From the NCBI GenBank assembly GCA_024760545.1, contig CP060501.1:1773501-1837500 (forward strand): a stretch of DNA of 64,000 bases. Reading direction: 5' to 3'. Positions 1 through 64,000 of the stretch are shown piece by piece (within the stretch, counting starts at the first letter, position 1; each line of letters starts with the position of its first letter). The stretch comes from Nitrospira sp. (GTDB lineage Bacteria; Nitrospirota; Nitrospiria; Nitrospirales; Nitrospiraceae). Both the position numbers and the translations under genes were made by a program. The notes beneath the pieces were generated by a model that worked only from the letters and a program-made list of their open reading frames with translations, did not search any database and was not told where the DNA came from.

Positions 1-540
1 CCCACCCAAGGTGTCGACATCCGCCAGCCCCGGCACCGACCGCAACATGGGCCGGACCACCCAGTCTTGAAGCGTGCGCAAATCCCGGAGATCGCGCGAT
101 GGCCCTTCCACGAGATACATGAATACTTCGCTGAGGCCCGTACTCACCGGGCCGAGCATCGGGTCAGCTCCTCGCGGGAGCTTGGATCGCGCCTGGAGCA
201 GCCGCTCCAGAATGAGCTGCCGGGCGAAATAGATGTCGACCGCATCATCGAATACGACCGTAATCACCGAGAGCCCGAAGCGCGAGACCGACCGCAACTC
301 TGTCTTGCCTGGGAGGTTGGTCAATTCGATTTCGAGCGGAAAGGTCACGAGTCGCTCGATCTCCGGGGGGGCAAGCGCAGGGATACGGGTGATGACTTGG
401 ACTTGGACAGGCGTGACGTCCGGAAACGCATCGATGGGCAAACGGCTGAACGAGGCAACGCCAGCCAGGATCAACGCCGCAACCGCAAGAAGCACGATCA
501 GTCGCTGTTCCAGCGAGATTCGGATCAGCCGTTCCATCAT
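1..540 (-). CDS. cusA: CusA/CzcA-type heavy-metal RND efflux pump, N-terminal part
   Basis: Inner-membrane proton-driven pump of the HME-RND family, exporting Cu(I)/Ag(I) or divalent cations through a tripartite complex. About 180 residues are visible and the frame runs open off the left edge. The start reads MMERLIRISLEQ, followed by a first membrane segment (about residues 12-30), then the family stretches PIDAFPDVTPVQVQV, FPLEIEL and SRFGLSVITVVF. The start codon overlaps the cusB stop as ATGA, so the genes are translationally coupled. Metal specificity needs the transmembrane methionine or acidic residues that lie outside the window. Copper is inferred only from the neighbouring copper genes. 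Confidence 0.93.
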   Translation of the reverse strand, partial: MMERLIRISLEQRLIVLLAVAALILAGVASFSRLPIDAFPDVTPVQVQVITRIPALAPPEIERLVTFPLEIELTNLPGKTELRSVSRFGLSVITVVFDDAVDIYFARQLILERLLQARSKLPRGADPMLGPVSTGLSEVFMYLVEGPSRDLRDLRTLQDWVVRPMLRSVPGLADVDTLGG

Positions 541-1757
541 AGCGGGCCTCCCACCTGGATTTGCTCGCGGAGGGCCTCGGACTTCAGGGCATAGCTTCCC
601 TGAGTCACCACCTCGTCACCTTCCGTCACACCGCTCTTGACTTCGATATGATGTTGCGAAGACTCTCCGACCTTTACTTCGCGCAATTCGAACCGGCGGG
701 GGCCTTGCACGACAAACACCACCGTCCGGCTGCCGACCTGCTGGACGGCCGCATGGGGCAGGGCCAAGACCGATTGGTCCGGCGTGAGCAACGTCACGTC
801 GGCGAACATTTCCGGACGCAGGCGTCGGTCCGGGTTGGGAATATCCGAACGCGCCATGACCGTGCGAGTCGCCGGATCGACCATGGCGCCCACATAACTA
901 ATGGCGCCGTGAAAGACGGCATCGGGATAGGCCGCCACACGCACCTCCACGCCAAGTCCGGTCTGCAATCGCCCGGCCTGTTGTTCCGGAAAATCCGCGC
1001 GGACCCATACGGTCGAGAGGTCCGCAACGGCGAACAGCATCTTATTGGGATCGACAACTTCTCCGACCGTCGCATTCCGTTCGACCACTTCACCGGAGAA
1101 CGGCGCTCGCAGAAATACTTGCGCGACCTCGGCATGCGGCAATTTCTCAGTCCCCAGCCGCTCAATCTCCCGCTCCGTCATGCCAAGAAGATGCAGTTTC
1201 TCTTCGGCTTCGTAGAGATCGGCTTTGGCGTTTTCGGAGTCGGCCTCGCGCCGTTGATACTCACCGGCCCCGATGGCACCTCGATCTAAGAGAGCACGAG
1301 CGCGCTCGAGCGCCTTTTCCGTCACCCGCACCGCCGTTCTGGTCTTACGATATTCCAATTGCGCCTCTCCGAACGCGGGGCTATCGAGCAGGAGCAGACG
1401 GTCGCCGGATTTCACTCGATCGCCCAGGTTGGCATACACGGCCACGATCCGCCCTGGGACACGGGCACTGAGATGGGCAAGCCGATTTTCGTTGGGGAGA
1501 ATCTTTCCCGCTTGTGCCTTCAAGGACGTCCGGATGGAATGGACTCCCACTCGCTCCGTCTGAAGCTCTGTCAGCGTCGAACTCCCTTCCTGCAATTCGA
1601 TCACACCGGACTGAGCCGATGGCTTGGCCGGTGAAGCAGCCGGCTTCACGGCTTCCTCTTGTTTGGACTGACAAGCCGCTAGCGCGATCGCCATCATCAC
1701 GATCGCGACCAGGTGTCGCAGAGCCTCGGATGAGAAGAGCCCCTGACTATGCGTCAT
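537..1757 (-). CDS. cusB: CusB-type periplasmic adaptor (membrane fusion) lipoprotein
   Basis: Adaptor that joins the RND pump to the outer-membrane channel. It has 406 residues. A signal peptide ends in a lipobox (LAAC, Cys29), so it should be anchored in the inner membrane. The barrel-sandwich half-motif ARVPGRIVAVYANLGDRV lies near residues 90-115, an alpha-hairpin follows (about 130-190), and a second lipoyl half and beta-barrel contain FLRAPFSGEVVERN. There is no fused CusF domain and no long His-rich N-terminus of CzcB type. It overlaps cusC upstream and cusA downstream by four bases, giving the order cusCBA. Confidence 0.93.
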   Translation of the reverse strand: MTHSQGLFSSEALRHLVAIVMMAIALAACQSKQEEAVKPAASPAKPSAQSGVIELQEGSSTLTELQTERVGVHSIRTSLKAQAGKILPNENRLAHLSARVPGRIVAVYANLGDRVKSGDRLLLLDSPAFGEAQLEYRKTRTAVRVTEKALERARALLDRGAIGAGEYQRREADSENAKADLYEAEEKLHLLGMTEREIERLGTEKLPHAEVAQVFLRAPFSGEVVERNATVGEVVDPNKMLFAVADLSTVWVRADFPEQQAGRLQTGLGVEVRVAAYPDAVFHGAISYVGAMVDPATRTVMARSDIPNPDRRLRPEMFADVTLLTPDQSVLALPHAAVQQVGSRTVVFVVQGPRRFELREVKVGESSQHHIEVKSGVTEGDEVVTQGSYALKSEALREQIQVGGPL

Positions 1758-3007
1758 GGCAATCCTCCTACCGCCTGTTCCAGCTTTGCCAATGCGAGAG
1801 AGTAAGAGGCTCTGGCCTGGGCAAACTCAAGGAGCGTCTGGCGGTGGACGCGCTGTGCATCGATCACTTCGAGCAGGCTCGCTACGCCGTTCCGAAAACT
1901 GAATTGCGCGATGTCGAGGGCCTCTTTCGCTTGATAGAGAAGCCCCTTTTCAAAGACCTGGATTTGCCGCTGAGCAGTCTGCATCTCCTGGAAAGATTGG
2001 GTCACTGCCTGTTCCAACTCATACTGGATTCGGGTACGTTCAGCTTGCGCACGATGGTGCATTCCCATGGCTGTACCGATTTCTCCTTGTCGCCGATACC
2101 AAATGGGGACCGGCACACTCAGTCCCGCCATGACGGATTCATCACCGGCTTCCCGATGGTACTGCCCGATCACCGACACGTTTGGCATGCGCGCCGCGCG
2201 TTCCTGCTCCAGTGCAAATTGGGCCTGCTCCACCGCTTTCTCCTGTCGGCGAAGCGTGGGATGGCGAGCCATGGCCTGCTCCATCAAGATGCGGAGATTG
2301 AGATCCGACCTCGGCACCTCAAACTCCCCTTGAACGACAAATTGCTCCCCGAGCGCCTTTCCCGAGATCTTGTTGAGATTGGCACGTGAAACCAGCAACG
2401 TGTTTTCCGCTCGCGCCAGATCCTTATCGGCCTTTTGCAGTTCCACCGTCGCTTTGACGAGCTCGAATTTCGGCGATTCCTTCGTCTCAACCCGGACCCG
2501 AATGAGCTCGACAAATTCCTCGACGGTCCTGAGATTCTCTTTGGCCAACTGCACATCTTGCTGGGCAAACAGCAATTGATAGAATGCGGCCTTGACCTCC
2601 GCCGAGACGGCCACTTTGGCCTCTTCTATTCCGGCGAGCGCGCCGGAGAGTCCTGCATCAGCGGCTCGTTGCCGAGCCATCCGCTTTCCCGGCCATTCCA
2701 GCGGCTGCTCGACCGTGATCGTCCGTTCCGCAATCGAGACGCCGGTACGCGGATCTCGAATCGAACCCCGGCCGGCCGCGCCGCTCACGGTAGGATTGAG
2801 ATACGCACCGGCCGCGATCTGTCTGCCTTGACTTTCTTCCAGCGCCGCCGCTACCCCGGTCATCGCCGGGCTGTGCTTGAGCGCGAGGGCCAGGATTTCG
2901 GACAGTGAATAGGGTGTGGGACGGGAGTCGTCCGCTCTCGCGTGGCCACTCAAGGCGTGAAGGAGGCAATAGACGACGAACGCAATGGCGATCCTATGCA
3001 GAATCAT
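1754..3007 (-). CDS. cusC: CusC/CzcC-type outer-membrane efflux channel (TolC family)
   Basis: Outer-membrane factor of the tripartite metal pump, 417 residues. An N-terminal signal peptide is visible (hydrophobic residues 5-22, followed by GHARA). Two repeated OEP halves follow, with typical long helices, for example near residues 120-200 and 290-400 (LEVIDAQRVHRQTLLEFAQA). It is the first gene of cusCBA and is separated by about 100 bp from the small His-rich gene upstream. Family and role are clear; the metal exported is inferred from context. Confidence 0.92.
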   Translation of the reverse strand: MILHRIAIAFVVYCLLHALSGHARADDSRPTPYSLSEILALALKHSPAMTGVAAALEESQGRQIAAGAYLNPTVSGAAGRGSIRDPRTGVSIAERTITVEQPLEWPGKRMARQRAADAGLSGALAGIEEAKVAVSAEVKAAFYQLLFAQQDVQLAKENLRTVEEFVELIRVRVETKESPKFELVKATVELQKADKDLARAENTLLVSRANLNKISGKALGEQFVVQGEFEVPRSDLNLRILMEQAMARHPTLRRQEKAVEQAQFALEQERAARMPNVSVIGQYHREAGDESVMAGLSVPVPIWYRRQGEIGTAMGMHHRAQAERTRIQYELEQAVTQSFQEMQTAQRQIQVFEKGLLYQAKEALDIAQFSFRNGVASLLEVIDAQRVHRQTLLEFAQARASYSLALAKLEQAVGGLP

Positions 3008-3109
3008 AGCGAGTCTCCTCGATAGACACCTGCTCCCGGTGGCTCCTGAGAGACGGATCCACCATCCGGTGTCTATAACGGCACGATGTGGTGTGAACGA
3101 GTACGGGGC

Positions 3110-3592
3110 TTAGACGAAGAGACTGGGCGGCGCACGAGAGGAAATCGCATCAACAAAAGGCATCGGCGGTAAGACGATGCCAGGACTTTTCTGCATCCGG
3201 ACATACTGCTGTGCACCTAGTGCTACGACAGTCGAAGAACCGAGAACCGGCACCCAAAATGGCTTGAGCGATTTTCGATCGGTTGAATCGCTCAGGAGCG
3301 ACAAGCTGAACTCCGTATGCCTGTCGCCTACGTGCGAGAGCTGTGCAAACTGGCCGACACCTTCCTGTGCGGATTCTTCGATTCGATCGACTTGCCGGTG
3401 GCCGTCGTACTCGCAGTCGAGGTCCGGCGACCACGCCATGTGAACCGTCCCGCCGTGGACATGTCCTTTTACTCCATGCTGATGATCCGCTTCGGGATGA
3501 ACATGGAACAAAGGCGCTGCAAGCATCCAAAGCGATGCCCAGACGAGGACAGCCACTCGACACCAAGAATATGCTCGACGCCTTGGTCGCAT
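3110..3592 (-). CDS. small secreted His-rich protein of the copper block
   Basis: I do not recognise a named family with certainty; it resembles DUF2946-like small proteins found at metal loci. It has 160 residues. An N-terminal hydrophobic stretch (about 12-30) looks like a signal peptide, then comes a histidine cluster (HVHPEADHQHGVKGHVHGG, about 30-50), a low-complexity middle and the C-terminal motif SSRAPPSLFV. The same R-A/G-P-P ending occurs in three small proteins at 26.9-30.9 kb. It lies between copB and cusC on the same strand, so a periplasmic copper-binding role is plausible. There is no clear Shine-Dalgarno site, so the start is uncertain. Confidence 0.6.
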   Translation of the reverse strand: MRPRRRAYSWCRVAVLVWASLWMLAAPLFHVHPEADHQHGVKGHVHGGTVHMAWSPDLDCEYDGHRQVDRIEESAQEGVGQFAQLSHVGDRHTEFSLSLLSDSTDRKSLKPFWVPVLGSSTVVALGAQQYVRMQKSPGIVLPPMPFVDAISSRAPPSLFV

Positions 3593-3695
3593 TTCAGATC
3601 AGCGTAGCACGAATCTCCAGGACCATCAATCGCATGCCCTCCTCGTTCCGCCCAACGCTTCAGCAGGTTTTACCTGGTGCAAGCAAGTGTGCCGG

Positions 3696-4565
3696 CTAAA
3701 ACCACATTCGCAACCCAACCACGAATCGGATCTGGCTCGGATCTCCGCCCTGTTGGCGCACCAGCGTGGCGGTCTCACCGAAGCTTCGGTCGAATGACAT
3801 GCCGATATAGGGAGCGAACTTACGACGAATTTCGTAGCGCAGGCGAATGCCGAATTCCAGATTGTTCAGCCCCGAACCGGTCGTAAATTCTTCGACCCGT
3901 TGGATAGCCAGGTTCGTTTGGAACCGACCTTGCAGAATAAGCCGTTGCGTAAGCAAAAAATCTTTGGTGTAGGAAAGGCGGGCCGAAACGGCTCCGCTCT
4001 GATCGATGAATAAAGCCGATTCAAACTCATAGTTATACGGCACCAGGCCTTGAAGGCCGATCACTCCCAGTCCACGCGCCACATTGCCGCCACGGAACGA
4101 TTGTGTTTCCATTCTACCGCCGACTTGAATGTCGTAGTTCTTCCCGATGAAGTGTCCATAGAGCAGTTGGAAATCTACGTCGTAGTCCGCTTTGAATGCG
4201 GTATCCTGCTGTCCTTCACTCTTGAACCAGAGACGGTGGTAATCCCCGCCGTACCAACCTTCGACATCCCAGCGGTAATCACTGTTACTTCCGTTTCCGC
4301 CGGTGCTCGAGCGATATTCGAGGACGTCGACGAGGGTGAACAGTCGGCGTTCCCGATCGTTCACGGGGCTAGGCCAATCCTGTCGTAGTGCATAGATTGT
4401 CTGTGGCCGGCCTTGCTCCGGTAGAGGCTCGACGATTGGAGGGTGGCCTGAGGCGGGAGCCCTGTCATCTGGTGCGGTTTCTCCCAAGGCGATTGTCACG
4501 CTAAGCGCTGCACCCAACGTGCAGACCGCCAGCGTCACACAACAGTTCCGGAGAGGCAAATTCAC
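3696..4565 (-). CDS. copB: CopB, outer-membrane copper resistance protein
   Basis: Outer-membrane beta-barrel of the CopB family that works with CopA in periplasmic copper tolerance. I place the start at a GTG 14 bases after the copA stop (reading VNLPLRNCCV), giving about 289 residues. A signal peptide follows, then DWPSPVNDRERRLFTLVDVLEYR, the WDVEGWYGGDYHRLWFKSEG stretch and a C-terminal strand ending in an aromatic residue (VVGLRMWF). An in-frame extension into copA is possible but would need overlapping reading. The Met/His-rich linker seen in many CopB proteins is missing. Confidence 0.9.
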   Translation of the reverse strand: MNLPLRNCCVTLAVCTLGAALSVTIALGETAPDDRAPASGHPPIVEPLPEQGRPQTIYALRQDWPSPVNDRERRLFTLVDVLEYRSSTGGNGSNSDYRWDVEGWYGGDYHRLWFKSEGQQDTAFKADYDVDFQLLYGHFIGKNYDIQVGGRMETQSFRGGNVARGLGVIGLQGLVPYNYEFESALFIDQSGAVSARLSYTKDFLLTQRLILQGRFQTNLAIQRVEEFTTGSGLNNLEFGIRLRYEIRRKFAPYIGMSFDRSFGETATLVRQQGGDPSQIRFVVGLRMWF

Positions 4566-4579
4566 CGGCGCATTCCCGC

Positions 4580-6409
4580 TTATGATGTAGCGACCTCGAC
4601 GATGCGAAACATACCCGCTTCCATGTGCAGGAGGAGATGGCAGTGAAAAGCCCACGGCCCAGGGGCATCGGCGCTGATCAGGACGGACAGCCGTTCAGCT
4701 GGTTTGACGACTACCGTATGTTTTCTTGGAAGATATGCGCCTGAGCCATTTTCCAGGTGCATCCACATTCCGTGCAAGTGGAGCGGATGCTCCATCATTG
4801 TGTCGTTGACGAACGTGAGCCGAAGGCGCTCGCCCGAGCGCACACGAATCGGCTCCGGCGCATCCGAATACTTTTTGCCATCGAACGACCACATGTAACG
4901 TTGCATATGGCCGGTAAGATGGATCTCGATCTCCCGCTCCGGCGCTCGTTCGTCTTGATAGGCAACGAGGCTTTTCAAGTCGGTGTAAAGCAACACGCGC
5001 CTGGAGTTCTGATCCAACCCTCTGCCCGGTTCGTGCATCCGATTTTTGGAATACTCCGCGACTGTTTGATTGCCGGTGCCATGATGATCAGGGCCGTGCT
5101 TGACCGGCGTAGTGCCCGGGATAGGGGAACTGCGCGGAAAGGCCATCTCCTTACCTGGCCTCGTATGTCTTGCCTGTCCATGCGTGAGGCCATGATCTGC
5201 TACGCTGTCATGGGACGGTGTGGTATCTGACCCCTCCATAGCATGGCCGGTGTGGCCATTGCCATGATCCGTCATCCCCATATCTTCCATAGTTCGAAGC
5301 GGACGGGTCCGCCGCTCAGGAATTTCTCCTTCCATGCCGGTCCTGGGAGCGAGGGTTCCACGAGCGTACCCGCTCCGGTCCATGGTTTCGGCAAAGATTG
5401 TATGCGCACGATCCTCATTGGGCTGGACGATGACGTCATATGTTTCTGCAGGCCCAAAGCGAAACTCCTCGACCCTGACCGGCTGGACATTCTGACCATC
5501 GGCCTGTACCACCGTCATGGTCAATCCAGGGATGCGCACATCATAAAACGTCATCGCGGCAGCATTGATGAAGCGCAACCGCACTCGCTCTCCCGGTCGA
5601 ACAATCCCGGTCCAGTTACCGGCAGGCGGCAGACCGTTCATCAGGAACGTGAAGGCGGATCCCGTCACATCGGCGAAGTCTGTTGGGTCCATCCGCATCT
5701 GGTCCCACATCAGATAGCTCTGCATGGCCGGCCACAGTCCCCAGCGCGCTGCGTCTGAGAGAAACTCCCGACCGTCACGTTTCTGGAAGTTGTAGTAGCC
5801 CGATAATTTCTTGAGGTTATTGAATATGACTTCGGATGATTCAAAGCTCCACTCCGAGAGCATCACGACATACTCCCGGTCATACTGAAACGGTTCCGGT
5901 TCGATGGGGTCTAGAATCAGCGGTGCGTACATACCTTGCAACTCTTGGCCACCGGAGTGGCTGTGATACCAGTAGGTGCCGCTTTGTTTGACGGGAAACT
6001 GATAGGTGAAGGTCGTTCCGGATTCAATGCCGCCGAAGCTGACGCCCGGCACTCCGTCCATGTGGGAAGGCAAGAGTAATCCATGCCAGTGAATCGAGGA
6101 AGTTTCCTTCAACTGATTCCTGACGCGCAGTGTTACCTCTTGCCCTTCTTTCAAACGGATGAGCGGACCTGGGATCGTCCCGTTGATCGTCATCGCCACG
6201 CCGGTCCTCCCCTCCAGCGTAACGACTGCCTCACTAATAGTGAGGTCGATAACGGATCCGCTCAGTATCGAGGCTTGTGCACCTCGCTGGGTCATAGGGA
6301 CGGGCGGGGCAGAAGCACACCCGGGGATCAACCGTAGCATTGCGACCGATAGCCCAAACTCCCCCAGACGCTTCAAAAGGAAGCGTCTCGAAATCAGTTC
6401 ATCACTCAT
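4580..6409 (-). CDS. copA: CopA-type multicopper oxidase, Tat-exported
   Basis: Periplasmic multicopper oxidase thought to oxidise Cu(I) to Cu(II) and bind copper. It has 609 residues. The N-terminus carries a twin-arginine signal (SRRFLLKRLG) followed by LIPGC, so it may also be lipidated at Cys31. Copper ligands are visible: HWHG at 107-110, HSH at 149-151, HPLHLHG at 541-547 and HCH at 589-591, with type-1 ligands Cys590, His595 and Met600. A Met/His-rich insert (about 375-440, many H, M, D and G) is probably a copper-binding loop. It sits 37 bp after the copper ATPase and just before copB. Confidence 0.95.
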   Translation of the reverse strand: MSDELISRRFLLKRLGEFGLSVAMLRLIPGCASAPPVPMTQRGAQASILSGSVIDLTISEAVVTLEGRTGVAMTINGTIPGPLIRLKEGQEVTLRVRNQLKETSSIHWHGLLLPSHMDGVPGVSFGGIESGTTFTYQFPVKQSGTYWYHSHSGGQELQGMYAPLILDPIEPEPFQYDREYVVMLSEWSFESSEVIFNNLKKLSGYYNFQKRDGREFLSDAARWGLWPAMQSYLMWDQMRMDPTDFADVTGSAFTFLMNGLPPAGNWTGIVRPGERVRLRFINAAAMTFYDVRIPGLTMTVVQADGQNVQPVRVEEFRFGPAETYDVIVQPNEDRAHTIFAETMDRSGYARGTLAPRTGMEGEIPERRTRPLRTMEDMGMTDHGNGHTGHAMEGSDTTPSHDSVADHGLTHGQARHTRPGKEMAFPRSSPIPGTTPVKHGPDHHGTGNQTVAEYSKNRMHEPGRGLDQNSRRVLLYTDLKSLVAYQDERAPEREIEIHLTGHMQRYMWSFDGKKYSDAPEPIRVRSGERLRLTFVNDTMMEHPLHLHGMWMHLENGSGAYLPRKHTVVVKPAERLSVLISADAPGPWAFHCHLLLHMEAGMFRIVEVATS

Positions 6410-6446
6410 CGCCGTAATCCAGGAGAGCCCTACACTTAGGAGAATG

Positions 6447-9179
6447 CTATAAGGCCAGCTTACGCAGACGGAGCGCGTTCGCGATGACCGACACGGAACT
6501 GAACGTCATTGCGGCGCTTGCGATCATTGGGCTCAAGAGAACCCCAACGAACGGATAGAGTATGCCGGCGGCAACGGGTACACCGAGCATATTGTAGATG
6601 AACGCAAAGAAGAGATTCTGCCGGATGTTCTGCATCGTCCCCCGGCTCAACCGGCGCGCGCGTGCGATGGCTCGGAGGTCTCCCTTGACCAGGGTAACCC
6701 CCGCGCTTTCCATTGCAACGTCAGCTCCCGTCCCCATGGCGATGCCGACCTGCGCCTGTGCCAAGGCCGGCGCATCGTTGATCCCGTCGCCTGCCATGGC
6801 CACGACGTGACCTTCCGATTGGAGCCGCTTGATGACCGCCGCCTTTTGCTCGGGCAAGACTTCGGCCTGTACCTCGTCGATCTGGAGCCGACGCGCCACC
6901 GCCTCCGCGGTTGTTCGGTTGTCGCCGGTCAGCATCACGAGCCGCAGCCCTTCGCGATGCAACAAAGCGATCGCCTCCGGTGTGGATGACTTGACTGGAT
7001 CAGCCACGCCCAACATCCCTGCCGGTTTCCCGTCGATTGCGGTGAACATCACCGTCTGGCCCTCCCGCCTGAGCGGTTCAGCCTGGGCCAATAGCGACTC
7101 AGTCTCGACGTTCAATTCGTTGAGAAACTGCACCGTGCCCACGGCGACCCTATGATCCTCTACCGTACCCGTAACTCCTTTTCCGGTAACTGAACGAAAA
7201 TCCTGCGCCTTGGCCGGAACAACACCCTTCTCCCGAGCACCGGACACGATGGCCGCCGCCAAGGGATGCTCGCTGCTTTGCTCCAACCCGGCCGCGAGCC
7301 GAAGAAGATCGGCCTCAGTGAAACCAGGCGCCGGAGCGACAGTCAATAAGCGCGGTTTACCTTCCGTCAACGTGCCGGTCTTATCCACAACCAGCACGTC
7401 CACCTTCGCCAAGGTTTCCAGTGCCTCCGCGTTACGGATCAGCACACCGGCCGTTGCGCCGCGGCCTGTTCCCACCATGATCGACATGGGCGTCGCGAGT
7501 CCCAAGGCACAGGGGCAGGCGATGATCAAGACGGCGACCGCGTTGAGCAGGGCATACGCCATGCGAGGTTCCGGACCATAGAGGGCCCAGACGAGAAACG
7601 TGATGGCAGCGACCAAAATCACAATCGGCACGAAATACGCGGCCACGACATCGGCCAACCGTTGAATCGGAGCCCGCGTGCGCTGTGCCTCACTGACCAT
7701 ACGGACGATTTGCGATAGCAGCGTCTCCCGACCGATTCGCTCCGCCCGCATCACGAAGCTGCCTGTTCCATTGACCGTCGCCCCGACGACTTTGTGGCCG
7801 GGCTGCTTCTCCACGGGAAGCGATTCACCGGTGACCATGGATTCGTCTACGGCACTGGTCCCTTCTATGACCACGCCATCCACGGGAATTTTTTCGCCAG
7901 GCCGGACTCGTAACCAATCACCGATCTGCACTTGCTCCAAGGGAATGTCGTCTTCACGGCTATCGGAGCGGACCACTCGAGCTGTTTTCGGTGCGAGCCC
8001 CAACAGCGCCTTGAGCGCACTGCTGGTTCGGCTGCGGGCACGTAGTTCCAACACCTGCCCCAATAGAACCAGGGCTACGATGGCGACCGCCGGCTCGAAA
8101 TAGACGGCAAGCTCCCCGCCATGGACGCGGAATGAGTCGGGGAACAGTCCAGGCACCAGCGTGGCGGCAACGCTGTACACATAGGCGGCACCGGTGCCGA
8201 GACCGATCAGTGTAAACATGTTGAGGTGGCGATTGACGATCGAGGCCCATGCGCGCTCGAACAACGGCCAACCGGTCCAGAGCACAACCGGAGTGGCCAG
8301 CACGAACTGGAACCAGACCAAGGCCCTACTCGAAGCAAGTTGTTGCAACGGATGGCCCGGCAACATGTCGGAAATCATCAGCGCGAGAATGGGTGAGCCC
8401 AGGATCACGCTCTGCCAAAACCGGCGGCTCATGTCGACCAGTTCAGGATTAACCTCCTCTGCGACCACCGTGCGCGACTCCAACGCCATCCCGCAGATCG
8501 GACAGTTGCCGGGCTCGGCTTGCACAATCTCCGGATGCATGGGGCACGTATATTCGGTTCTGGTTGGCCGAACGGTTACGTCGGCCGGCTCCAGCGCCAT
8601 CCCGCATATGGGACAGGCACCTGGCTTGGTTTCCAAAACCTCGGGGTCCATTGGACAGACGTACTTGGCGCCGGCCTCGGCCTTAATGGGCACCGGCTTT
8701 GGAATTCGCTGTTCGGGAGGAGTGAGGTAATACTCAGGATCGGTTTTGAACTTTTCGAGACATCTGGTCGCGCAGAAGTAGTACTTCTTGCCGTGATACT
8801 CATATGAGCCTGCCGCCGAAGCCGGCTGAACCGTCATCCCGCACACGGGATCGATTTCACCCTGCGGAGCCTGACTCATCATGGGAAGCGATTTCCGCGG
8901 AGTGGGCGTCGTGATCAGATTCAGCGGTTTTTTGCTGAGCGCTGCTTCGGGATCTGCACGGAATCGTTCCAAGCAAGACACGGCACAGAAATAATAGGTC
9001 GTCCCCTTATACTCATAGCGGCCTGCCGCCGTGGCCGGATCGACCCTCATTCCGCAGATCGGGTCGATCTCAGACGCCGCGCGATCGTGCCCAGGCGCAT
9101 GGGGTCTTAAGATATGCTCGCTCATGCGGTTGCCTTTTGCATGCGTCGTTCCGCAACAGCCGCTCGATGGTCCAATCAT
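6447..9179 (-). CDS. copB/copA-type ATPase: Copper-translocating P1B-type ATPase with two YHS and two CPM-type metal-binding domains
   Basis: ATP-driven inner-membrane copper exporter of about 910 residues. I chose the ATG preceded by AAGGAG with eight bases of spacing; an upstream in-frame ATG would add six residues. Order of domains: YHS (about 38-82, DPICGM...YFC..SC), second YHS (about 108-152), two short CPM(D/H)PE...CPICGM domains (about 173-197 and 209-234), then the membrane and catalytic core with [16 protein letters not shown], the HP-containing [10 protein letters not shown] and [10 protein letters not shown]. The cytosolic tail is short. It lies downstream of the ECF sigma gene and upstream of copA. 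The tandem of four metal-binding modules is unusually elaborate. Confidence 0.95.
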
Positions 9180-9238
9180 GTGTCCGACTCCTTTCATCTT
9201 ATCCGGTATGGTCCCGTAATGTCCCGTTCAGAATGACA

Positions 9239-9264
9239 GACGGAGACGGCACCGAAATATTACA
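9239..9264 (-). promoter_or_regulatory. candidate ECF-type promoter for the copper ATPase operon
   Basis: On the minus strand TGTAAT is followed after 16 bases by CGTC, about 60 bases before the ATPase start. This spacing and the CGTC element resemble ECF sigma promoters, and a Cys-rich ECF sigma gene lies immediately upstream. Found by eye only, with no second perfect copy before the other copper genes. Confidence 0.25.
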
Positions 9265-9341
9265 GCGGGATCAAGAGATGGGAATAACGCTTTGAAAAAG
9301 TGCGGGAAGTCAGGTGGAGGATATAGAAAGAGACTGGATGA

Positions 9342-9908
9342 CTAGCCGCAGACGCAGTTCAGGCAGCCATGCCGACTGCAGATGCCGCAAGCATCCTCGA
9401 GAGAGGTACGCAGCGCTTGGCGTGCCCTGTGCAAACGAACCGTGAGATTGTTCCGCGATATCTTTAACTCCTTTGCGACACGTGCCGGCGATTCGCCATC
9501 GAGATCGATGCGTTTGATCAGCTCTGCATAGTTCCCACGAAGACTCGGAAGGAGACCGTGAAGACAGGCACAAGCGGTTGCCTTGACTTCATCCGGTGGC
9601 GGTTCCCGATGAGTGCCCAGAACGATCGATTCCTGCAGTAGGGCCTGGTTACGGCGAACCTCAGCTCCCTGGGCACGATAGTAATCGACGATCGTGTGGC
9701 GAAGGATGCGGTAGAACCAGGCCAGCACACTTTCCTCGTTGTGTAATGAGCGGTAATGCTCGACGGCTCGGGTGAGACTTTGCTGGAGGATATCTTCCGC
9801 GACACCTTGATCGCCGACTCGACTCCGGACAAACTGCTTGAAAGCCGACTCGTGCTCAAGCAGTCGCTCAATGACTCCGCTCTTTCTTGCCTCATCCATC
9901 GCAATCAC
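9342..9908 (-). CDS. ECF sigma factor with C-terminal cysteine-rich domain (CorE-like)
   Basis: Alternative sigma factor of 188 residues. Region 2 is seen near residues 15-75 (ESAFKQFVRSRV, WFYRILRHTIVDYYRA), and region 4 near 115-165 (GESPARVAKELKISRNNLTVRLHRARQALR). The last 15 residues form a cysteine cluster: Cys174, 177, 182, 185 and 187, with His180. Sigma factors of the ECF44/CorE group use such a tail to sense copper directly, without an anti-sigma factor. No anti-sigma gene is adjacent here. The start is GTG at 9908 or ATG at 9899. It lies 14 bases after the DsbA-like gene and upstream of the copper ATPase, so it probably controls the copper block. Confidence 0.88.
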   Translation of the reverse strand: MIAMDEARKSGVIERLLEHESAFKQFVRSRVGDQGVAEDILQQSLTRAVEHYRSLHNEESVLAWFYRILRHTIVDYYRAQGAEVRRNQALLQESIVLGTHREPPPDEVKATACACLHGLLPSLRGNYAELIKRIDLDGESPARVAKELKISRNNLTVRLHRARQALRTSLEDACGICSRHGCLNCVCG

Positions 9909-9922
9909 AATTCACCACCACA

Positions 9923-10579
9923 TCACTTCTTCGAGTCTGCTTCGAGAATGCTGCGGATGATCGTGACGACATTCTCGGGAACCATATTGGTGCCATCAAC
10001 TTTGATATTCCCATCCAGCAGGAGCGACGGCGTAGACGACACTTTGATCCGTTCGCCCCATCGGCGCCCGTCTTCAAACAGCTTGGCAGGCTTTCCGCTT
10101 TCCAGCCCGGCTTCGAATGTCTCAATGTCGAGGCCGACCTCTTTGATCAGCAGTGAACGAATTGAACGATCCAGAACACCATCAAGCTTGTCCTTGTGAA
10201 TAGTGCGAAACAGAACGGCTTTCATGCGGTCTCCCTTGCCCATCAGCTTCGCTTGCTCGTACATGTCAAAAGCGGTAGGAAGCTTCCCAGGAATGACGGG
10301 GAACCCGACCATTGTGACTTCGACTTTGTTCCCGAATTCTTTGAGAAGCAAAGGCACTCCTGTTTCCTCGAAGTGATGGCAATGCGGGCAGTAGAAGTCG
10401 GCAAACTCAACCACTTTCACTTTGCCCGGCTGGTGAGTCGAGGGTTCGTCATTGAGGACTTCGAACTTGCCCTTCAGCTCCGGCTTGGCGGCTTGCGCAC
10501 CGAACGGGACAGTGAACAGCCCGATCGCTCCCACCATCACACATGCAAGCTTCCACATCGACGTCGTACGACCGTTCAT
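9923..10579 (-). CDS. DsbA/DsbG-like periplasmic thiol-disulfide oxidoreductase
   Basis: Thioredoxin-fold protein of 218 residues with a signal peptide (about 1-30, ending FGAQA). The active site FYCPHCHHF has Cys64 and Cys67; CPHC is the DsbA type. The cis-proline loop is seen in KVSSTPSLLLDGN. It should act on disulfides in the periplasm. A good ribosome site (AAGGAG) precedes the ATG. It is the first gene of the block leading into the sigma factor, so it may protect or mature copper-sensitive thiol proteins. Confidence 0.9.
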   Translation of the reverse strand: MNGRTTSMWKLACVMVGAIGLFTVPFGAQAAKPELKGKFEVLNDEPSTHQPGKVKVVEFADFYCPHCHHFEETGVPLLLKEFGNKVEVTMVGFPVIPGKLPTAFDMYEQAKLMGKGDRMKAVLFRTIHKDKLDGVLDRSIRSLLIKEVGLDIETFEAGLESGKPAKLFEDGRRWGERIKVSSTPSLLLDGNIKVDGTNMVPENVVTIIRSILEADSKK

Positions 10580-10648
10580 CTCATACTCCTTTCACAGGTA
10601 AGCGTCCGGCGTTCATTATAGCGGATGGAGCCTACACTTGCGCTTTGT

Positions 10649-10661
10649 TATAATTGCGACA
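10649..10661 (+). promoter_or_regulatory. candidate -10 box directly before the slp start (possible leaderless mRNA)
   Basis: TATAAT at 10649-10654 lies only six bases before the most likely ATG at 10661, so transcription would begin at or next to the start codon. No Shine-Dalgarno site precedes this ATG. The -35 region is weak. Confidence 0.3.
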
Positions 10662-11212
10662 TGAGAAGGTCAAGATATGTGTGTGCCGTCTTCGCATTTG
10701 CAATCCTTTCCGGCTGTGCCTTGACCGGTAATCAAGGGGATACTCTACCCTCAGGAACGCCTCGGATTAGTTACGCCCAGGTTAAATCGACTCCGGAATC
10801 ATACGATGGACAACCGGTGACATTCGGAGGAAAAGTGTTGGCTGCGAGGAGGCTCAAGGAGGGGACTAGAATTGAAATCCTGCAATTGCCGCTGACTGCT
10901 TCCCTCCAACCGACGATGGATCTCAGCAAGTCCGAAGGCCGTTTTGTAGCCATGCAGAAGGACTTTTTGGATCCTGCGACGGTGCCACCAGGCACGTTTC
11001 TCACTGTTACCGGAGAAATGGCCGGCTCGGTCACCTTACCGCTCGACGAAATGCAATACAGCTACCCGGTCGTACGCATCAACAACCTGCGCGTCTGGAA
11101 CGACAACGAAGATGAAGCACCTCGCATTCGCCCCCATCCCTATATGGGCTACCGCCCTTATTGGGGCCCCTATTGGTCTCCCTACTGGAGTCCCTGGCCT
11201 TACTATTGGTAA
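10661..11212 (+). CDS. slp: Slp-family outer-membrane lipoprotein
   Basis: About 183 residues, with a lipoprotein signal (AILSGC, Cys19). The body resembles the Slp family: SYAQVKSTPESYDGQPVTFGGKVLAARRLKEGTRIEILQLPL, then FLDPATVPPGTFLTVTGEM and YPVVRINNLRVW. The tail is rich in Pro, Tyr and Trp (about 155-183, repeated YWxPYW units). The start gives a proper signal peptide; an upstream in-frame ATG would prefix it with 12 poorly fitting residues. Slp proteins are starvation- or stress-related envelope lipoproteins of unclear activity. It diverges from the copper block and stands alone. Confidence 0.82.
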   Translation: MRRSRYVCAVFAFAILSGCALTGNQGDTLPSGTPRISYAQVKSTPESYDGQPVTFGGKVLAARRLKEGTRIEILQLPLTASLQPTMDLSKSEGRFVAMQKDFLDPATVPPGTFLTVTGEMAGSVTLPLDEMQYSYPVVRINNLRVWNDNEDEAPRIRPHPYMGYRPYWGPYWSPYWSPWPYYW

Positions 11213-11325
11213 AACAGGCGGCCTCCTTGGTCGAGTCTCCTCCCACCTCTCTTAACGCCCGATATTTTCCTTCCCGTTGCAGTGCGCACGAACAGGAATA
11301 CAAGTAGATTGCACTTGGTACGCTA

Positions 11326-11339
11326 GATTGTATACAATC
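11326..11339. promoter_or_regulatory. GntR operator, upstream of the regulator gene
   Basis: A perfect 14-bp palindrome, GATTGTATACAATC. Its inner 12 bases (ATTGTATACAAT) recur exactly at 13216-13227 before fdrA. It overlaps a likely -10 (TATACA or TACAAT) whose -35 may be TTGCAC at 11309-11314, which fits autorepression by the GntR protein encoded just downstream. FCD-type GntR regulators commonly bind short TTGTATACAA-like palindromes. Confidence 0.75.
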
Positions 11340-11410
11340 CGAGGGTCCTGTCTACCGGAATCAGCAAGCCTGAACACCGTCGTACTCTTGATCGATTGGA
11401 TACTGAAACC

Positions 11411-12124
11411 ATGGGAACATCGAACAGTCGGATGAGAGAACGAGAACGCTCCAACCTTAGCGCATCGATCGTGGCCGCGCTGAAGGAACAAATCATCCAT
11501 TGGCACTACCCTCCGGAACATCGATTGACCGAGGCCGAACTCTGCAAGGAGTTCGGCGTGAGCCGAAGTCCGGTGCGTGAAGCGCTCCGCATGCTGGCAT
11601 CCGAAGGATTTGTAAGAAAATTGCCGAATCGGGCCTATGTCGTCCGACAGTACAGTCTCGGTGAGATCGAGGAGCTCTACGAGCTTCGCTTGGCGTTGGA
11701 ACTCTATACCGTCGAACGCTTAGCGACAAAAGGTCCACTCCACAGAAACGATCAGGAGGATATCAACAAACTCAAGAACACATGGACCGAGTTGTTGAAC
11801 GGATCCGCCAAGAAGGCCGATGAACTCGCCAGACTGGACACTCTGTTTCACGAGACACTCGCCCATGCCTTGGGAAACAAGCCTCTCTTGCAGCACCTCC
11901 GCACTATCAATGAGCGGTTGATGCTTTTTCGGATGATCGATTTCGACAAGTCGGACCGAACGCAAAGCACGTGCCGTCAGCATCTCAGAATCCTGAAATG
12001 CATAGGATCCAAGGATCCTCAGGGAGCACGGGCGGCGATGCAACGCAACATCGAGGAAGGACGGAACAATGTTCACACCGCGATTAAGGACGCGCTGGCC
12101 AAAGCGTATTCGTTGAGAACGTAA
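11411..12124 (+). CDS. GntR family regulator, FadR/FCD subfamily
   Basis: Transcriptional regulator of about 237 residues from the ATG at 11411 (an upstream TTG is possible). The N-terminal winged helix includes LTEAELCKEFGVSRSPVREALRMLASEGFV; the C-terminal all-helical FCD ligand domain includes EIEELYELRLALELYTVERL and DTLFHETLAHALGN. FCD domains bind carboxylate metabolites, often with a metal held by Asp and His. It heads the nitrogen-catabolic locus, next to DUF2877 (40-bp gap), and an identical palindrome before its own gene and before fdrA marks its likely regulon. The ligand is unknown; an oligo-urea or allophanate-like molecule is inferred from context. Confidence 0.9.
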   Translation: MGTSNSRMRERERSNLSASIVAALKEQIIHWHYPPEHRLTEAELCKEFGVSRSPVREALRMLASEGFVRKLPNRAYVVRQYSLGEIEELYELRLALELYTVERLATKGPLHRNDQEDINKLKNTWTELLNGSAKKADELARLDTLFHETLAHALGNKPLLQHLRTINERLMLFRMIDFDKSDRTQSTCRQHLRILKCIGSKDPQGARAAMQRNIEEGRNNVHTAIKDALAKAYSLRT

Positions 12125-12164
12125 CGAACGTATTCTCATCTCGCCGGGCAATGGAGTGCCACTC

Positions 12165-13115
12165 ATGCATGTCCACGCCCTCTCCGTCGGTATTCAGGTC
12201 CCGACCCGTCATTTCAGCGGGATCGTGCATAGCGTCTTCCACCAGGCCTGCAACATACGACTCGAGCCACACGGCCTGCTGACTCTTCTCTCTTCCATGA
12301 AAGACAATGTCCCTCAAGGTATCCGCTTGAATATCTCGTCTCAGCGTGTCTTCTCGGACCTTCTCCGAGTCGGCCAACCGGTCGCCTGCCGGGGAGGTAT
12401 TCTCCGCGCCGGTGGGCCTGATTTTTCCGTTGACCTGCGACCCGCACGTCCTTGGCATATCGATCTCCAAGGGTTGCGCATTGATCTTCGTCACCACGCC
12501 CAAGCCCACTCCTGGGCGATCGCCTGGTCGGAATTGCAGCGCTCAGGGCATAGAAGCGGCCTATCGAAGATTGTGAGACCCGTTTCTCCCTTAAAGGAGC
12601 AGTCGGACACTCCGGCCGCCACAGAGATGCTTCTGCACCCATCGCCTCACGCGATTCCTACCCTGCTGCACGCAACAAGAGATTTTCAGCTGGAAGATGC
12701 CAAGGCTTCCATCATGTCATTGATCGGACTGGGGCCAGGCTTAACTCCATCCGGCGATGATTTTCTCGTGGGCTATTTGGCCGGCTTGTGGGCCACGGCG
12801 GGTCACAGCCCATCGCGGACGCAATTCGTGGGCGCCCTCGGTGCTGAGATATCCGCAGCCGCGCGAAACACCAATGAGATCAGCGGCGCCTATCTCCGAT
12901 CAGCAGCCACCGGCCATGTCTCTGAACCCATCGCGAAATTGGCCCAGCAGCTGAAACAGGCGAACGACATGAGGAATGTCAGGGCGGCCACACAAGCCGC
13001 GTTGCAAGTCGGCCATACGTCCGGTACCGACGGGGTGTTGGGGCTGCTGTTGGGCTGCCTCGCCTGGCAATGCCCGGCACCCCCTCTTCTTTATCCGTCT
13101 GTGTTCTTTGATTGA
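12165..13115 (+). CDS. allH: DUF2877 protein (AllH/YlbF-like), putative carbamoyltransferase component
   Basis: About 316 residues. The DUF2877 signature lies near residues 190-210: LIGLGPGLTPSGDDFLVGYLAGL. In E. coli the homologue YlbF (AllH) is reported to act with FdrA and YlbE as oxamate carbamoyltransferase in allantoin breakdown. The ATG at 12165 has GGAG eight bases upstream. It lies behind the GntR gene, separated from fdrA by the second operator, so regulator and allH form one transcription unit and fdrA onward another. The exact role of this subunit is not known. Confidence 0.85.
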   Translation: MHVHALSVGIQVPTRHFSGIVHSVFHQACNIRLEPHGLLTLLSSMKDNVPQGIRLNISSQRVFSDLLRVGQPVACRGGILRAGGPDFSVDLRPARPWHIDLQGLRIDLRHHAQAHSWAIAWSELQRSGHRSGLSKIVRPVSPLKEQSDTPAATEMLLHPSPHAIPTLLHATRDFQLEDAKASIMSLIGLGPGLTPSGDDFLVGYLAGLWATAGHSPSRTQFVGALGAEISAAARNTNEISGAYLRSAATGHVSEPIAKLAQQLKQANDMRNVRAATQAALQVGHTSGTDGVLGLLLGCLAWQCPAPPLLYPSVFFD

Positions 13116-13210
13116 TCCGTCCGCCATGAAACGCGGCCCGAACGATGAAGGAGCGATGAGACCCGATCCACGAATTGATTTGCCGTATGGCTCGCGCTCC
13201 AGATTTGCTC

Positions 13211-13227
13211 TTGACATTGTATACAAT
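13211..13227 (+). promoter_or_regulatory. fdrA operon promoter (-35) with overlapping GntR operator
   Basis: A consensus -35 TTGACA at 13211-13216 runs directly into ATTGTATACAAT (13216-13227), the same palindrome found before the gntR gene. A -10 would fall near 13234-13239 (TTCCAT, weak). A bound regulator would block RNA polymerase. fdrA starts 46 bases downstream. Confidence 0.7.
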
Positions 13228-13272
13228 ATTGTGTTCCATTTGGGCCCGTAGCTCTCACCAAGGACCGACCAC

Positions 13273-14832
13273 ATGGCCACGGCCACAAAAGTACTCAAAA
13301 ATTTCTATCGTGACTCCGTCTCGCTGATGCAACTCTCCTCCACGTTCGCCAAGCTGCCGGGCGTGGAACAAGCCTCGGCCATCATGGCTTCCCCCAACAA
13401 TATGAGCTTGCTCCGGGAAGCCGGATTGCTGACCGAATCCGTCGACGCCAGCGCCAACGACTTGCTGATTGCGCTGCAAGGCGACGCCGATGCACTGGAA
13501 TCAGCGTTGGCAGCCGCGGAGTCGGCATTGAAACAGCCTCCTCCATCGTCTTCGGGAGGCGGATCGTCACGCGGTCTCCCTCCACGAAGCATCGAAATGG
13601 GTCTGGGGAATATGGTCGGCGCGAACCTTGTCCTGATCTCCACTCCCGGCGAGTACGCGGCATCGGAGGCCTTCAAGGCATTGAGTCTCGGCCTCAACGT
13701 GATGCTGTTCAGTGACAACGTCGAGTTGAAAGACGAAATCGCGCTCAAACGTTTCGCCCAATCCCGCGACCTCATCGTGATGGGCCCGGATTGCGGAACG
13801 GCCATTATCAACGGCATCCCGCTCGCCTTCGCCAACGTGGTGCGCCGCGGAGTCATCGGTGTCGTCGGAGCATCCGGGACGGGCTTACAGCAGGTCACCT
13901 GCCTGGTCGATCGATGGGGGGGCGGCATTTCACAAGCGATCGGCACCGGCGGGCACGATTTGCATCGAGACGTCGGCGGCATTTCCATGCTTCAGGGGCT
14001 GAAAGCCCTCATTGCCGACGCCTCCACCTCGGTCATCGTGCTGATCTCCAAGCCTCCATCTCCGGAAGTGGCCGGACATGTGCTGCAAGCCGCGGAACGC
14101 GCCGGCAAGCCGGTCGTGGTGAATTTTCTCGGCGCCGATCCTGCGCGCGTCAGGCGCGGCAATGTGTTCGCCGCCACAACTCTGGAGGATGCCGCAGCGG
14201 CAGCGGTGGCTCTCGCTGAAGGCCGAAACCCTGACGATGCCAAGCCGAAATGCCCACCTGTCTCCATTCCGTCCAAACTGTCCCCCGGACAGCAATACAT
14301 CCGTGGCCTGTACAGTGGAGGGACCTTTTGTTACGAAGCGACCCTCTTGCTGAAGAAGGAATTAGGACAAGTCTCTTCCAACACGCCGGTGGAGCCCGGA
14401 GACCGTTTAGGCGATGTCTGGACGAGTCGGGCACACACCGTCATCGATTTGGGGGACGATCTGTTCACTCGCGGACGTCCACATCCGATGATCGATCATC
14501 GACTGAGGAATGAACGCCTCATCAAAGAGGCTACCGATCCTGAAACGGCAGTCATCCTGCTGGACGTGGTCCTTGGATATGGGTCTCATGCCGATCCCGC
14601 CGGTGAAATCGTGCCGGTCGTTCAAAAGGCGCGCGAGGTGGCGGGCAAGGCCGGAAGAGACCTGGTGATCGTAGGCTTCGTGTGCGGGACTGCCGGAGAT
14701 CCACAGAATCTTGCTCGGCAGGAAGCGGCATTGCGAGAGGCCGGCGTCATCCTTGCCGAGAGCAACGCTCAAGCGGTGCGCATGGCAACCGCCGTGGCAG
14801 TAGGAGCAGGCGCTGTCGGAGGGCGATTATGA
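13273..14832 (+). CDS. fdrA: FdrA (AllF) acyl-CoA synthetase-like carbamoyltransferase subunit
   Basis: 519 residues, related to the CoA-binding and ligase parts of succinyl-CoA synthetase. Visible are a Rossmann-like region (LVLISTPGEYAASEAFKAL, DLIVMGPDCGTAIINGIPLAF), GVVGASGTGLQQVT (about 197-210) and a C-terminal ligase-like part (DVVLGYGSHADPAGEIVPV, IVGFVCGTAGDPQN). FdrA with YlbE and YlbF forms the E. coli oxamate carbamoyltransferase, which links oxalurate phosphorolysis to carbamoyl phosphate. The start follows AAGGA. Its stop overlaps the DUF1116 start (ATGATG). It is the first gene of the long operon and probably supplies carbamoyl phosphate to the carbamate kinase two genes on. 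Confidence 0.92.
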   Translation: MATATKVLKNFYRDSVSLMQLSSTFAKLPGVEQASAIMASPNNMSLLREAGLLTESVDASANDLLIALQGDADALESALAAAESALKQPPPSSSGGGSSRGLPPRSIEMGLGNMVGANLVLISTPGEYAASEAFKALSLGLNVMLFSDNVELKDEIALKRFAQSRDLIVMGPDCGTAIINGIPLAFANVVRRGVIGVVGASGTGLQQVTCLVDRWGGGISQAIGTGGHDLHRDVGGISMLQGLKALIADASTSVIVLISKPPSPEVAGHVLQAAERAGKPVVVNFLGADPARVRRGNVFAATTLEDAAAAAVALAEGRNPDDAKPKCPPVSIPSKLSPGQQYIRGLYSGGTFCYEATLLLKKELGQVSSNTPVEPGDRLGDVWTSRAHTVIDLGDDLFTRGRPHPMIDHRLRNERLIKEATDPETAVILLDVVLGYGSHADPAGEIVPVVQKAREVAGKAGRDLVIVGFVCGTAGDPQNLARQEAALREAGVILAESNAQAVRMATAVAVGAGAVGGRL

Positions 14833-16244
14833 TGCAGGCCATGCTCCAAGAGAAGCTTCAAGTATTAAACGTCGGGCTTTCTTCCTTCGCTGATTCCATC
14901 GTCATGGCAGGCGGTTCAGCTCTCCAAATCGAATGGGCTCCGCCCGCACAGGGACAGGCGGAGGTGGGCCGCGACCTGGCCCGACTGGTCAACCTTTCCG
15001 TGGTTGAAACAGCGAACCGAACAGCCTTCGACGCCTACCAATCGGCCCAGCCGGTGCTTCGCGGAGTCGGCATTGCGGGTCGCGTCATTCCCAACATGGC
15101 GGAGCGCATGATCCTCCACAGTGGTCCTCCCATTGCCTGGAACGACATGTGTGGTCCGATGAAAGGGGCGATTGTCGGCGCCATTCTTTACGAAGGATGG
15201 GCCGAGGATCTGGCCAAAGCGGAGTCGCTTGCTTCCCGTGGCGAGATTGTCTTCGAGGCATGCCATCATCATCGCGCAGTCGGCCCCATGGCCGGCATCA
15301 TCAGCCCCTCCATGCCGGTCTGGATCGTGGACAATACCACCCAGGGCAACCAGTCGTTCTGCAATTTTAACGAGGGAATCGGAAAGGCGCTTCGATTCGG
15401 CGCCAATAGCCAGGAAGTGATCAACCGTCTCAAGTGGATGGGCGAGGTCCTCGCCCCGGCGTTACGGGCAGGCATCGAGACATTGAGGGGGCTCGAGCTG
15501 AAGACCTTGATGGCGCAGGCGCTGCACATGGGAGATGAAATCCACAATCGTAATGTCGCGGCGTCTTCGCTGTTTCTGAAGCGGCTGGTCCCCGCGCTCC
15601 TGAAGACACGCACGCCGTCTAACGAGATCGCCGCGGTCGTCGACTTTATCGCCGGGAACGATCACTTCTTCCTCAATCTTTCCATGGCTGCTTGTAAAGC
15701 GATGCTCGATGCCGCGCACGGCGTGTCCGGCAGCAGCATGGTCACGGCCATGGCGCGCAACGGCGTCGAGTTCGGTATTCGCGTCAGCGGGACCGGCGAG
15801 CAATGGTTTACGGCGCCAGCGCCGATCGTCGAGGGGCTTCTCTTCCCAGGATATGCTCCGTCGGATGCGGCGCCCGATTTGGGCGACAGCGCGATCACGG
15901 AGACCGCCGGTGTAGGCGGCTTTGCGATGGCAACCTCCCCGGCCATCGTCAAGTTCGTAGGAGGCACTCCGCAGGACGCGATCGACAACACAATGTCCAT
16001 GACCCATATCACGCTCGGTCGAAATAACGCATTTACACTGCCGCCGATGAACTTTGCCGGTTCACCGGCAGGCATTGATATTCGGAAAGTCGTCGATACC
16101 GGCATTCAACCGATCATCAATACGGGGATCGCCCACCGCGAGGCCGGAGTCGGTCAAATCGGAGCCGGCATTACGCGCGCCCCGCTGGCCTGTTTCACAC
16201 AGGCGGTGTCCGCGCTGGCTCGCGCCGTAGAACGGAGCGAGTAA
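14829..16244 (+). CDS. allG: DUF1116 protein (AllG/YlbE-like) carbamoyltransferase subunit
   Basis: 471 residues from the ATG that overlaps the fdrA stop; longer frames extending into fdrA are not real. Family stretches include WNDMCGPMKGAIVGAILYEGWA, EACHHHRAVGPMAGIISPSMPVW and RNNAFTLPPMNFAGSPAGIDIRKVVD. DUF1116 proteins almost always neighbour FdrA and DUF2877. The conserved CHHH and the glycine-rich loops suggest it carries part of the active site, but no mechanism is established to my knowledge. In this locus it lies between FdrA and carbamate kinase, supporting a role in carbamoyl transfer. Confidence 0.9.
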   Translation: MMQAMLQEKLQVLNVGLSSFADSIVMAGGSALQIEWAPPAQGQAEVGRDLARLVNLSVVETANRTAFDAYQSAQPVLRGVGIAGRVIPNMAERMILHSGPPIAWNDMCGPMKGAIVGAILYEGWAEDLAKAESLASRGEIVFEACHHHRAVGPMAGIISPSMPVWIVDNTTQGNQSFCNFNEGIGKALRFGANSQEVINRLKWMGEVLAPALRAGIETLRGLELKTLMAQALHMGDEIHNRNVAASSLFLKRLVPALLKTRTPSNEIAAVVDFIAGNDHFFLNLSMAACKAMLDAAHGVSGSSMVTAMARNGVEFGIRVSGTGEQWFTAPAPIVEGLLFPGYAPSDAAPDLGDSAITETAGVGGFAMATSPAIVKFVGGTPQDAIDNTMSMTHITLGRNNAFTLPPMNFAGSPAGIDIRKVVDTGIQPIINTGIAHREAGVGQIGAGITRAPLACFTQAVSALARAVERSE

Positions 16245-16256
16245 GGAGGCCGCGTC

Positions 16257-17207
16257 ATGAGCGCAACGAACAAACTGGCGGTAGTGGCGGTGGGCGGCAA
16301 TGCCTTGATCAGAGACAAGCATCACGAATCGATCCCCGATCAGAACCGGGAAGCAGCTCTCACCTCGCACCACATCGCCGACATGATTGCGGCCGGATGG
16401 AATGTGGTCATCACGCATGGGACCGGTCCTCAAGTCGGGTTCATCATGCGCCGTTCCGAGTTGGCGCTGGAAGAAGTCCCGCCCGTTCCGATGGACTATG
16501 CCGATGCCGACCTACAGGGAGGCATCGGCTACATGTTCCTCAAAGCGCTGCACAACGAATTTCAGCAGCGCCGGCTGGATCGAAAGGCCGTGGCCATCAT
16601 CACGCAGACGCTGGTGGATCGCAACGATCCCGCCTTTGCCGATCCGTCCAAACCGATCGGGTCTCATATGGACGAGCAGACGGCGCAGCGACTCGCTCGC
16701 CGTCAGGGTTGGATCGTGAAGGAAGACGCGGGACGCGGGTGGCGACGCGTGGTGCCCTCTCCCCTGCCGAAGACCATCGTCGAACTGGCAGCGATCAAAA
16801 CACTGGCTCATGCAGGATTCGTCGTGATTGCCTGCGGCGGAGGTGGCATTCCGGTGGTAGAAGATGACGGAGGGAATCTGAACGGAGTGGAGGCCGTCAT
16901 CGACAAGGACTTGGCATCGAGCCTGCTGGCCCGCGGCATCGGCGCCGACCTGTTGATGGTCTCGACCGGTGTCGAGAAAGTGGCGGTCGATTTCAATAAG
17001 CCTACCCAACGATGGCTGGATCGCATGACGGTGGCCGAAGCGAAGCTCTACTATGCGGACGATCAATTCGATAAAGGCAGCATGGGGCCGAAGATCCAAG
17101 CCCTGATCGAATTCATAGAAGGAGGTGGACAAACCGGGTTGATCACCAATCCTGAGAATATCGGTCGCGCCTTGGCCGGTAAAACGGGAACGTTCATCGT
17201 GAAGTAA
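16257..17207 (+). CDS. arcC: Carbamate kinase
   Basis: 316 residues, the normal length. It catalyses carbamoyl phosphate + ADP to carbamate + ATP. Family motifs: VVAVGGNALI near the N-terminus, VITHGTGPQVG (about 52-62), QGGIGYMF, the PSPLPKTIVE loop, IACGGGGIPVV and the Lys/Asp-containing VIDKDLASSLLA. It starts 13 bases after allG with a GGAGG-like site. There is no arginine deiminase or ornithine carbamoyltransferase gene beside it, so its carbamoyl phosphate should come from the FdrA complex. This makes it the ATP-yielding step of the locus. Confidence 0.95.
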   Translation: MSATNKLAVVAVGGNALIRDKHHESIPDQNREAALTSHHIADMIAAGWNVVITHGTGPQVGFIMRRSELALEEVPPVPMDYADADLQGGIGYMFLKALHNEFQQRRLDRKAVAIITQTLVDRNDPAFADPSKPIGSHMDEQTAQRLARRQGWIVKEDAGRGWRRVVPSPLPKTIVELAAIKTLAHAGFVVIACGGGGIPVVEDDGGNLNGVEAVIDKDLASSLLARGIGADLLMVSTGVEKVAVDFNKPTQRWLDRMTVAEAKLYYADDQFDKGSMGPKIQALIEFIEGGGQTGLITNPENIGRALAGKTGTFIVK

Positions 17208-17246
17208 CGCATGCAGCCACACACATCTTAGCCGTAGGGAGGACAT

Positions 17247-18383
17247 ATGTCCGAATCACGCAAACTGACCAGACGCCAAGTGTTACAAGGGACCGCAGCT
17301 GCCGGGGCGTTGAGCATGTTGGGGAACTTGGAGTGGATCGGCGAAGCCTGGGGCGCCTCGGACAAGGTCAAGATGGGGTTTATCTTCGTGGGACCACGAG
17401 ATGACTATGGATACAATCAGGCACATTTTGAAGGAAAAGCGGCGGTTGCCAAGCTTGATTGGGTCAAAGCCTTTGACGAAGAAAAAGTCCCGGAGACGAT
17501 CGAAGTCCAAAAAACCATGGAAAGCATGGTCAAGCTTGACGGAGCGCAAGTGCTGTTTCCCACTTCGTTCGGATATTTTGATCCTCATATTCTCAAGGTC
17601 GCACCCCAATTTCCTAATATTCAGTTCTTACACTGCGGAGGACTGTATCAGGAAGGCAAACACCCCAAGAACGTGGGCAGCTATTTCGGCTATATCGACG
17701 AATCGCAATATGTGGCCGGGATTGTCGCCGGAGGGATGAGCAAGAGCGGGAAACTGGGATTCGTGGCGGCCAAGCCGATTCCGCAAGTCTTGCGCAATAT
17801 CAACAACTATACACTCGGTGCCCGCAGCGTCAGACCGAACTGTACAACCAACGTGATTTTTACCGGCGACTGGTCGCTGCCGGTCCGTGAAGCGGAAGCG
17901 ACGAACAGCTTGGTCGACCAAGGCATCGATGTCATTACCTGCCACGTCGACAGCCCCAAGGTCGTCGTCACGACTGCTGAAAAACGGGGCATCTATTGCA
18001 CCGGGTATCACTGTAACCAATCGAAGCTGGCCCCGAAAGGGTATCTCACGGGAGCGGAATGGAACTGGGCCAAGGTCTACATGGATTATGCCGAAATGAT
18101 TCGAAAAGGGCAGGCCGTTCCTCATCTCGTGCGTGGCGGACTGAAGGAAGGCATCGTCAAGGTATCGGACTATAACCAGGTGGTGACGGAAGCCGTTCGC
18201 AAGCAAGCCGACGCAGCCAAAGACAAATTCATGAGCGGTGGGATGGTCGTGTACAAGGGCCCGATCAAAGACAATACCGGCCGTGTCGTCATTGCCGGAG
18301 GAACGGAACATGTCCAGACCGATATCTGGCTGGAAAGCATGGATTGGCTGGTGGAAGGAGTCATCGGTTCAACGAAGTCGTGA
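17247..18383 (+). CDS. BMP-family ABC transporter substrate-binding protein
   Basis: Periplasmic binding protein of 378 residues from the basic-membrane-protein (PnrA-like) family, which binds nucleosides, purines and related heterocycles or ureido compounds. The N-terminus has a twin-arginine signal (LTRRQVLQGTAAAGALSM), so it is exported folded. The mature body starts KVKMGFIFVGPRDDYGYNQAHFEG; FLHCGG and NVGSYFGYIDESQYVAGIVAG are typical of the family. A GGAGG site lies upstream. Two permeases and an ATPase follow, so the importer is complete. The ligand is inferred to be a urea oligomer from the hydrolases in the same operon. Confidence 0.93.
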   Translation: MSESRKLTRRQVLQGTAAAGALSMLGNLEWIGEAWGASDKVKMGFIFVGPRDDYGYNQAHFEGKAAVAKLDWVKAFDEEKVPETIEVQKTMESMVKLDGAQVLFPTSFGYFDPHILKVAPQFPNIQFLHCGGLYQEGKHPKNVGSYFGYIDESQYVAGIVAGGMSKSGKLGFVAAKPIPQVLRNINNYTLGARSVRPNCTTNVIFTGDWSLPVREAEATNSLVDQGIDVITCHVDSPKVVVTTAEKRGIYCTGYHCNQSKLAPKGYLTGAEWNWAKVYMDYAEMIRKGQAVPHLVRGGLKEGIVKVSDYNQVVTEAVRKQADAAKDKFMSGGMVVYKGPIKDNTGRVVIAGGTEHVQTDIWLESMDWLVEGVIGSTKS

Positions 18384-19441
18384 GCAGAGCCGTGCCGCAA
18401 ACGCTGAACAAAGCGCTGGAACCATTCTTCATCATCGTCGGATCCTTGATGGTCTCGATGGTGTTGTTCGGCATCTTTGTGGCTTCGGCCGGAGCAGATC
18501 CGATCGAGGTGTATCAGACCATGTATCGCGCCGCCTTCGGCACCTCGTTTTCCTGGCAGAATACGCTGATCCGAGCCGCGCCGTTAATGCTGACGGCGCT
18601 CTGCACCGCGCTGCCTGGGTATCTCGGCTTGATTATTATCGGGGGAGAGGGGGCAGTGGTCATGGGCGGCCTCTTCGCAGCGATTGCGGCGCTCGCCATA
18701 CCGACGGCTCCTCCCATGGTCGTTCTGACCACGATGGCGGTCGTGGGCATGGTGGGAGGCGGGCTGTGGCTTACCATCGGAGGAGCCCTGCGGCATTATC
18801 GCGCCGTCAATGAAACCATCAGCAGTCTGTTGCTGAACTATATCGCCATTGCAATATTGAACCATCTCGTCACCAGCACCTTTCGCGATCCGGAAAGTCT
18901 CAATCATCCCTCGACGCATCATATCGGTGAAGCCAATATGATCGGCGTTATTCCGGGAACGGACCTCCACTGGGGATTAGTGTTCGGAGTCGTGGCGTGC
19001 GTCATCGCATGGTTTCTCATGCATCACACCGTGTTTGGCTTTGCATCCCAAATTGCCGGAGGCAATGTTCGGGCGGCTCAAATCGCCGGCTTGCCGGTCG
19101 GGAGGCTGATCTTGATCATCTGTTTCGTGGCGGGCGCGGCCGGTGGACTGGCCGGCATGGTGGAGGTGGCGGCCATCCATGGCCGGGCCAATGACACCCT
19201 CAATGCCAATTACGGATATGCCGGTATTCTCGTGGCTTTTGTGGCCCGCAATAATCCCTTGGCCATCATTCCTGTGGCCATCTTGCTGGGCGGCATCCGC
19301 GCAAGCAGCGGATTACTGCAACGCGCGCACGAGCTGCCCGATGCGACCGTGCTCGTGATGCAGGGCATTATTTTTCTCGTCATCCTCTTCAGTGAAACCC
19401 TGTACGGCCGCTTTTCAAAACTTCAAAATCGAGGAGGGTGA
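18380..19441 (+). CDS. ABC transporter permease (BMP-type system), first subunit
   Basis: 353 residues, BPD_transp_2 family. The start is a GTG overlapping the stop of the binding-protein gene (GTGA). About ten hydrophobic segments are visible, with the family stretches YLGLIIIGGEGAVVMGG, AVNETISSLLLNYIAI and ANYGYAGILVAFVARNNPLAI. It pairs with the next permease to form the channel of the importer. Confidence 0.92.
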   Translation: MSRAVPQTLNKALEPFFIIVGSLMVSMVLFGIFVASAGADPIEVYQTMYRAAFGTSFSWQNTLIRAAPLMLTALCTALPGYLGLIIIGGEGAVVMGGLFAAIAALAIPTAPPMVVLTTMAVVGMVGGGLWLTIGGALRHYRAVNETISSLLLNYIAIAILNHLVTSTFRDPESLNHPSTHHIGEANMIGVIPGTDLHWGLVFGVVACVIAWFLMHHTVFGFASQIAGGNVRAAQIAGLPVGRLILIICFVAGAAGGLAGMVEVAAIHGRANDTLNANYGYAGILVAFVARNNPLAIIPVAILLGGIRASSGLLQRAHELPDATVLVMQGIIFLVILFSETLYGRFSKLQNRGG

Positions 19442-20358
19442 TGGAAGTCGGATGGTGGGGAGTCCTCATCGCCGTTTTAGGCGGCGCGATTCGAATCGGC
19501 ACGCCGTTTCTCTTTGTCTCGCTGGGCGAGTGTTTGACCGAGAAAAGCGGTCGCATCAATTTGGGCCTGGAAGGCACGCTGGTCATGGGTGCGATGACAG
19601 GCTATGCCGTCTCGCTGCACAGCGGGTCTCCCTGGCTGGGAGTCCTGTGCGCCGGATTGGCCGGCATGATGCTCGGCGCCCTGCACAGCTGGCTCTGCAG
19701 TTTCCGACGAGTCAACGATATCGCCGTGGGGATCGCGATGATGCTGTTCGGCACGGGATTGGCCTTCTTTCTGGGGAAGCCGTACATCCAGCCATCTGCG
19801 CCCAGGCTGCCCTCGATCGACCTCGGCGCATGGAGTGATATCCCGCAACTGAAGGCGGCTCTGCAGATCAATGCACTGTTTCTCATGGGAATCGTCGTGG
19901 CTATTGCGCTCGCATGGATGCTGAAGAATACGGCATGGGGGTTAAAAGTACGAGTCGTCGGCGAAAGCGCGGATGCGGCCCGCGCCCTGGGATTACCGGT
20001 TGATCGCATACGGATCCTCAGCACGGCTCAAGGAGGATTCTTGGCAGGGATCGGAGGGTCATATCTATCCCTCTACTATCCGTTCAACTGGAGTGAAGGC
20101 CTATCGAGCGGACAGGGACTGATGGCGGTGGCCTTGGTGATTTTCGCTCGTTGGCATCCGGTAGGCTGCCTCTGGGTCTCGCTTTTGTGGGGAGGAGCCG
20201 CCGCGTTAGGACCTTCCTTGCAGTCCGTCGGCATCACAGGCGGATACTACATCTTCAACGCGATCCCTTACATCATGACCTTGGCGGTCATGATCATCAC
20301 CTGTTCTCCCAAACGCACGCTTGTAGGAGTGCCCCATGAACTCACAGTAACTCGTTAG
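19441..20358 (+). CDS. ABC transporter permease (BMP-type system), second subunit
   Basis: About 305 residues, same family as the preceding gene but shorter. Typical are GECLTEKSGRINLGLEGTLVMGAM and SEGLSSGQGLMAVALVIFARWHPVG. The ATG overlaps the previous stop (TGATG); a GTG three bases earlier is an alternative. GAGGAGG lies very close upstream. A 55-bp gap separates it from the hydrolase gene. Confidence 0.92.
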   Translation: MEVGWWGVLIAVLGGAIRIGTPFLFVSLGECLTEKSGRINLGLEGTLVMGAMTGYAVSLHSGSPWLGVLCAGLAGMMLGALHSWLCSFRRVNDIAVGIAMMLFGTGLAFFLGKPYIQPSAPRLPSIDLGAWSDIPQLKAALQINALFLMGIVVAIALAWMLKNTAWGLKVRVVGESADAARALGLPVDRIRILSTAQGGFLAGIGGSYLSLYYPFNWSEGLSSGQGLMAVALVIFARWHPVGCLWVSLLWGGAAALGPSLQSVGITGGYYIFNAIPYIMTLAVMIITCSPKRTLVGVPHELTVTR

Positions 20359-20413
20359 TCGATACAGGATGACTCGAACGAACCCTAACCCAGACATCCA
20401 GGAGAGGTGAGCC

Positions 20414-21094
20414 ATGAGTCGATACGTGACATCCGACCCCTATCCTTATCCCTATAACGGCGATCTCCGGCCGGACAATTCGGTCTTTCTGATCATCGAT
20501 ATGCAGACGGACTTTTGCGGCAAAGGCGGCTATGTCGACAAAATGGGCTATGACATTTCCCTCACTCGCGCGCCGATCGCGCATATCCTCAAAGTGCTGT
20601 CGAAAGCCCGAACCATCGGCATGCATGTGTTCCACACCCGAGAAGGACACAGGCCCGACCTGTCGGATTTACCCGCGAACAAGCGCTGGCGGAGCCGCCG
20701 CATCGGAGCCGGCATCGGCGACCCGGGTCCCTGCGGCAAGATTCTGGTGCGGGGCGAGCCCGGCTGGGACATCATTCCTGAATTGGCTCCGAAGGAGGGC
20801 GAACCGATCATCGACAAGCCCGGCAAGGGCTCGTTCTGGGCGACCGATCTGGAGATGTTGTTGCGGCTCCGCGGTATCCAGAATGTGATCTTGGCAGGAA
20901 TCACCACCGATGTCTGTGTCCACACCACTATGCGGGAAGCCAACGATCGAGGCTTCGAATGTCTCCTGCTGGAAGACTGTTGCGGGGCAACCGATTACAC
21001 GAACCATCAGGCCGCGCTCAAGATGGTCAAAATGCAGGGCGGAGTGTTCGGCGCCGTAGCAAAATCGGACGCCTTACTGGAAGCATTGTCATGA
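20414..21094 (+). CDS. biuH: Cysteine hydrolase of isochorismatase family, biuret-hydrolase type
   Basis: 226 residues. The catalytic triad is visible: Asp29 ([10 protein letters not shown]), Lys135 ([10 protein letters not shown]) and Cys168 (TTDVCVHTT). The protein follows the biuret hydrolase BiuH pattern as I remember it, including [15 protein letters not shown] at the N-terminus, [32 protein letters not shown] and [11 protein letters not shown], and the triad spacing equals the reported Asp36/Lys142/Cys175 of Rhizobium BiuH with a constant offset of seven. Biuret hydrolase makes allophanate and ammonia. An alternative is another ureido amide (ureidoacrylate or triuret). It sits between permease and ATPase genes; its stop overlaps the next start. 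Confidence 0.85.
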
Positions 21095-22614
21095 CCAACG
21101 GAGTTCCTCCGGATCTGCAAGCGTTGGGGATTACCAAACGCTTCGGTCCGCTCACCGCCTTGAAGGATGTGAATCTTCAATTGCGGTCCGGCCAGTTTCA
21201 TGCCCTGCTCGGCGAGAACGGCGCCGGCAAGAGCACTTTGGTCAAATGCATCATGGGGTATTACCACCCGGATGAGGGGAAAATTTCGTTGAATCAGGAG
21301 CAGGTCACAATTCGCAGCCCTCGTGACGCGCAGACGTTCGGCATCGGGATGGTCTATCAGCAATTTACGCTGATCCCCAACATGACGGTGCTGGAGAACC
21401 TGGTGATCTCCAAGGCGAGATTGGACTCGCTCATCGATTGGAAAAAAGAAGAGCGTCAATTGTCAGAGTTCATGGACAAGATGCCGTTCAAGGTGTCGCT
21501 TACCGCTCGGGTCAGCTCGCTCGCCGCGGGTGAAAAACAAAAAGTGGAAATCCTCAAGCAACTCGCGCTGCAGAACCGCATCCTTATTCTGGACGAACCG
21601 ACTTCCGTTCTGACCCCACAAGAAGCCGACGAAATGCTGGGGCACCTCAGAGCCATGACGCTGGCGCAACAATTGAGCGTCCTGATCATTACCCACAAAC
21701 TTCGAGAAGTCGCGGCCTTCGCGGACGAAGTGACGGTGTTACGCAAGGGACAATTCGTAGGGTCCGGGAAAGTCTCAGAGCTGACCATCCCGAAGATGGC
21801 GGAGATGATGGTGGGATCTGAAGTCACGGCGAAGCCGAAACAACGAAACATGCGATCGACCAAAGTCCCAAAGCTGGTGCTACATGATATCCGAGTCAAG
21901 GATGAGAGCAGCGTGGAAGTCGTGCGGGGTCTGCACCTCACCATCCATGAGGGCGAGATCGTCGGGGTAGCCGGGGTATCGGGGAACGGACAACGAGAAC
22001 TCGTCGAGGTGTTGGCAGGGCAGCGTCAGGCCGCTGCAGGCACGATCCAGGCACATGATCAACCCTATCAACCGACCCGAGAACAGATCACGCACCACAA
22101 AATGTTCTGTCTTCCCGAAGAACCGCTCCAGAACACGTGTGTCGGGCGGATGAGCGTGGCGGACAACCTGGCGTTTCGCAACTTCGATGTCGAGCCCCAC
22201 GCAGTGGGTGGTTGGCTCATCAGCCGTCCTGCGCTGCGTCGCAGCGCGCACGAACTGATTCAACGCTACAACATCAAACCGCCTTTTCCCGATACGCCCA
22301 TTCAGTCGCTTTCGGGAGGCAATGTCCAGCGCGCGGTCTTGGCGCGTGAGCTGTCGGGGGATGTCGAGATCTTGATCATCGCCAACCCCTGCTTCGGGCT
22401 GGACTTTCTGGCCATGGAGGAAATTCGGATGCAGATCGTCGCCGCACGCAATCGCGGAACGGCGGTGCTGCTGGTCAGCGAAGACCTCGATGAAATCTTG
22501 GAACTATCCGACCGTGTGGTGGTGATGTTCAACGGCCAACTCGTATACGAAACCACGTCGTCCGACGCCGATCTCGGCATCATCGGACGGCAAATGACAG
22601 GACATTCAACATGA
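21091..22614 (+). CDS. ABC transporter ATP-binding protein with two ABC domains (BMP-type system)
   Basis: 507 residues from the ATG overlapping the hydrolase stop. The first domain has Walker [10 protein letters not shown] at 41-49, signature [15 protein letters not shown] and Walker [16 protein letters not shown]. The second domain has a degenerate Walker A ([16 protein letters not shown]) and the signature [16 protein letters not shown], as is usual for sugar/nucleoside-type double ATPases. It energises the two permeases. Its insertion between the two hydrolase genes ties import and hydrolysis tightly together. Confidence 0.94.
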
Positions 22615-23297
22615 ATACCGTACCGGCCTCTCCTTATCCCTATCCATTGCCGTCGCGAGCCTCGGGCGAAAAGGTTGCGCTGGTCATCATCGACATGCAG
22701 CGCGATTTCGTGGAACCGGGCGGCTTCGGCGCTGCGCTGGGCAACAAGGTTGAACTCCTGCAAAAGATCGTGCCGACAGTCTCGAAACTCCTCAAGACGT
22801 TTCGGGAATTGGGATTGCCCGTGATTCATACACGAGAAGGCCATCGACCCGATCTGTCGGACTGCCCGCCGGCCAAGAGGCGGCGCGGCGATTCCACGCT
22901 TCGCATCGGCGACCCAGGCCCCATGGGGCGCATCCTGGTATTGGGCGAGCCGGGAAATGACATCGTCCCGGAACTGCGGCCTGAGGCAGGCGAACTTGTC
23001 ATCGACAAGCCAGGGAAAGGCGCATTCTATGCCACCGCCTTACAGGAACGTCTCAAAGAGCTCGGCATCACCCATCTGGTCTTTACGGGAGTCACCACCG
23101 AGGTCTGTGTGCAAACCAGCATGAGAGAAGCCAACGACCGCGGTTATGACTGCCTCCTGGTCGAAGACGGGACCGAAAGCTATTTCCCCGAGTTTAAACA
23201 AGCGACGGTCCGCATGATCCAATCGCAGGGCGGGATCGTCGGCTGGGTGACGACGGCAGATCGCCTAACCGATGCTCTCCGTAATACCTACGGGTGA
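22611..23297 (+). CDS. Second cysteine hydrolase, paralogue of the biuret-hydrolase type (triuret hydrolase-like candidate)
   Basis: 228 residues. The triad is Asp28 ([14 protein letters not shown]), Lys133 ([10 protein letters not shown]) and Cys166 (TTEVCVQTS). It is clearly a paralogue of the gene at 20.4 kb but differs in substrate-loop residues: [11 protein letters not shown] instead of [10 protein letters not shown], and [10 protein letters not shown] instead of DCCGATDY. A pair of such hydrolases is known for triuret degradation (TrtA with BiuH), so this one may act on triuret or a related diamide. That substrate is inference only. It is coupled to the ATPase by ATGA. Confidence 0.8.
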
Positions 23298-23355
23298 TGA
23301 ATTGGAGAAGTGAATCAAGGCCGACTTCAAGATTGGAATGTTCTGAGGAAAAGAA

Positions 23356-23493
23356 ATGGAGGAATCGTTACAGACATGGTCTCTTCAACACGGCAGTGTT
23401 CGACACCCTACCCTTCAGCAACAGCACGACAAAGAAGCATTGCGTCCACTCATCAAGGCAGTCTATCAGATAATCACGGGGAGTCTCGCGTGA
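23356..23493 (+). CDS. small unannotated ORF (45 aa) coupled to the allophanate-hydrolase-like gene
   Basis: Begins MEESLQTWSLQHGSVRHPT and ends KAVYQIITGSLA. The ATG has GAGGA with seven bases of spacing, and the stop overlaps the next start as GTGA, the same coupling used through this operon. No domain is recognised. Size and position recall AtzG, a small subunit needed by the carboxybiuret hydrolase AtzE, but I see no sequence likeness. It could also be a leader peptide that sets translation of the next gene. Confidence 0.5.
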   Translation: MEESLQTWSLQHGSVRHPTLQQQHDKEALRPLIKAVYQIITGSLA

Positions 23494-23891
23494 ACCAGAG
23501 CGAAGTGCTGCTCGCAGTAAACGGCACGCTGATGCGGGGACTCGAGCTCAACCCCAACATGGTGGCCGCCAAGGCCACGTTCGTCCGTGAGGCGATGACC
23601 GAACCCACGTACCGTCTCTGGACGATCAACGATGAACATCCAGCGATGTTGCGTGTCACCGATGGGACAGGCGTCAAAGTGGCAGTCGAAGTCTGGGCAG
23701 TGCCTGCGGAAGGGTTAGCCGGAATCCTGCTGAATGAGCCTCCCGGTCTGTGCATCGGAAAGGTGCGGCTGGAAGACGGGTCCGTCGTCCTGGGGGTGTT
23801 AGGCGAACCCGCGCTCGTCGAAAAGCACCGAGAGATCACCGCATACGGTGGCTGGCGCAGTTATATGGCACAGCGTCCTACCGCGCCATGA
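23490..23891 (+). CDS. Stand-alone allophanate hydrolase C-terminal-like domain
   Basis: 133 residues from a GTG with GGGGAG six bases upstream; a longer reading from 23310 lacks a good start. The sequence matches the C-terminal domain of AtzF/allophanate hydrolase (gamma-glutamylcyclotransferase-like fold): AVNGTLMRGLELNPNMV, FVREAMTEPTYRLWTI, VAVEVWAVPAEGLAGILLNEP, IGKVRLEDGSVVLGVLGEPA and ITAYGGWRSYMA. In AtzF this domain decarboxylates the N-carboxylated product made by the amidase domain. No amidase domain is present in the window, so this one must act alone or with another partner. It is the last gene of the operon. Confidence 0.82.
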   Translation: MNQSEVLLAVNGTLMRGLELNPNMVAAKATFVREAMTEPTYRLWTINDEHPAMLRVTDGTGVKVAVEVWAVPAEGLAGILLNEPPGLCIGKVRLEDGSVVLGVLGEPALVEKHREITAYGGWRSYMAQRPTAP

Positions 23892-23918
23892 TGTGAATTA
23901 GATCGTTTTTGGATAATT

Positions 23919-23990
23919 GCGGGGCGGGAGGCCAAGGGAGGCGCGCCTCCACTCCGCAGTGGTCCGAGCCAGATGGTCACCCGCTCGGAC
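23919..23990 (+). repeat. structured 70-bp repeat, copy A (downstream of tonB)
   Basis: Starts GCGGGGCGGGAGGCCAAGGG and ends GCTCGGAC. It aligns along its whole length with copy B at 25177-25245. It contains the palindrome GGAGGCGCGCCTCC and a second hairpin GTCCGAGC...GCTCGGAC. No U-run follows on either strand. It lies between the convergent ends of the hydrolase operon and tonB and may act as a weak bidirectional terminator. Confidence 0.6.
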
Positions 23991-24173
23991 TATACTCACC
24001 GTGGTTGTGGATAGAGGCAATCAGACCAAACAAATACGAGCTTATAGAACCAAGTCTACCCCGTATGACTTATCCGAGCCCGAGGGGGATGGCTGTTCTC
24101 ATCGCATTCAATCCTAACCGATAATGGAGTCGTAAGGGATTGGCGACATTCCCTTCGCCCCCAACCGACCCAT

Positions 24174-25115
24174 CTAATTTGCCAGGCTATACACAATCGG
24201 AAGGCTTACTACAATTTGCGCCTTCCCGAGGGCCTGCTTCATATAGAGCGGACAGGCTAGTTTCACCGCCTCGATCGCTGCGGCGTCAAGCGCACTGTAT
24301 CCTGAACTTTTCTGGACAAATACATCGGCCAAATGCCCATCGGATCGAATGACCGCTTTCAAGACCACTTTCCCTTCCTGGCCGTTCATACGGGCTGAAT
24401 TCGGATAGCGTTTGAGTTCTGCGACTCTTCGCCACAGCGACTCCGCCAGCCATCGATGATCCTCTTTTCCTTCCGTGGCAGGCGATGAAGTCTTGGCCGC
24501 CTGGACCGGAGCGACATCCACGGGGCTGTCAGGCGCAGACACCGGCGCAATAACTTCTTGTGGGACAGGACTTTGAGGGGAAAATGTAGGAGCTGATGCG
24601 ACCGCGACCGGCCCATCTTGAACAGGTTGGGAATCGATCATCGGTTCAGGAGCGACCGCAGTCATGGCTGGCGCAGACTCCTTGGCCTCAACAACCGGTT
24701 CAGTTTTTGACTCAGCAACCTTGGCTATCCGTTGTTCAACCGGCTCATCACGCAGTTGCGGAATTTCCACCTTCTGCTCAGTCGGTCGTACCGGCTCGAT
24801 CGTCGGTGAAAGCGGTTCGACCTGCTGCGTCACCGGTCTTACCGCCTGATACGTCTCCGGCACTCGTTTCATTCGTGACGGAGGCACGATCCTCGCTGGT
24901 GGCTGTTCCGGTGTCACGGCCGATTGGACTTGTTCCGGTCTGGATTCGGATTCCGCCGTTTCCACCAAGGCCACGTTCCACTTGTGTACGTCCTCCGGCA
25001 AAACAGGTTTGACTTGTGCGAGGAGGGCGAACGCCAAGCCAAGGACGACTCCATGCAGTGTCAGCGAAGCGCCCCAGGCGGGGAGAAAGAATCGATTTTT
25101 ATCTGTTGATGCCAC
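24174..25115 (-). CDS. tonB: TonB-like energy transducer
   Basis: 313 residues. An N-terminal membrane anchor lies at about 13-35, a long Pro/Glu/Val-rich periplasmic spacer at about 55-210, and a TonB C-terminal domain at about 225-313 (LKRYPNSARMNGQEGKVVLKAVIRSDG, SSGYSALDAAAIEAVKLA). It transmits proton-motive force to outer-membrane receptors. No exbB, exbD or TonB-dependent receptor is adjacent. The start is a GTG without a clear ribosome site. The gene is framed by two copies of a structured repeat. Confidence 0.9.
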   Translation of the reverse strand: MASTDKNRFFLPAWGASLTLHGVVLGLAFALLAQVKPVLPEDVHKWNVALVETAESESRPEQVQSAVTPEQPPARIVPPSRMKRVPETYQAVRPVTQQVEPLSPTIEPVRPTEQKVEIPQLRDEPVEQRIAKVAESKTEPVVEAKESAPAMTAVAPEPMIDSQPVQDGPVAVASAPTFSPQSPVPQEVIAPVSAPDSPVDVAPVQAAKTSSPATEGKEDHRWLAESLWRRVAELKRYPNSARMNGQEGKVVLKAVIRSDGHLADVFVQKSSGYSALDAAAIEAVKLACPLYMKQALGKAQIVVSLPIVYSLAN

Positions 25116-25176
25116 GTTTCACTATGACTCTTTGCTTGCCGATAAGCAATCCTCCCAATCACCGCTTAGAAAAAGT

Positions 25177-25245
25177 GCGGGGCGGAGGTCAAGGGAGGCA
25201 ACCCTCGCCCCGCGCTGGTCCGAGCGGGAGGCAGCTCGCTCGGAC
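25177..25245 (-). terminator. structured repeat copy B; Rho-independent terminator on the minus strand
   Basis: Same element as copy A. On the minus strand the stem GCGGGGCG-AGG pairs with CCT-CCGCCCCGC around a 14-base loop, followed by ACTTTTTC. It lies after the beta-propeller gene and before tonB, so it should end the operon that starts near 30.9 kb. The second hairpin is GTCCGAGC...GCTCGGAC. Confidence 0.65.
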
Positions 25246-25290
25246 AGAACCCAGTCTACGGATCACTCGCCAGCTCGTTTCCAGCCGATC

Positions 25291-25329
25291 GGCAGTCCAT
25301 CGGAGGCTCTTCCGTTCCGATGGACTGCC
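25291..25329 (-). terminator. perfect 14-bp stem-loop just after the beta-propeller gene
   Basis: GGCAGTCCATCGGA (25291-25304) and its exact complement (25316-25329) enclose an 11-base loop, 15 bases past the stop codon. No U-run follows, so it may protect the 3' end of the message or add to the terminator 46 bp further on. Confidence 0.55.
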
Positions 25330-25344
25330 CTCTCCCAGCATGAA

Positions 25345-26826
25345 CTAATTGGTCGCCTGGTTACCTGCTTGTGCAAATCCAGACTCGAAAACGATCACTC
25401 CTGTGGGGTTTGGCCCGACAGTCACGTCCTGCTTCTTCAGATTGTCGGTAGCATTGATAATCGAGACCGAATTGTCTACGCCGTTAGATACAACCAGATA
25501 CTTCGCTTCGCCTGTTCCCCGGGCCAACACATCGAAGCTGTGCGCACCGGTCGACACCAATGGGATTTCCCTCAGCAGCGTCAGTGTCGGAGGTGCCAGC
25601 GTCGTCCAGTCATACGCAAACAACCGGTCTTTCTTCGTCGCTGTGGCCCCATTCCCCGCCAGAATGTAGAACCGCTTCGAGTCCGGAGAGAACTTGAATG
25701 CTCCCGCTGATGTTCCATCGAGATCCGGTGTGGTCAAATCCGCGATGGCCGGCACCGCAGCGCTCAGATCGATCACCCCCAGTTTGGTCGCTTGTGGGGC
25801 GGTCGTTTCCCCGCGCAGCAGGAGATATTTGCCGTCGGCAGAAATCCCGTACGAGGTGTATGGGGTTCCTGCCAAGTCAAAAGTCTTGGTAATTGCAAAT
25901 GTCGTCGGATCGATCTCCGCGATTTGTCCGTATCCTTCTTGAATGCTGTACACCTTTTTTGTGAACTTGGACCACCGAATCCCGTGTGGACCGGCGGCAT
26001 TCGGTGTAAATGCGGTCGTGGGTGACGTTGCAGACTCATCATTGCAAGGTGTCGTTTCCTTGGACGAATTGCACAGATCAATTCGTGCAATAATGGTGAG
26101 ATAATTGGCAGAGGCCTCGTCATCGTCGATGACTGCTATTTCACCGCCGACTTCGCTCGAGACAAATGCACGCTTCGGCACTCCATCTCCGGAGAAAGCC
26201 GTAACTTTATGACCATCAGCCAAGAGACAAATGGTTTTTACTACTTTGGGAATGGTCCCCCCCGGCCCGAGATGGGAGTTGTGAATCACGGTCACTGATC
26301 CCCCACCCTGAACCGCACAGTTGATCAAATCATCACCCGGAGTCGTGGTCGCCGGGGCATTGTCGCCATCATTCATAATCCAAACAATCTCTCCATCGTT
26401 TCTATCACGATAAAGATGGACTGGTCTGGTCCCGGCAGGAAGGTTAACTTCATGAACCGGAGTTGCGCCAGTCAACGGATCGATTGTCGCAACCTTATTC
26501 GCTGCCGCAAGAGTCATAAATAGCCAGTCTTCGTTCGAAAACTGCATATCCCCCAAGGCGACATTTTCGAATTTCGCTGCATCGATCGTATTGATCACGG
26601 CATTGCCTGAATCACCTCTGATGGCCACACTGGTCAACGTCTTGTCACCGGTGTTGTTGATAAATGCGATCGGTCCGCTAAGGCCGGCGCTGCCGCCGGA
26701 CGCCGGTAGCCCTGTGGTGGGAGTGGACTCTCCCGAATTGCAGGCTGCCAGGCTCATCAGTGCAAGTCCAAGCACACCCGTTTTGGTATAGGATAACAAA
26801 AGTCGTTTCTTCGTGTTGGCTTCCAT
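25345..26826 (-). CDS. beta-propeller (YVTN/WD40-like) lipoprotein
   Basis: About 493 residues from the ATG preceded by AAGGA. The signal ends in a lipobox (LAAC, Cys29), then a Ser/Thr/Gly linker. The rest shows repeated blades, for example VAIRGDSGNAVINTIDAAKF, NKVATIDPLTGATPV, GQIAEIDPTTFAITKTFDLAG and YLVVSNGVDNSVSIINATDN, as in cytochrome-cd1-like surface propellers. No haem motif (CxxCH) is present, so it is not an enzyme of that class by sequence. Cysteine pairs in long inserts (about 150-260) may form disulfides. It is the last gene of the operon with TlpA and the small Cys/His proteins. Function unknown. Confidence 0.82.
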   Translation of the reverse strand: MEANTKKRLLLSYTKTGVLGLALMSLAACNSGESTPTTGLPASGGSAGLSGPIAFINNTGDKTLTSVAIRGDSGNAVINTIDAAKFENVALGDMQFSNEDWLFMTLAAANKVATIDPLTGATPVHEVNLPAGTRPVHLYRDRNDGEIVWIMNDGDNAPATTTPGDDLINCAVQGGGSVTVIHNSHLGPGGTIPKVVKTICLLADGHKVTAFSGDGVPKRAFVSSEVGGEIAVIDDDEASANYLTIIARIDLCNSSKETTPCNDESATSPTTAFTPNAAGPHGIRWSKFTKKVYSIQEGYGQIAEIDPTTFAITKTFDLAGTPYTSYGISADGKYLLLRGETTAPQATKLGVIDLSAAVPAIADLTTPDLDGTSAGAFKFSPDSKRFYILAGNGATATKKDRLFAYDWTTLAPPTLTLLREIPLVSTGAHSFDVLARGTGEAKYLVVSNGVDNSVSIINATDNLKKQDVTVGPNPTGVIVFESGFAQAGNQATN

Positions 26827-26892
26827 GGATCGTTCCTTCCTCGTTAGCTGTCGCTCTCGTACCGGGGAGCGCTGCCGGTTTCCTTGCATGAG

Positions 26893-27237
26893 TTATGTCA
26901 CACGGTATGAGAGTGGTGGCCCTCGAGGAACGATCTCCGCATGAAACAGACCGACAAGCAGGGTATCGGCGCCGAGATTCCAGACTTGCCCGATGAGAAC
27001 ATCGATCGAGGCTCCGCCCCGACCGTTGGAACCTTCGGCATCGATGCCGCCACAGTGCCAAATGCAATGACTCGCGCCATGATGGGTGCTCGGCGTTTGT
27101 CCTTGCGGACAATGCGGCGTGGTCCATTGCGCCGTGAGGTTCCCTTGTGTAACGGACAGAGAACCGGCGAGCCAAAGGGCGATACAGCAGCCCGCCATCG
27201 CGCGAACGAACAACGTTCTATGCCTTACACTCCACAT
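26893..27237 (-). CDS. small secreted Cys/His protein, CxWxC family (member 3)
   Basis: About 115 residues if started at MWSVRHRTLF, which gives a clean signal peptide; longer in-frame starts up to 27300 would overlap the barrel gene upstream. After the signal comes PSTHHGASHCIWHCGGIDAEG, then a hydrophobic tail ending PRGPPLSYRVT. Two sister proteins (28456-28764 and 30595-30900) share the TH...CxWxC pattern and the R-A/G-P-P ending. The cysteines and histidines suggest metal or redox chemistry in the periplasm. No named family is assigned. Confidence 0.65.
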   Translation of the reverse strand: MWSVRHRTLFVRAMAGCCIALWLAGSLSVTQGNLTAQWTTPHCPQGQTPSTHHGASHCIWHCGGIDAEGSNGRGGASIDVLIGQVWNLGADTLLVGLFHAEIVPRGPPLSYRVT

Positions 27238-27283
27238 TCGTGATCCACAATCCATCATCATCCGATCGCTGCCCTGTCTTCCC

Positions 27284-28357
27284 CTAGGACGACCCGCCAA
27301 AGAGTTGAAATGACTTGGTCATCCCAAAGATGTAGCTGATCTGTTGTTCCAGATTGCCGTTGAAATCCCGGTGAATAGGGATTTGGGCGATGAAATAGAA
27401 CGAGGCAAAGTTAAATGCATTCAACATAATTCCCGGTGAATACGCGACATAGGTCGAGCCGGTGGTCGGTACCGCCCGAAACTTGATGGCTGGATCGAGC
27501 AAGATCGCCGAGCCGGTCCCTGGATTGAACTGGAAAAGCGCCGCGTCCATGGCATCGTTCTGCATATATCGAAAATTGAACTGCTGCATCAGCACCAGCC
27601 AGGGAGTCTGCTCGAGGGGGATGATATTGACCCCGAGGCTCGCGTTCACTTCATCGCCGAACTGATAGCCGTCGCTGTTTTTGAACGTGTGCCGATAACT
27701 TGCCGAGGCAAATTGATTGACCCGATGGGGAATCAGCTCATACGTTTGATAGATCATCGGGATCACACCGAAGTTTCCCCGTCCGATTTGAAGCGTCGAT
27801 TCGGCCAAGGTGGTTCCCTGAGCAAACCGGCCGTAGCTACCCGTCGGAAAATCGACACCCACTCCCAAGACGACCATGCTGCGAAGAGTGGGCAACACGT
27901 TGTACTTCAGCGTCGCGCGAATATCGCCGAGACCTCGCTCGCTGTAGGGAACCGGCGTGAGGCCGCCGATCTGCGCATTTGACTCTACATGCTTGTATGG
28001 GATGGCCACTTGGATGCCGAGACGATCCGTCAGTCCGTAGTTGAGATCAAGGGTCGCGGTGCGGGTCGTGGTCTCGATTCTGTTAACGTTCAAATTTGCT
28101 AACGTGAGAGTCCGTTCACCCTGATTGGCAAAGGGGATGCGCCCGCCATCACCCGGTGCGGCCTCCATCGGCGTATAGTTGTAGATGGCATTGATGGTCA
28201 ACAGACCTTTCATCGGCACTTGCTGTTGAGAGCCGATGACCACAAAGCAACTGACGGACCCACAGGACGCCGCGACGTGGGAAGGCCAGAGCATCGAGAC
28301 GGTCATTGCGACGACACCACAGACTGCAAAGGCACAGCACCAGAGCTTGCGCGTCAT
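27284..28357 (-). CDS. outer-membrane beta-barrel with SCGSxxCFVV head (paralogue 2)
   Basis: About 357 residues from the ATG at 28357. The signal peptide ends before SCGSVSCFVVIGSQQQ, an N-terminal two-cysteine segment. The body alternates strands such as YTLDL/ATLDLNYGLTDRLGIQVAIPYK, GLGDIRATLKYNVLP, SASYRHTFKNSDGYQFGDE and VPTTGSTYVAYSPGIML, and ends FGMTKSFQLFGGSS. The pattern resembles barrels annotated as MetA-pathway phenol-degradation transporters. It is a tandem paralogue of the gene at 29359-30489. It probably forms a channel for an unknown small solute. Confidence 0.75.
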   Translation of the reverse strand: MTRKLWCCAFAVCGVVAMTVSMLWPSHVAASCGSVSCFVVIGSQQQVPMKGLLTINAIYNYTPMEAAPGDGGRIPFANQGERTLTLANLNVNRIETTTRTATLDLNYGLTDRLGIQVAIPYKHVESNAQIGGLTPVPYSERGLGDIRATLKYNVLPTLRSMVVLGVGVDFPTGSYGRFAQGTTLAESTLQIGRGNFGVIPMIYQTYELIPHRVNQFASASYRHTFKNSDGYQFGDEVNASLGVNIIPLEQTPWLVLMQQFNFRYMQNDAMDAALFQFNPGTGSAILLDPAIKFRAVPTTGSTYVAYSPGIMLNAFNFASFYFIAQIPIHRDFNGNLEQQISYIFGMTKSFQLFGGSS

Positions 28358-28455
28358 GATTCCACGATCTTTCTGTTTGTCATACGATAGAATCCGCGCA
28401 TCGGATCCCACCGTAAGACAGGGTTGTTAAGAAAAAGGTCTGCCGACTATGGACG

Positions 28456-28764
28456 CTAGACAGAAAGGCTGGGAGGCCCGCGGAAGAAGTACGAGAGGGA
28501 GATCACACTGAGGACTGCGTTGAAGGGAGGAATGCTTACCCATTCAAGAAGTTGAAGCCCTGATGTGAACTGCACGACGGACGATTCGATCCCCACGCCG
28601 CCGGCGCACAGCCACGCACAGATGCCGGTGGAATGAGTTGCCGCCTGATGGCCGGCATGGTGTTCGGCATGGCTGACACTCGGTGCAGCCATGAGCCCGT
28701 TCATCAATACGATGACGAGCAGCAATGCCCAGACTAATACCGGCTGTTTTACGGTCACCGTCAT
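28456..28764 (-). CDS. small secreted Cys/His protein, CxWxC family (member 2)
   Basis: 102 residues. Signal peptide at about 1-30 (hydrophobic WALLLVIVLMNGLMAAPSVSHA), then EHHAGHQAATHSTGICAWLCAGG with two Cys and several His, then a hydrophobic tail ending FFRGPPSLSV. It starts ten bases after the TlpA stop, so it is probably co-translated with it. Same family as the proteins at 30.6 and 26.9 kb. Unknown function; metal binding or disulfide-linked redox role inferred. Confidence 0.72.
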   Translation of the reverse strand: MTVTVKQPVLVWALLLVIVLMNGLMAAPSVSHAEHHAGHQAATHSTGICAWLCAGGVGIESSVVQFTSGLQLLEWVSIPPFNAVLSVISLSYFFRGPPSLSV

Positions 28765-28774
28765 AACTGATCGC

Positions 28775-29329
28775 CTAGTGCAAAGATGCGGCCTTCACCG
28801 GTTCTTGTTTCTGAATGCGGGCAACCACATCCAGAATGACTTGCTCGGTCAAGAGTCCGCCCTTGATATATTCTTGAACCACGCCCTTCTCATCGATGAA
28901 CACGCTCACAGGCAACCCGAAGACCCCAAACTGGTTGGCGACTTTGTTATCCCGATCCATAAGCACCGGGAACGTATGGCCATATTGCTTGATGTGCTCG
29001 CGCACCTTGGCATCGTCTTCCAGCTCATTGATGGCCAACACCACAAATCGCTTATCCCGAAGTTTGTCGTACGTGGCCTGCATCGCGGGCATTTCCGTCG
29101 TGCACGGCTTGCACCAGGTCGCCCAGAAATTCACGAGCACGACCTTGCCGCGATATTGGCTCAAACTCTGCGACTTACCTTCCAAATCGACTAAACGAAA
29201 ATCTTCGGCAGCCGTGCCCACCGCCGGAACTCGTGAGCCCATACCCCACCCGTCTAAGGCGGGCAATGCCACCAATACCGAAAGCAGCAGGATTCCCACG
29301 GATACGATTTTGAACTCTCTTGATCTCAT
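28775..29329 (-). CDS. tlpA: TlpA/ResA-like periplasmic thioredoxin
   Basis: 184 residues. Membrane anchor or signal at about 8-25, then a thioredoxin fold with FWATWCKPCTTEMP (CxxC of the TlpA/ResA type), LVNFWATWC strand and FGVFGLPVSVFIDEKG cis-Pro loop. Such proteins are usually reductants for periplasmic cysteine pairs, for example in cytochrome c or copper-site assembly. A strong AGGAGG precedes the ATG. Here it sits between two barrel modules whose small partner proteins carry CxWxC, so those may be its targets. Confidence 0.9.
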   Translation of the reverse strand: MRSREFKIVSVGILLLSVLVALPALDGWGMGSRVPAVGTAAEDFRLVDLEGKSQSLSQYRGKVVLVNFWATWCKPCTTEMPAMQATYDKLRDKRFVVLAINELEDDAKVREHIKQYGHTFPVLMDRDNKVANQFGVFGLPVSVFIDEKGVVQEYIKGGLLTEQVILDVVARIQKQEPVKAASLH

Positions 29330-29358
29330 ATGAGCCTCCTTCGATTGAACCGTTGCAT

Positions 29359-30489
29359 TTATGATAGGCTCAGAACCTGAAACACCCTCGTCAAACCAAA
29401 CACAAAGCTCGTTCCTTGAGCCAGATTCCCATTGAAATCGCGATAGACCGGTATCTGCGCATAGAAGTACACCGACGTATTTTCAGTCAGCGGCGTCTTA
29501 ATAAGCTCTCCCAGGCTCAGTTGGAAACCTGGTGTATAGGCAAAGTACGTGGATCCGGTTGTCGGAACCGATCGGCTCCTGATGTTCTCATCCAATACGA
29601 TCACCTCGTCCGGAAACGTGGGGTCGCTTGGAGTCTGTGATCGAGCCAGCGATCCGCGAAAATGATCGCGCTGCATGTAGCGGAAATTGAACTGATTGGT
29701 CAACACGAGCCAGGGGACGGTTACAAGATTTGCGCCGGCCGAAAAATCAAATTGATCCCCGAATTGGTAGCCAAAGTTGTTACGAAACGTATGGCGGTAA
29801 CTGCCGGAGGTGAACTGGTTCAAACGATGCGGAATAATCTCATAGGTTTGATAGAACGACGCCTGAACACCGACTTGACCGCGCCCAAGCTGGGCCGTCG
29901 GTTCCATCGTCTCAGCCGGTTCCCCCGAGAGTCCTGCAGTCGTTTGGTTATGATCACCTGTTGGAACGTACACCCCGAAGCCCGTCACTACGAGACTCCG
30001 CAGGGACGGCAACACGTTGTATTTGGCATTGATGAAGATGTCACCGAAGCCGTTATCCGAAAACCGTGTTTCTTCTCCGGCTCCGCCGTTCGCCTCTCCT
30101 AATCCATCAATATGCCGATGCCTGATCTTCTTATAGGGGATGGCGACTTCCAAGCCGAACCGATCGGTGACCCCGTAGTTGAGATCCAGCGTATACATTT
30201 GCGTGATGGTCCGAATCTCTTTGTGGTGCCCCAGAATGAGTTGCCGGTTGTCCAGATCGACAGCGGGAATGACCCCATCGGTCCCACTGAGCAACGTCCC
30301 TTGCGGTGTGTAGTTGTAGAAGCCGTTAACGGTGAGCAGACCCTTTGGTGAAACCTGTTGCTGAGATCCGATGACGACAAAACACGTCACAGATCCACAA
30401 GATCCATGCGCAGTCTGGACGACAGGCCAGGCCAATGAGAACAGACTCAACCCCAGCAACAACGAAAATAGGTAACGCGCGACTGCCAT
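29359..30489 (-). CDS. outer-membrane beta-barrel with SCGSxxCFVV head (paralogue 1)
   Basis: 376 residues. Signal peptide ends TAHG, then SCGSVTCFVVIGSQQQVSPKG, the same two-cysteine head as the paralogue at 27.3 kb. Strands include YTLDLNYGVTDRFGLEVAIPYK, NGFGDIFINAKYNVLPSLRSLVV, YRHTFRNNFGYQFGDQ, VPTTGSTYFAYTPG and QIPVYRDFNGNLAQGTSFVFGLTRVFQ. GGAAAGAG lies before the ATG. The pair probably arose by duplication of a [small protein + barrel] unit. Substrate unknown. Confidence 0.75.
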   Translation of the reverse strand: MAVARYLFSLLLGLSLFSLAWPVVQTAHGSCGSVTCFVVIGSQQQVSPKGLLTVNGFYNYTPQGTLLSGTDGVIPAVDLDNRQLILGHHKEIRTITQMYTLDLNYGVTDRFGLEVAIPYKKIRHRHIDGLGEANGGAGEETRFSDNGFGDIFINAKYNVLPSLRSLVVTGFGVYVPTGDHNQTTAGLSGEPAETMEPTAQLGRGQVGVQASFYQTYEIIPHRLNQFTSGSYRHTFRNNFGYQFGDQFDFSAGANLVTVPWLVLTNQFNFRYMQRDHFRGSLARSQTPSDPTFPDEVIVLDENIRSRSVPTTGSTYFAYTPGFQLSLGELIKTPLTENTSVYFYAQIPVYRDFNGNLAQGTSFVFGLTRVFQVLSLS

Positions 30490-30594
30490 GATAAAGGGCT
30501 CTTTCCCCCAAAGAACGACCGCCTGACCACCTGCAGCAGGACCTCATACGAGATCACATGCGGCAAGGCGACTCTGACGAAATGGCGTAGAGGT

Positions 30595-30900
30595 TTATGT
30601 GCTGAAGGATGGAGGAGCGCGGCTGGAGAAAATGGGAGACGGTTCAGAAATCGAATCGTTTGAATGAAGAATTGGAATGAGCGCGACGGGGCCGTATTCG
30701 GTCGGAATCAGGAACACCTCGGTATCGAGCACGGTGCCGGCAGCACACATCCACGAGCAAAGCACGGTTCCGTGCGTGGCTGTTTGATGCTGAGCGTGGT
30801 GTCCGGCATGTTCCGCGGATTGAGCTTGAGCCAATCCGCCGACGGCGAGGACACAGAGGACAAGTGAAATTGAAAGAAACTTACGGAGAGCGTTATTCAT
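30595..30900 (-). CDS. small secreted Cys/His protein, CxWxC family (member 1)
   Basis: About 101 residues from MNNALRKFL (an upstream GTG adds three). Signal peptide at about 4-26, then AEHAGHHAQHQTATHGTVLCSWMCAAG, a short middle and the ending FSSRAPPSFST. It is the first gene of the operon that runs to 25.3 kb and follows a good minus-strand promoter. Same family as members 2 and 3. His/Cys content suggests metal binding. Confidence 0.7.
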   Translation of the reverse strand: MNNALRKFLSISLVLCVLAVGGLAQAQSAEHAGHHAQHQTATHGTVLCSWMCAAGTVLDTEVFLIPTEYGPVALIPILHSNDSISEPSPIFSSRAPPSFST

Positions 30901-30967
30901 CGAAGGCACTACTCACATAAACCCAGGTACAACTGAACCGCCAAATACCACTGACACAGTAACTCAA

Positions 30968-30997
30968 ATATTAGGTGACTAGGACAATATCTGTCAA
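30968..30997 (-). promoter_or_regulatory. sigma70-type promoter of the CxWxC/barrel/TlpA operon
   Basis: On the minus strand TTGACA (30997-30992) and TAATAT (30973-30968) are separated by 18 bases, about 70 bases before the first start codon. It is divergent from secA. Confidence 0.55.
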
Positions 30998-31115
30998 GCC
31001 GCCGTTATGCCACAGACAGTCGAGTAGGATTCATTGGAGAGATGCTGTATACTGCCAACCCTATTTCTATGGTAGGAATCCACTCTCACTAAAGGGCGAC
31101 ACGTATCTTTATCCT

Positions 31116-33836
<2,721 letters not shown>

Positions 33837-34250
33837 GAGCTGAGCTCGGTAGTGGAGCCGGACCTCGAACCTCGTCATGATGCGACAGATCCCCACCGCT
33901 GTTGACCGTTCTAGCCTTGCCCGCACACGACTCTAAGGCTGCGCCGAAGCGCGAAGCTGGCCTGTGCAGATATCAGTAGCCAATTGATTCAACAGCCGCC
34001 ATGCCGAAGTCCAGCTCCACTACCGACCAAATAGAGAAGGGGGAGAAGGCGTGCTACGAAGAGTGAATGGGCCCGACAGAACAGGCGCCTTATTTGAGAG
34101 GGACGCTGCAATTCTGCTTGATTTCACCTTGACTTATGCGGGTTCCGAACGCTACTCTATGTACCTTTCGACACCTGAAGATGGGCAGGCGCTGCCCATA
34201 GGCTAGGGGTGTCGCTTTTTTCTATTGTGAACGGTGAATTGGAGTTCTCC
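33837..34250. other. 414-bp intergenic region between secA and the methyltransferase
   Basis: No convincing gene. A plausible plus-strand promoter is TTGACT at 34129-34134, 18 bases, TACTCT at 34153-34158. A 7-bp perfect stem (ATGGGCA/TGCCCAT, 34181-34199) follows, in the presumed leader. These could drive the methyltransferase and nuo genes. Confidence 0.4.
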
Positions 34251-35420
34251 GTGAGCACAGGGCATCCGGAATTGGTTGCTGCCATTGCCTCTGAGATCGC
34301 CGCTTTTGGTCCGATTCCATTTGTTCGCTTCATGGAGTTGGCCCTCTACCACCCACAGTTCGGCTACTACATGCGCGCGCCGGAACACACGACGGAACGG
34401 ATTGGTTGGCGTGGCGATTTCTACACGAGTTCGGACGTGCACCCGATCCTTGGACAAGCTCTGGCAAAGCAAGCCGAGCAGATGCACCGGTTGCTCGGCC
34501 AACCGGGCCAGTTTACCGTCATTGAAATGGGACCCGGCAAAGGGTTGCTGGCGAAACACTTCCTATCGGCTTGCCAGCGTAACTTCAACTCATTGTTCCG
34601 GCAGCTTCGGTATGTCCTGATTGAACGAAGCCCCGCCATGCGGGAGGTGCAGCGCAAAAACCTCGATTCCTGGATCGATCAACCGGATCTTCTGACCTGG
34701 AAGGAAGATCTTGAAAGTCTCGCGCCCGTCACCGGACTGTTCTTCAGTAATGAACTCGTCGATTCGTTTCCGGTGCACCGAGTTCAAGTGACTTCGAAAG
34801 GGATAGAAGAGCTCTGGGTAGACCATCGGGACGGTCGGTTCGTGGAATGCCTGAAACCGTTGTCGTCGGACGCGCTCGCCTCTCACCTCCGCCGCGTGAG
34901 GACTGATTGGCCGGAAAGCTATCGTTCCGAGATCAACCTCCATGCGTTGGCCTGGATGGACCAAGTGGCTCGGCATCTGGACCGTGGATTCGTGCTCACC
35001 ATCGATTACGGTCACACGATGCAGGATCTCTATCAGTCCGACCGAACGGACGGGACGTTCCTCTGTTACTCGCGACACTCCACCCATGAGGATCCATTCA
35101 CGCGTGTGGGTGACCAAGACATGACCGCCCATGTGGACTTCTCAAGTCTGGCTGCCGCAGGCGAGGAGCGGGGACTTCGGACGAGCGGTTTTACGAATCA
35201 ACTGAGTTTTCTCATGGGACTCGGTGTCGAACAGATGATGGAGGAGCTGGAACCGGATAGCGGGGAGTTCCACGCGGCGATTCATCTCTTGAAACCGAAC
35301 GGCATGGGCACCACATTCAAAGTCCTCGTCCAGCACAAGGGAATCCTTGATCCTGAACTCGATGGCCTGAAGTACAAACCGTTCTTTCGTTCGGCGCTCA
35401 TAGCGCAATCAGCTGCATGA
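34251..35420 (+). CDS. midA: SAM-dependent methyltransferase, MidA/NDUFAF7 family
   Basis: About 389 residues from the GTG with GGAG six bases upstream; in-frame GTG codons further up lack ribosome sites. Family features: IPFVRFMELALYHPQFGYYM at the N-terminus, WRGDFYTSSDVHPILGQALA, the SAM loop VIEMGPGKGLLAKHFL (about 85-100), FFSNELVDSFPVHRV and FVLTIDYGHTMQDLY. In mitochondria NDUFAF7 methylates an arginine of the 49-kDa (NuoD-like) subunit and is needed for complex I assembly. Here the gene lies 75 bp before nuoA, on the same strand, so a similar role in maturing NuoCD is likely. Confidence 0.88.
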   Translation: MSTGHPELVAAIASEIAAFGPIPFVRFMELALYHPQFGYYMRAPEHTTERIGWRGDFYTSSDVHPILGQALAKQAEQMHRLLGQPGQFTVIEMGPGKGLLAKHFLSACQRNFNSLFRQLRYVLIERSPAMREVQRKNLDSWIDQPDLLTWKEDLESLAPVTGLFFSNELVDSFPVHRVQVTSKGIEELWVDHRDGRFVECLKPLSSDALASHLRRVRTDWPESYRSEINLHALAWMDQVARHLDRGFVLTIDYGHTMQDLYQSDRTDGTFLCYSRHSTHEDPFTRVGDQDMTAHVDFSSLAAAGEERGLRTSGFTNQLSFLMGLGVEQMMEELEPDSGEFHAAIHLLKPNGMGTTFKVLVQHKGILDPELDGLKYKPFFRSALIAQSAA

Positions 35421-35455
35421 AGGCTCTGGAATGATGGCGTCTAGGACGTTCGGCG

Positions 35456-35486
35456 ACGTTTCACATTTCACGTTTTGCGTTTCACG
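35456..35486 (+). repeat. degenerate short tandem tract (TTTCACG units) before nuoA
   Basis: The stretch contains four imperfect copies of a TTTCACG/TTGCG unit (TTTCAC, TTTCACG, TTTTGCG, TTTCACG). It fills the spacer before the nuoA start and offers no Shine-Dalgarno site. Confidence 0.45.
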
Positions 35487-35494
35487 GTGTCCCC

Positions 35495-35866
35495 ATGAGT
35501 AATCCTGGTGTTCCGGAAAACTATTTGCCGATCCTCCTTTTTATCGGTGTGGGCATTGCCCTTGGGACGATCACCCTCTTGGTCGGCCGCTTTGTCCGTC
35601 CCAACCAGCCCTATCAGGCCAAGTTATCGCCATATGAAAGCGGAAGTCCGCTCTTTCAGGACGCCCGTGTCCAGTTTCCGATTCGGTACTACATCATCGC
35701 GATGCTCTTTGTGATTTTCGATATCGAGATCGTCTTCATGTTTCCCTGGGCCGTTGCATTCAAGAGTCTTGGGCTGGTTGGATTGGTAGAGATGGTCCTG
35801 TTCATCGCCATTCTAGTGGTCGGGTTTTGGTACGCATGGAAGAAAGGAGCGCTCGAATGGGACTGA
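35495..35866 (+). CDS. nuoA: NADH-quinone oxidoreductase subunit A
   Basis: 123 residues, three membrane segments (about 10-30, 65-88, 93-115). The family loop YESGSPLFQDARVQFPIRYYIIAMLFVIFDIEIVFMFPWA lies at about 46-85 and includes the conserved acidic residues near the quinone channel; many homologues have Cys where this one has Ser after EYSG-like residues. Membrane arm of complex I. First gene of the nuo cluster. Confidence 0.95.
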   Translation: MSNPGVPENYLPILLFIGVGIALGTITLLVGRFVRPNQPYQAKLSPYESGSPLFQDARVQFPIRYYIIAMLFVIFDIEIVFMFPWAVAFKSLGLVGLVEMVLFIAILVVGFWYAWKKGALEWD

Positions 35867-36002
35867 GCGGGTCCTGTCGTCGGCCGACCCATTCGTCCTC
35901 GCTCCACCCATCCCCCGGTGGGACCCTTTCGCTGCGGGCGACTGGGTTCTGGTGCCGACGCCACCCGCTCACCATTCTCGCTAAGAGGAAGGCAAGAAGA
36001 GG

Positions 36003-36482
36003 ATGAGTCTGCTGGAGCGACAATTTGATGCCAACGTCCTGACGACGAATCTGGACGCCGTCGTCAATTGGGCCAGAAAGTCGGCGCTTTGGCCCATGAC
36101 CTTCGGATTGGCCTGCTGCGCGATCGAAATGATCGCCAGCGTCTCCTCCCGGTACGATCTTGATCGTTTCGGCGCCGGCGTCTTTCGAGCGTCGCCCAGG
36201 CAATCGGACCTCATGATTGTCGCAGGAACGGTCTCGCGCAAGATGGCCCCGGTCATTCGACGAATCTACGATCAAATGCCCGAGCCTCGATACGTCATCT
36301 GCATGGGCTCGTGCGCGACGTCGGGCAATCATTACAACAGCTACGCCGTCGTACAGGGCGTGGATCAAATCGTACCGGTGGATGTTTACGTCCCCGGCTG
36401 CCCGCCGAGACCAGAGGCATTACTGGACGGGCTTTTAAAATTACAGGAAAAGATCCAACGCGAGAAAGTATTCGTGAAGTAG
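36003..36482 (+). CDS. nuoB: NADH-quinone oxidoreductase subunit B
   Basis: 159 residues. It carries the N2 [4Fe-4S] cluster that passes electrons to quinone: CC at 38-39 ([10 protein letters not shown]), Cys in [11 protein letters not shown] and Cys in [10 protein letters not shown]. It forms the Q-module with NuoCD. A 136-bp spacer separates it from nuoA. Confidence 0.97.
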
Positions 36483-36495
36483 CGATGTGGCGCGT

Positions 36496-36512
36496 CACTC
36501 GGAAAACGAGTG
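36496..36512 (+). other. stem-loop in the nuoB-nuoCD spacer
   Basis: CACTCG and CGAGTG pair around a GAAAA loop. No U-run. Possibly an mRNA stability or processing element. Confidence 0.35.
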
Positions 36513-36549
36513 GGCATCATTTGAATGACGCCTGACACTTGGCGAACTC

Positions 36550-38301
36550 ATGGAATCTCTCATCGAAACCTTACTCAAGAAGTTCCCGGAGGCGGTGCTG
36601 TCCGTCGATGTCGACACGGCTCGGTCGGAAACAACGGTCCACGTCGCCGCACCCCGAATCTTGGAAGTCGCTCGTTTTCTTCATGACGATCCCGAAGCGT
36701 GCTTCGACCACATCACCGATATCTGTTCCGCCGACTATCCGACCGATCAGCAACGGTTTGAAGTCATCTATCAGCTGCTCTCGCTTCCACACGGCAGACG
36801 TATTCGTCTGAAGGCCAGGATCACTGAAGACAACCCGGCTCTCGAGTCGGTGACAAGCGTATGGCGTGGTGCAGCATTCTTGGAACGCGAAGTCTACGAC
36901 ATGATGGGAATCCGATTCTCCGGCCACCCGGATCTGCGTCGCATCCTCCTGCCGGAAGACTATGCGGAAGGATATCCGCTCCGAAAGGATTTTCCGACGG
37001 AGGGCCGCGGCTGGCGCAGTCAGTTCGATTTTATCCCGCGTCTCGACGAACCGCCTGTCGAGCAGAGTGAAGGCGAGGTTCCAGCTGAAGAGAGGAAGGT
37101 GTTCCTTTCCGAGCCGAACGCATCCTCAACGGGCCGACGGGAAGAATTACTGTTGAACATGGGTCCACAGCATCCGAGCACGCACGGCGTGGTGCGGGTG
37201 GTGCTGGAATTAGACGGAGAGCGGATCGTCAAAGCGACGCCTGACCTCGGTTACCTTCATCGGGGAGTCGAGAAGCTGGCCGAAGGCCTCGCCTACATGC
37301 AGATCATTCCGCATACCGATCGGCTCGACTATGTCTGCGCGATGGCCAACAACTACGCCTATGTGCGGGCCGTTGAAAAACTGCTCGGCATCACCGTGCC
37401 GGAGCGAGCCGAGTATATCCGCACCATCGTCGCGGAGATGCAGCGTATTCTTGGACATCTGTTCTGGCTTGGCGCGCAAGCGTTGGATATCGGAGCGATG
37501 ACGATCTTCTTTTGGACGTTTCGCGAGCGGGAAATCCTGCTCGACATGTTCGAAAAGCTCTGTGGAGCCCGGCTGACCTTGAATTATTATCGGATCGGCG
37601 GGGTGGACAGCGACTTCACTCCGGAGTTGGTGGGCCATCTCAAAACATTCTTGGAAACGTTCCCGCAAAAAGTCAACGAGTACGACTCCCTGCTCGCAGG
37701 TAACCGGATTTGGTTGGGACGAACAAAACATATCGCCGTGATATCCGCGGAAGACGCCATCAATTTCGGCCTCACCGGTCCGGCGTTGCGGGGGTCCGGG
37801 GTGGCCTATGACGTTCGTAAACTCGAACCCTATGGGGTCTACCATAAGGTGGACTGGGAAGTGCCGGTGGGGAAAAGCGGCGACACCTACGATCGCTATT
37901 GGATTCGCGTCGAAGAGATGCGTCAGAGCGCCAGGATCATTTCGCAATGCCTCGACCAGTTGCCGCCGGGCCCGATTATCGCCGATATACCGCAATACAT
38001 TCCGCCGCCGAAACAGCAAGTCATGCGCGACATGGAGAGCTTGATTCATCATTTCATCATCTTCACGCAAGGATTCAAACCACCGAAGGGAGAAACCTAT
38101 TGCGCGACCGAAGCCCCGAAGGGCGAGTTGGGATTTTTCATCATCAGTGACGGAAGCCCCCGTCCCTATCGGCTGAAGATTCGCTCTCCCTCTTTCATCC
38201 ATATGGGCGCCTTCGACCATATGGCGCGGGGCTACTTGATCTCCGACATCATCACGATTTTCGGCACCTACGATGTGGTCATGGGAGAGTGCGACCGGTG
38301 A
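36550..38301 (+). CDS. nuoCD: fused NADH-quinone oxidoreductase subunit C/D
   Basis: 583 residues. NuoC part at about 1-180 (HITDICSADYPTDQQRFEVIYQLLS, YDMMGIRFSGHPDLRRILLPEDYAEGYPLRKDFP), a short charged linker (about 175-195), then NuoD (GPQHPSTHGVVRVVLELDGERI, PDLGYLHRGVEKLAEG, RGSGVAYDVRKLEPYGVY) to the end (GTYDVVMGECDR), with the His and Asp/Tyr quinone-site regions retained. The fusion is natural and known from several groups; there is no frameshift. Likely target of the upstream MidA-type methyltransferase. Confidence 0.97.
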   Translation: MESLIETLLKKFPEAVLSVDVDTARSETTVHVAAPRILEVARFLHDDPEACFDHITDICSADYPTDQQRFEVIYQLLSLPHGRRIRLKARITEDNPALESVTSVWRGAAFLEREVYDMMGIRFSGHPDLRRILLPEDYAEGYPLRKDFPTEGRGWRSQFDFIPRLDEPPVEQSEGEVPAEERKVFLSEPNASSTGRREELLLNMGPQHPSTHGVVRVVLELDGERIVKATPDLGYLHRGVEKLAEGLAYMQIIPHTDRLDYVCAMANNYAYVRAVEKLLGITVPERAEYIRTIVAEMQRILGHLFWLGAQALDIGAMTIFFWTFREREILLDMFEKLCGARLTLNYYRIGGVDSDFTPELVGHLKTFLETFPQKVNEYDSLLAGNRIWLGRTKHIAVISAEDAINFGLTGPALRGSGVAYDVRKLEPYGVYHKVDWEVPVGKSGDTYDRYWIRVEEMRQSARIISQCLDQLPPGPIIADIPQYIPPPKQQVMRDMESLIHHFIIFTQGFKPPKGETYCATEAPKGELGFFIISDGSPRPYRLKIRSPSFIHMGAFDHMARGYLISDIITIFGTYDVVMGECDR

Positions 38302-38330
38302 AGGAATCGCGGAGCGCGTCAACCGTCATA

Positions 38331-38369
38331 CGTCAAATCGGGGAGAGTAATCCCCTCGCGCGTTTGACG
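38331..38369 (+). other. nested stem-loop in the nuoCD-nuoE spacer
   Basis: Outer arms CGTCAAA/TTTGACG and inner arms GGGGA/TCCCC, 30 bases before the nuoE start. Confidence 0.4.
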
Positions 38370-38399
38370 CGTATCGAATGACATTGAACGAACACGGCC

Positions 38400-38939
38400 A
38401 TGACTTTTTCAGAAAAATATAAAGACGAAATCGCCGAGATCTTATCGCGCTACCCGGTCAAGCGCTCCGCCTTGATCCCGCTGCTCTATGTCGCCCAACG
38501 TGACCAAGGCTATGTGACCGAGTCGGCCATGAAGGACATCGCACAGATTCTCAAACTGACCCCCCCGCAGGTCTACGAGACGATCACGTTTTACACGATG
38601 TTCAACCTGAAGCCGGTGGGCAAGTACCACCTTCAAGTGTGCAAGTCCCTCATGTGCGCTCTCGTCGGGTCGGATACCGTGATCGAATGGATTAAGACGA
38701 AGCTGGGGATTGCGCCGGGCGAATCGACGGCCGACGGACTGTTTAGCCTCAGCGTGGTGGAATGTTTAGCGGCTTGCGGGACCGGCCCCATGATGCAGAT
38801 CAATGAAGACTATTATGAGCGACTGACGGAAGAAAAACTGGACCGGATTTTGTCCGATCTTCGCTCGACCGGGACTAGCCCGCTCAAGAGCGGCCCCTTC
38901 ATGTGGCCGGAACCGGCGTCCGCGGAGCAGGGCGTGTGA
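38400..38939 (+). CDS. nuoE: NADH-quinone oxidoreductase subunit E
   Basis: 179 residues with a thioredoxin-like [2Fe-2S] fold. The cluster cysteines are seen in VCKSLMCAL (about 80-87) and in VECLAACGTGPMM (about 121-133). N-module protein next to NuoF. The acidic C-terminal tail (about 160-179) looks poorly conserved. Confidence 0.95.
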   Translation: MTFSEKYKDEIAEILSRYPVKRSALIPLLYVAQRDQGYVTESAMKDIAQILKLTPPQVYETITFYTMFNLKPVGKYHLQVCKSLMCALVGSDTVIEWIKTKLGIAPGESTADGLFSLSVVECLAACGTGPMMQINEDYYERLTEEKLDRILSDLRSTGTSPLKSGPFMWPEPASAEQGV

Positions 38940-38975
38940 CGTATGAGGCGTATCCCGTCGTCGGCAAGAAAGAGT

Positions 38976-38997
38976 GTGAAGTGGCCTGACACTTCAC
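38976..38997 (+). other. 8-bp perfect stem-loop before nuoF
   Basis: GTGAAGTG and CACTTCAC enclose GCCTGA, ending 11 bases before the nuoF ATG. It covers the place where a ribosome site would lie and may modulate translation. Confidence 0.4.
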
Positions 38998-39008
38998 GAG
39001 ATTGAGTG

Positions 39009-40310
39009 ATGCCCAAACACGAACTCATTCTTTTGAAAAATATGATGCAACCCGGCTATACCGGGTCGCTGGCGGACTATGAAAAAACGGGGGGCTATCA
39101 AGCCTTGCGCATGTCGCTCGGCAAGATCGCCCCGACAGATGTGACCACTATGGTCCGAAAGTCTGGGCTGCGTGGTCGCGGCGGTGCAGGTTTTCCGACC
39201 GGGGTAAAATGGGGATTCCTGCCGAAAGAGTATCAAGGTCCCCGTTACCTCTGCTGCAACGCCGACGAGAGCGAGCCCGGTACGTTTAAGGACCGTCAAC
39301 TCATGGAACGAGACCCGCACCAGGTTTTGGAAGGCATCGTGTTGGCCTGTTATGCCATCGGCGCGGAAACCGGCTACATTTACATTCGCGGCGAAATGGT
39401 CTTGGCTTCGAAGATTCTTGAACGAGCCATCGATGAAGCGCGGGCGGCGGGCTACATCGGGAAGAATATTCTCGGCACGGGCGTCAATGCGGACGTGTGG
39501 GTGCATCGGGGAGCGGGCGCGTACATTTGTGGGGAAGAAACCGCTCTTCTGGAATCGCTTGAGGGGAAGCGTGGACTTCCTCGAATCAAGCCCCCGTTTC
39601 CGGCGACGCATGGGCTCTACAACAAACCGACCGTCGTCAACAACGTCGAGACGCTGGCAAACCTCCCGCATATCATCAACCGAGGCCCCGAATGGTTTGC
39701 AGCGATCGGTTCTCCGCCGAAGAGCACCGGCACCAGGGTGTTCTGTGTCAGCGGACATGTGAAACGACCGGGCAATTATGAAGTTCCAATGGGGATGACG
39801 GTCCGAGAATTGGTGTATGAGTATGCCGGTGGCATGCGGTCCGATAAGCCGTTGAAAGCTATTATTCCCGGCGGAGCGTCGGCGCCTTTTCTCACACCTG
39901 CCCATCTCGACGTGAAACTGGATTTTGAACACGTTGCGGCGGCGGGCTCCATGTTGGGATCCGGCGGCGTGACCGTGATGGAAGAAGGCACCAGCATGGT
40001 CTGGGCGGCGCTTAGGCTGATGGAATTTTTCTATCATGAGTCCTGCGGGAAATGTAGTCCCTGCCGAGAAGGCAGTTCGTGGCTCGTCCAGACGCTCCGT
40101 AGAATTCTGGCGAAGCGCGGCCGGATGGAGGACCTTGAAACCTTGTTGGATCTATGCAAAAACATCGCAGGCCGCACCGTCTGCGCCTTCGGCGATGCGG
40201 AGGTCGCTCCGATCCAGAGCACGCTGAAGCACTGGCGGCAGGAGTATGTCGAGCTCATTAACGAAGCGGAAGCAGCGAATCTCATCAGACCTGAACCGGT
40301 GAGACATTAA
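39009..40310 (+). CDS. nuoF: NADH-quinone oxidoreductase subunit F
   Basis: 433 residues. Oxidises NADH through FMN and passes electrons to [4Fe-4S] N3. Visible: GLRGRGGAGFPTGVKW (FMN/NADH site, about 55-70), NADESEPGTFKDRQLM, GAGAYICGEETALLESLEG and the cluster motif ESCGKCSPCREG (about 343-354). The ATG at 39009 is favoured over an in-frame GTG directly before it. Confidence 0.97.
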   Translation: MPKHELILLKNMMQPGYTGSLADYEKTGGYQALRMSLGKIAPTDVTTMVRKSGLRGRGGAGFPTGVKWGFLPKEYQGPRYLCCNADESEPGTFKDRQLMERDPHQVLEGIVLACYAIGAETGYIYIRGEMVLASKILERAIDEARAAGYIGKNILGTGVNADVWVHRGAGAYICGEETALLESLEGKRGLPRIKPPFPATHGLYNKPTVVNNVETLANLPHIINRGPEWFAAIGSPPKSTGTRVFCVSGHVKRPGNYEVPMGMTVRELVYEYAGGMRSDKPLKAIIPGGASAPFLTPAHLDVKLDFEHVAAAGSMLGSGGVTVMEEGTSMVWAALRLMEFFYHESCGKCSPCREGSSWLVQTLRRILAKRGRMEDLETLLDLCKNIAGRTVCAFGDAEVAPIQSTLKHWRQEYVELINEAEAANLIRPEPVRH

Positions 40311-40328
40311 TCGTCTCTGTATACAACC

Positions 40329-42995
40329 ATGCCTGAGACCACGACACAGATGGTTCGAATGACGATCGATGGGATGACGGTCAACGTCCCGAAAGGGACC
40401 TTAGTAATCGAAGCGGCCCGCCGTGTCGGCGTCATGATTCCGCATTTCTGCTATCACCCGAAGCTCAAACCGGACGCCAATTGCCGCATGTGCCTGGTCG
40501 AAATCGAAAAGATGCCCAAACTTCAAACGGCCTGTAGCACGCCGGTCGACGAAGGGATGAGCGTGCGCACCGCCACGACCGTCGTCAACGATGCCCATCG
40601 ATCGGTGCTCGAGTTCATCCTTGCCAACCATCCGCTCGATTGTCCGGTCTGCGATCAAGGAGGAAAGTGCGACCTTCAGGACTTTTCCCACCAGTACACA
40701 GCGACCAGCCGGTTCGTCGAAACCAAACGCATCTTCCAAAAGGAGTATTTCAGTCCGCTCATCGAGACCCAGATGAATCGCTGCGTGCAGTGTCTCCGCT
40801 GCGTTCGATACTGCGATGAAGTGATGGACGTCAAAGCGCTGGCGCCGGTCGGTCGCGGCACCATGACCGAAATCAAGTCCTTCGGCCCGCACCCGTTGGA
40901 TTGCGAGTTCTGCGGCGGCTGCGTGCAGATCTGCCCGGTGGGAGCGATTACCAGCCGGCTGTCCATGTATGAATATCGGCCCTGGATGCTGAAACGAGCC
41001 GAGAGCATTTGCGGATACTGTGGAGACGGCTGTCAGATTACCGTCCAGACAAAGGGGCAGGAATTAGTAGAAGTGAATTCGGCGCATGGGGCGGGACGAA
41101 ACAATGGGGACTTGTGCGCTCGGGGATTTTTCGGGTTCCATGCCGCCAGCAATCCGGATCGCCTGACTCACCCACTCATTCGGCGCGATGGCATACTCGT
41201 ACAAGCTACATGGGAAGAAGCCCTGGAATACGTCGCGGGTCGTGTCAGCGAGATTAAAGCGGCTCATGGAGGACAGAGTTTCGGAGGGTTAATCTCGGGC
41301 CGATGCACCAACGAAGAGTTGTATCTTTTTCAGAAATTTCTCCGCGTGGCGGTCGGCACCAACAACATCGACAGCAGCGCCCGCTACGGCCACATCAACG
41401 GTCTCCAAGCTATGCGACTCGTACAGGGTACCTATCGATGGACCGTCACCTTCGACGACATCCTGGAAGCCGATGTCCTCCTACTCGTCGGCACGAACAT
41501 CACTGAAACCAATCCCATCACGGGCCTCAAGGTCAAAGAGGCGGTCAAGAAACGCCATGCGACGTTGATCACCATTGAATCGCTGGAACCGGTCATCGAC
41601 ACGATCAGTAATATCGCCAATCTTTCGCACCATCATTTCCGTATTCCGCCCAGCGACATGCCACATGCGATTCTTGGCCTTCTGAAGGCCGTGGCGGAGC
41701 AGGACCTGATACAGCCTGACGTCGCGCAACGTTACCCTACCTTTGTCGATGCCGTCACGAAAGCCGTGCGCGCATTCTCCTGGCAGGATCTTCACGCAGC
41801 GACCGGTGTGGAGTCTGACTCATTCGTCAAGGCCGCCAAGGCACTCGCAGCCGGACGGCGAGTAATCGTACTGACCGGACAACTCCTGTTGCGCAGCGAG
41901 CGTGGATACGGCGCATCCTTGACCCTTCTTGATCTGCTTCTTCTTACAGGAAAACTGGATCAGCCTGGATGCGGTTTTGCGCCGCTCGCAGAAGAAAATA
42001 ATGACCAGGGTGCCGTCGAAATGGGGGCTGTGGCCGAGTTCCTCCCCGGTGCCTGCTCCGTGACCAGCAGCGCGGACCGCGATCGGATCATGAGGCAATG
42101 GAACGGGGACCTTCCGCTCACCGTTGGAGCGTCTCTCGTCGAAATGTTGGATCGCGCCAAGGCCGGATCCCTCAAAGCCATGTTCATCGTCGGGGAAAAT
42201 CCCGTGGGAAGCCTTCCGGCGCCGGTGCGTGCGGAGGAATCCTTGCGCAAGTTGGATTTGCTGGTCTGTCAGGAGCTGTTTTTGACGGAAACGGCCTCCG
42301 TAGCCCACGTCGTGTTGCCGGCCGCTTCTTCCATGGAAAAGAGCGGGACCTTTACAAACACCGAAGGGCATGTTCAAGCCGTTCGTCCGTCCATTGAGCC
42401 CATTGGAGAAAGCCGCCCTGACTGGGAAGTCTTCTCTGCCCTTTCCATTCTGTTGGATTCACCGATGGAATACGCCGAGAGCAAAGACATCCTCAAAGAA
42501 ATTCGGAGCCTCATTCCCGGCTATGGCTCGCTGGGACCGGCACCGTTGCCCCCAAAAGTCGATCAGAGAGCCATGGAACGTTATCTCACTGAAAGCTATC
42601 AGCCTGATCTCGCAACGCGGTATCGATTCGTGGCGCCGAAATCCAGGCCGGACGGAACCGTCCGGTTAGAGTTAGTGCAGAGCTTGTTTCACTCCGGGAA
42701 GCTGTCCACACGCGCGAAAGGGTTGTTACAAGTGGAGGGCAGCGGCCGGCTCCGTATCAATCCGCATGACGCGGCGCGCTTTGCGCTGGTCGATGGCGAT
42801 CGAGTCCGCCTATCCAGCACATCCGGAGAAATGACGACCGAGGTAAAAGTTGTGGAGCGGGTTCCACAAGGAACGGCATGGTTTCCAGATCACTTCGGCC
42901 AAGCCGCCGTCGGGTTGTTTGAATGCGCCATCGATCCGATCACCCATGTTCCCTCGTTCCAGACAGCGACGGTGTCCATGATGAAGGTCGCATGA
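40329..42995 (+). CDS. nuoG: NADH-quinone oxidoreductase subunit G (molybdopterin oxidoreductase-like)
   Basis: 888 residues. N-terminal [2Fe-2S] (FCYHPKLKPDANCRMC), His-Cys3 cluster (HPLDCPVCDQGGKC), two [4Fe-4S] motifs (CVQCLRCVRYC and CEFCGGCVQICPVGA), an extra cluster motif (CGYCGDGC, about 230) and a long Mo-bis-MGD-like domain without clear cofactor function in this family. The C-terminal domain (about 780-888) is of the dinucleotide-binding beta-barrel type. Length agrees with long NuoG forms. Peripheral arm. Confidence 0.95.
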   Translation: MPETTTQMVRMTIDGMTVNVPKGTLVIEAARRVGVMIPHFCYHPKLKPDANCRMCLVEIEKMPKLQTACSTPVDEGMSVRTATTVVNDAHRSVLEFILANHPLDCPVCDQGGKCDLQDFSHQYTATSRFVETKRIFQKEYFSPLIETQMNRCVQCLRCVRYCDEVMDVKALAPVGRGTMTEIKSFGPHPLDCEFCGGCVQICPVGAITSRLSMYEYRPWMLKRAESICGYCGDGCQITVQTKGQELVEVNSAHGAGRNNGDLCARGFFGFHAASNPDRLTHPLIRRDGILVQATWEEALEYVAGRVSEIKAAHGGQSFGGLISGRCTNEELYLFQKFLRVAVGTNNIDSSARYGHINGLQAMRLVQGTYRWTVTFDDILEADVLLLVGTNITETNPITGLKVKEAVKKRHATLITIESLEPVIDTISNIANLSHHHFRIPPSDMPHAILGLLKAVAEQDLIQPDVAQRYPTFVDAVTKAVRAFSWQDLHAATGVESDSFVKAAKALAAGRRVIVLTGQLLLRSERGYGASLTLLDLLLLTGKLDQPGCGFAPLAEENNDQGAVEMGAVAEFLPGACSVTSSADRDRIMRQWNGDLPLTVGASLVEMLDRAKAGSLKAMFIVGENPVGSLPAPVRAEESLRKLDLLVCQELFLTETASVAHVVLPAASSMEKSGTFTNTEGHVQAVRPSIEPIGESRPDWEVFSALSILLDSPMEYAESKDILKEIRSLIPGYGSLGPAPLPPKVDQRAMERYLTESYQPDLATRYRFVAPKSRPDGTVRLELVQSLFHSGKLSTRAKGLLQVEGSGRLRINPHDAARFALVDGDRVRLSSTSGEMTTEVKVVERVPQGTAWFPDHFGQAAVGLFECAIDPITHVPSFQTATVSMMKVA

Positions 42996-43040
42996 TGAAC
43001 CTTGTGCTGATGATGACCATGCTAATCCAGGAGTCTTGCT

Positions 43041-44117
43041 GTGAGTGAATTCGGGTTACGCCTTGCCATCTCCCTTACTCAGATCGCCGCGGTCATGGGC
43101 ATCGTGATCGTGACGGTTCTCATCCTGACCCTTGCGGAGCGCAAAGTCTTGGGATGGATGCAGGACCGCATGGGCCCGATGGAAGTCGGCCCCTACGGCA
43201 TTCTCCAACCGTTTGCCGATGCCATCAAGCTGTTTTTCAAGGAGGACATCGTCCCCGCCGGCGCGAACAAGCTCCTCTTCACGATGGCACCGATTCTGTG
43301 TTTGATTCCCGCATTCATCGGGTTTGCCGTGATTCCGTGGGGACCGAACTGGAAGTTCGAGGTCAACGGCATCTCCGTGACGCCGTTCGTGATCAGCGAT
43401 ATCAACATCGGAATTCTCTACATCTTGGCCTTCGCCTCGCTCGGCGCCTATGGCATCATCCTGGGCGGGTGGGCATCCAACAGCAAATACTCGTTGCTTG
43501 GAGGCCTGCGGTCAGCCGCACAGATCATCAGCTATGAACTCAACGTCGGACTATCCATTGTCGGGGTGCTGCTTCTGGCCGGCTCGCTCAGCCTTGTGAA
43601 AATCACCGATGCCCAAGCCGGAGGGTTTTGGAATTGGTACCTGTTCGCGTTGCCGGCCCCACAAATTTTTGCGTTCGTCGTATACGTGATCTCCTCCGTG
43701 GCCGAAACCAACCGCGTCCCGTTCGATTTACCGGAAGCGGAAAGCGAACTTGTTGCCGGGTTCTTTACCGAGTACAGCGGCCTCCGATTCGCATTCTTCT
43801 TCCTCGCCGAGTACGCAAATATGGTCCTGGTGTCCTGTGTGGCTGCTGCGCTGTTTCTCGGCGGTTGGAATGCTCCGTACCCAGGAACTATTATGGCGCT
43901 CCTCGGCGCCCCATCCTTGGCATGGGCGGAGAACACGATGTGGTTTGCGGTCAAGACGTACTCGTTCTTGTTCCTCTTTTTCTGGCTCAGAGCCACGTTG
44001 CCACGGCTGCGATACGATCAACTGATGAGATTCGGCTGGAAGGTGATGCTACCCATCGCATTGGGCAATATCGTTGTGACGTCCCTGGCCGTGTTTTTCT
44101 ACAACCAGATGAAGTAG
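43041..44117 (+). CDS. nuoH: NADH-quinone oxidoreductase subunit H
   Basis: 358 residues from a GTG. About eight membrane segments. Family stretches: LAERKVLGWMQDRMGPMEVGPYGILQPFADAIKLFFKED (about 32-72), SYELNVGLSIVGV and ETNRVPFDLPEAESELVAGFFTEYSG (about 222-248), whose acidic residues line the quinone chamber. Joins the Q-module to the membrane arm. Confidence 0.96.
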   Translation: MSEFGLRLAISLTQIAAVMGIVIVTVLILTLAERKVLGWMQDRMGPMEVGPYGILQPFADAIKLFFKEDIVPAGANKLLFTMAPILCLIPAFIGFAVIPWGPNWKFEVNGISVTPFVISDINIGILYILAFASLGAYGIILGGWASNSKYSLLGGLRSAAQIISYELNVGLSIVGVLLLAGSLSLVKITDAQAGGFWNWYLFALPAPQIFAFVVYVISSVAETNRVPFDLPEAESELVAGFFTEYSGLRFAFFFLAEYANMVLVSCVAAALFLGGWNAPYPGTIMALLGAPSLAWAENTMWFAVKTYSFLFLFFWLRATLPRLRYDQLMRFGWKVMLPIALGNIVVTSLAVFFYNQMK

Positions 44118-44132
44118 GGCACGAGACCCGAT

Positions 44133-44699
44133 ATGGCCACTACCCCAACCAGCAAGCGCTTGAGCCTGTCCGAGTGGTTCAAGACCGTCACGTTCTACGA
44201 GATTCTCGTCGGCATGAAGGCGACACTGTCCCATCTCCTCAATTACCGTCCCGTAACGTTGCAATATCCCCATGAAAAACGCACATTGCCTGACAACTAT
44301 CGCGGCATGCTCGCGCTGCTCCGATACGACGACGGGACGGAGAAATGCGTGGGCTGTGATCTGTGTGAAGCGGCGTGCCCGTCGCGTGTCATCCGGGTCG
44401 TCAGCGCCGAGGTGCCGGACGAACCGACCAAGCGCTATTCGAAAGAATATTACATGGATATGACCCGTTGCTTATTCTGCGGGATGTGTGTGGATGCCTG
44501 TCCCGTCGACGCGCTGGGCATGACGAGGGAATTTGAATGGGCGGTGTACGACAAGCGACAACTCCATCTGAATAAACAACAGTTGCTCGCGATCGGTGAC
44601 CGCTCGTTTCCGGTCCGCGAGAAACGCTTGGAACTTCAGCATCCAAACGTCGCGTTTTTCAACGTGGCATTCAAGCACGTGCCACCGAAACCGAACTGA
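44133..44699 (+). CDS. nuoI: NADH-quinone oxidoreductase subunit I
   Basis: 188 residues with two [4Fe-4S] motifs, CVGCDLCEAACPSRVI (about 71-86) and CLFCGMCVDACPVDAL (about 115-130), which form N6a and N6b. Begins 15 bases after nuoH. It connects the hydrophilic chain to NuoB. Confidence 0.97.
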   Translation: MATTPTSKRLSLSEWFKTVTFYEILVGMKATLSHLLNYRPVTLQYPHEKRTLPDNYRGMLALLRYDDGTEKCVGCDLCEAACPSRVIRVVSAEVPDEPTKRYSKEYYMDMTRCLFCGMCVDACPVDALGMTREFEWAVYDKRQLHLNKQQLLAIGDRSFPVREKRLELQHPNVAFFNVAFKHVPPKPN

Positions 44700-44787
44700 C
44701 CCCGAAGGATCACTCATCGAGAGTCCGATGACTGCAACACCGTTGTCTTAATCTGATCCGGTCGACCTCTAGCTCAGGAACCGTCTC

Positions 44788-45312
44788 ATGGCGCACCTGT
44801 TTTTTGGGTACTTTGCGGGAATGATTGCCATAACCTCCATTCTAGTGGTGGTATTGAGAAACCCCGTCTATAGCGCGCTTTCCTTGCTCGTCATGTTTTT
44901 CCATGTCGCCGGACTCTTCATCACGCTCCATGCCGAATTCCTGGCGGCTGTGCAGATCATCGTGTATGCCGGGGCCATTCTGGTACTGTATTTGTTCGTC
45001 GTGATGTTGCTCAACGTAAAGCAAGACGACCGGTACCACAGCCAATGGCGGATCGCCGCGTGTGTCTGCATTCCGTTGTTGATTGAGACCATCGTGCTGC
45101 TCTCCGGCGGGACCGGAGCGACCGACGCCGGCCGTCGCGCGCTCCAGTCGGAACCGCATGCCGCCATCGCTGTCGAAAACACGTTGGCCATCGGTGAAAC
45201 CCTATACTCGACCTATTTGTTCCCCTTCGAGGTGGCCTCCTTGGTGCTCCTTGTGGCGATGATCGGCGCCATCGTCCTTGCGAAACGGGACATCGGCGGC
45301 AATGAAACATAA
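44788..45312 (+). CDS. nuoJ: NADH-quinone oxidoreductase subunit J
   Basis: 174 residues with five membrane segments. The conserved VQIIVYAGAILVLYLFVVMLLN helix lies at about 53-75. Membrane arm, involved in coupling between Q-site and proton channels. The 88-bp gap before it contains no gene. Confidence 0.95.
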   Translation: MAHLFFGYFAGMIAITSILVVVLRNPVYSALSLLVMFFHVAGLFITLHAEFLAAVQIIVYAGAILVLYLFVVMLLNVKQDDRYHSQWRIAACVCIPLLIETIVLLSGGTGATDAGRRALQSEPHAAIAVENTLAIGETLYSTYLFPFEVASLVLLVAMIGAIVLAKRDIGGNET

Positions 45313-45338
45313 TCCATGGCCCGGATGACGGTTGACGA

Positions 45339-45644
45339 ATGACAGTTCCGATTTCCTACTATCTCATCCTCAGCGCCATTGTTTTTCTGACGGGCGTCGT
45401 GGGTGTGCTCATCCGACGCAATATCATCGCCATTCTTCTGTCCGTCGAGCTGATGCTGAACGCGACCAACATCAACTTCGTCGCATTCTCCGACCAGCTG
45501 CAAGATCTCGGCGGTCAAGTATTCGTCTTTTTCGCTCTGACGGTAGCCGCGGCGGAGGTCGCGGTCGGGCTCGCAATCATCATCGCCCTTCACCGATCCA
45601 GATCCACGATCAACGTCGAAGAGTTCAACCTGCTCAAATGGTAA
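45339..45644 (+). CDS. nuoK: NADH-quinone oxidoreductase subunit K
   Basis: 101 residues, three membrane segments. Contains the paired acidic residues typical of Nuo[13 protein letters not shown] (Glu in helix 2) and [17 protein letters not shown] (Glu in helix 3). Proton-channel subunit related to MrpC. Confidence 0.96.
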
Positions 45645-45756
45645 GGGAATCGTCTCTCGTGAAGCGTGAAGCGTCACTCGCAGAGAATTACAGAGCTTTG
45701 CAAGCGTTCGTTCTCATCGCGCTGCACGAACAACGAACGGCGAGGAACGAACTCTG

Positions 45757-47652
45757 ATGTTATACGCCCTCATTCCTCTCCTTCCCCTGGCCGCCTTTCT
45801 CGTCTTAGGCTTAGCGGGTTCGTACATCAAGGACCGGGCCCACTTGGTCGCGGTTCCGGCGGTATTGCTGTCGCTCGCGCTGTCGCTGTCGGCATTCTTT
45901 GAAGTGGTTTCCGGTGCCGTCATTTCTGTTCCCCTCTATACATGGCTCACCTCCGGCCACCTCGACATTCATATCGGCCTCTATATCGACCGGCTGACTG
46001 CCGTCATGCTCCTGCTGGTCACCGGCGTCAGTTCACTCGTGCACGTCTATACCATCGGCTACATGCATGGTGAATCGGGCTATGCCCGCTTCTTCGGCTA
46101 TATCGCCCTGTTCACCTTCTCCATGCTGATGCTGGTATTGGCCGACAATCTGCTGCAGCTGTTCGTATTCTGGGAGGCCGTCGGACTGTGCTCTTACCTG
46201 TTGATCGGCCATTGGTACGAGCGTGCTTCCGCCTGCGCGGCGGCTACCAAGGCTTTTATCGTCAACCGTGTAGGTGATTTCGGGTTCATCCTGGGCCTTC
46301 TACTCGTCTGGTACAGCTTTGGCTCGCTCAACTATCACGAGATCTTTCCCGCCGCGCACGAAGCGGGAGAGCTGACCATGAATATCCTCGGCCCGTTCGG
46401 CGGAACGTGGGACGTATCCGTGTTCACCCTTATCGGACTCTTACTGTTTACCGGTGCGGTGGGAAAATCAGCGCAAGTCCCGCTCCACGTCTGGCTACCA
46501 GATGCCATGGAGGGTCCCACTCCGATCTCGGCTCTCATTCACGCCGCCACGATGGTCACCGCCGGAGTCTTTATGGTCGCACGGCTCGCGCCGATCTACG
46601 ATCTGTCTCCGACCGCCATGAGCATCATCGCGATCACCGGTGCCGCGACGATGGTCCTCGGAGCGACGATCGCATTGACTCAGACCGACATCAAACGTGT
46701 GGTGGCCTACTCAACCGTCAGCCAGCTCGGCTACATGATGATGGCATGCGGCCTCGGTGCGTACGCCTCCGGCATGTATCACCTCTTAACGCATGGCGCC
46801 TTCAAGGCGTTGCTCTTTTTGGGCTGCGGCTCCGTGATCATTGCTCTCCACCATGAACAAGATATGAGGCATATGGGCGGCCTCAAGGATAAATTGCCGA
46901 TCACGTACTGGACGTTTGTGATCGGCTCGTTGGCCCTGGCCGGCTTTCCCCTGACGTCAGGCTTCTTTAGCAAAGACGATATTCTCGTGTCCGCCTGGTC
47001 GGCCGGAAGCCTTGGTCAGGTGCTGACACTCTTTGGTTTGCTGACGGCTCTCCTGACCGCCTTTTACAGCTTCAGGTTGGTATTCGTGACCTTTTGGGGA
47101 ACCTCCCATGTCGATCCGCACCATGCGGCGCATATTCACGAACCCTCGCGGACGATGACGACGCCGCTCCTCATTCTGGCGGTGTTCAGTATTCTCACAG
47201 GCTACTTCGGCATCCCATCATTTCTCGACCCAGTGTTTTCCACCGGGCATGAAGCCGCCGCTTACCATGGTTCGGCCGGAATCGTCATCATGGCTGCCGC
47301 GACTGCGATGGGCTTATTGGGCATCGCCGCAGCCTACTATGTCTATGTGCTGAACCCCGATTTCCCTGGGCGCTTTGCCGAACGATGGAAGAGCCTGTAC
47401 CAAGCCTCTTTGAACAAGTGGTACGTCGATGAAGCGTACGATCGCTTGTTCGTGCGGCCCACATTTACGGCTGCCTCGGAACTTTGGAAGCGGGTCGATA
47501 TTGATGTCATCGATGGAGCCGTCAATGGCCTCGCACGGACGATTACGTGGGGCGGGTGGCTGCTGAGGCTGGTTCAGAGCGGCCAAACCCAGCATTATGC
47601 GTTGGCCATGGCGATGGGTCTCGTTATTTTAACGGCGTACCTTCTTCTTTGA
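45757..47652 (+). CDS. nuoL: NADH-quinone oxidoreductase subunit L
   Basis: 631 residues, antiporter-like proton channel with about 15 membrane segments and the long lateral C-terminal helix. Motifs: HVYTIGYMHGESGYARFFGYIALF, FVFWEAVGLCSYLLIGHWY (conserved Glu), GKSAQVPLHVWLPDAMEGPTPISALIHAATMV and the Lys in LTQTDIKRVVAYSTVSQLGYMM. Distal end of the membrane arm. Confidence 0.97.
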   Translation: MLYALIPLLPLAAFLVLGLAGSYIKDRAHLVAVPAVLLSLALSLSAFFEVVSGAVISVPLYTWLTSGHLDIHIGLYIDRLTAVMLLLVTGVSSLVHVYTIGYMHGESGYARFFGYIALFTFSMLMLVLADNLLQLFVFWEAVGLCSYLLIGHWYERASACAAATKAFIVNRVGDFGFILGLLLVWYSFGSLNYHEIFPAAHEAGELTMNILGPFGGTWDVSVFTLIGLLLFTGAVGKSAQVPLHVWLPDAMEGPTPISALIHAATMVTAGVFMVARLAPIYDLSPTAMSIIAITGAATMVLGATIALTQTDIKRVVAYSTVSQLGYMMMACGLGAYASGMYHLLTHGAFKALLFLGCGSVIIALHHEQDMRHMGGLKDKLPITYWTFVIGSLALAGFPLTSGFFSKDDILVSAWSAGSLGQVLTLFGLLTALLTAFYSFRLVFVTFWGTSHVDPHHAAHIHEPSRTMTTPLLILAVFSILTGYFGIPSFLDPVFSTGHEAAAYHGSAGIVIMAAATAMGLLGIAAAYYVYVLNPDFPGRFAERWKSLYQASLNKWYVDEAYDRLFVRPTFTAASELWKRVDIDVIDGAVNGLARTITWGGWLLRLVQSGQTQHYALAMAMGLVILTAYLLL

Positions 47653-47742
47653 TGGTGATGAGACAATCAACGAGAACGGATTCGGCATGATTGATTGCAA
47701 ACGTTACTCGCTGGACGTCGCGTGTGTCAGGGTGGGATCTTC

Positions 47743-49353
47743 ATGACCGGCTTTCCTTGGTTGACAATATTGATCTTCCTCCCGTTGGCTGGAGCGATTG
47801 CCGTCTTCGCGGTGAAGGACACTGCTGTACGGCTCACCGCCTTGGCCATTACGCTCGCTGATCTCCTGATCTCGCTTCCTCTCTGGTGGCTGTTTGATGC
47901 CTCTTCCGGTCACATGCAGTTCGCGGAGTCGGCGGTATGGATCGCGTCTCTGTCGATTAACTACCGGCTCGGACTCGATGGCATCAGCCTTCCGCTGGTC
48001 CTCATGACGACGGTCCTGATGCCGCTCTGCGTCTTGATCTCTTGGCATGCCATCGAAATGAGGGTCCGAGGTTTCATGGCCATGCTCCTGATCATGGAAA
48101 GCGCCATGATCGGAGTATTCTCAGCTCTGGATTTCGTGCTGTTCTATGTGTTTTGGGAAGCGATGCTGATCCCCATGTACCTTTTGATCGGAATCTGGGG
48201 TGGGCCCAATCGTCTCTATGCCGCGATTAAATTTTTTCTCTATACCTTCGCCGGCAGCGTCTTGCTGCTGGTTGCAATCCTGGTCCTGTATTTCCAGGGC
48301 GGCCATACATTCGACATTCTTCAGTTGACCCAAGGCACCTATGGGCTGGCCCTTCAGATCTGGCTCTTTTTCGCCTTCTTTGCGGCATTTGCCGTGAAGG
48401 TTCCCATGTTTCCATTTCACACCTGGCTGCCCGACGCGCACGTGGAAGCTCCGACGGCCGGAAGCGTGCTGCTCGCCAGTGTGCTGCTCAAGATGGGAAC
48501 CTACGGGTTTGTACGTTTCAGCCTTCCCATGTTGCCGGATGCGTCACGGCTGTTCACTCCGCTGATGGTCGTGCTCTCGATCGTGGCGATCATCTACGGG
48601 GCCTATATGGCCCTGGCACAAACCGATCTCAAAAAGCTCATTGCCTATTCGAGCGTCAGCCATATGGGCTTCGTGACCCTTGGCCTCTTTGTGTTCAACC
48701 TTCAGGGGATCGAGGGCGCCGTCATGCAGATGGTGAACCACGGCATCACCACCGGGGGACTTTTTCTCTGCGTAGGCATGATTTACGAGCGCACGCACAG
48801 CCGACAGATCGCGGACAATATCGGCCTCACGAAGCCGATGCCTCGGTATGCCACATTCCTGGTCATTTTCGCGTTGTCTTCGTTGGGACTCCCCGGAACC
48901 AACAGTTTCGTCGGGGAGTTTTTGGTGCTCGTGGGGACGTTCCTCTGGAGCAAGATCGCGACGGCGTTCGCCTCATTAGGCATCATCCTGGCCGCTGCTT
49001 ATTTACTCTGGATGGTTCAACGTGTCGCCTTCGGAGTCCCCTCGCCTCATATGCTCCCGAAACTTCGCGACGTCAACCTGCGTGAGATGGTCACACTCGT
49101 GCCGCTTGTGGTCTTGATCTTCTTGATCGGGCTGTTCCCGAACCCCATACTGACCCGCATGCACACGAGTGTTGAGAAAGTCATCGCGCGCATTGCCCCC
49201 CCTCCTCAAGAGCGGGCTTCTGCCGCGGGGCGCCTTGAACCGGCTTCTCTTTCTCCCGAAGGGATCGGCTCAACGGCCGACACAACGCTTGTTCAGCGCA
49301 CGAATGATGCTGCATCTTTCACAAACCTCGCGGCGGAGGGACGACAGCCATGA
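47743..49353 (+). CDS. nuoM: NADH-quinone oxidoreductase subunit M
   Basis: About 536 residues from the ATG with GGGAT upstream; 16 further upstream residues in the same frame look unlike a NuoM N-terminus. Motifs: GLDGISLPLVLMTTVLMPLC, FYVFWEAMLIPMYLLIGIWGG (conserved Glu), FPFHTWLPDAHVEAPTAGSVLLA and ALAQTDLKKLIAYSSVSHMGF. A polar tail of about 50 residues extends beyond the last membrane segment. Only one NuoM copy is present, so this is the ordinary type and not the two-NuoM form known from Nitrospira. Confidence 0.97.
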   Translation: MTGFPWLTILIFLPLAGAIAVFAVKDTAVRLTALAITLADLLISLPLWWLFDASSGHMQFAESAVWIASLSINYRLGLDGISLPLVLMTTVLMPLCVLISWHAIEMRVRGFMAMLLIMESAMIGVFSALDFVLFYVFWEAMLIPMYLLIGIWGGPNRLYAAIKFFLYTFAGSVLLLVAILVLYFQGGHTFDILQLTQGTYGLALQIWLFFAFFAAFAVKVPMFPFHTWLPDAHVEAPTAGSVLLASVLLKMGTYGFVRFSLPMLPDASRLFTPLMVVLSIVAIIYGAYMALAQTDLKKLIAYSSVSHMGFVTLGLFVFNLQGIEGAVMQMVNHGITTGGLFLCVGMIYERTHSRQIADNIGLTKPMPRYATFLVIFALSSLGLPGTNSFVGEFLVLVGTFLWSKIATAFASLGIILAAAYLLWMVQRVAFGVPSPHMLPKLRDVNLREMVTLVPLVVLIFLIGLFPNPILTRMHTSVEKVIARIAPPPQERASAAGRLEPASLSPEGIGSTADTTLVQRTNDAASFTNLAAEGRQP

Positions 49354-50819
49354 CCTCCTTTTCCGCCGGCGATCTGCTCTTCATCCTGCCTGAATTGTTG
49401 GTTATCACCGCGGCGTGCGTCGTGCTGGTGCTCGACCCGGTCCTGCGCGCCTCCGACAAGGATGGCCTGGTCTGGCTGAGTTTGGGAACGCTCGCCATTT
49501 GCATGGGGTTGACGGCTTCCCAAATGAGCGTTTCGGCAACGATCTTCAGCGGACTCGTCGTGATCGACGCCTACGGAGCATTTTGGAAACTGCTCCTCTA
49601 CTTCGTCACCGGCCTGACGATTCTTCTTTCTTATTCGTACCTAAAGGAAGAACGGCTGTACTTCGGCGAATACTATGGCTTTATCCTGCTCGCCCTTACC
49701 GGGATGATGGTCATGGTGTCAGCAGCCGACTTATTGACGATGTACCTCGGCACCGAGCTCATGTCGCTCTCGTTGTACGTGATGGCGGGGCTCAAGCGAT
49801 CCGAGCCTCGGTCCCTCGAGGCTGCGGCGAAATACTTCGTGTTGGGTGCGTTTTCCTCCGGCATTCTCCTCTACGGCATTTCGCTCCTCTACGGGGCGAC
49901 CGGCAGCACGAGACTTCCAGAGATCGCTGCGGCCATCGCAGGCCGCGGCTTCGATGATCCGTTGCTGCTGTTCTCCACGATCTTGTTGGCGGTGGGATTC
50001 AGCTTTAAGTTGGCCGTCGTACCATTCCACATGTGGACACCCGACGTCTATCAGGGCGCTCCAACTTCCGTGACCGCTTTTATGGCGGTGGCTTCGAAGG
50101 CTGCAAGCTTCGGCGCGTTCCTCCGCGTGTTCGTGGAAGGCTTAGGGGGGCTCAAAGCCGACTGGTCCGCGATCTTCCTCTTGCTCTGTGTCGCCACGTT
50201 GGTGTTGGGCAACATCGTGGCGCTGGTACAAACGAACATCAAGCGGATGTTAGCCTATTCCAGCATTGCCCATGCAGGCTATGCGTTGATCGGCGTGGTG
50301 GCCGCGGGACGCGCAGGGAGCTCTTCCGGCATCGCGAGCGTCCTGTTATACCTTGCTCTGTACACGTTCATGACGTTCGGCGCATTCGCCATCGTGGCGA
50401 TGCTCCGTAAAGGCGGCGTCGAAGGAGAAGAGATCGAAGACTTCACCGGCCTGGCGAGACGCCACCCATTGGCTTCGCTGCTGATGTTGATCTTCATGGT
50501 TTCATTGGCGGGGCTTCCTCCGACTGCCGGATTTGTCGGAAAATTGTATGTCTTCATGTCGGCGGTGGAAGCCGGCATGACATGGCTGGCCGCCGTTGCA
50601 CTGATCTTTGCCGTCATTTCTGCCTATTACTACCTTCGGGTGGTGATGGTCATGTACATGCGCGAGCCGAGCGACAGTGCAGGCACCGTCCCTCAGTTGG
50701 TCATGTCACCGACCCTCTCCATCGTGCTGGTTTGCACGGTGGCTGGAGTAGTCATCTTCGGAATCTACCCCAACCCGCTCGTGAACCTCGCCATGCAGGC
50801 GGTGTTGACGCTAAAGTAA
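49350..50819 (+). CDS. nuoN: NADH-quinone oxidoreductase subunit N
   Basis: 489 residues, third antiporter-like channel. The start overlaps the nuoM stop (ATGA). Motifs: LGTELMSLSLYVMAGLKRSEPRSLEAAAKYFVLGAFSSGILLYG (conserved Glu), FHMWTPDVYQGAPTSVTAFMAVASKAA and NIKRMLAYSSIAHAGYALIG. Last gene of the nuo cluster. Confidence 0.97.
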   Translation: MTSFSAGDLLFILPELLVITAACVVLVLDPVLRASDKDGLVWLSLGTLAICMGLTASQMSVSATIFSGLVVIDAYGAFWKLLLYFVTGLTILLSYSYLKEERLYFGEYYGFILLALTGMMVMVSAADLLTMYLGTELMSLSLYVMAGLKRSEPRSLEAAAKYFVLGAFSSGILLYGISLLYGATGSTRLPEIAAAIAGRGFDDPLLLFSTILLAVGFSFKLAVVPFHMWTPDVYQGAPTSVTAFMAVASKAASFGAFLRVFVEGLGGLKADWSAIFLLLCVATLVLGNIVALVQTNIKRMLAYSSIAHAGYALIGVVAAGRAGSSSGIASVLLYLALYTFMTFGAFAIVAMLRKGGVEGEEIEDFTGLARRHPLASLLMLIFMVSLAGLPPTAGFVGKLYVFMSAVEAGMTWLAAVALIFAVISAYYYLRVVMVMYMREPSDSAGTVPQLVMSPTLSIVLVCTVAGVVIFGIYPNPLVNLAMQAVLTLK

Positions 50820-50855
50820 GACCACCGTGTTTTACCGATACGCATGCGGAGCGCT

Positions 50856-51704
50856 ATGAATGTTCTCCGCTTTCTGTTTGAGAGTTTGAAAGCATTCTTG
50901 CGCCAAGGCTGCCCCAGCCTGGCGGCGGCCCTGGCCTTTTTCTCATTGCTCTCGCTGTTTCCGCTCGTGTTTCTTCTCCTCTATGGAATCAGTTTCCTTG
51001 TGAGTCAGAATGTCATCGGTGAACAGTTCATGCTCAGCTTTCTCAAAGGATTTCTGCCGTCGCTGGGCGAGCGGCTGGCTGTAGAGCTCCATCGCATCAG
51101 CGCATTGGAGAGCGTGCGGTGGCTTGTGTTCCTATCGTTCTTCTGGTTTGGAGGGCTTGTGTTTTACGAGCTCGACTACGCGCTCAACGTGGTGTTTGAG
51201 AGTACGCAAAAGCGGCATCCGCTGATTTCCACGGCGATTTCCATCGCCCTCCTGGGATCTACCGGACTTCTGCTGGTCATTTCCTATGTGGCCACACAAA
51301 CCATCACCTTTTTGACCGCCTACGCGCCTCGGATCTGGCGTCTCGATCTTGTCGCACTCGCTGCACATGACTTTCACCTGTCTTATACGTTGCCCTTTGC
51401 CCTCGCATTCCTGACGGTCAGCCTGTTGTACCGTCTTGTGCCTCGTCGCCGCCCTCGGTGGCGTCACGCCATGGCCGGCGCGCTGATTTTCGGCCTGCTC
51501 TGGGTCTCGGCAAAATTGGTGTTCGTCAGCTATAGCGACTACGCCACGGTCTACGCGCGACTCTACGGATCGTTGCTGGAAGTCGTGCTCTTACTCCTCT
51601 GGGTGTACTATTCGGCCGGCCTTTTACTGTTCGGTGGAATCATCGCCCACAAATTGCAACAACTTGCCCGCATCTCGCCTGCGATACCGGTCGAGCACAC
51701 CTAG
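50856..51704 (+). CDS. YihY/BrkB-family inner-membrane protein
   Basis: 282 residues from the ATG with GGAG five bases upstream; an ATG 12 bases earlier is possible. Six membrane segments. Family stretches: PSLAAALAFFSLLSLFPLVFLLL near the N-terminus, FFWFGGLVFYELDYALNVVFE, PRRRPRWRHAMAGALIFGLLWVSAKLVF and YGSLLEVVLLLLWVYYSAGLLLFGGIIAHKL. The family (once mislabelled RNase BN) has no firm function; some members are envelope permeases. It follows nuoN by 36 bp. Confidence 0.9.
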   Translation: MNVLRFLFESLKAFLRQGCPSLAAALAFFSLLSLFPLVFLLLYGISFLVSQNVIGEQFMLSFLKGFLPSLGERLAVELHRISALESVRWLVFLSFFWFGGLVFYELDYALNVVFESTQKRHPLISTAISIALLGSTGLLLVISYVATQTITFLTAYAPRIWRLDLVALAAHDFHLSYTLPFALAFLTVSLLYRLVPRRRPRWRHAMAGALIFGLLWVSAKLVFVSYSDYATVYARLYGSLLEVVLLLLWVYYSAGLLLFGGIIAHKLQQLARISPAIPVEHT

Positions 51705-51860
51705 ACCAGTCATCCCCGACACGCTCCCTCCAGGTCGCTGACATGCATTTTTTATCTGTAGCCAAGGTTCCTCGCCAGTCCTTGCAACTTCCGGCCTTTT
51801 TCTGGCGAGGCGCTCGCTTCCTCGATAAAATGGCTTCCGGCAAGGCTTGGAGCCAATTGC

Positions 51861-53216
51861 ATGGTCGAAGAATACGGCAAAGAACTCATGATGCTCGGGG
51901 GGACGATCGCGGGATTTCTCGCCGCGCTCCTGACCGTTATGGAAAAGCTGCTGGACATTCAGCAGCGCGTCCATTCCAAGAAAGAACGGAAATCGTCGAC
52001 TCAAACAGAGCGCCCGGCTGCGGACCCCGCGCCGAGTGTCAACTTCTTCTCCTCGAAGCCGTTGCGCGGGTCGTCTTACCTGCTGTTGTATGAAATCGGC
52101 GTCATTGTTGCGGCAGGGGTGCTACTCAACTATGTCGGCCTGACGCTCAGCCGGCATCTAGAGAGCATCCTGTTTCTCGACATGACAGGTACCGCACTCG
52201 TGGCAATCTTACTCGGTCCATGGTGGGGGGCTATCGCCGCATTGCTCTCAAACTCGGTCGTGAATTGGCTGCTCTACCCCGAAGCGGGAGCAGATGTCAT
52301 CATCTTCCCCTGGTCCTTGGTCAACATGACAGGAGCCTTGTTTTGGGGAATGTTGGCGCGGCAACCGAGCTTTTTACAGTATGTACGTACCGGCAAGAGT
52401 TCCGGGGTGGCTCATACGTGGTTTTTGCTCAGTTTCGGTGTGGCGGGTGCTGTCGTCATGAGTGTACCCGGCACCTTCGTGCAATCGGCGCTTCATGAAC
52501 ATGCCATCTTTGCGTTGAATCCTGAAGTCGCCGAATCGCTCAGCATCCGGGTCTCGCACTGGGAGGCTGTCGTCCAGTCATACCTCGAGTCGGCATTCGG
52601 AGTGAGTTGGAGTGAAAGCATCAGCTGGTACGTGGTCAACTGGTTTCAAAACTGCGTGCGGTACATACCCGATAAAACAATGAGTGCGGCCATTGCGCTG
52701 GTCATTCTGAAATATGGATATCCGTTGTTCGAACGAGAACTGATCCACGGTGGTCCGGAGGGAGAACGCCCCGAAGATGAGCGAATCCTTCCACTCGTGC
52801 TCGGACTGATCTATGCCCCCTCTTATGCATCCCTCATCAGCCAAGAAGACTACACCGGCCATCTCTTCTGGCCTCTATGGTCCATACCCTGGTTGTTCAT
52901 TCTGTATGGCTACTTTAGAATCCGGTATTGGGGATCGCCGGACGAGTCGCTCCGCTCCGCTCGTATACTACGAGCCGAGCGGTATGCGCGAGCGCTCAAA
53001 CAGGTCGGGAAAGAACCATCCTACGAATTCTGTCGTCGGCTGACTTTCGCAACACTGATTGCGAGTCTGATTTTCGCGCTCTGCTTGCCGATTCTCTTGA
53101 TGGATTTTTATCGCGTCACGTTCAAGTTCTTTTGCGTCGTCTACGGGTTTCTGCTCGTCGTCCACCTTATTCGTGTCGCCATCGCGCAGAATATCTCCGT
53201 GGCGCGGGCCGACTGA
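51861..53216 (+). CDS. polytopic membrane protein with ECF-transporter S-component-like segment
   Basis: 451 residues. A possible N-terminal helix (about 10-28), a charged linker (about 35-65), then about 8-9 membrane segments. Residues near 105-135 (ILFLDMTGTALVAILLGPWWGAIAALLSNSVVNWLL) resemble the S-component (substrate-binding) core of ECF vitamin transporters, where the ALLGPWxGAxxG region is typical. No ecfA or ecfT genes lie nearby, and a soluble insert (about 205-290) and a cytoplasmic stretch (about 365-400) are unusual. GGAG precedes the ATG. Function unknown; a transport or sensing role is an inference. Confidence 0.7.
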   Translation: MVEEYGKELMMLGGTIAGFLAALLTVMEKLLDIQQRVHSKKERKSSTQTERPAADPAPSVNFFSSKPLRGSSYLLLYEIGVIVAAGVLLNYVGLTLSRHLESILFLDMTGTALVAILLGPWWGAIAALLSNSVVNWLLYPEAGADVIIFPWSLVNMTGALFWGMLARQPSFLQYVRTGKSSGVAHTWFLLSFGVAGAVVMSVPGTFVQSALHEHAIFALNPEVAESLSIRVSHWEAVVQSYLESAFGVSWSESISWYVVNWFQNCVRYIPDKTMSAAIALVILKYGYPLFERELIHGGPEGERPEDERILPLVLGLIYAPSYASLISQEDYTGHLFWPLWSIPWLFILYGYFRIRYWGSPDESLRSARILRAERYARALKQVGKEPSYEFCRRLTFATLIASLIFALCLPILLMDFYRVTFKFFCVVYGFLLVVHLIRVAIAQNISVARAD

Positions 53217-53251
53217 TCGAGCCCTTCTCGAATCGCCGATTGAACGTGATC

Positions 53252-54415
53252 TCACCTGCGGCCGGAGGACCCTCTCAGTTGCAGAAAATGCACGATGGCC
53301 GAATGGGTCACGAGCCCGACGATCTCTCCATCGTGCATGACGATCAGCCGATCCCACCCCTCGCGAGCCATCCGTTCCAGAGCCTGAATCACGGACGCAT
53401 CCGGTTCGATCACGAAGGATTGCGTCAGAGGGCTCATCACCTGGTCGACTCGACGCCAGGTCCAGAGTGCGGGCTGAACGGTCTGAATTTCCGACACACT
53501 GATCAGCCCTACAAGCCGCCCGTCCTCCAACACCGGAAAGCCTCCATAGCCGTAGGGCTGGAAATACAGGTTCACCGCCTCCTCAAGCGTACAATGTGAA
53601 GGAATTGCGGTGACCGCTGTCACCATTAGGTCACGGATCGGGATTGAGGCCAATGACTCCCGCGTTGCGGCTTGGCGGCGGCTCGCCAATGCGGCGGCGA
53701 AGAGAAACATGCCGATGAGGAGGACCCATCCTCCGTTCGATAGCATCGAAGAAGGCAATTCTCCGCTCACTGCCCCGTAAAGGACCCCTAGGCCCAACAA
53801 TCCAAGCATGATTCCAAACGCGAGCCCGATCACCGCCGCCTGTTTCGTGGCCCGATAGAAATCTTTTCCCCACGCCCAAAGGCCTGCCCGCAACACGCGT
53901 CCGCCATCTAGCGGAAACCCGGGAATGAGGTTGAAGAGCCCGAGTTGCATATTGACCATACCCAGCAAGGCGCCGAGCATGATCAACCCCTGTAAGCCGT
54001 GCTGCCGTTGGATAGCCTCCGCCAGCACGACAAGCACAAAACAGGTGCCACCGATCACAAAACTTACGGCGGGTCCGGCTAGCGCGATTAAGAACTCAGC
54101 CCGCGGCGTAGGGGCTTCTTTCCGCATGTGAGCCACGCCCCCGAAAATGAACAGCGTGATTTGCTCGATCGGAATGCGATAGTACAACGCCACGTAGGAA
54201 TGGCCCAGCTCGTGTAACAGCACGGAGAGAAACAAGAGAACCGCGGCCACGGCACCCATCGCCCAGTAGCGCTCTGGAGGGAGACCGGGCAGACTTTCCG
54301 GCAGATATCCAGTCGACAGAGACCAGGTCACCAGGAGAAAGACCAGGAACCATGATGCATGGACGCGGATGGGAATTCCCAATGCGCGCCCGATCTCCCA
54401 GGACGGCAGATGCAT
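53252..54415 (-). CDS. site-2 protease family (M50) with C-terminal CBS pair
   Basis: About 387 residues from the ATG at 54415 (GTG codons upstream are alternatives). Intramembrane metalloprotease: zinc motif HELGH at 68-72 and the second ligand region NLIPGFPLDGGRVLRA (about 160-175), with six membrane segments. Two CBS domains at about 260-380 (IPIRDLMVTAVTAIPSHCTLEEAVNLYFQ, QVMSPLTQSFVIEPDASVIQALERMAREGWDRLIV) probably sense adenylate nucleotides. It resembles SpoIVFB-like proteases; the substrate is unknown. It diverges from the deacetylase gene. Confidence 0.93.
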   Translation of the reverse strand: MHLPSWEIGRALGIPIRVHASWFLVFLLVTWSLSTGYLPESLPGLPPERYWAMGAVAAVLLFLSVLLHELGHSYVALYYRIPIEQITLFIFGGVAHMRKEAPTPRAEFLIALAGPAVSFVIGGTCFVLVVLAEAIQRQHGLQGLIMLGALLGMVNMQLGLFNLIPGFPLDGGRVLRAGLWAWGKDFYRATKQAAVIGLAFGIMLGLLGLGVLYGAVSGELPSSMLSNGGWVLLIGMFLFAAALASRRQAATRESLASIPIRDLMVTAVTAIPSHCTLEEAVNLYFQPYGYGGFPVLEDGRLVGLISVSEIQTVQPALWTWRRVDQVMSPLTQSFVIEPDASVIQALERMAREGWDRLIVMHDGEIVGLVTHSAIVHFLQLRGSSGRR

Positions 54416-54485
54416 AGACACCACCGTAACAGCTGAATGCGCATAGGGTCAAATTCTTCCGCATCAGTTCAGGTATACTACCTTC

Positions 54486-55202
54486 ATGCAGCGACCATTT
54501 GGCCGATTCGTGTGGCTTGTCGTCCTGTCGGCAGGGATCTTGGGGCTTGTGCCTCCGGCAGAAAGTGTTGCCCAAGTCATCAAGTCCGGTCCGCCTCGCT
54601 GCCCGGGGGTGGCACTGACGTTCGATCTCTGCCCAGTGCGAAAAGGGCCGGGCTACGATCAGCCTTTGATCGACTTTCTGGTCACGCACCGTATCCCCGC
54701 GACCTTCTTCATGTCGGGCAAGTGGATGGCCAGACATGAGGCGGAAGTGGATCATTTGCTGGGCATGGACTTTTTCGAAGTCGGGACGCACGGGGAAGTA
54801 CACGCCCATCTTCCCATGCACGATGCGGACGAACAGCGGATGGAGATACTCGGCCCAGTCAAAGCGCTGCGCGAGCACTATGCGCATGATGCGACGTTGT
54901 TCCGGCCACCGTATGGAGAGTACAACGATGTGACCGTTGCCGTGGTGAACATGCTCGGCCTGCGATTCATCCAATGGAACATCGAATCAGGCGATCCGGA
55001 CCCCACGCTCACAGCGGAGCAGATTCTCAACAGAGTCGCCACACGTGCCAAGCCCGGCAGTATCGTCGTCTTTCATGCGAACGGGAAGGGCAAGCAAACC
55101 CGTCAGGTCATCGAGCAGCTGACAACGGACATTCTTCCCAGGAAGGGGCTCCACCCGATGACCGTCAGCGAGTTGTTGAATTGTACGTCTTCGACTCCAT
55201 GA
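54486..55202 (+). CDS. polysaccharide deacetylase (NodB/CE4 family), secreted
   Basis: 238 residues with a signal peptide (about 1-29). NodB motif 1 reads TFDLCP instead of TFDDGP: the first Asp (Asp47) is kept but the second, a metal ligand, is Leu. Motif 2 has His102 and His106 (THGEVHAHLP). Motif 3 is RPPYGEYN, motif 4 WNIESGDPD and motif 5 VVFHANGKGK. TFDxC variants form a known subgroup. Substrate may be peptidoglycan or an exopolysaccharide. It is coupled to the next gene through ATGA. Confidence 0.88.
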   Translation: MQRPFGRFVWLVVLSAGILGLVPPAESVAQVIKSGPPRCPGVALTFDLCPVRKGPGYDQPLIDFLVTHRIPATFFMSGKWMARHEAEVDHLLGMDFFEVGTHGEVHAHLPMHDADEQRMEILGPVKALREHYAHDATLFRPPYGEYNDVTVAVVNMLGLRFIQWNIESGDPDPTLTAEQILNRVATRAKPGSIVVFHANGKGKQTRQVIEQLTTDILPRKGLHPMTVSELLNCTSSTP

Positions 55203-55684
55203 CAACACAGACGATCAGAGCGATGAATTCGGGCGATCGGGAAGCGGTGGTCCGACTGCTGGAAGAATCCGATCCCTGGAAGACACTCGGCTACACAAAG
55301 GACGATTGGAACCGCATCTTTTGTCCCATCCCTCAAGGTCGTGATTGTTATGTGGTCGACCTCGAAGGGCGCGTGGCGGGCATCGCCATCGTGAAGCAGA
55401 AATTTTTGCTGGGCGACTATCTCGAGCTTTTGGGTGTGGCGGGGTGGGCCCGCCACAGGGGCATCGGCGGCCAGCTCCTAAGCCACATTGAACAGCTCGT
55501 CTTCGAACGAACCAAGAATCTCTTTGCCTGTGTATCGGATTTCAACGAACCAGCGAGGGTCTTTTACAAGAAACATGGCTATCAAGAGATCGGTCCCATG
55601 CCCAACTTCCTGATTCCGGGCAGCGCCGAAATGCTGCTACGCAAGACGGCAGGACCGGACAGGACCGGCAGAGCAGATAGCTGA
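55199..55684 (+). CDS. GNAT-family N-acetyltransferase
   Basis: 161 residues starting MTTQTIRAMNSGDREAVV. The acetyl-CoA loop is ELLGVAGWARHRGIGGQLLSHIE (about 81-103), and FNEPARVFYKKHGYQEIG is typical for the C-terminal half. The substrate is unknown. It overlaps the deacetylase gene by four bases, so the two are probably made together; a joint role in acetylation balance is conceivable but unproven. Confidence 0.85.
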   Translation: MTTQTIRAMNSGDREAVVRLLEESDPWKTLGYTKDDWNRIFCPIPQGRDCYVVDLEGRVAGIAIVKQKFLLGDYLELLGVAGWARHRGIGGQLLSHIEQLVFERTKNLFACVSDFNEPARVFYKKHGYQEIGPMPNFLIPGSAEMLLRKTAGPDRTGRADS

Positions 55685-55765
55685 TAGCATATGGCAGAGG
55701 AAGACGCCGCGCGTTCATACCGACTCTTGCTCTCAGCCATAGACGATCTGCTATAACCTCTTCTT

Positions 55766-56164
55766 ATGAAGGTCAAAAAGCTGCTCCATACGAGAATGCG
55801 AGTCAGCGATCTGGACGAGACCATTCGATTCTACACCACCGTGCTGGGTCTTGAGGTCGTCGAGCGGAAGACCTCTCCCCGCGGATCACATCTGGCGTTC
55901 TTAAAAGTGCCCAACAGCGAGGAGCTGATCGAACTGACCAGCTTTCCCCCGAGCGGGCCCGTGAAGGTCCAGGAAGATCTTGTCCATCTGGCCTTCCAAG
56001 TTGAAAGCCTCGACGACACGATCGCATCCCTCAATGCGCAGGGGATCAAGATTACCGATGGTCCGACCAGAACGTCCTCGGGGAGTCGATTTATCTTTCT
56101 CGATGCGCCCGACGGCTACGAGATCGAGCTGATCGAACGGCCGACCGGCGTCAAGATCGTCTGA
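55766..56164 (+). CDS. VOC-family metalloprotein, glyoxalase I-like
   Basis: 132 residues. Candidate metal ligands fit glyoxalase I: His8 (LLHTRMRVSDL), Glu in EELIELT, His in DLVHLAFQV and Glu in YEIELIE. The pattern DETIRFYTTVLGLEVV is the VOC N-terminal half. It could detoxify methylglyoxal adducts or be another VOC enzyme. A promoter-like region precedes it; it stands alone. Confidence 0.87.
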   Translation: MKVKKLLHTRMRVSDLDETIRFYTTVLGLEVVERKTSPRGSHLAFLKVPNSEELIELTSFPPSGPVKVQEDLVHLAFQVESLDDTIASLNAQGIKITDGPTRTSSGSRFIFLDAPDGYEIELIERPTGVKIV

Positions 56165-56298
56165 TTTCGTGAATCATCGCTCGTGACAATGGCCGGGCTG
56201 AGTTGTCATCGGGCCTTCTTCACCCCATTGACGATCCCGGGACACTCACAGTATTGTTCCCCGCTTCACGCACCACCCGATACCGAAGGAGCCTTGGG

Positions 56299-57168
56299 AT
56301 GAAGAATGCCTTTTTCCGCGGTCATGGGCTTGGCAATGACTATCTCGTGATGGATCCTCGCGAGCTGACGTTCAAACTTTCTCCCAAAAACATCACATCG
56401 GTCTGCGACCGCAACTGGGGGGTGGGCAGCGACGGCATTTTGGCGCTGGTGTCATCAAAGAAGGCCGATTTCGGCCTGCGGATCTTCAACCCGGACGGCA
56501 GCGAGGCGGAAAAGTCAGGGAACGGCCTGCGGATCTTTGCCCGCTATCTCCACGCCACCGGCAAGACCAAGAAGAAGCATTTCACCGTGGAGACAAAAGG
56601 CGGGGTGGTCACCATTGACCTTCATGTGGACCGGCATAAGGACGCCAGTGCTGTGACCGTCGAGATGGGAATAGCCACGTTCAAGCCCAACACCCTCCCC
56701 TGCTCGCTCGATGTACCCGAATTGATTCAGCAGCCGATCGAGGCAGCAGGACATTCGTTGGTCTTTACCGGCGTCAGTGTGGGCAATCCCCATTGCGTGG
56801 TCTTTAAACCGGCGGGTGCTTCCTGGTCGCGGGAAGAACTGTTGACGCTCGGCCCGGCCTTGGAGAATCATGCCCTGTTCCCCAAGCGGATCAATGTGCA
56901 ATTGGCCGTCCCGACCGGGTCCAAAGAAATCTTCATCCTCATTTGGGAGAGAGGCGCCGGAGAGACACAGGCCTCCGGCTCGTCGTCCTGCGCGGCAGCC
57001 AGTGCGGCGGTTCGCCTCGGATTGGTCAAGAGTCCCGTCACCGTGAAGATGCCGGGCGGCGTGCTGAATATCGATGTGGCTCCCGATTTTAGCTTGACCA
57101 TGAAAGGGCCGGTGGCCGAAGTCGCCCGAGGCTCTCTCAGCCCTTCGTTTGTGCGATCACTGAGATAG
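56299..57168 (+). CDS. dapF: diaminopimelate epimerase-like protein lacking both catalytic cysteines
   Basis: 289 residues from an ATG with AAGGAG eight bases upstream; a longer reading from 56203 is unlikely. DapF folds into two mirrored halves, and two Cys (73 and 217 in the Haemophilus enzyme) act as acid and base. Here the first site reads EKSGNG, with Ser exactly at residue 73, and the second reads GETQASGSSSCAA, with Ser226 where Cys is expected (Cys231 lies five residues on). NPDGSEA, GVSVGNPHCV and ERGAGET are kept. Either the enzyme uses Ser or it does another reaction. It lies before uvrC. Confidence 0.85.
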   Translation: MKNAFFRGHGLGNDYLVMDPRELTFKLSPKNITSVCDRNWGVGSDGILALVSSKKADFGLRIFNPDGSEAEKSGNGLRIFARYLHATGKTKKKHFTVETKGGVVTIDLHVDRHKDASAVTVEMGIATFKPNTLPCSLDVPELIQQPIEAAGHSLVFTGVSVGNPHCVVFKPAGASWSREELLTLGPALENHALFPKRINVQLAVPTGSKEIFILIWERGAGETQASGSSSCAAASAAVRLGLVKSPVTVKMPGGVLNIDVAPDFSLTMKGPVAEVARGSLSPSFVRSLR

Positions 57169-57297
57169 AGCCGCGATCAGTCTCTGTTCACTGGCCGGGA
57201 TTGTCGTTGCCCGGTTGCTCCCCTCACCCCCGCACCGTAGAATGTCAAGGCCTTCGGTTGGTCACGCTCTGGCTGATGGCTGAAAACTGACGGCTTT

Positions 57298-59100
57298 ATG
57301 ACCTCTTCCCTTCAGTCTAAACTCGCGCACCTGCCCGATAGTCCAGGAGTCTACCTGTTCAAGGGCGCTCAGGGGGAGATCCTGTACATTGGGAAAGCGG
57401 CGGTATTGGCTGACCGAGTCCGCTCCTACTTCAAGAAAGGAGCGGATCACAGCCCAAAGACCGGCCTGCTCGTCAGCCAAGTCACCGACTTGGAAACGAT
57501 GGTGACCCGGTCCGAACTCGAAGCCCTGATTCTTGAGAGTAACCTGGTCAAGCGCCATAAACCCCGGTTCAACATCGTTTTGCGGGACGACAAGCAGTAC
57601 CCCTATGTGCGGCTACCTATCAAGGATGATTTCCCGCGGCTTTCGATCGTGCGCCGTGTGCAAAAGGATGGAGCGCTGTACTACGGTCCTTATACGCCGG
57701 CGAACGCCCTGCGTGAGACGTTGAAAGTGATCAAACATGTCTTCCCTCTCGCCACTTGCTCCATCGACATCGACGGCACAGCTGAGCGGGCCTGCATCGA
57801 GTTCGAAATCAAGCGCTGCATGGCGCCGTGCACGGGCAACCAGTCGAAGGAGGAATACCATCAGATCGTCAAACAGGTCCGGCAATTTCTGGAAGGGCGG
57901 GATCACGAGCTGCTCGACGACCTCCGAGCCAAAATGGAGGCGGCGGCGGCGTGCGAAGAATTCGAAGAAGCCGCCCGCTTGAGAGACCGCCTCTTCAAGA
58001 TCGAGCGGATGCTGGAGAAACAGCGCATTACGCAGACTTCGGCCATGGATCAGGATGTGCTGGGGCTCGCGCGGCGAGGTGCGGCAGTCGATCTCCAAAT
58101 TTTGTTCGTACGCGGCGGCCTGCTGATCGGGCGGAAAGATTTCTTCTGGCCACAGTCGGCTGATGCGCCGGACAATGAACTCGTCCGATCCGCGATCGAG
58201 CAATTTTACAATAAGGATGGCCAGCCGCCGAGAGAGGTCTTGGTCCCGACAGACCTGGACGATATCGCACTGATCGAGCAATGGCTTTCTGACAAACGCG
58301 GAGAATCCGTCCGCGTCCTGTCGCCTGAGCGTGGTGCCAAGCATCAGCTGGTGCTCCTGGCTGAGGAAAACGCGGCCTCAGCCGTTGCCGACCATCTACG
58401 CAACGAAGAGCTCGATCAGCAAGCCGGTGAGGAACTAAAACGGCTGCTGCGTCTGGAGCGCGCTCCTCGTCGAATTGAAGGGTTCGACATCTCCAATACG
58501 ATGGGTAACCAATCCGTTGCTTCAATGGTGGTGTGGGAAGATGGGCAGATGAAGAAGGCAGACTACCGCCGATTCAAGATCCAGACGGTAGTCGGGGCCA
58601 ATGACTTCGCCAGCATGAAAGAAGTCATCACGCGGCGCTACGGCGAGGCGCAGGACCTAGCCAGACCGGACTTGATTCTTATAGACGGAGGGCTCGGGCA
58701 ACTGGGCGCAGCAATGGACGGGCTGAAGCAGGTTGGGCAACAAGGCCTGCCCATTCTCGGCTTGGCAAAAGCGAGAAGGGAAAAAGAGGAAAGGATATTC
58801 CTAGCCGGTCGAAAAAACCCGATTACCCTCATCACCACCGCTCCGGCCACCCATCTCTTGCAGCGGATTCGGGATGAAGCCCATCGCTTCGCGGTCACAT
58901 TTCATCGAAAACTGCGCGGGAAGTCATTGGTGAGCTCTAAACTCGACAAGGTGATCGGGATTGGGGAGATTCGGCGCACCCAGCTCTTGAGCCGGTTCGG
59001 CAGTCTAGACCAGCTGGCCTCAGCCAGCGACGAAGCGCTGCGGGAGGCCGGTCTTAGCGCAGAGACCATCTCGGACCTCCGTCGGGCACTTGCCAAGTAA
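57298..59100 (+). CDS. uvrC: UvrABC excinuclease subunit C
   Basis: 600 residues, complete. N-terminal GIY-YIG nuclease (SPGVYLFKGAQGEILYIGKA, with FNIVLRDDKQYPYVRL), UvrB-binding helical pair (about 195-235), UvrC homology/RNase-H-like domain (RIEGFDISNTMGNQSVASMVVWEDG, DLILIDGGLGQLGAAMDGL) with acidic catalytic residues, and C-terminal helix-hairpin-helix (IGEIRRTQLLSRFGSLDQLASASDEAL). Makes the dual incision in nucleotide excision repair. Confidence 0.97.
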   Translation: MTSSLQSKLAHLPDSPGVYLFKGAQGEILYIGKAAVLADRVRSYFKKGADHSPKTGLLVSQVTDLETMVTRSELEALILESNLVKRHKPRFNIVLRDDKQYPYVRLPIKDDFPRLSIVRRVQKDGALYYGPYTPANALRETLKVIKHVFPLATCSIDIDGTAERACIEFEIKRCMAPCTGNQSKEEYHQIVKQVRQFLEGRDHELLDDLRAKMEAAAACEEFEEAARLRDRLFKIERMLEKQRITQTSAMDQDVLGLARRGAAVDLQILFVRGGLLIGRKDFFWPQSADAPDNELVRSAIEQFYNKDGQPPREVLVPTDLDDIALIEQWLSDKRGESVRVLSPERGAKHQLVLLAEENAASAVADHLRNEELDQQAGEELKRLLRLERAPRRIEGFDISNTMGNQSVASMVVWEDGQMKKADYRRFKIQTVVGANDFASMKEVITRRYGEAQDLARPDLILIDGGLGQLGAAMDGLKQVGQQGLPILGLAKARREKEERIFLAGRKNPITLITTAPATHLLQRIRDEAHRFAVTFHRKLRGKSLVSSKLDKVIGIGEIRRTQLLSRFGSLDQLASASDEALREAGLSAETISDLRRALAK

Positions 59101-59114
59101 TGTGCATCCACACT

Positions 59115-60485
59115 CTAGAAGAGAGTACGCACACTGACCGTACCTAAGTGCACAAAGGCATGGTACGTCCCGTGGACGGTCGGATTCAAATTGTCGACAA
59201 CGGTGCGCGATTCATAGAACCATTCCTGATAGGCGAGATCCAGTCCCATGCCCTTCGGCCACAGAGCCGACTTTCCGCTGCAAGGAATGACGCCCAGAAA
59301 TCGCCCGGCTCCCTTGCAAAGGAAACCAGTGCCAAGAGATAAGGTATGAGCCGTCAAGGAGATAGTCGCGGGGTTGAACGTTCGACCAGGGACAGGGTCC
59401 TCTGTATACGTATAGCCTGAACGCACCGCGACCTCCCAGTACGGTAGCCATCGTGGATTCAGCCACTTATGCTCGGTTCCTAGTGCAATCACCGGTACAT
59501 TATTCCACTGTTGAGGCTGGGGAATCGTGACTCCGTTTGAGAGGTGGATATCAAGATTCTTATTCAAACTCCAACCGACATATTCGACATTGAGCTCGAC
59601 CTTCCACTCTCTCTCGCTGGTGCGTACCGGCCAGATAGCGATGCCTCCGGTAACTATGTGCGGCAACACAAGATCGGTGGAGGCATCGGCCGCCTTCGCG
59701 CCATTGACTAACAGCAACCCATGCAAAGGCAGGACTGCCTGACTGCGATAGACCAGCCCGACAGACAGGATCGGCTTACCGGCCTCATTTCTCACGGGGG
59801 TATACAACAAACTGGCCGTCACGCCTGCCGCGGTCCCATTCCCGTTCAGTTCGATAGACGCTCCAGCTGGGATCCCCAAGGCTCCGGCGCTTACCTGTTT
59901 CTGCTCCACATGTCCTTCGCCGAGAAAGCTCACAAACGTGTAAATATCAGCACTTACACCTACTGACAGATCTTCGCTTACCTTGTAAGCAATGGTGGGC
60001 TTGATAGCGATCAGCGGGAGTGCTGCCGAGGTCACAGCCGTGTTGAACGGGCCATCAACCGGGTACCGGGTATTCAAGCCGTACGGCGATGTTAACCCGA
60101 TGCCGACCGTTACTGGCGAGAGAATGGGCAATCCAATGGACGCAAGATTGGCACTCAGGTAAAAATTACTGGGAGGAGGCCAGTTCACGCTTCCGTTGAA
60201 GTCGCCACGGCTATCAAGACCTGTCGGGCTTTTGAATTTGACGGATCCCCCGAGCAAATTTAGCCCAACGATGCTTTGGACACCTGCTACTTGGGTCAAC
60301 CCGGCCGGGTTGTAGTGGATGGCTGATGCATCATCGGCTTCTGCCGCGAATGCATTGCCCTGTCCTGCGGCGCGCGCTCCCTGAGGCTGAAAGCGAAGGG
60401 CTTGGGCACCGGCCACCGTTGGTTCCAGGAGAGAATACGAGAGGATGAATACAATGACGAGCCTACCGATGAGCCATGCTTGCAT
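59115..60485 (-). CDS. fadL: FadL/OMPP1-type outer-membrane transporter
   Basis: 456 residues with a signal peptide (about 1-28). The FadL N-terminal hatch is seen in QPQGARAAGQGNAFAAEADDASAIHYNPAGLTQVAG (about 32-67). The C-terminus ends in an aromatic residue (VSVRTLF). FadL proteins import long-chain fatty acids and other hydrophobic molecules; in Sinorhizobium FadL takes up long-chain acyl-homoserine lactones. Here the gene diverges from a luxR gene, and the 214-bp region between them holds the sequence also found before luxI, so it may belong to the same regulon. Confidence 0.92.
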   Translation of the reverse strand: MQAWLIGRLVIVFILSYSLLEPTVAGAQALRFQPQGARAAGQGNAFAAEADDASAIHYNPAGLTQVAGVQSIVGLNLLGGSVKFKSPTGLDSRGDFNGSVNWPPPSNFYLSANLASIGLPILSPVTVGIGLTSPYGLNTRYPVDGPFNTAVTSAALPLIAIKPTIAYKVSEDLSVGVSADIYTFVSFLGEGHVEQKQVSAGALGIPAGASIELNGNGTAAGVTASLLYTPVRNEAGKPILSVGLVYRSQAVLPLHGLLLVNGAKAADASTDLVLPHIVTGGIAIWPVRTSEREWKVELNVEYVGWSLNKNLDIHLSNGVTIPQPQQWNNVPVIALGTEHKWLNPRWLPYWEVAVRSGYTYTEDPVPGRTFNPATISLTAHTLSLGTGFLCKGAGRFLGVIPCSGKSALWPKGMGLDLAYQEWFYESRTVVDNLNPTVHGTYHAFVHLGTVSVRTLF

Positions 60486-60590
60486 CCGGACCTTGGCACC
60501 CTGCTAAATTATTTGCCCCGTCTCACTCTTAGGGATGATCTTCTCATAACAGGCGAAAGTAAATAGGGAGATGAGGCGGGCGTATGGGGA

Positions 60591-60626
60591 CAATCGGCCC
60601 TATATATGATATTTAAACGGCCCTAT
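60591..60626 (+). promoter_or_regulatory. putative LuxR-binding region between fadL and luxR, with direct CGGCCCTAT repeats
   Basis: CGGCCCTAT occurs at 60595-60603 and 60618-60626, 23 bases apart. The first lies in CAATCGGCCCTATAT, a 15-bp sequence that recurs exactly in reverse orientation before luxI (62362-62376). It does not match the canonical ACCTG...CAGGT lux box. Confidence 0.6.
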
Positions 60627-60699
60627 CATGCTTTTCATCTGATTTTTTCATAACTCGTATGGTATATAGTCACGTCCCCAAAGGGCAGGAGGGTCTCTA

Positions 60700-61518
60700 A
60701 TGGCTCATACATCGACAAAACAACCTTTCCCGCGGACTGCCTTCGACGCTCTCTCCAAGTCTGAGTGCAGGAACTTTCTTGAAGTCCTCCACTACGCGAT
60801 GCAGGCAGAGACTCCGGATCACGTGCGGGACGTGCTCGTTCTATTCCAAAACCATTTCTCCTTCACGAGGGCCTTAGGGGGGCTTGCTCGGCTCGGGCCA
60901 GATCGAACCTTTGCTGGATTCAGTAATGTCGTCAACGCCAGTTATCCGGATGAATGGCTCTACATGTACTGGAAAAATGGCTTTGCTGACGTCGACCCGG
61001 TATTCAAGTCGGCTTTGAAATCGCCAGGCACGCAACATTGGCGAGAGATCTATCAACACATGTCTTCCGAGAAAGAACATGAGTTTATCGCCACGGCGCG
61101 GCAATTTGGTCTCTGTGATGGCATTACAACAGGCTCAGTCGATCAGGCCTGTGGAGTTGCTACTTTTTGTTCGTTCGCCAGTGAACATGCTCTCGACGCG
61201 AAACGATTGGTTCCACTCGTCGAATACGCAGGCTATTACATTCATATGGCCCTGCTCAGAACCGCTCCCAAATCTGTGTCGCAAACAGATCGATGCGTCA
61301 AAGAGCTTTCCTCGCGAGAAGTCACGATCCTCAATTGGATGAAGAACGGAAAAACCAATTGGGAAATCGGCAAGATTCTGGGAGTCAGTGAGCGAACTAT
61401 ACGATTCCACATTGAGAGCATCTTCTCCAAACTAGAGGTGACTTCCCGCTCCCAAGCGGTTGCAACCGCCATAGAACACGGGCTACCCGCCCTCCATGGG
61501 TTGCCGACCGCCATTTAG
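60700..61518 (+). CDS. luxR: LuxR-family quorum-sensing regulator with autoinducer-binding domain
   Basis: 272 residues. Autoinducer-binding domain at about 35-185 with the usual residues: Trp86 and Tyr90 (EWLYMYW), Asp99-Pro100 (DVDPV) and Trp114. C-terminal LuxR helix-turn-helix at about 205-265 (LSSREVTILNWMKNGKTNWEIGKILGVSERTIRFHIESIFSKLEV). GGAGGG precedes the ATG. It faces luxI convergently and diverges from fadL. It should bind an acyl-homoserine lactone made by the neighbouring synthase. Confidence 0.93.
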   Translation: MAHTSTKQPFPRTAFDALSKSECRNFLEVLHYAMQAETPDHVRDVLVLFQNHFSFTRALGGLARLGPDRTFAGFSNVVNASYPDEWLYMYWKNGFADVDPVFKSALKSPGTQHWREIYQHMSSEKEHEFIATARQFGLCDGITTGSVDQACGVATFCSFASEHALDAKRLVPLVEYAGYYIHMALLRTAPKSVSQTDRCVKELSSREVTILNWMKNGKTNWEIGKILGVSERTIRFHIESIFSKLEVTSRSQAVATAIEHGLPALHGLPTAI

Positions 61519-61533
61519 GCATTCAATTCGCAC

Positions 61534-61553
61534 TAGCGGAGTCCAAACCGCTA
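61534..61553. terminator. weak hairpin between convergent luxR and luxI
   Basis: TAGCGG and CCGCTA pair around eight bases in the 52-bp gap. No U-run follows. A weak bidirectional terminator is possible. Confidence 0.3.
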
Positions 61554-61570
61554 CCCTATCACCGAAGCAG

Positions 61571-62326
61571 TTAGGCTGCGCGCACCAGCAGTCGGTCTTC
61601 TGCCAATTGTGCATATTCCGCTGCATCACTTTCTTGGCCCAGTACTGGTCGGCATCCGTATTCCGGCTTGGGAACCAGTGTTGTCGTCGTCAACCAATCC
61701 AACATAGCAGGACGACACGTTGAGGCTTGAGATCTAAATTCGTCCAGATCGAGCAACCCCCCGATAGAAAAAACCTCAGCTGGAGGCAAAGCTACTGGCT
61801 CCCCTATGGCCCGGCATGGCCATCCCATGCGCTGGACAACCCGCAAAAGCCTGTGTTCCACCACCATATATGTATAGCGGACCTCATGAAGCAGACACCA
61901 TTGATACATCCCTTTGAAGATCGCTTTCATGAGCCTTGCAGAAAGGCCACGATCTGCGATCGCTGGATCAACGGCCAGTCGAGTAATTTCCGCCGTATCG
62001 ATTTGCTTTCGAACACGATGGCTCCCCACAAGGCAGGCGCTGAATTCACTCTCCAGCATGAACGGGACAGGCGCATGGGTCATGCGGACTAACCCAAGCA
62101 GTCTGGTTTCATCCGCGAATATCCCGATTGAGGTACTCCAAGTATCGTACACATCGGCTTCGAGCCGGTCGGCCCGCTCAGGCACCCACTTCAGCCGTTC
62201 AGCAAATACGCGATGCCGCAATCGATACGCCTGAGTGAGGTCCTCCTTGGTTTCGAGTGTCTTGACGAGAAACTCTCCCTCATAGAAGGCAATTTCCTTT
62301 GCCTCTCCGGCCGCGAATGCTTGCAT
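61571..62326 (-). CDS. luxI: LuxI-type acyl-homoserine-lactone synthase
   Basis: 251 residues, about 40-50 longer than most LuxI. Conserved residues are present: Arg37/39, Phe41 and Trp47 (RLRHRVFAERLKW), Glu56, Asp58 and Asp61 (EADVYD), Arg81 (LGLVRM), Phe89 (PFML), and Glu113 and Arg116 (EITRLAVDP). It should join an acyl group and SAM into an acyl-homoserine lactone; the chain length cannot be read. The extra length is C-terminal (about 180-251), without homology I recognise. A related GNAT of exosortase systems is an alternative, but the luxR neighbour argues against it. AAGGAG precedes the ATG. Confidence 0.88.
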   Translation of the reverse strand: MQAFAAGEAKEIAFYEGEFLVKTLETKEDLTQAYRLRHRVFAERLKWVPERADRLEADVYDTWSTSIGIFADETRLLGLVRMTHAPVPFMLESEFSACLVGSHRVRKQIDTAEITRLAVDPAIADRGLSARLMKAIFKGMYQWCLLHEVRYTYMVVEHRLLRVVQRMGWPCRAIGEPVALPPAEVFSIGGLLDLDEFRSQASTCRPAMLDWLTTTTLVPKPEYGCRPVLGQESDAAEYAQLAEDRLLVRAA

Positions 62327-62361
62327 ACTGTCTCCTTTCAGTATGGCCTGATGCGGAGCCC

Positions 62362-62376
62362 ATATAGGGCCGATTG
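62362..62376 (-). promoter_or_regulatory. putative LuxR-binding site upstream of luxI
   Basis: ATATAGGGCCGATTG is the exact reverse complement of 60591-60605 before luxR. It lies 36-50 bases before the luxI start. It is part of a local inverted repeat GCCC-ATATA-GGGC (62358-62370). Confidence 0.6.
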
Positions 62377-62547
62377 TCTAGTAGGGGAGGCGAATGGAAC
62401 CATTTCAACTAAGGAAACGTCACCTGGCGGACCCGCCAGGTGATTTTCCGTCCGCAATCACGTAGATAATGACGATACAACTAGATGCTGCGGTTTCGGC
62501 GGCTTTGGTGGAACTCAGGCAAGAAGACCGGAAAAAAGGAGGTACGC

Positions 62548-63351
62548 GTGACAGAAGGCAGGACAAAGTTTCAACTGTTGGACGGGGGACTCCGCCCAAC
62601 CCCAGCCCTGTCAGTCACCCAGTCAGTTCGACCGCTCAAGGAATCCCTCGGCGTGTGTCAATTGGAACCTTGCGCGGGTGAACTGACGATCGCGTTCAAA
62701 GCGACCGAACGCCGATTGCATAAACTATTGGAAGATCGTACCCGGATTGGTCGAGACTTGCATGACTGCGTGTTGCAATCGCTGTATGCCATTGGCCTTA
62801 CTATTGAAACCTCTCAACGGACCCGGAGTAATCACTCAGTGGAAACCAAAGAAACCGATAGCCGGATGATCTGGCAGATCAATCAACTCATTCATGAAAT
62901 CCGCGGGATGATTCACGAATTGGAGTCCGGTACCGTCCAAGAGTTTGACTTGTCCTCGGAACTCAACACACTATGCACGACCTATGAGCAAACAAACCGG
63001 TTGCACATGAAGCTGGATCTTCAGCGCAGCGCCATTGAGGTGTTGACGAATGAGGAAGAGCGCGAGATCTTGAATATCGTCCGAGAGGCTCTCAGTAACT
63101 GCGCTCGCCACGCTCAGGCGACCCGAGCCGTGGTCTCGATTCGCATGAAAGAAACGAGAATTCGCGTCAGCATCTCCGACGATGGTATTGGGTTTTCCAC
63201 GGCTGTAGGGCAACCACGTGGATACGGGCTTATCAATATGGAAGCTCGAGCCAAGAAACTCGGCGGGAGATTGTGGGTGCAGTCGAAGAGTGGAGGAGGC
63301 ACGCAAGTCATTGCGGAGTTTTCATTGGAACCCCTTCTCACCCCTGTATGA
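62548..63351 (+). CDS. soluble NarL/DegS-type sensor histidine kinase
   Basis: 267 residues from a GTG preceded by AAAGGAGG; a frame from 62485 has no such site. No membrane segment is visible, and the first 45 residues are variable. HisKA_3 dimerisation helix with phospho-acceptor His72 (RIGRDLHDCVLQSLYAIGL), then HATPase_c with NCARHAQAT, SDDGIGF and GYGLINMEARAKKLGG. It should phosphorylate the response regulator whose ATG overlaps its stop. Lack of a sensor domain suggests a cytosolic partner or small-molecule signal. Confidence 0.9.
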   Translation: MTEGRTKFQLLDGGLRPTPALSVTQSVRPLKESLGVCQLEPCAGELTIAFKATERRLHKLLEDRTRIGRDLHDCVLQSLYAIGLTIETSQRTRSNHSVETKETDSRMIWQINQLIHEIRGMIHELESGTVQEFDLSSELNTLCTTYEQTNRLHMKLDLQRSAIEVLTNEEEREILNIVREALSNCARHAQATRAVVSIRMKETRIRVSISDDGIGFSTAVGQPRGYGLINMEARAKKLGGRLWVQSKSGGGTQVIAEFSLEPLLTPV

Positions 63352-64000
63352 AACAACCATCGACCAGCATCGTGCTTGTGGATGACCATGAGATGGTCCG
63401 CAGGGGGCTGCGCGCCCTGCTGCACCTTGAACCGGATATGACGATCGTGGGAGAGGCCGGGACTATCGCGGACGGTGTGGCGATCGTTGAGCGTCTCAAC
63501 CCTCAGATGGTCCTGCTTGATGTGAAACTTCCCGACGCTTCAGTCACTGAAGCCTGCCGACGGCTTCTGGCCGTTGCACCGAAGCTGCGGATTCTCGTCC
63601 TCACCAGTTACGCCGAGGATACCACGGTGATGGCTGCCGTTCAGAACGGGGCGCATGGATATGTGCTCAAGGATGTCCGCATGGATGACCTCATCCGTGC
63701 CATTCGCACCGTCGCCACCGGTCAGGGCTATCTGGACCCACGAGTGACCCAGCAGGCGCTCCACTGGATTCGGACCAGCTCACATCTGGGCGTGACTCCC
63801 CAAGGAGTCTCCCGATTATCCCCGCAGGAACGCCTCATTCTGCCTCTCCTGGCGGAAGGAAAAACAAACAAAGAGATTGCGGTCCAGCTTCGTTTGAGCG
63901 ATAAGACGGTGAAAAATTACCTGGCGAATATCTTCGATAAGCTGCATGTCAAACGTCGAACGGAAGCCGTCGCCTGGTTTATGAAGGAAACACATGTGCC
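63348..64000 (+). CDS. NarL/FixJ-family response regulator, cut by right edge
   Basis: About 217 residues are visible; the frame is open at the end of the window. Receiver domain with acidic pocket (VDDHEM), phospho-acceptor Asp58 (VLLDVKLPD), Thr in VLTSYAED and Lys in GYVLKDV; LuxR-type HTH at about 155-210 (LSPQERLILPLLAEGKTNKEIAVQLRLSDKTVKNYLANIFDKLHV). The visible part nearly equals the family's usual length, so only a few residues are missing. Coupled to the kinase by ATGA. Confidence 0.93.
   Translation, partial: MKQPSTSIVLVDDHEMVRRGLRALLHLEPDMTIVGEAGTIADGVAIVERLNPQMVLLDVKLPDASVTEACRRLLAVAPKLRILVLTSYAEDTTVMAAVQNGAHGYVLKDVRMDDLIRAIRTVATGQGYLDPRVTQQALHWIRTSSHLGVTPQGVSRLSPQERLILPLLAEGKTNKEIAVQLRLSDKTVKNYLANIFDKLHVKRRTEAVAWFMKETHV

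Follow-up and report, generated by a model that had tools for sequence, protein, structure and literature searches.

A canonical lux box and a second, DosR-box-like candidate operator at a fadL-luxR-luxI quorum-sensing locus of Nitrospira

The locus described here, from a Nitrospira sp. (contig CP060501.1; the window denotes the whole stretch of 64,000 nucleotides analysed), is by sequence an acyl-homoserine lactone (AHL) quorum-sensing locus of the LuxI/LuxR type, since it presents a synthase, a receptor and a lux box upstream of luxI. A 15-mer found on both sides of luxR and luxI appears to belong to a second, separately conserved regulatory site, a candidate operator common to luxR and fadL. 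These elements can be joined in a model in which a LuxR/LuxI circuit is complemented by a DosR-box-like second site, bound by the linked response regulator, and by a FadL partner; the probability of this joint reading is estimated at slightly under even odds (about 45%).

Organisation of the locus

The genes are arranged in the order uvrC> <fadL luxR> <luxI HK> RR>, where HK and RR are a histidine kinase and a response regulator (Table 1), and the same order, uvrC>-<fadL-luxR>-<luxI-HK>-RR>, is repeated in nearly all related luxI-bearing loci. The identities given to fadL, luxR and luxI in a preliminary description of this DNA are borne out by profile searches. LuxI matches Pfam Autoind_synth with an E value of 3e-22 (79 bits against a cut-off of 24), and its solved relatives are EsaI and LasI. 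In LuxR, both the AHL-binding and the GerE Pfam domains score above their cut-offs, the nearest solved relative being CviR (E 6e-34). AHL production and autoinduction are predicted for this pair by analogy with related Nitrospira, in which they have been shown (PMC8553950, PMC5767232). The mechanically defined reading frame of the histidine kinase spans 62485-63351, although a GTG start after AAAGGAGG is likely, as the orthologues begin at the same point; no sensor domain of this kinase is recognised in Pfam.

Table 1. Genes and sequence elements of the locus, in window coordinates.
Feature	Position	Strand	Description
fadL	59115..60485	-	OMPP1/FadL-family outer-membrane channel, 456 aa, NPA motif N59-P60-A61
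Dyad ATGGGGACAATCGGCCCTAT	60584..60603	.	Imperfect, DosR-box-like, 20 bp; holds most of the 15-mer 60591-60605
Second CGGCCCTAT	60618..60626	+	Species-specific; possibly a weak tandem half-site
TATGGT	60658..60663	+	Likely luxR -10 element; TATGGT/TATAAT conserved at this alignment place
luxR	60700..61518	+	AHL receptor, Autoind_bind + GerE, 272 aa
luxI	61571..62326	-	AHL synthase, 251 aa
17-mer copy GACAATCGGCCCTATAT	62362..62378	-	luxI leader, degenerate half-dyad; begins 43 nt after the lux box
ATGGNNCCAT	62394..62403	-	Conserved in nearly all loci, shortly after the lux box; probable luxI -10 region
Lux box ACCTGGCGGACCCGCCAGGT	62422-62441		Canonical, match to ACCTG-N10-CAGGT; between luxI and the divergent histidine kinase gene
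Histidine kinase	62548..63351	+	HisKA_3 + HATPase; divergent from luxI
Response regulator	63348..64000	+	NarL/DosR-type; ends at window edge; recognition helix SDKTVKNYLA

A conserved lux box upstream of luxI

The preliminary description had considered the canonical lux box to be absent, an impression now corrected: ACCTGGCGGACCCGCCAGGT is found at 62422-62441, and the interval inspected at the time stopped 46 bases short. Nearly all related loci carry ACCTGGCGNNNNCGCCAGGT, or a close variant of it, ahead of luxI; the clear exceptions are one locus cut by a contig end and L106. The box is conserved among relatives and its palindromic centre varies. Within the genus, NspR1, the LuxR of a sludge Nitrospira, binds and activates through its lux box ACCTGGCGGTTCCGCCAGGT, located 81 bp before nspI and common to the divergent gene, and in vitro binding required RNA polymerase (PMC8553950). 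ACCTGGCGGTTCCGCCAGGT and ACCTGGCGGACCCGCCAGGT differ in their central bases alone. Given this near identity and the conservation of the box, the LuxR site of the present locus is very probably the canonical box. Both systems thus have a LuxI/LuxR pair and a 20-bp lux box, the same outside its centre and common to a divergent gene; this gene encodes a GGDEF/EAL protein in the sludge organism, whereas here it belongs to the HK-RR pair, and neither FadL nor a second dyad is described there (PMC8553950). As none of the 68 fadL-luxR gaps contains a lux box before fadL, direct control of fadL by LuxR is unsupported.

A second conserved site in the fadL-luxR gap

The shared 15-mer of the preliminary description, CAATCGGCCCTATAT, is present before luxR and fadL (60591-60605, forward strand) and before luxI (62362-62376, reverse strand), and the identity of the two copies extends to 17 bp. 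These are the only two copies in the genome (4,814,360 bp, two contigs); about 0.004 chance copies are expected genome-wide under a first-order model. The additional CGGCCCTAT, starting 23 bases on from the first, is equally confirmed, and an alignment of relatives shows that it is not conserved in the close clade.

The upstream copy corresponds to the right-hand part of the dyad ATGGGGACAATCGGCCCTAT plus two bases. This dyad is an inverted repeat of approximately 20 bp, of the type TAGGGMC-N4-GGCCCTA. Iterated (EM) motif fitting on the fadL-luxR gaps yields a 20-bp block, ATAGGGCC-ATTT-GGCCCTAT, with TAGGTCC-N4-GGACCTA in other lineages. The dyad is present in 57 of the 68 related fadL-luxR intergenic regions (at least 12 bits), usually 77-111 bp before the luxR match. 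When the matrix was trained on the closer relatives only, 28 of 34 held-out gaps from the more distant group exceeded 10 bits, compared with 1.0 among shuffled gaps. Across 18 close relatives, 60583-60602 is the most conserved non-coding segment of the gap (0.84 versus a mean of 0.62). A second conservation peak is located near 60645. In one relative, L108, the fadL-luxR gap harbours two tandem dyads. No other palindrome found in the dyad-less loci is convincing.

Beyond the locus, three pattern searches over 79 genomes returned mostly this locus and otherwise background, and a genome-wide dyad regulon was accordingly discarded; the reversed-pattern control of these searches was poorly matched because TAG and CTA words are rare. 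Ten of the 13 strict dyad matches in the genus are found at this locus. Dyad-like sites elsewhere recur before a gene for a 413-aa protein and a PAS-kinase operon in four genomes.

FadL as a probable partner of the module

The protein encoded by fadL is a member of the FadL/OMPP1 family by profile (Pfam Toluene_X, E 2e-28), motif (the N-terminal NPA is invariant in 30 orthologues) and predicted fold, as its model (mean pLDDT 71.8) finds E. coli FadL crystal structures as top structural hits (Foldseek E 1e-26). A FadL of the locus type is found in 59 of the 61 assessable luxI-bearing genomes and in none of the 15 assessable luxI-less ones; these numbers were hand-counted from tables for 79 genomes of the genus with approximately 60% identity as the divide, omit G038, G043 and G044, whose contigs end in the locus (59/62 versus 2/17 with them included), and come from related genomes in which linked genes can leave in one deletion. 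A FadL paralogue of about 50% identity, encoded at a separate place, is retained in luxI-less genomes. In L204, the tail of fadL abuts that of the response regulator gene, in line with co-loss by a single deletion. The slot in other luxI-less genomes is taken by a LuxR solo, an unknown gene, a ketoacyl synthase, a P450 or a truncated LuxR. One genome, G003, has luxI and luxR with neither fadL nor the dyad.

The preliminary description had pointed to FadL proteins that import long-chain AHLs elsewhere, which agrees with the rhizobial literature, where such import is proposed for the FadL-family channel of Sinorhizobium (PMC5977203, PMC9938287; Krol and Becker 2014 as cited there). The present fadL differs in that it is transcribed divergently from luxR and keeps its synteny across a genus. 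We know of no such fadL-luxR linkage in rhizobia. Regarding the signals, the AHLs of Nitrospira japonica, in which luxI (njpI) likewise lies beside luxR (njpR), are C10-C14 with C12 dominant, according to a report whose excerpts discuss neither regulatory sites nor FadL (PMC5767232). N. moscoviensis is reported to make C8-HSL (PMC8553950, PMC5767232), and NspI makes mainly C8-HSL (PMC8553950), so FadL should not be needed for the NspI signal. Import of long-chain AHLs by the locus FadL is plausible from its synteny with luxR and its co-occurrence with luxI, and may occur.

Alternatively, FadL could be a general channel for hydrophobic compounds that happens to lie beside luxR and takes no part in quorum sensing, a reading that we find doubtful, if still well worth considering. 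Fatty acids and aromatics are substrates of FadL channels (PMC7728783), genes that lie together can be lost jointly, as in L204, and a literature search found no published link between FadL and quorum sensing in Nitrospira. Against this, only the locus copy goes with luxI while the paralogue stays, and the gene order is kept across LuxI divergence down to about 45%.

Candidate regulators of the dyad

The nearest solved relative of the response regulator encoded beside luxI is DevR/DosR (3c3w, E 2e-48), with a KTVKNY helix in both. DosR contacts bases through Lys179, Lys182 and Asn183 of this helix (PMC4082495), and the equivalents of the three residues are retained here. On the DNA side, GGGACAATCGGCCCT agrees with the stringent mycobacterial DosR consensus GGGACTTNNGNCCCT (PMC6448022) at 10 of 12 specified bases, AA replacing TT; this likeness was noted before the regulator was known to be DosR-like. 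The GGGAC-N4-GNCCC architecture and a regulator with the same base-contacting residues are common to both systems (PMC6448022, PMC4082495), a likeness drawn from sequence, whereas the present locus belongs to another phylum, with a kinase in which Pfam recognises no sensor domain and few sites per genome.

The distribution of the dyad also favours the response regulator over LuxR as its candidate binder. Every one of the 37 loci with a regulator of 85% identity or more has it, even though LuxR identity among them varies between 46 and 100%, as do 13 of the 24 others, and the strength of the dyad has no relation to LuxR divergence (Spearman 0.04). However, the correlation between regulator and dyad is barely above the one seen with UvrC, an unrelated marker (Spearman 0.29 versus 0.23), so shared ancestry may explain it. 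Loss of the regulator as the cause of dyad loss was rejected, the regulator being intact in G003 and several dyad-less loci; an intact regulator (62-67% identity) without the dyad is found in six loci (L046, L085, L094, L098, L100 and L101). Taken on its own, the proposal that the linked DosR/NarL-type regulator is the putative binder of the dyad has roughly even odds.

The dyad could instead be recognised by an unlinked protein, either another DosR-like regulator, a LuxR solo or a repressor of fadL that responds to fatty acids; we regard this as unlikely. The genome encodes at least two other DosR-like response regulators, with KTVKNY/KTIKNY helices. In G019, luxI and luxR are broken, yet fadL and the dyad persist beside a LuxR solo, and the recurrent sites before the 413-aa gene and the PAS-kinase operon would also fit a binder acting elsewhere. 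Nevertheless, the dyad is nearly locus-specific and shows no genome-wide excess, unlike a broad regulon.

The copy in the luxI leader

An element near GACAATCRGCCCTAT begins 41-44 nt after the lux box in many relatives, and its distance to the luxI start varies. In class II lux promoters, the lux box overlaps the -35 region. Such an overlap would place the element at about +10 to +25, and the luxI-side copy is thus probably inside the transcribed leader, by analogy with these promoters. Dyad-like sites above 8 bits occur in 19 of 70 leaders, against 0.7 in shuffles; as the matrix was trained on luxR gaps, this likeness is not circular. The promoter of the histidine kinase gene, considered as a third site, shows no enrichment (2 versus 1.0 in shuffles).

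The exact identity of 14-15 bp between the two copies is found in this species only, the two sites of its relatives being similar and not identical. Similarity between leader and dyad within genomes is not above that between genomes (8.45 versus 8.28 +/- 0.18), which makes the perfect match a trait of this species alone, and concerted evolution of the two elements inside genomes is not seen. This restriction is what would be expected if the 15-bp identity were coincidental, the dyad before luxR and the element in the luxI leader being distinct and the leader possibly acting as RNA; by eye, some leaders form small hairpins (e.g., GTCGGC-CCTAT-GCCGAC in L037). This explanation is nonetheless improbable, given that leader elements far exceed shuffled leaders when scored as dyads, that dyad and leader have a common core near CAATCRGCCCTAT, and that so few chance copies are expected per genome.

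Finally, it is quite improbable that LuxR-AHL binds the dyad as a second, non-canonical site that would unite synthesis, sensing and uptake in one LuxR regulon: the two copies do flank luxR and luxI, and the dyad matches the lux box in length (about 20 bp) and GerE-type DNA-binding domains are common to LuxR and DosR, but the locus has a conserved canonical lux box that the dyad does not resemble in sequence, the strength of the dyad does not track how far LuxR has diverged, G003 has luxR and luxI without the dyad, and the lux box is the sole strong site in the NspR1 work (PMC8553950). The 15-mer as a LuxR site, proposed in the preliminary description, is consequently unsupported, whereas the single synthesis-sensing-uptake unit suggested with it survives as a conserved arrangement, in view of the gene order and the co-occurrence of FadL.

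Proposed model and significance

The gene content and order, the lux box, the dyad, the leader element and the co-occurrence of genes are properties of the sequences themselves, and the joint model builds on them. LuxR-AHL would act at the lux box between luxI and the divergent HK-RR operon, as NspR1 does at its own. The second site would be composed of the DosR-box-like dyad in the divergent fadL-luxR promoter and a weaker half-site just past the luxI transcription start, with the DosR/NarL-type regulator beside luxI as the most likely binder. From its upstream position, this regulator would tune luxR and fadL, while at the luxI leader it would occupy a roadblock position and probably repress. 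A two-component signal would thereby be joined to quorum sensing. The FadL channel would be the stable partner of the module, probably letting long-chain AHLs re-enter the cell.

The more ambitious proposal of a genus-wide module, in which the receptor and a dedicated FadL importer have one operator for a DosR-like regulator encoded next to luxI and its lux box, is rather unlikely to hold in full. The second operator before luxR and fadL, with its weak relative in the luxI leader, and the constant FadL neighbour seem to be undescribed in the open papers.

Nitrospira rank among the dominant nitrite oxidisers, and some of them are comammox organisms. For the study of their AHL quorum sensing, the locus offers concrete sites, namely a lux box and a further operator, both conserved, together with FadL. 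The latter would explain the return of poorly diffusible C12-C14 signals into cells, and would represent a natural link between AHLs and FadL by gene order, not by mutant phenotype alone. Redox or nitrogen signals might also reach quorum sensing through this locus. In the genus-wide module proposed above, one locus would bring together the making, sensing and re-uptake of the signal with an environmental input through the two-component system.

Regulatory sites within and away from the quorum-sensing locus

The interval between luxI and the divergent histidine kinase gene contains two lux boxes in several relatives (loci L034, L036, L038, L062, L077 and L081), in which this gap is also longer. 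Between the lux box and the leader element of luxI lies a symmetric element whose outer symmetry is left intact by a change of the central AA to TT, and which could be an operator, not solely a -10 region. Away from the quorum-sensing locus, a sequence resembling the dyad of the fadL-luxR gap, CTAGGGACATTCAGCTCTA, is found in three genomes 24-25 bp upstream of a gene encoding a 413-aa protein, which is followed by a PAS-kinase-like gene; a fourth genome carries a dyad-like site at the corresponding position (loci L160, L161, L162 and L163, the last reading ATAGGGATATTCAGCTCTA).

Coordinates of the elements and loci discussed
Feature	Location	Sequence
Symmetric element	62394-62403	ATGGNNCCAT
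Region with luxI and luxR remnants, diverged FadL and LuxR solo, genome G019	L202:3556-5917	
Dyad, genome G019	L202, 5010	CTAGGTACATTTGGCTCTAC
Second LuxR with AHL-binding domain, second contig (C2) of the window's genome (G000)	L172:3561-4385	

Quorum-sensing loci with luxI remnants or no luxI

In G019, only remnants of luxI and luxR are left; a diverged FadL (54%) adjoining a LuxR solo is kept, and the dyad is retained with it despite this decay. In the luxI-less Nitrospira loci L207, L209 and L210 (G051, G023 and G039), other genes occupy the interval between uvrC and the kinase-response regulator pair. These encode a LuxR solo, a truncated LuxR (GerE only), a beta-ketoacyl synthase, a cytochrome P450 and an unknown protein of ~440 aa without a Pfam match, and possibly represent a small biosynthetic cluster at the quorum-sensing position.
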